11,306 nt of DNA. It comes from Planctomycetota bacterium. Its GTDB lineage: Bacteria > Planctomycetota > B129-G9. Below are positions 1 through 11,306 of the stretch, piece after piece. Below the pieces are notes generated by a model, which saw nothing but the letters and a program-made list of their open reading frames with translations, did no database searches and was not told the origin of the DNA. Position 1 is the stretch's first letter, and each line of letters starts with the position of its first letter. The position numbers were made by a program, and so were the translations under genes. Where the stretch lies: assembly GCA_003644325.1 (NCBI GenBank), contig QNCA01000018.1:1-11306 (forward strand), read 5' to 3'.

Positions 1-85
1 GAAAAAGTCAGTCAACTTGAGAACATTGGTGACTATCACCGCGTATGCGAAACAAGGCAAGCAAAAACATCACGGGGGAGAACAG
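1..85 (+). promoter_or_regulatory. Leader upstream of malic enzyme gene with palindrome
   Basis: This is the short upstream region of the malic enzyme gene; its left part lies outside the window. A palindrome GGTGACTATCACC (5-bp arms, 3-bp centre) lies at 28-40, about 45 bp before the start codon. A near-identical 13-mer occurs at 3587-3599 in front of fhs. A purine-rich ribosome binding site, GGGGGAG, is at 74-80, five bases before the ATG at 86. I could not identify a convincing -35/-10 pair. The palindrome could be an operator or part of a dispersed repeat; the sequence alone does not decide. Confidence 0.4.
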
Positions 86-2314
86 ATGCCAAGACCGGAC
101 AGAATCAAGAAGGAACGCGCGCTGAGGCTCAGAAAACTCTACCAGGGCATGCTCGGCACGGAGTGCAAGGTACCCGTACGCGACAGGCTCGGGCTGAGCA
201 TGGTATATACCCCGGGCGTGGCGGAACCGTGCAGGGCAATACGGGACAACCCCGAAGAGGCATATACCTGTACATCCAAAGGCGAAAACATGGCGCTGGT
301 CTCAAACGGCAGCGACGTGGTTGACCTGGGCGACATCGGTCCCGCAGCGGTCCTGCCGATACTCGAGGGCGAAGCCGCGATGCTGAGCGAACTGGGAGGA
401 CTGAGCGTCTACCCGCTGTGCGTCACGTGCAAAAGGGTGAAGGAATTTCGCTTTCTCCTCGGCAACATCGCGCCCGCCTTCGGCGCGATAGCGGTGTTCG
501 GCCTGAACAAGGAATTGTACGACGAGATGGCCGACACGTTCGAGGCGGGCATACCGCTGATTCGCTATGAGGATGTGCTGGACCGTGTCTTCGCACGGCG
601 CAGCGGACTGACGCCCCGGCAGAAGTTCTGCGACTCATACATGGCCGTGCCGGGATTCTTCAACGCGCTTATCGCCTCGAGGGCCTGCGATGTTTCAAAC
701 GTCGTCTATTACGCCGCCGGCAGAGAGATAGAGGACACGCTGAAGTCTGTGAGCGGCTTCTCAACCCGGGTGGTCGATTTCCGCCTGGCCGAGCGCGTGG
801 CGCGGGTCTGCGCCGACGGCTTCAATGCCAGCGGCGCCGGCCAGGTCAAGGTTGACAGCGATGCACTGGCCGCTCGAATCCACAGCATCGTCTTTGAGAA
901 CCGCAACGCGACCGTTGAAATGCCGGAGGCGCCTTACGACGACGAGCACCTGATGCAGGCGGCGCTGGAAATGTACCGCAGGCACCGCGGCAGCATCCGT
1001 ACCCGGGCAAGAGCACGGATAGTGGACAGGTACTCGCTCGACGTCGTTGCGGGCCGCGGCGGCCTCTGGACCGCTGAAGAGATAGCCGCCGACCCTGACC
1101 TCGTATGGGATTACACCTCAAAGGGCAACACGGTGGCCGTTATATCCGACGGCAGCGCGGTGCTGGGGATGGGCAACATCGGCGGGACGGCCGGGCTGCC
1201 CGTGATGGAGGGCAAGTGCGTGCTCTTCCGGACGCTCGCGGGCATCAACGCACATCCCCTGGTTCTCGCGACACGGGATGCCGCGGAAATCGAAAAAATC
1301 ATCTCGATGACATCCCACACCTACGGCGCAGTGAACTTGGAGGACATAGGGGCGCCGAAGTGCTTTGAACTCGAGAGGAATCTCAGGGAAAAGATTGACA
1401 TACCCGTGTTTCACGACGATCAGCACGGCACCGCCGCGGTGGTGCTGGCCGGCCTGATAAACGCGCTCAGGCTGACCGGCAGGGACGCCGGCGGCTCCAC
1501 GGCGGCCGTGAACGGCGCGGGCGCGGCAGGGCTGACCGTCGCGCGCGCCCTGCTCAAGTACGGATTCAAGGACGTTGTTCTCTGCGACACGACCGGGGCG
1601 ATTTACGACGGCCGCGAAGAAAACATGAACGATGAAAAACGCGAAATGGCGAAACTGACCAACAAGGCAGGCATCAAGGGCGGTATCGCCGAGGCAATGA
1701 GGGGGCGCAACGTATTCATCGGCGTCTCCTCCAACGACTGCGTCACGAAAAAGATGGTGGCCTCGATGGCGGAGAATCCCATCGTGTTTGCGCTGGCGAA
1801 TCCCGTACCGGAGATCATGCCGGAGGTCGCCAGGGCGGCCGGGGCGAAGGTTATCGCGACGGGCCGGAGTGACTTTCCCAACCAGGTGAACAACGCGCTG
1901 ATATTCCCGGGGCTGTTCCGCGGGGCGCTCGGCGTGAGAGCCGGAGACATCAACGACGATATGAAACTTGCGGCGGCAAAGGCCCTGGCGGAGAGCATCC
2001 CGCAGACTGAACTGGACGCCGACCACTTCATCCCGTGCGCGCTGGACATCCGCGTGGTTCTCGCCGTGGCCGAGGCCGTGGCGCGCGCCGCCCTCGCCGG
2101 CGGCGTAGCCCGGACACGGCCCGACCCCCTGGAAATCAGTAACGCGACCGCAGCCTTCCTTTACGAAGGCCTGGACAGGGTGAAGGAGCCTCCGCCGGAA
2201 GCGCCAACCGCCGCCGCCGCCGAACCGGACGGAGGCGCGGAAACCGATGAAGAGGAAAAGGAATCGTCAGAACCGGGTGAGGCGGACGCAAGTCCGTTGA
2301 ATAAGGACGGCTGA
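86..2314 (+). CDS. Malic enzyme with degenerate N-terminal duplicate (742 aa)
   Basis: Likely catalyses oxidative decarboxylation of malate to pyruvate with NAD(P) in the cytoplasm. The ATG at 86 is preferred over an in-frame TTG at 17 because of the GGGGGAG Shine-Dalgarno just before it. Residues 300-690 form a complete malic enzyme: catalytic Lys377 (PVMEGK), metal ligands Glu419-Asp420 (NLEDI) and Asp444/445 (HDDQHGTA), Rossmann GAGAAG at 477-482, and the PGLFRGAL region near 608. Residues 15-270 look like a second, decayed copy. It has YTPGVAEP with Tyr41, then LPILEGE with Glu96 where lysine is expected, no DDQHG motif, no Rossmann GxGxxG, yet a PGFFNAL tail at 189. The 742-residue length mimics MaeB-type malic enzyme-phosphotransacetylase fusions, but no phosphotransacetylase domain is visible. 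The C-terminal 45 residues are Pro/Ala/Glu-rich and probably disordered. Malic enzyme identity is firm; cofactor choice and the role of copy 1 are inference. Confidence 0.93.
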   Translation: MPRPDRIKKERALRLRKLYQGMLGTECKVPVRDRLGLSMVYTPGVAEPCRAIRDNPEEAYTCTSKGENMALVSNGSDVVDLGDIGPAAVLPILEGEAAMLSELGGLSVYPLCVTCKRVKEFRFLLGNIAPAFGAIAVFGLNKELYDEMADTFEAGIPLIRYEDVLDRVFARRSGLTPRQKFCDSYMAVPGFFNALIASRACDVSNVVYYAAGREIEDTLKSVSGFSTRVVDFRLAERVARVCADGFNASGAGQVKVDSDALAARIHSIVFENRNATVEMPEAPYDDEHLMQAALEMYRRHRGSIRTRARARIVDRYSLDVVAGRGGLWTAEEIAADPDLVWDYTSKGNTVAVISDGSAVLGMGNIGGTAGLPVMEGKCVLFRTLAGINAHPLVLATRDAAEIEKIISMTSHTYGAVNLEDIGAPKCFELERNLREKIDIPVFHDDQHGTAAVVLAGLINALRLTGRDAGGSTAAVNGAGAAGLTVARALLKYGFKDVVLCDTTGAIYDGREENMNDEKREMAKLTNKAGIKGGIAEAMRGRNVFIGVSSNDCVTKKMVASMAENPIVFALANPVPEIMPEVARAAGAKVIATGRSDFPNQVNNALIFPGLFRGALGVRAGDINDDMKLAAAKALAESIPQTELDADHFIPCALDIRVVLAVAEAVARAALAGGVARTRPDPLEISNATAAFLYEGLDRVKEPPPEAPTAAAAEPDGGAETDEEEKESSEPGEADASPLNKDG

Positions 2315-2439
2315 GCGGGGAAAGGGGCCGGACGCCGCTGTGTTAACGTAACGTGAGGCGACAATCCGGCGTTGGGCGCATCCCCGGCAACTCTCTCCCC
2401 GACACAGGACGAAGGGGGGCAGACTTTTGGCAACAGAAA
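2315..2439. other. Convergent spacer with bulged inverted repeat
   Basis: This spacer lies between the 3' ends of the malic enzyme and pilin genes. An inverted repeat pairs 2327-2336 (GCCGGACGCC) with 2357-2370 (GGCG, a 4-nt bulge, TCCGGC) around a 20-nt loop. It starts 12 nt after the malic enzyme stop codon. No U-tract follows, so it is not a textbook intrinsic terminator, but it could end or stabilise either transcript. I see nothing else in the spacer. Confidence 0.35.
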
Positions 2440-2886
2440 CTAACCGCCGATTTCCGGCGAGGATGTGTCGGGAGGTGAGCCGTCGTTCGTGTACCTGATT
2501 AAGCCGGACTGGTCAACGTAGAAGCCGCGATTGCCGGTAAAGCCGGCGCTGTTGGGTACGGCGACGGCCGCCCATGTATCGCTGCCGGGCACCCCCGTGT
2601 CAGACACCGTATAGCCGCTGCATATCCCGGAACCCAGGGCCGGGTCAACACAGGGCGGAACGGCATCGCGGAGTTCGGCCAGTGTGCCGTAGCGGCCGAG
2701 TCCCTGGGTATTTCGGAAGATATCCTGTGCGCTTACCAGGGCCCTGAGCGATTGGATGGCGGCGGCTTCGTTCGCCGAGATTTTGGCCCGCACCAGGTTT
2801 GGTATTGAAATCGCGGCAATGATGGCGATTATCGCCACCACGATAATCAGTTCGACGAGCGTAAAACCTTTGTCGCGTGGGTTCAT
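2440..2886 (-). CDS. Type IV pilin-like / pseudopilin protein (148 aa)
   Basis: A small secreted protein with a class III signal peptide: the leader MNPRDKG is followed by FTLVEL, the prepilin peptidase cleavage and N-methylation site, with Glu at mature position 5. A hydrophobic helix (about residues 8-31) then anchors the subunit in the inner membrane and packs the filament core. The mature protein of about 141 residues continues with an amphipathic helix and a short beta-rich globular part containing two cysteines (CVDPALGSGIC) that may form a disulfide. The start at 2886 fits the usual short leader; an open frame extends further upstream but would bury the signal. AAGG lies 8 nt before the ATG. 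No other pilus assembly gene is in view, so it could be a major pilin, minor pilin or type II secretion pseudopilin. A sigma-54-type promoter lies upstream. Confidence 0.9.
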   Translation of the reverse strand: MNPRDKGFTLVELIIVVAIIAIIAAISIPNLVRAKISANEAAAIQSLRALVSAQDIFRNTQGLGRYGTLAELRDAVPPCVDPALGSGICSGYTVSDTGVPGSDTWAAVAVPNSAGFTGNRGFYVDQSGLIRYTNDGSPPDTSSPEIGG

Positions 2887-2940
2887 GGTTTTTGCCTTAT
2901 GAAGACGGCGTTGTGCGGGACGGTGGACACGCGGGCTACA

Positions 2941-2956
2941 CGCAAGTATTATGCCA
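2941..2956 (-). promoter_or_regulatory. Sigma-54 (-24/-12) promoter for the pilin gene
   Basis: On the minus strand the sequence reads TGGCATAATACTTGCG. This has the GG dinucleotide, exactly ten bases, then GC, matching the sigma-54 consensus TGGCACG-N4-TTGC at every core position except the CG of the -24 block. Transcription would begin near 2930, leaving a leader of about 44 nt before the pilin ATG at 2886. Sigma-54 with the PilR activator drives pilin genes in several diderm bacteria, and rpoN itself is encoded at 5527-6960. No activator gene is present in the window. Confidence 0.68.
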
Positions 2957-3091
2957 CGGGGTTGACGCATCTCCCGCGAAGCAAGCGGCCATCGGCAAGG
3001 CATTTTCCGATAAAATCTTACGGTTTGCGCGAATCCGACCGCGGCCCGGCGGTATGGGGCATTTTTGACCAATTGCGGCTCCCGGGCGGAC

Positions 3092-3111
3092 AACATTTGT
3101 CACTACATGTT
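3092..3111. promoter_or_regulatory. Imperfect dyad, possible activator (UAS) site
   Basis: The segment starts AACAT and ends ATGTT, giving a dyad with 6 of the 7 outer base pairs matched about a central point at 3101/3102. It sits roughly 170 bp upstream of the predicted pilin transcription start, a usual distance for enhancer-binding proteins acting on sigma-54 promoters. It could equally be a chance repeat or an operator for the PilZ gene. Confidence 0.25.
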
Positions 3112-3209
3112 CCACGGCTTGCGGCCGATAATAATGATAAGTTGCGCCGGAGAAATGTTTGCGTGTCCGGTCTCCCGGCGCTGGTTCCCGTTTAACAGGT
3201 TTGACAGAA

Positions 3210-3539
3210 ATGCCAGAAAAGGAAGAAAAAAGAAGGTACCGGCGCGTAAACGCGCCGGTCTATTTCTCATACACGCCGCTGCTGTCGCGTCCCGCCGCTC
3301 CCCGCGACATCAGCCCGGGCGGACTGCGCATGTATTCTGATGAGAAAATCAAAGAGGGCAAACTGCTTGACCTCACCATTACCCTCTCGGACGGCCGGTT
3401 TATCGAGTGCCGCGGGCAGGTCATCTGGGCCAAGAAACTCCCGCCCGGTTCCCCCGCCAAATACGATATCGGCCTCGGCTTCCTGGCCCTGTCCAAAGCC
3501 GATGAAGAAATCCTGAGCGAGTACCTTGCCGACTACTGA
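3210..3539 (+). CDS. PilZ-domain c-di-GMP-binding protein (109 aa)
   Basis: A small cytoplasmic single-domain protein predicted to bind cyclic di-GMP. The PilZ signature is complete: an RxxxR motif at residues 8-12 (RRYRR) and DISPGG at 33-38, matching (D/N)xSxxG, followed by the beta-barrel strands (LLDLTITLSDG, GQVIWAKK, YDIGLGF) and a short C-terminal helix. The ATG at 3210 puts the RxxxR motif near the N-terminus as in stand-alone PilZ proteins; a TTG 51 bp upstream is a weaker alternative. The ribosome binding site is poor (AGG 11 nt before ATG). PilZ proteins commonly adjust motility, pili or exopolysaccharide to c-di-GMP level, and its divergent pairing with a pilin gene suggests such a role. 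The effector partner cannot be told from the sequence. Confidence 0.88.
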   Translation: MPEKEEKRRYRRVNAPVYFSYTPLLSRPAAPRDISPGGLRMYSDEKIKEGKLLDLTITLSDGRFIECRGQVIWAKKLPPGSPAKYDIGLGFLALSKADEEILSEYLADY

Positions 3540-3568
3540 GGCCCCGCGTTACCTGTCGAGTCCTGTAT

Positions 3569-3718
3569 GTTCAAAGGGACATGAAAGGTGACTGTCACCA
3601 TTACGAAGCGCAGCCCCCGCCCGCCCGAGCCGTAGAGGCTCGGTCTTTCGATCAGGGACGTAGTCGGGGGCCGGCTTGTAGATAGATGGCGCCTGTCACC
3701 TTTCGTATTCCTTTCAAC
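3569..3718. repeat. 150-bp imperfect inverted-repeat element with nested hairpins
   Basis: The ends, 3569-3599 and 3688-3718, are inverted repeats of each other with 24 of 31 positions matched, including a perfect 10-bp GAAAGGTGAC. Inside lie two nested stems: GCCCCCG (3613-3619) with CGGGGGC (3665-3671), and CCGAGCC (3625-3631) with GGCTCGG (3637-3643) around a GTAGA loop. The left end contains the palindrome GGTGACTGTCACC. It fills most of the PilZ-fhs gap and ends about 28 bp before the fhs start. It resembles a MITE/REP-type non-coding mobile element, but could also act as a structured fhs leader. No clear target-site duplication is visible. Confidence 0.55.
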
Positions 3719-3724
3719 GTTGAA
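3713..3724. promoter_or_regulatory. Perfect 12-bp palindrome before fhs
   Basis: TTCAACGTTGAA is a perfect palindrome that ends 22 bp before the fhs start codon, just ahead of the Shine-Dalgarno AAGGAG. It overlaps the right end of the inverted-repeat element. It could be a repressor operator or a by-product of the repeat end; there is no further evidence for either. Confidence 0.25.
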
Positions 3725-3746
3725 CCGCAGCAAGGAGTAAAGCGTC

Positions 3747-5441
3747 ATGAAGAGCGACATTGAAATCAGTCAATCCACACAAATGATTCCCATCCGGCGA
3801 CTGGCCGAAAGGTACGGCATCAACCGTGACGAACTGGAGTCGTATGGCGACTACAAGGCGAAGGTGAAACTGGAAATACTGGAGCGCCTGAAGGACAGAC
3901 CCAACGGCAAATACATCGCCATCACCGCCATCACCCCCACTCCCTTGGGCGAAGGCAAGACCGTCAACACCATAGGCCTGAGCCTGGGACTGAGCCGCAT
4001 CGGCAAGAGGGCTGTCACGTGCATTCGTCAGCCGTCCATGGGGCCGGTGTTCGGCATCAAGGGCGGCGCGGCGGGCGGCGGCCACTCGCAGGTGGTGCCG
4101 ATGGAAGACTTCAACCTGCACCTGACCGGCGACATCCACGCGGTCAGCGCCGCGCACAACCTGCTCGCCGCCGCGGTCGATACTTCCATCCTCCTGAAAA
4201 ACCCGCTCGACATCGACCCGCTGCAGGTGGCCGTCAACCGCGTCGTTGACATCAGCGACCGCGCGCTCCGCAACATCATCGTGGGGCTGGGCGGCAGGCA
4301 GAACGGCATCCCGCGCGAGACCGGATTCGACATCGCGGTCGCCAGCGAGGTCATGGCGATCCTCAGCCTGGCCGCCGGCCTGGAAGATATGCGCGCAAAA
4401 CTCGGCCGCATGATCGCCGCGTACACCAAAGACGGCAGGGCCGTGACCGCGGAAGACCTCAAGGTCGCCGGCGCCATGACCGCCCTGATGAAAGACGCCG
4501 TTAAGCCGAACATCATGCAGACGACGGAGAACACGCTGGCGTTTGTCCACGCGGGGCCGTTCGCGAACATCGCCCACGGCAACTCCTCCATCGTCGCCGA
4601 CGAGGTCGCGCTGAAACTGGCGGACTACGTCGTGACGGAATCCGGCTTTGGCGCAGACCTCGGCATGGAGAAATTTCTGAACATCAAGTGTCGTTACTCC
4701 GGACTGGCGCCCGATGCGGCGGGCATAGTGGCGACCGTACGCGCGCTGAAGATGCACTCAAGCAAATACACGGTCGTGGCCGGCAGACCGCTTGACGAGT
4801 CGCTGCTCGCGGAAAATCCGGAGGACGTAGCGGCCGGCTGCGAAAACCTGAAGGCGCACATCCGCAACGTCAAGAAGCACGGCCTTAGCGCGGTTATAAT
4901 AATCAACAGGTTCGCGACGGACAAAGACAGCGAAATAGCGGAAATCAAGAAGGCCGCGGAAGAGGCCGGAGCGACCGCCGCCGTGGAGAGCAGATGCTGG
5001 GCCGAAGGCGGCAAGGGCGCCGTCGAGATGGCCGAGGCGTTCGTCGCCGCGTGCGAAGAGAAAAACGACTTCAAGTTCCTCTACCCGCTGGAGATGTCCA
5101 TCCAGGAAAAGATAGAAACCATTGCGAAGGAAATCTATGGCGCGAAGGAGGTGCGCTTCGAGCCCGCGGCAAGGAAAAAACTGAAACTCTACACCGAACT
5201 CGGTTTCGACAAACTGCCCGTCTGCATGGCGAAGACGCACCTGTCGATTTCTCACGACCCGAAGGTAAAGGGCGCGCCGAGGGACTACGTCTTCCCCGTG
5301 CGCGACATCCGCGTGTCGGCGGGCGCGGGCTTCCTGTGTCCGCTGTGCGGCACGATGCGCACAATGCCCGGCATGCCGTCGGTGCCCGCCTATACCAAGG
5401 TGGACGTGGACAAGAACGGCGTGATTTCCGGATTATTCTAA
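3747..5441 (+). CDS. fhs: Formate--tetrahydrofolate ligase (564 aa)
   Basis: Catalyses ATP-dependent ligation of formate to tetrahydrofolate to give 10-formyl-THF. This feeds C1 units to purine and formyl-Met synthesis or, in acetogens, the methyl branch of the Wood-Ljungdahl pathway. The ATP-binding loop TPLGEGKT is at residues 65-72. Other family blocks follow: a glycine-rich stretch after PSMGPVFGIKG (about 97-112), the block beginning HLTGDIHA, NIAHGNSS near 275, TESGFGADLGMEKF near 295, and the C-terminal MPGMPSVPA before a GLF end. The length matches the 555-560-residue monofunctional enzyme and no folD fusion is present. Start chosen by AAGGAG nine bases before ATG. It stands alone: no other Wood-Ljungdahl genes lie nearby, so acetogenesis cannot be inferred. 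Upstream is an inverted-repeat element; downstream it converges on rpoN. Confidence 0.97.
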   Translation: MKSDIEISQSTQMIPIRRLAERYGINRDELESYGDYKAKVKLEILERLKDRPNGKYIAITAITPTPLGEGKTVNTIGLSLGLSRIGKRAVTCIRQPSMGPVFGIKGGAAGGGHSQVVPMEDFNLHLTGDIHAVSAAHNLLAAAVDTSILLKNPLDIDPLQVAVNRVVDISDRALRNIIVGLGGRQNGIPRETGFDIAVASEVMAILSLAAGLEDMRAKLGRMIAAYTKDGRAVTAEDLKVAGAMTALMKDAVKPNIMQTTENTLAFVHAGPFANIAHGNSSIVADEVALKLADYVVTESGFGADLGMEKFLNIKCRYSGLAPDAAGIVATVRALKMHSSKYTVVAGRPLDESLLAENPEDVAAGCENLKAHIRNVKKHGLSAVIIINRFATDKDSEIAEIKKAAEEAGATAAVESRCWAEGGKGAVEMAEAFVAACEEKNDFKFLYPLEMSIQEKIETIAKEIYGAKEVRFEPAARKKLKLYTELGFDKLPVCMAKTHLSISHDPKVKGAPRDYVFPVRDIRVSAGAGFLCPLCGTMRTMPGMPSVPAYTKVDVDKNGVISGLF

Positions 5442-5484
5442 AGAAAGCCGGGAAGTAGTAGGAAAGTGGGAGAGGGTTCCGCCC

Positions 5485-5524
5485 TTTGCCCTTGCCCTGT
5501 TGCCTGTTACCCCTTGCCCCTTCG
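5485..5524. repeat. Short TTGCCC-type pyrimidine repeat
   Basis: The 85-bp spacer between the convergent ends of fhs and rpoN contains degenerate iterations of TTGCCC/TTGCCT/TTACCCC (5485-5520). It is a low-complexity tract with no coding sense. A small hairpin AGGG-TTCCG-CCCT precedes it at 5473-5485, too short to call a terminator. Confidence 0.45.
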
Positions 5525-5526
5525 CG

Positions 5527-6960
5527 TCAGTATTCCTTGCGTCGGCGGGAGGATGGAATGCGCATCGTGCAGCGGTACTTGGTGATGGTGCGGCGGGCGA
5601 CGTTGAAGCCCATCTCTTTCAGTCTTTCGGCGATTTCGTCGTCGCTCAAGGGGTTGGATTTGTCCTCGTTGTCGATGATGTCCTTGACGCGCTGCTTGAC
5701 GCTCATGCGCGACTCGACGGTGCCGTCTTCGGCGGTGGTACCGCCGGTGAAGAAGAATTTGAGCGGGAAGATTCCGCGCGGGGTCTGGGCATATTTGTTC
5801 GAGATGGCGCGGCTGACCGTGGAATTGTGCACGCCTATGGCCTCCGCCACCTCCTGCATCTTGAGCGGCTTGAGGTGTGTGATGCCCTTGTCGAAGAAGT
5901 CGCGCTGGATTTCAATCACTTTCTTTGCGATTTTGAACAGCGTGGTGCGGCGCTGTTCGATGGCGTCGATGAGCCACCGGGCGCTGTCGAGTTTCTTGCG
6001 GACAATCTCACAAATTCTTGGGTTGTTTTTTTGCTCCTTGAGGAGCGCGTGGTAGGACGGGTTGACATATATGCGCGGCAGATAGTCGTCCTCCAGCCGG
6101 ACTTCGTACTCGCCGTCAACACAGGTAACAACGACGTCGGGATTGACGACAGGCGCGGAAGCGCCCGCATACAGTCCGCCCGGGCGGGGATTCAACGCGC
6201 TTATCATGCGGATGCATTCCTTTACCTCGTCAATGCTGCGACCGGTTTCCTTGGCGATCTTGGGGAAGCGGTTCAGTTCGATGTCCTTGAGATGGTTTTC
6301 GATGAGTTCATGCTCGAAGGAGGCGGCGTGGCCGTTTTCCGCGAGTTGCAGCAAGAGGCACTCCTTGAGGTCGCGCGCGCCGATGCCCGGCGGGTCCAGG
6401 CTCTGGACGGCGCGCAATGCTTTCTCCCCCATGGTGAACAGGACCGGCAGGTCGATGGATTCCAGTATGTCCTCCAGGCTGTACTGCAGGTAGCCGTCGT
6501 CGTTGATGTTGTAGATGATGTATTCGCCGATTTCCCTGATGCGGGGGTCGAGTTCGAGCAGGCTGAGTTGCTGAAAGAGATAATCCTGCAGGGAGATGGG
6601 ACGGCTTTCGGCGTTTTTCATCGCCTCCATTTTGCCGTGGCCGTCGTCGTCGGCGCGGCGCGGGCGGCGGGTGTAAAAGTTATCCTCCAGCAGGGACTCT
6701 TCAAGTTCGTTCACCACTTCATAGTCCGGCTGCTCACGCTTGCGTTCCAGTTGCGCGTCGGACGGCGGTTCGGGGGCGTATTCCTCTTCCGGTTCCCGGG
6801 GTTGCTCGATTTCAAGAACGGGGTTTTCCTCCAACTCCCGCGTGATGAGGTCCTGCAAATCCAGCGCGGGTAGTTGAAGGATTTCGATGGATTGTATTAT
6901 TTGCGGAGCAAGTTTGAGTTTCTGCTCCAGCCGCTGCCGTAATATGAGATCCATCTTCAT
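5527..6960 (-). CDS. rpoN: RNA polymerase sigma-54 factor (477 aa)
   Basis: Alternative sigma factor that recognises -24/-12 promoters and needs AAA+ enhancer-binding proteins to open DNA. Region I (residues 1-55, Gln/Leu-rich, e.g. RLEQKLKLAPQIIQSIEILQ) and an acidic region II (about 55-105, Glu/Pro-rich) precede the core-binding domain (about 110-300). The helix-turn-helix MQEVAEAIGVHNSTVSRAIS begins at residue 368, and the RpoN box ARRTITKYR lies at 455-463 near a basic C-terminus. All family parts are present and the length is normal. The ATG overlaps the recR stop as ATGA, implying translational coupling; a second ATG two codons on is possible. It is last in the leftward run ybaB-secreted protein-recR-rpoN, unlike the usual lptB-rpoN-hpf-ptsN setting. 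The pilin promoter at 2941-2956 is a plausible local target. Confidence 0.97.
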   Translation of the reverse strand: MKMDLILRQRLEQKLKLAPQIIQSIEILQLPALDLQDLITRELEENPVLEIEQPREPEEEYAPEPPSDAQLERKREQPDYEVVNELEESLLEDNFYTRRPRRADDDGHGKMEAMKNAESRPISLQDYLFQQLSLLELDPRIREIGEYIIYNINDDGYLQYSLEDILESIDLPVLFTMGEKALRAVQSLDPPGIGARDLKECLLLQLAENGHAASFEHELIENHLKDIELNRFPKIAKETGRSIDEVKECIRMISALNPRPGGLYAGASAPVVNPDVVVTCVDGEYEVRLEDDYLPRIYVNPSYHALLKEQKNNPRICEIVRKKLDSARWLIDAIEQRRTTLFKIAKKVIEIQRDFFDKGITHLKPLKMQEVAEAIGVHNSTVSRAISNKYAQTPRGIFPLKFFFTGGTTAEDGTVESRMSVKQRVKDIIDNEDKSNPLSDDEIAERLKEMGFNVARRTITKYRCTMRIPSSRRRKEY

Positions 6961-7556
6961 AGTTCAGTGCGTCCTTCAAGCGCGTCGGACAGGATACTTT
7001 TCCCCGCCAGTTTCACTCTGCCCCCGGAGGGGATGCCGCGTGCCAGCCGGGTCACCTTTACGTCGAGCCCGGCCATTTCTTGCGCCAGGAACATGGCCGT
7101 GCCGTCGCCTTCCATGTCCGGGTTCGTGGCGAGGATGACCTCGCGGAACTCTCCGCTCTTCACGCGTTCGAGCAGGCGGCGGATAGTCAGATTTTCAGGA
7201 CCTTTGCCCTCCAGCGGCGCCAGGCGCCCGCGCAGAACGTGGTACAGCCCCCTGTAAGCGCCGGTGCGCTCTATCGCCGTGACGTCCTGGTAGGTTTCCA
7301 CCACGCATAGCAAGGTACGGTCGCGCGACCTGTCGCGGCAAATCCTGCATTCGTCCTCGCCGCTTATATTATAACATTGTTTGCATTCTTTTGCATCTCT
7401 TTTCATGTCGCGGATTGCCCGGGCGAGTTCCATGGTCTCTTCTTGCGGGGCGTCGAGCATGTGGTAGGCGAACCGCTCCGCGCTGCGAGCGCCCACGCCG
7501 GGCAGCTTCTCCAACGCCTTGATGAGCCTTTCGACCGGTTCCGCGTGTTCGTTCAT
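6957..7556 (-). CDS. recR: Recombination mediator RecR (199 aa)
   Basis: DNA-clamp-forming protein of the RecFOR pathway that helps load RecA on gapped or single-stranded DNA. A helix-hairpin-helix lies at about residues 10-30 (LEKLPGVGARSAERFAYH), then a Cys4 zinc finger (Cys58, Cys61, Cys70, Cys73), then a Toprim domain from about 81, with ETYQDV and NPDMEGDGTAMFLA, ending in TRLARGIPSGG and a C-terminal LSDALEGR. Length is standard. A weak GGGA lies 9 nt before the ATG. The gene starts 35 bp after the stop of the large secreted protein gene and overlaps rpoN by 4 bp. RecR usually follows ybaB directly; here the two are separated by 3.4 kb. The AT-rich stretch around 7365-7400 is simply the zinc-finger coding part. 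Confidence 0.97.
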   Translation of the reverse strand: MNEHAEPVERLIKALEKLPGVGARSAERFAYHMLDAPQEETMELARAIRDMKRDAKECKQCYNISGEDECRICRDRSRDRTLLCVVETYQDVTAIERTGAYRGLYHVLRGRLAPLEGKGPENLTIRRLLERVKSGEFREVILATNPDMEGDGTAMFLAQEMAGLDVKVTRLARGIPSGGRVKLAGKSILSDALEGRTEL

Positions 7557-7591
7557 GTCTGCATTCCCGCAGGGCGTTTCGACGACGGATC

Positions 7592-10500
7592 TCAGTCGAA
7601 CGAAAGTCCGGTTATCCCAAGGTATTCATATTCGGGTACGTAGTGCGCATTCATCTTGTTGTTGCCGGGATTCCAGATGATCTTTATATGCTGATTGGTG
7701 TAGAAGGGTACCGGGCCGGTGGGACTGGCACCGTCCAGGGAGAGTTTTTGCAGTTTCAGGTAAACGACGATCTTGACCTTTTTACGATTAATGCCCTTGG
7801 GCACCTTGAATTCCTTTATGTGGCTGTTGGGGAATTCGTCGTCGTGCGAGTCGTGGCTGAACCATTGCTTTTTTGTTGACCAGAGGACCCGGCCCTTATT
7901 GTTCTTGTCCGTGCCGATTATTTGTATAAGGTCCACGCGGACGGACGTTTTGTGCTTATCGACGCCGGGGATGAAGAGTGTGGGTCCGAGGTTTTGCCTG
8001 AGCGTCTTAAACGCGGTGTCGAACGCCGTGGGCACCTCGTTGCTCGATTCGGGCTCGTCTTCCAGGGTTTTCTTTAGTTTTATGAGTTTTCTACCGACCT
8101 TTACCGCGGTTTTTCCCCACTTTTTCCAGCCCTTGCGCGGGGATGACTTTTTCTTTACGGTAATTTTCCCCGAGACGGCGTGCATTTCATAAGCAAGGCC
8201 CTGGACGCCTGTGTAAAGCGAGAGGATTTCGTCCTTCTTCGGGTTGTAATCGACGCGCAGGCCCGCTGCGAAGATGCCGTACCATGCGTAGGCGTTCATT
8301 GAGGGATAATTCATGAAACCGGGGAAGTGGGCCTCCGCGGTCCACGGCACATACACGTTGATGATGCCTATATTCTTCGGCGCGTCCTTGGGGTCGCACA
8401 GGTAGATGTTGCATGTTTCCTCGTAGCCGGCCCGTGCGGAGAATTGTTGCGAGAAAGCGGGCTTGCCGGGCGCCACGGCGCTTATCTTCCAGGAAACCGT
8501 GCCCTTGATTGCGTCGCCGCGCTCGATTTTCGTCCGCCATTTATTGTTGCTGTCCTTGTACCTGACCGTTTTTCTCCTGTAACCTGTCAGTGTGATTGTG
8601 AATTTCCCGGTTTCGTCCGAGGTAGTCGCGTACTGCGGTTGAGGAGCGTTGTCGTCGTTTCCCCAGCCGGCCTGTCTGAAAGTTATCGTGGTGTTTGGGA
8701 CGGGGTCGCCGTACATGTCGCAGACCCGGCCGCTAACGATAGAGTAGGTGGCCTCCTCCAGGGTAACGGCGATGGATGTCGTCCGGCCGAGATTTATCTG
8801 AACATCGGTATTCTGGCAGGGAACGTAACCGGGTGATTTTATTTTGACTTTGTATTTACCGGCCGGCACGTCGGCGACGAACTTTCCGGATTCGCCCCTT
8901 TCGGCGTCGATGTTGCTGAACTTGCCGCCCGAAAGCATGACCTCACACCTCTTCAGGGCTTTTGCGGGTTTTACCTCTACCTCGAACCTGCCGTGGTTGT
9001 CCAGTTTATCGCCGACTGTTGCAACAGGGATTGCCTTCGAGAGTTTGCGGTCGTCTTCGACGGCGTTGTAGCCCGCCTTTTCGATTTTGACGTGGTAGTT
9101 GCCGAACGGCACGCGGTCGAATTCGTAGTAGCCCCGCCTGTCCGTGGTAGATGTTTTGCTATAGCCGGGTGCGGTAAGCGTTACTTTCGCGCTTTCCAGG
9201 GGAAGCCAGTCGATGACGCCCAGCGAGCCGTCTTGAACGTAACCGCGTACCATGCCCTTGTCCCAGACAGGCAATTTGACGCTTATCGTGTTGTTCGCAC
9301 GGGTAAACTCTTCGTTCCTCTTTTCGGGGTCGAGTTTAATCTGAACTTCGATTTCTTTCGTCTGAACCTTTTCGGGGACCGTCCACTTTAATTCCGCCGT
9401 CACCCTGTGGCTAAAATGGATGATGGAGTCGATTGAGCCGGATGCTACCTTCTTGTTTTGATAGTACATCTCGATATTACACTTCTTCGCCGTCGCGAGA
9501 CCACGATTGTCCACCGGTATCCTGAGCAGTTGCGAGCATCCGAGTATGCCCCTGGGCGGGTACTTCTCGATTTCGCAGGGGTTGACGAAAAGGTCGGACT
9601 TCCTGGGGATGCCGCCTTTGAGTACTGTGGCCGATTTGACGTTCAGGTCGCCGTCCAACTTGTACAATAGCGCACCGCCGAATGCCGCGCTGCCGATGAC
9701 GGCCAGACCGTCACCGTAGTTGAAGATATGGCTGGCACCCAGCCCGAGGGTTTTCGTCCTGCCATTTTGTTCGAGCATCTTGCCGTAGATGGGCCGGACG
9801 GCGATTTTCTTCAGGCCTTTATCGCATTTTATTATTGCGACGGAGTTGATCTCCTTCGGGATGCCTTTCTTGCGGAACTTGAACTGCCCGTCGGTGGAGA
9901 AGATATACCGGCCGTTGTGAAGAGCAACGGCGGGGATGACGGAATCGTGCCTTTCTTTCTCCCTGAATTCGCTGAAGTAGTCGTAGAGATTTACAGCGGG
10001 GCCTTTCTTTTTCCAGTTTGCGTCGAAGATCTGCGCGATGTGATCGCCCCACAGGTATTCTCTTTTGATCGCGTTGTAAATCAGGCAGAATTCCTTCTGT
10101 GCGGGGTTGTAAACAACGTGAGGCGCGGTGGGATACAGGGCGTCTTTGGGCGTATCCAGCGGCAGCATTTCACGGTGGATTCTGTGCGCGAAAAACCGCT
10201 CCTCTCCGTCTATTTTGTGTTGGGTCTCCACGACGGTCATTTTGAATATGCCGTGCCGTGTTTTCTTCTTCGCGTCTCTGTATTTATAGGCATACAGGAC
10301 GTAAATCCTGCTATTTGCCTTGACCAATGCAGGGCTGCAACCGTAATCTATAAAGACCGGCCGCCTGTAGAGCGGTTTCAGGTCCTTGTCGTATTTCATA
10401 AGAAATACGGCGTGTTTGTGGTCCCAGCAGTCGAAAGCAAGGTAGTAGTTCTCGCCGTCCTTCAGAACGTCAAACAGTGCAAGGCTGTGTTTCTCGACAT

Positions 10501-10966
10501 ACGGGGGAAAACCGAGCAGATGCAGGCCAAGGTCGGGGCTGGTTATGAAATTGAGGTCCTTGTCATAGTGTTCGACATAGATATTGCCGTTGCTCGATGA
10601 TACGACAAGACCGCTGATGAACAAATATATCCCTCCGTCCGGCGCGGGTATGGCCTTGAAATAATCGGCGCCGCCTTCCTCCGATCCGAGCCTTTCGAAG
10701 GGGCTTTTCTGAAAGGCATCGTATCCCCACTCGGGTACTATCGGGAAGTCTTTCCACCCCGGCGCAATTATGTCCGCATCCTCACCGGTGGGCTTGCCTT
10801 TTTCATTTCCTATGGCAAAAAGCGGCTTTCCTGCAACATCGTCCTGTCCGTCGTCAACGGACGACACCACTTCCGTCAGGGAGCAATTCGGCGCCGCCGC
10901 AAGAACGCCCAGCAAAACGAAGAAAAGGAGAATGGTGCGTGAAAATTTGCTGACGTTTTTCATCAT
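7592..10966 (-). CDS. Large secreted protein: propeller-like, CARDB, Carboxypeptidase-reg repeats (1124 aa)
   Basis: I do not recognise a named family; function unknown, probably exported. Residues 1-25 form a signal peptide (basic start, then TILLFFVLLGVLAAA). A cysteine follows (APNC) but it is not a good lipobox, so lipidation is doubtful. Residues about 80-470 contain a recurring strand-turn motif (YDKDL near 133 and 190, FDANW near 312, CDKGL near 380, LDGDL near 435), suggesting a beta-propeller. A CARDB-like adhesion domain at about 480-567 ends with EEFTRANN. Three carboxypeptidase-regulatory/CnaB-like beta-sandwiches follow (about 570-640, 668-738, 741-858; note DRRGYYEFDRVPFGNYHVKI and DETGKFTITL). 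The last 265 residues are unassigned, with a Lys-rich patch near 938-970. GGAGG lies 4 nt before the first ATG and 7 nt before a second. GC is visibly lower than its neighbours. It interrupts ybaB-recR. Confidence 0.85.
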   Translation of the reverse strand: MMKNVSKFSRTILLFFVLLGVLAAAPNCSLTEVVSSVDDGQDDVAGKPLFAIGNEKGKPTGEDADIIAPGWKDFPIVPEWGYDAFQKSPFERLGSEEGGADYFKAIPAPDGGIYLFISGLVVSSSNGNIYVEHYDKDLNFITSPDLGLHLLGFPPYVEKHSLALFDVLKDGENYYLAFDCWDHKHAVFLMKYDKDLKPLYRRPVFIDYGCSPALVKANSRIYVLYAYKYRDAKKKTRHGIFKMTVVETQHKIDGEERFFAHRIHREMLPLDTPKDALYPTAPHVVYNPAQKEFCLIYNAIKREYLWGDHIAQIFDANWKKKGPAVNLYDYFSEFREKERHDSVIPAVALHNGRYIFSTDGQFKFRKKGIPKEINSVAIIKCDKGLKKIAVRPIYGKMLEQNGRTKTLGLGASHIFNYGDGLAVIGSAAFGGALLYKLDGDLNVKSATVLKGGIPRKSDLFVNPCEIEKYPPRGILGCSQLLRIPVDNRGLATAKKCNIEMYYQNKKVASGSIDSIIHFSHRVTAELKWTVPEKVQTKEIEVQIKLDPEKRNEEFTRANNTISVKLPVWDKGMVRGYVQDGSLGVIDWLPLESAKVTLTAPGYSKTSTTDRRGYYEFDRVPFGNYHVKIEKAGYNAVEDDRKLSKAIPVATVGDKLDNHGRFEVEVKPAKALKRCEVMLSGGKFSNIDAERGESGKFVADVPAGKYKVKIKSPGYVPCQNTDVQINLGRTTSIAVTLEEATYSIVSGRVCDMYGDPVPNTTITFRQAGWGNDDNAPQPQYATTSDETGKFTITLTGYRRKTVRYKDSNNKWRTKIERGDAIKGTVSWKISAVAPGKPAFSQQFSARAGYEETCNIYLCDPKDAPKNIGIINVYVPWTAEAHFPGFMNYPSMNAYAWYGIFAAGLRVDYNPKKDEILSLYTGVQGLAYEMHAVSGKITVKKKSSPRKGWKKWGKTAVKVGRKLIKLKKTLEDEPESSNEVPTAFDTAFKTLRQNLGPTLFIPGVDKHKTSVRVDLIQIIGTDKNNKGRVLWSTKKQWFSHDSHDDEFPNSHIKEFKVPKGINRKKVKIVVYLKLQKLSLDGASPTGPVPFYTNQHIKIIWNPGNNKMNAHYVPEYEYLGITGLSFD

Positions 10967-11000
10967 ATAACCTCCACAAATCCGGCGCCGCCGGGCTGCG

Positions 11001-11306
11001 TCAGAGTAATCCCGGCAGGTTCAGCCCGCCGGTGAGTTTTGACATTTCCTTGTTGGCCATTTCCTTTGCCTTGCGCATGCCTTCGCGCACGGCGGCTGTT
11101 ATAAGGTCTTCTAGCATCTCCACGTCTTCCGGGTCCACCACGTTCTTGTCTATCTTGACCGCGAGGAGTTCCTGTGCGCCGTTCACGTTCACGACGACCA
11201 TCCCGCCGCCGGCCTTTCCCTCAACGACGCGGTTCTTCAGGTCTTCCTGAATCTTGGCCATCTCCTGCTGCATCTTCTGCGCGTGCTTCATTATGTTGCC
11301 CAGGTC
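11001..11306 (-). CDS. ybaB: YbaB/EbfC nucleoid-associated protein (5'-partial)
   Basis: Small DNA-binding protein of the YbaB/EbfC family, a homodimer associated with the nucleoid. An internal ATG at 11291 would give 96 residues, but the frame stays open to the window edge and reads DLGNIMKHAQKMQQEM, matching the usual family N-terminus (xLGNxMKQAQKMQ), so the true start lies beyond the window. The N-terminal helix, the GKAGGGMVVVNVNG beta region and the C-terminal helix with MSKLTGGLNLPGLL are all family-typical. ybaB normally lies between dnaX and recR; dnaX is probably just outside the window. The stop lies 34 bp before the start of the secreted-protein gene, which carries its own strong GGAGG. 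Confidence 0.93.
   Translation of the reverse strand, partial: DLGNIMKHAQKMQQEMAKIQEDLKNRVVEGKAGGGMVVVNVNGAQELLAVKIDKNVVDPEDVEMLEDLITAAVREGMRKAKEMANKEMSKLTGGLNLPGLL

Follow-up and report, generated by a model that had tools for sequence, protein, structure and literature searches.

The window, by which we mean the whole stretch of 11,306 nucleotides that was analysed, belongs to assembly G000, a Planctomycetota MAG of 2.28 Mb in 471 contigs. Near its start lies a gene for a protein of 742 aa (86..2314, + strand), the frame of which runs without interruption from an ATG at 86 to a stop at 2314, with the sequence GGGGGAG upstream of the start at 74-80. The whole protein scores 105.6 bits with the malic model (PF00390) and 79.3 bits with Malic_M (PF03949), against curated cut-offs of 23.1 and 23.5. 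PF00390 matches in two stretches, each copy separately exceeding the cut-off (43.3 and 54.4 bits vs 23.1), which confirms the proposal of the initial annotation that two malic-enzyme copies reside in one chain; PF03949 matches once, at residues 448-669. A model search of the window's own assembly, which is 79.7% complete, returned two PF00390 matches, both inside the 86-2314 frame, and no others; nor did a search at E 0.001 give any further match, in this approximately 80% complete assembly, that might represent a second malic enzyme supplying the missing parts.

Copy 1 (residues 1-282; 86..931, + strand), as delimited by alignment with 45 single enzymes, consists of an N-terminal arm, a remnant of the substrate domain and C-terminal helices, and is without an NAD domain; the cut at residue 282 is our own choice. 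Copy 2 (residues 283-690; 932..2155, + strand) comprises a substrate domain, an NAD domain and C-terminal helices, as indicated by PDB matches, the best being 5CEE, and by the Malic_M match. It is followed by a partly acidic, Ala/Pro-rich C-terminal tail (residues 691-742; 2156..2311, + strand), placed by an alignment of six double enzymes, the end of which is absent from the five double-enzyme relatives.

The set of residues characteristic of the superfamily (Tyr, Lys, Glu, Asp, Asp) is present in the chain with all five members, Tyr41 belonging to copy 1 and the remaining four to copy 2. Tyr41 (206-208) is part of the motif YTPGVAEPC, which is identical in all six double enzymes and lies in a segment (residues 21-67; 146..286, + strand) that is the counterpart of the swapped, entangled segment of small malic enzymes, its boundaries having been transferred from the GK to GNF interval given in PMC11944484. 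At the position of the catalytic lysine the column alignment places Glu96 (371..373, + strand); copy 1 of the six double enzymes has E,E,E,Y,Y,M in this column, and 45/45 single enzymes have K. The metal columns of copy 1 are occupied by Phe138/Gly139 and Glu162 in the window protein, and 120 of the 156 NAD-domain invariant-column cells are gaps in the six copy 1 sequences. Copy 2 has a degenerate arm (residues 302-348; 989..1129, + strand) in which the alignment puts Ala322 (1049-1051) in the tyrosine column; the residues here are A,A,A,F,F,F across the six copy 2 sequences, and the Phe so placed in the second family adjoins an alignment gap. Copy 2 also holds, all on the + strand and all unchanged in 6/6 double enzymes, the catalytic lysine Lys377 (1214..1216), the metal ligands Glu419-Asp420 (1340..1345) and Asp445 (1418..1420), and the nucleotide-binding motif GAGAAG (residues 477-482; 1514..1531) of the sole NAD domain.

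The loss is reciprocal in all six double enzymes: copy 1 has kept the tyrosine and lost the lysine, copy 2 has lost the tyrosine and kept the lysine together with all three metal ligands, so that each copy is incomplete in 6/6 and the arrangement of small homodimers, with one complete residue set per copy, is found in none. In the aligned single-copy enzymes (45 of the 46 loci fetched), all five residues are kept in 45/45; the one left out, L012, had been missed by the motif filter, and its Tyr motif is present. The alignment bears out every residue call of the initial annotation (Tyr41, Glu96, Lys377, Glu419/Asp420/Asp445, GAGAAG, and no tyrosine at the equivalent position of copy 2), and the conservation check that it had proposed for Tyr41 gave a tyrosine in copy 1 of all six. 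Tyr316 was considered as a replacement tyrosine; it precedes the Tyr column by six residues, the double enzymes have Y,A,Y,A,A,E at its position, and, being both outside the column and variable, it is no substitute for the catalytic residue.

A search for the same double architecture, also suggested beforehand, was productive: it occurs, with the same residue split, in 6 of 392 sampled Planctomycetota genomes, forming two families. The genome searches covered 99 relatives (cut-off E 0.001), 392 Planctomycetota genomes (cut-off E 1e-100) and, with a second query, 391, the draws overlapping; diverged double enzymes beyond the 1e-100 threshold could escape the 392-genome count. Family 1 comprises the window's genome, G001 and G002, the latter two encoding proteins 75% and 50% identical to the window protein, and family 2 comprises G013, G097 and G080, with 45-47% identity across the matched part. 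Three of the four genomes searched from the window's class have the double enzyme, as do three of the nine searched from the class of the second family, which is a different one. The carrier genomes are MAG-like drafts of 140-471 contigs, and at E 0.001 these six assemblies (73-91% complete) gave no further malic-enzyme matches, the three match rows in G080 all lying within one gene. A pattern scan of genome contigs with copy 1 matched only L031, a Planctomycetota MAG with a protein identical to that of G001, from the window's genus. A second scan of viral contigs for malic enzymes gave 10 loci, 9 of them on contigs found before.

Small malic enzymes that form entangled dimers include those of phytoplasma (5CEE), Thermotoga (TM0542, 1VL6), Pyrococcus (PH1275, 2DVM/1WW8) and Entamoeba (EhME, 3NV9), to which the core of copy 2 is homologous. 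For the phytoplasma enzyme, Alvarez et al. in 2018 reportedly found Tyr36 to be supplied by the other protomer and the Y36A variant to be inactive. This enzyme is the best PDB match by sequence, and its residues 27-84 match copy 1 residues 9-66, across the Tyr motif. For the Entamoeba enzyme, PMC11944484 describes a chain that from GK (45-46) to GNF (90-92) threads the other monomer, the distance between Tyr65 of one chain and Lys120 of its partner being 2.8 A, and its authors state that the entangled form appears inherent to prokaryotic enzymes. Similarly, a swapped helix of Bdellovibrio MaeB supplies Y52 from the opposing monomer (PMC7902834). These two structures agree with the statement in the initial annotation that the tyrosine may come from the partner subunit. 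Because the tyrosine of small malic enzymes serves the partner's site, a fused pair has two possible composite sites; one of them has every part here, and the other is without Tyr, Lys, metal ligands and NAD domain. A chain of the small entangled dimers carries a single copy, and the dimer has two composite sites that are equivalent, whereas the double enzymes have two unequal copies and the residues for one site.

MaeB is comparable in total length and its malic-enzyme part forms the same swapped dimer, but its additional, regulatory domains are phosphotransacetylase domains (PMC7902834), whereas the second part here is another malic-enzyme copy. Pfam at E 0.01 gives malic and Malic_M only, with no phosphotransacetylase domain in the 742-aa protein, and the match to NCBIfam PRK12861 is limited to profile positions 6-410 of 764 (376.7 bits vs a cut-off of 1178). 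The large-subunit enzymes of metazoans likewise have one complete site per polypeptide, each monomer with its own site, an arrangement that PMC11944484 credits to insertions, as opposed to the two-copy fusion seen here.

The two copies differ in which of their parts are conserved. In profile scores against the single enzymes, columns 31-50 are enzyme-like in copy 1 and unlike in copy 2; from column 71 onward every block of copy 2 has a positive score and copy 1 scores lower almost throughout, with exceptions or near-exceptions at columns 81-90, where copy 1 of the window's family is fairly enzyme-like, and the C-terminal columns 381-400, where copy 1 is not uniformly worse. The 9 cross-family pairs show 53.0% identity over residues 9-52 of copy 1 and 26.0% over its remainder, as against 18.8% for the arm and 54.8% for the core of copy 2. 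Column permutations reached the arm/remainder difference of copy 1 and the core/arm difference of copy 2 in 0 and 0 of 20000 trials, and the excess of the copy 1 arm over the copy 2 arm in 1 of 20000. Among single-enzyme pairs with a core identity of 0.40-0.62 (827 of 990, the pairs not being independent), arm identity has a mean of 0.428 and a minimum of 0.286, so that the copy 2 arm falls below this range.

With the Entamoeba boundaries (columns 24-70), identity between families is 0.50 for copy 1 and 0.22 for copy 2, and the part containing the tyrosine (columns 31-51) gives 0.73 for copy 1 and 0.18 for copy 2. No stretch of copy 1 is better kept than the Tyr loop (columns 41-50), with 87% identity from one family to the other. 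The copies do not differ in columns 52-70, which still belong to the swapped segment (0.30 vs 0.26), and in the next domain (columns 71-170) the values are 0.30 for copy 1 and 0.59 for copy 2. Counted as cells of invariant columns, copy 1 has kept 48/54 in the swapped segment, 76/216 in the substrate domain and 5/156 in the NAD domain, the corresponding numbers for copy 2 being 18/54, 194/216 and 153/156. The C-terminal helices of copy 1 are partly kept (44/90 invariant cells); together with the missing NAD domain, this would fit a mate that still packs against or interlocks with copy 2 and for which NAD binding has become dispensable.

For the window protein and that of G001, dN/dS is 0.177 in copy 1 and 0.171 in copy 2, and for G013 and G097 it is 0.188 and 0.108. 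Within copy 1, the arm has the higher value in the window/G001 pair (0.296, remainder 0.160) and the lower in the G013/G097 pair (0.076, remainder 0.222), so that dN/dS does not single out the arm. The description of copy 1 as decayed, given in the initial annotation, holds for its core and fails for the tyrosine arm, and copy 1 as a whole evolves at the dN/dS values of 0.177 and 0.188 just given. The best reading of these sequence comparisons is that copy 1 is a constrained tyrosine donor and not a relic. The distribution of arm matches among the 99 relatives is neutral evidence, as 18 rows (from 17 other genomes) that match copy 1 in the arm only are balanced by an equal number, 18 further rows, that continue through the copy 2 arm.

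Two further peculiarities concern the surroundings of the swapped segment. The GK motif lies where the chains cross, and its lysine (column 24; window residues 22 and 303) is present in 98% of single enzymes and absent from both copies in 6/6 double enzymes; perhaps the fusion changed the crossing. In the double enzymes L004, L005 and L006 (family f12), copy 2 reads PVMLGK in place of the PVMEGK of 45/45 single enzymes, the Glu thus being replaced by Leu in copy 2 and still present as Glu in copy 1. The corresponding Glu of the Entamoeba enzyme touches the GK motif and the partner's helix, according to PMC11944484.

We favour, and consider likely, a process in which duplication and fusion of a small, entangled, homodimeric malic enzyme preceded the loss of one of its two sites, leaving one composite site per chain. 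In the ancestral dimer, each subunit would have inserted its Tyr segment into the pocket of the other, giving two composite sites. Duplication and fusion would have been followed by loss of one of them: the retained site would combine Tyr41 of copy 1 with Lys377, Glu419, Asp420, Asp445 and the NAD domain of copy 2, and the dismantled one would be represented by Ala322 in copy 2 and, in copy 1, by Glu96 and the lack of metal ligands and NAD domain. Copy 1 would serve as tyrosine donor and structural mate, and each chain is predicted to have one site and to act as an NAD(P)-dependent decarboxylating malate dehydrogenase. We infer that the protein is catalytically active, that the tyrosine is donated within the same chain, that the cofactor is NAD(P), and that fusion preceded loss. 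An internal pseudo-heterodimer in which copy 1 donates the tyrosine had been put forward in the initial annotation, and it gains support from the reciprocal loss in 6/6, from the switch in conservation between the copies within the segment that is swapped in homologues, and from the published structures.

Tyr41 might instead reach into copy 2 of a second molecule, with fused chains pairing such that the site is composite between chains. The sequence pattern would be identical for donation within or between chains, but both halves of one ancestral dimer are already present in a fused pair, which makes donation within the chain the simpler assumption, and we regard the intermolecular version as unlikely. 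More improbable still is that copy 1 serves as a regulatory or structural domain and that some other acid stands in for the tyrosine when copy 2 works. Most catalytic parts are indeed missing from copy 1, and regulatory domains are known from MaeB, where they are phosphotransacetylase domains (PMC7902834), yet the best-kept stretch of copy 1, the Tyr loop, is exactly the piece that copy 2 is missing, and Tyr316, as a candidate for the other acid, is not conserved. A regulatory copy 1, which the initial annotation had offered as its other option, thus leaves the pattern unexplained as a sole role and is conceivable as an added one. That the protein has ceased to be a malic enzyme, that the gene is dying, or that the gene is an assembly error is the least probable of all. 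The draft nature of every carrier genome (MAG-like, 140-471 contigs) would allow for it, but the frame is open, the same architecture recurs in 6 genomes of two families, dN/dS is 0.11-0.19 for both copies in two pairs, and copy 2 retains nearly all NAD-domain invariant cells (153/156).

Under the preferred reading of a fused dimer with one remaining site, the number of fusion events has to be considered. In a tree from shared columns, the copy 1 rows form one group (100/99, with long branches flagged), as do the copy 2 rows (93/84). In trees of copy 2 and the single enzymes with the Tyr columns removed, the copy 2 sequences of the two families do not form one group in the best tree. In the tree of all rows, L014 joined copy 2 on a long branch; this single-copy malic enzyme from Planctomycetota is divergent, its branch being very long (1.3-1.5 changes per column), and has kept its catalytic residues. 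After removal of L014 and 15 near-copies (including the double enzyme L005) the best tree still splits the two families, and a single group was not rejected (p-AU 0.258). The trees are compatible with one fusion or two, and the common architecture with the same missing domain suggests one. The differing replacements in the two families indicate that the residues of the second site drifted or were lost separately; given Ala/Glu in one family and Phe/Tyr-Met in the other, the dismantling of the second site may even have happened independently in each.

We would give about even chances to a more specific version, in which the double enzyme is a natural single-chain form of an interlocked homodimer, the chain of copy 1 threading the core of copy 2 so that the monomer is deeply entangled or knotted, with one of the reciprocal sites fixed and the other released. 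The structure was also predicted, as the initial annotation had proposed. AlphaFold2 reached a pLDDT of 66.4 and a pTM of 0.54 with a 9-row alignment (A2, run 1), and 71.7 and 0.74 with a 15-row alignment (A5, run 2), the Tyr arm having pLDDT <50 in both. A5 includes N-terminal pieces of six single enzymes that MAFFT put on copy 1 and then continued on copy 2, and with pieces spanning both copies the run 2 model leans toward a mosaic. An alignment with shorter single-enzyme pieces (A6), which looked misplaced at 18-28% identity, was left out of folding. In structure comparisons, the ten human ME2 entries listed align with the run 2 model from residues 26-30 to 695-700, and the same ten begin at residues 85-87 in the run 1 model; in the alignments shown, among the matches listed, human ME2 chains are 25-27% identical. 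A start at 26-30 is as expected for the arm of copy 1 lying on the core of copy 2. These alignments were given no weight, as they show just where the aligned stretch starts and ends, and the arm has pLDDT <50.

In a limited search of the open-access literature (titles and starts of abstracts, among the matches listed), there was no report of a fused malic enzyme with divided catalytic residues. A swapped composite site is known, and its fixation in a single chain with one site appears to be new. The double enzymes amount to a natural complementation experiment, in which sequence alone reveals which parts of each copy matter, and the parts still kept map onto the segment that is swapped in crystal structures. 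They show how a symmetric dimer with shared sites could become a one-site single chain by a route unlike the metazoan insertions, and are candidate examples of an entangled dimer fused in nature. They also make it testable why composite sites persist, a point that PMC11944484 calls unclear for its own enzyme. For annotation they carry a warning, as either copy judged alone looks inactive.

Elsewhere in the window, past the malic enzyme gene (2440-3539), a protein with an N-terminal methylation motif (type IV pilin-like, - strand) adjoins a PilZ-domain protein (+ strand). Further downstream lie recR (6957-7556, - strand), a gene for a 1124-residue protein (7592-10966, - strand) and a YbaB/EbfC gene (11001-11291, - strand). 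The recR and YbaB/EbfC genes are usually direct neighbours; here they are separated by the 1124-residue protein, which has an N-terminal signal-like stretch and carboxypeptidase-regulatory-like domains.
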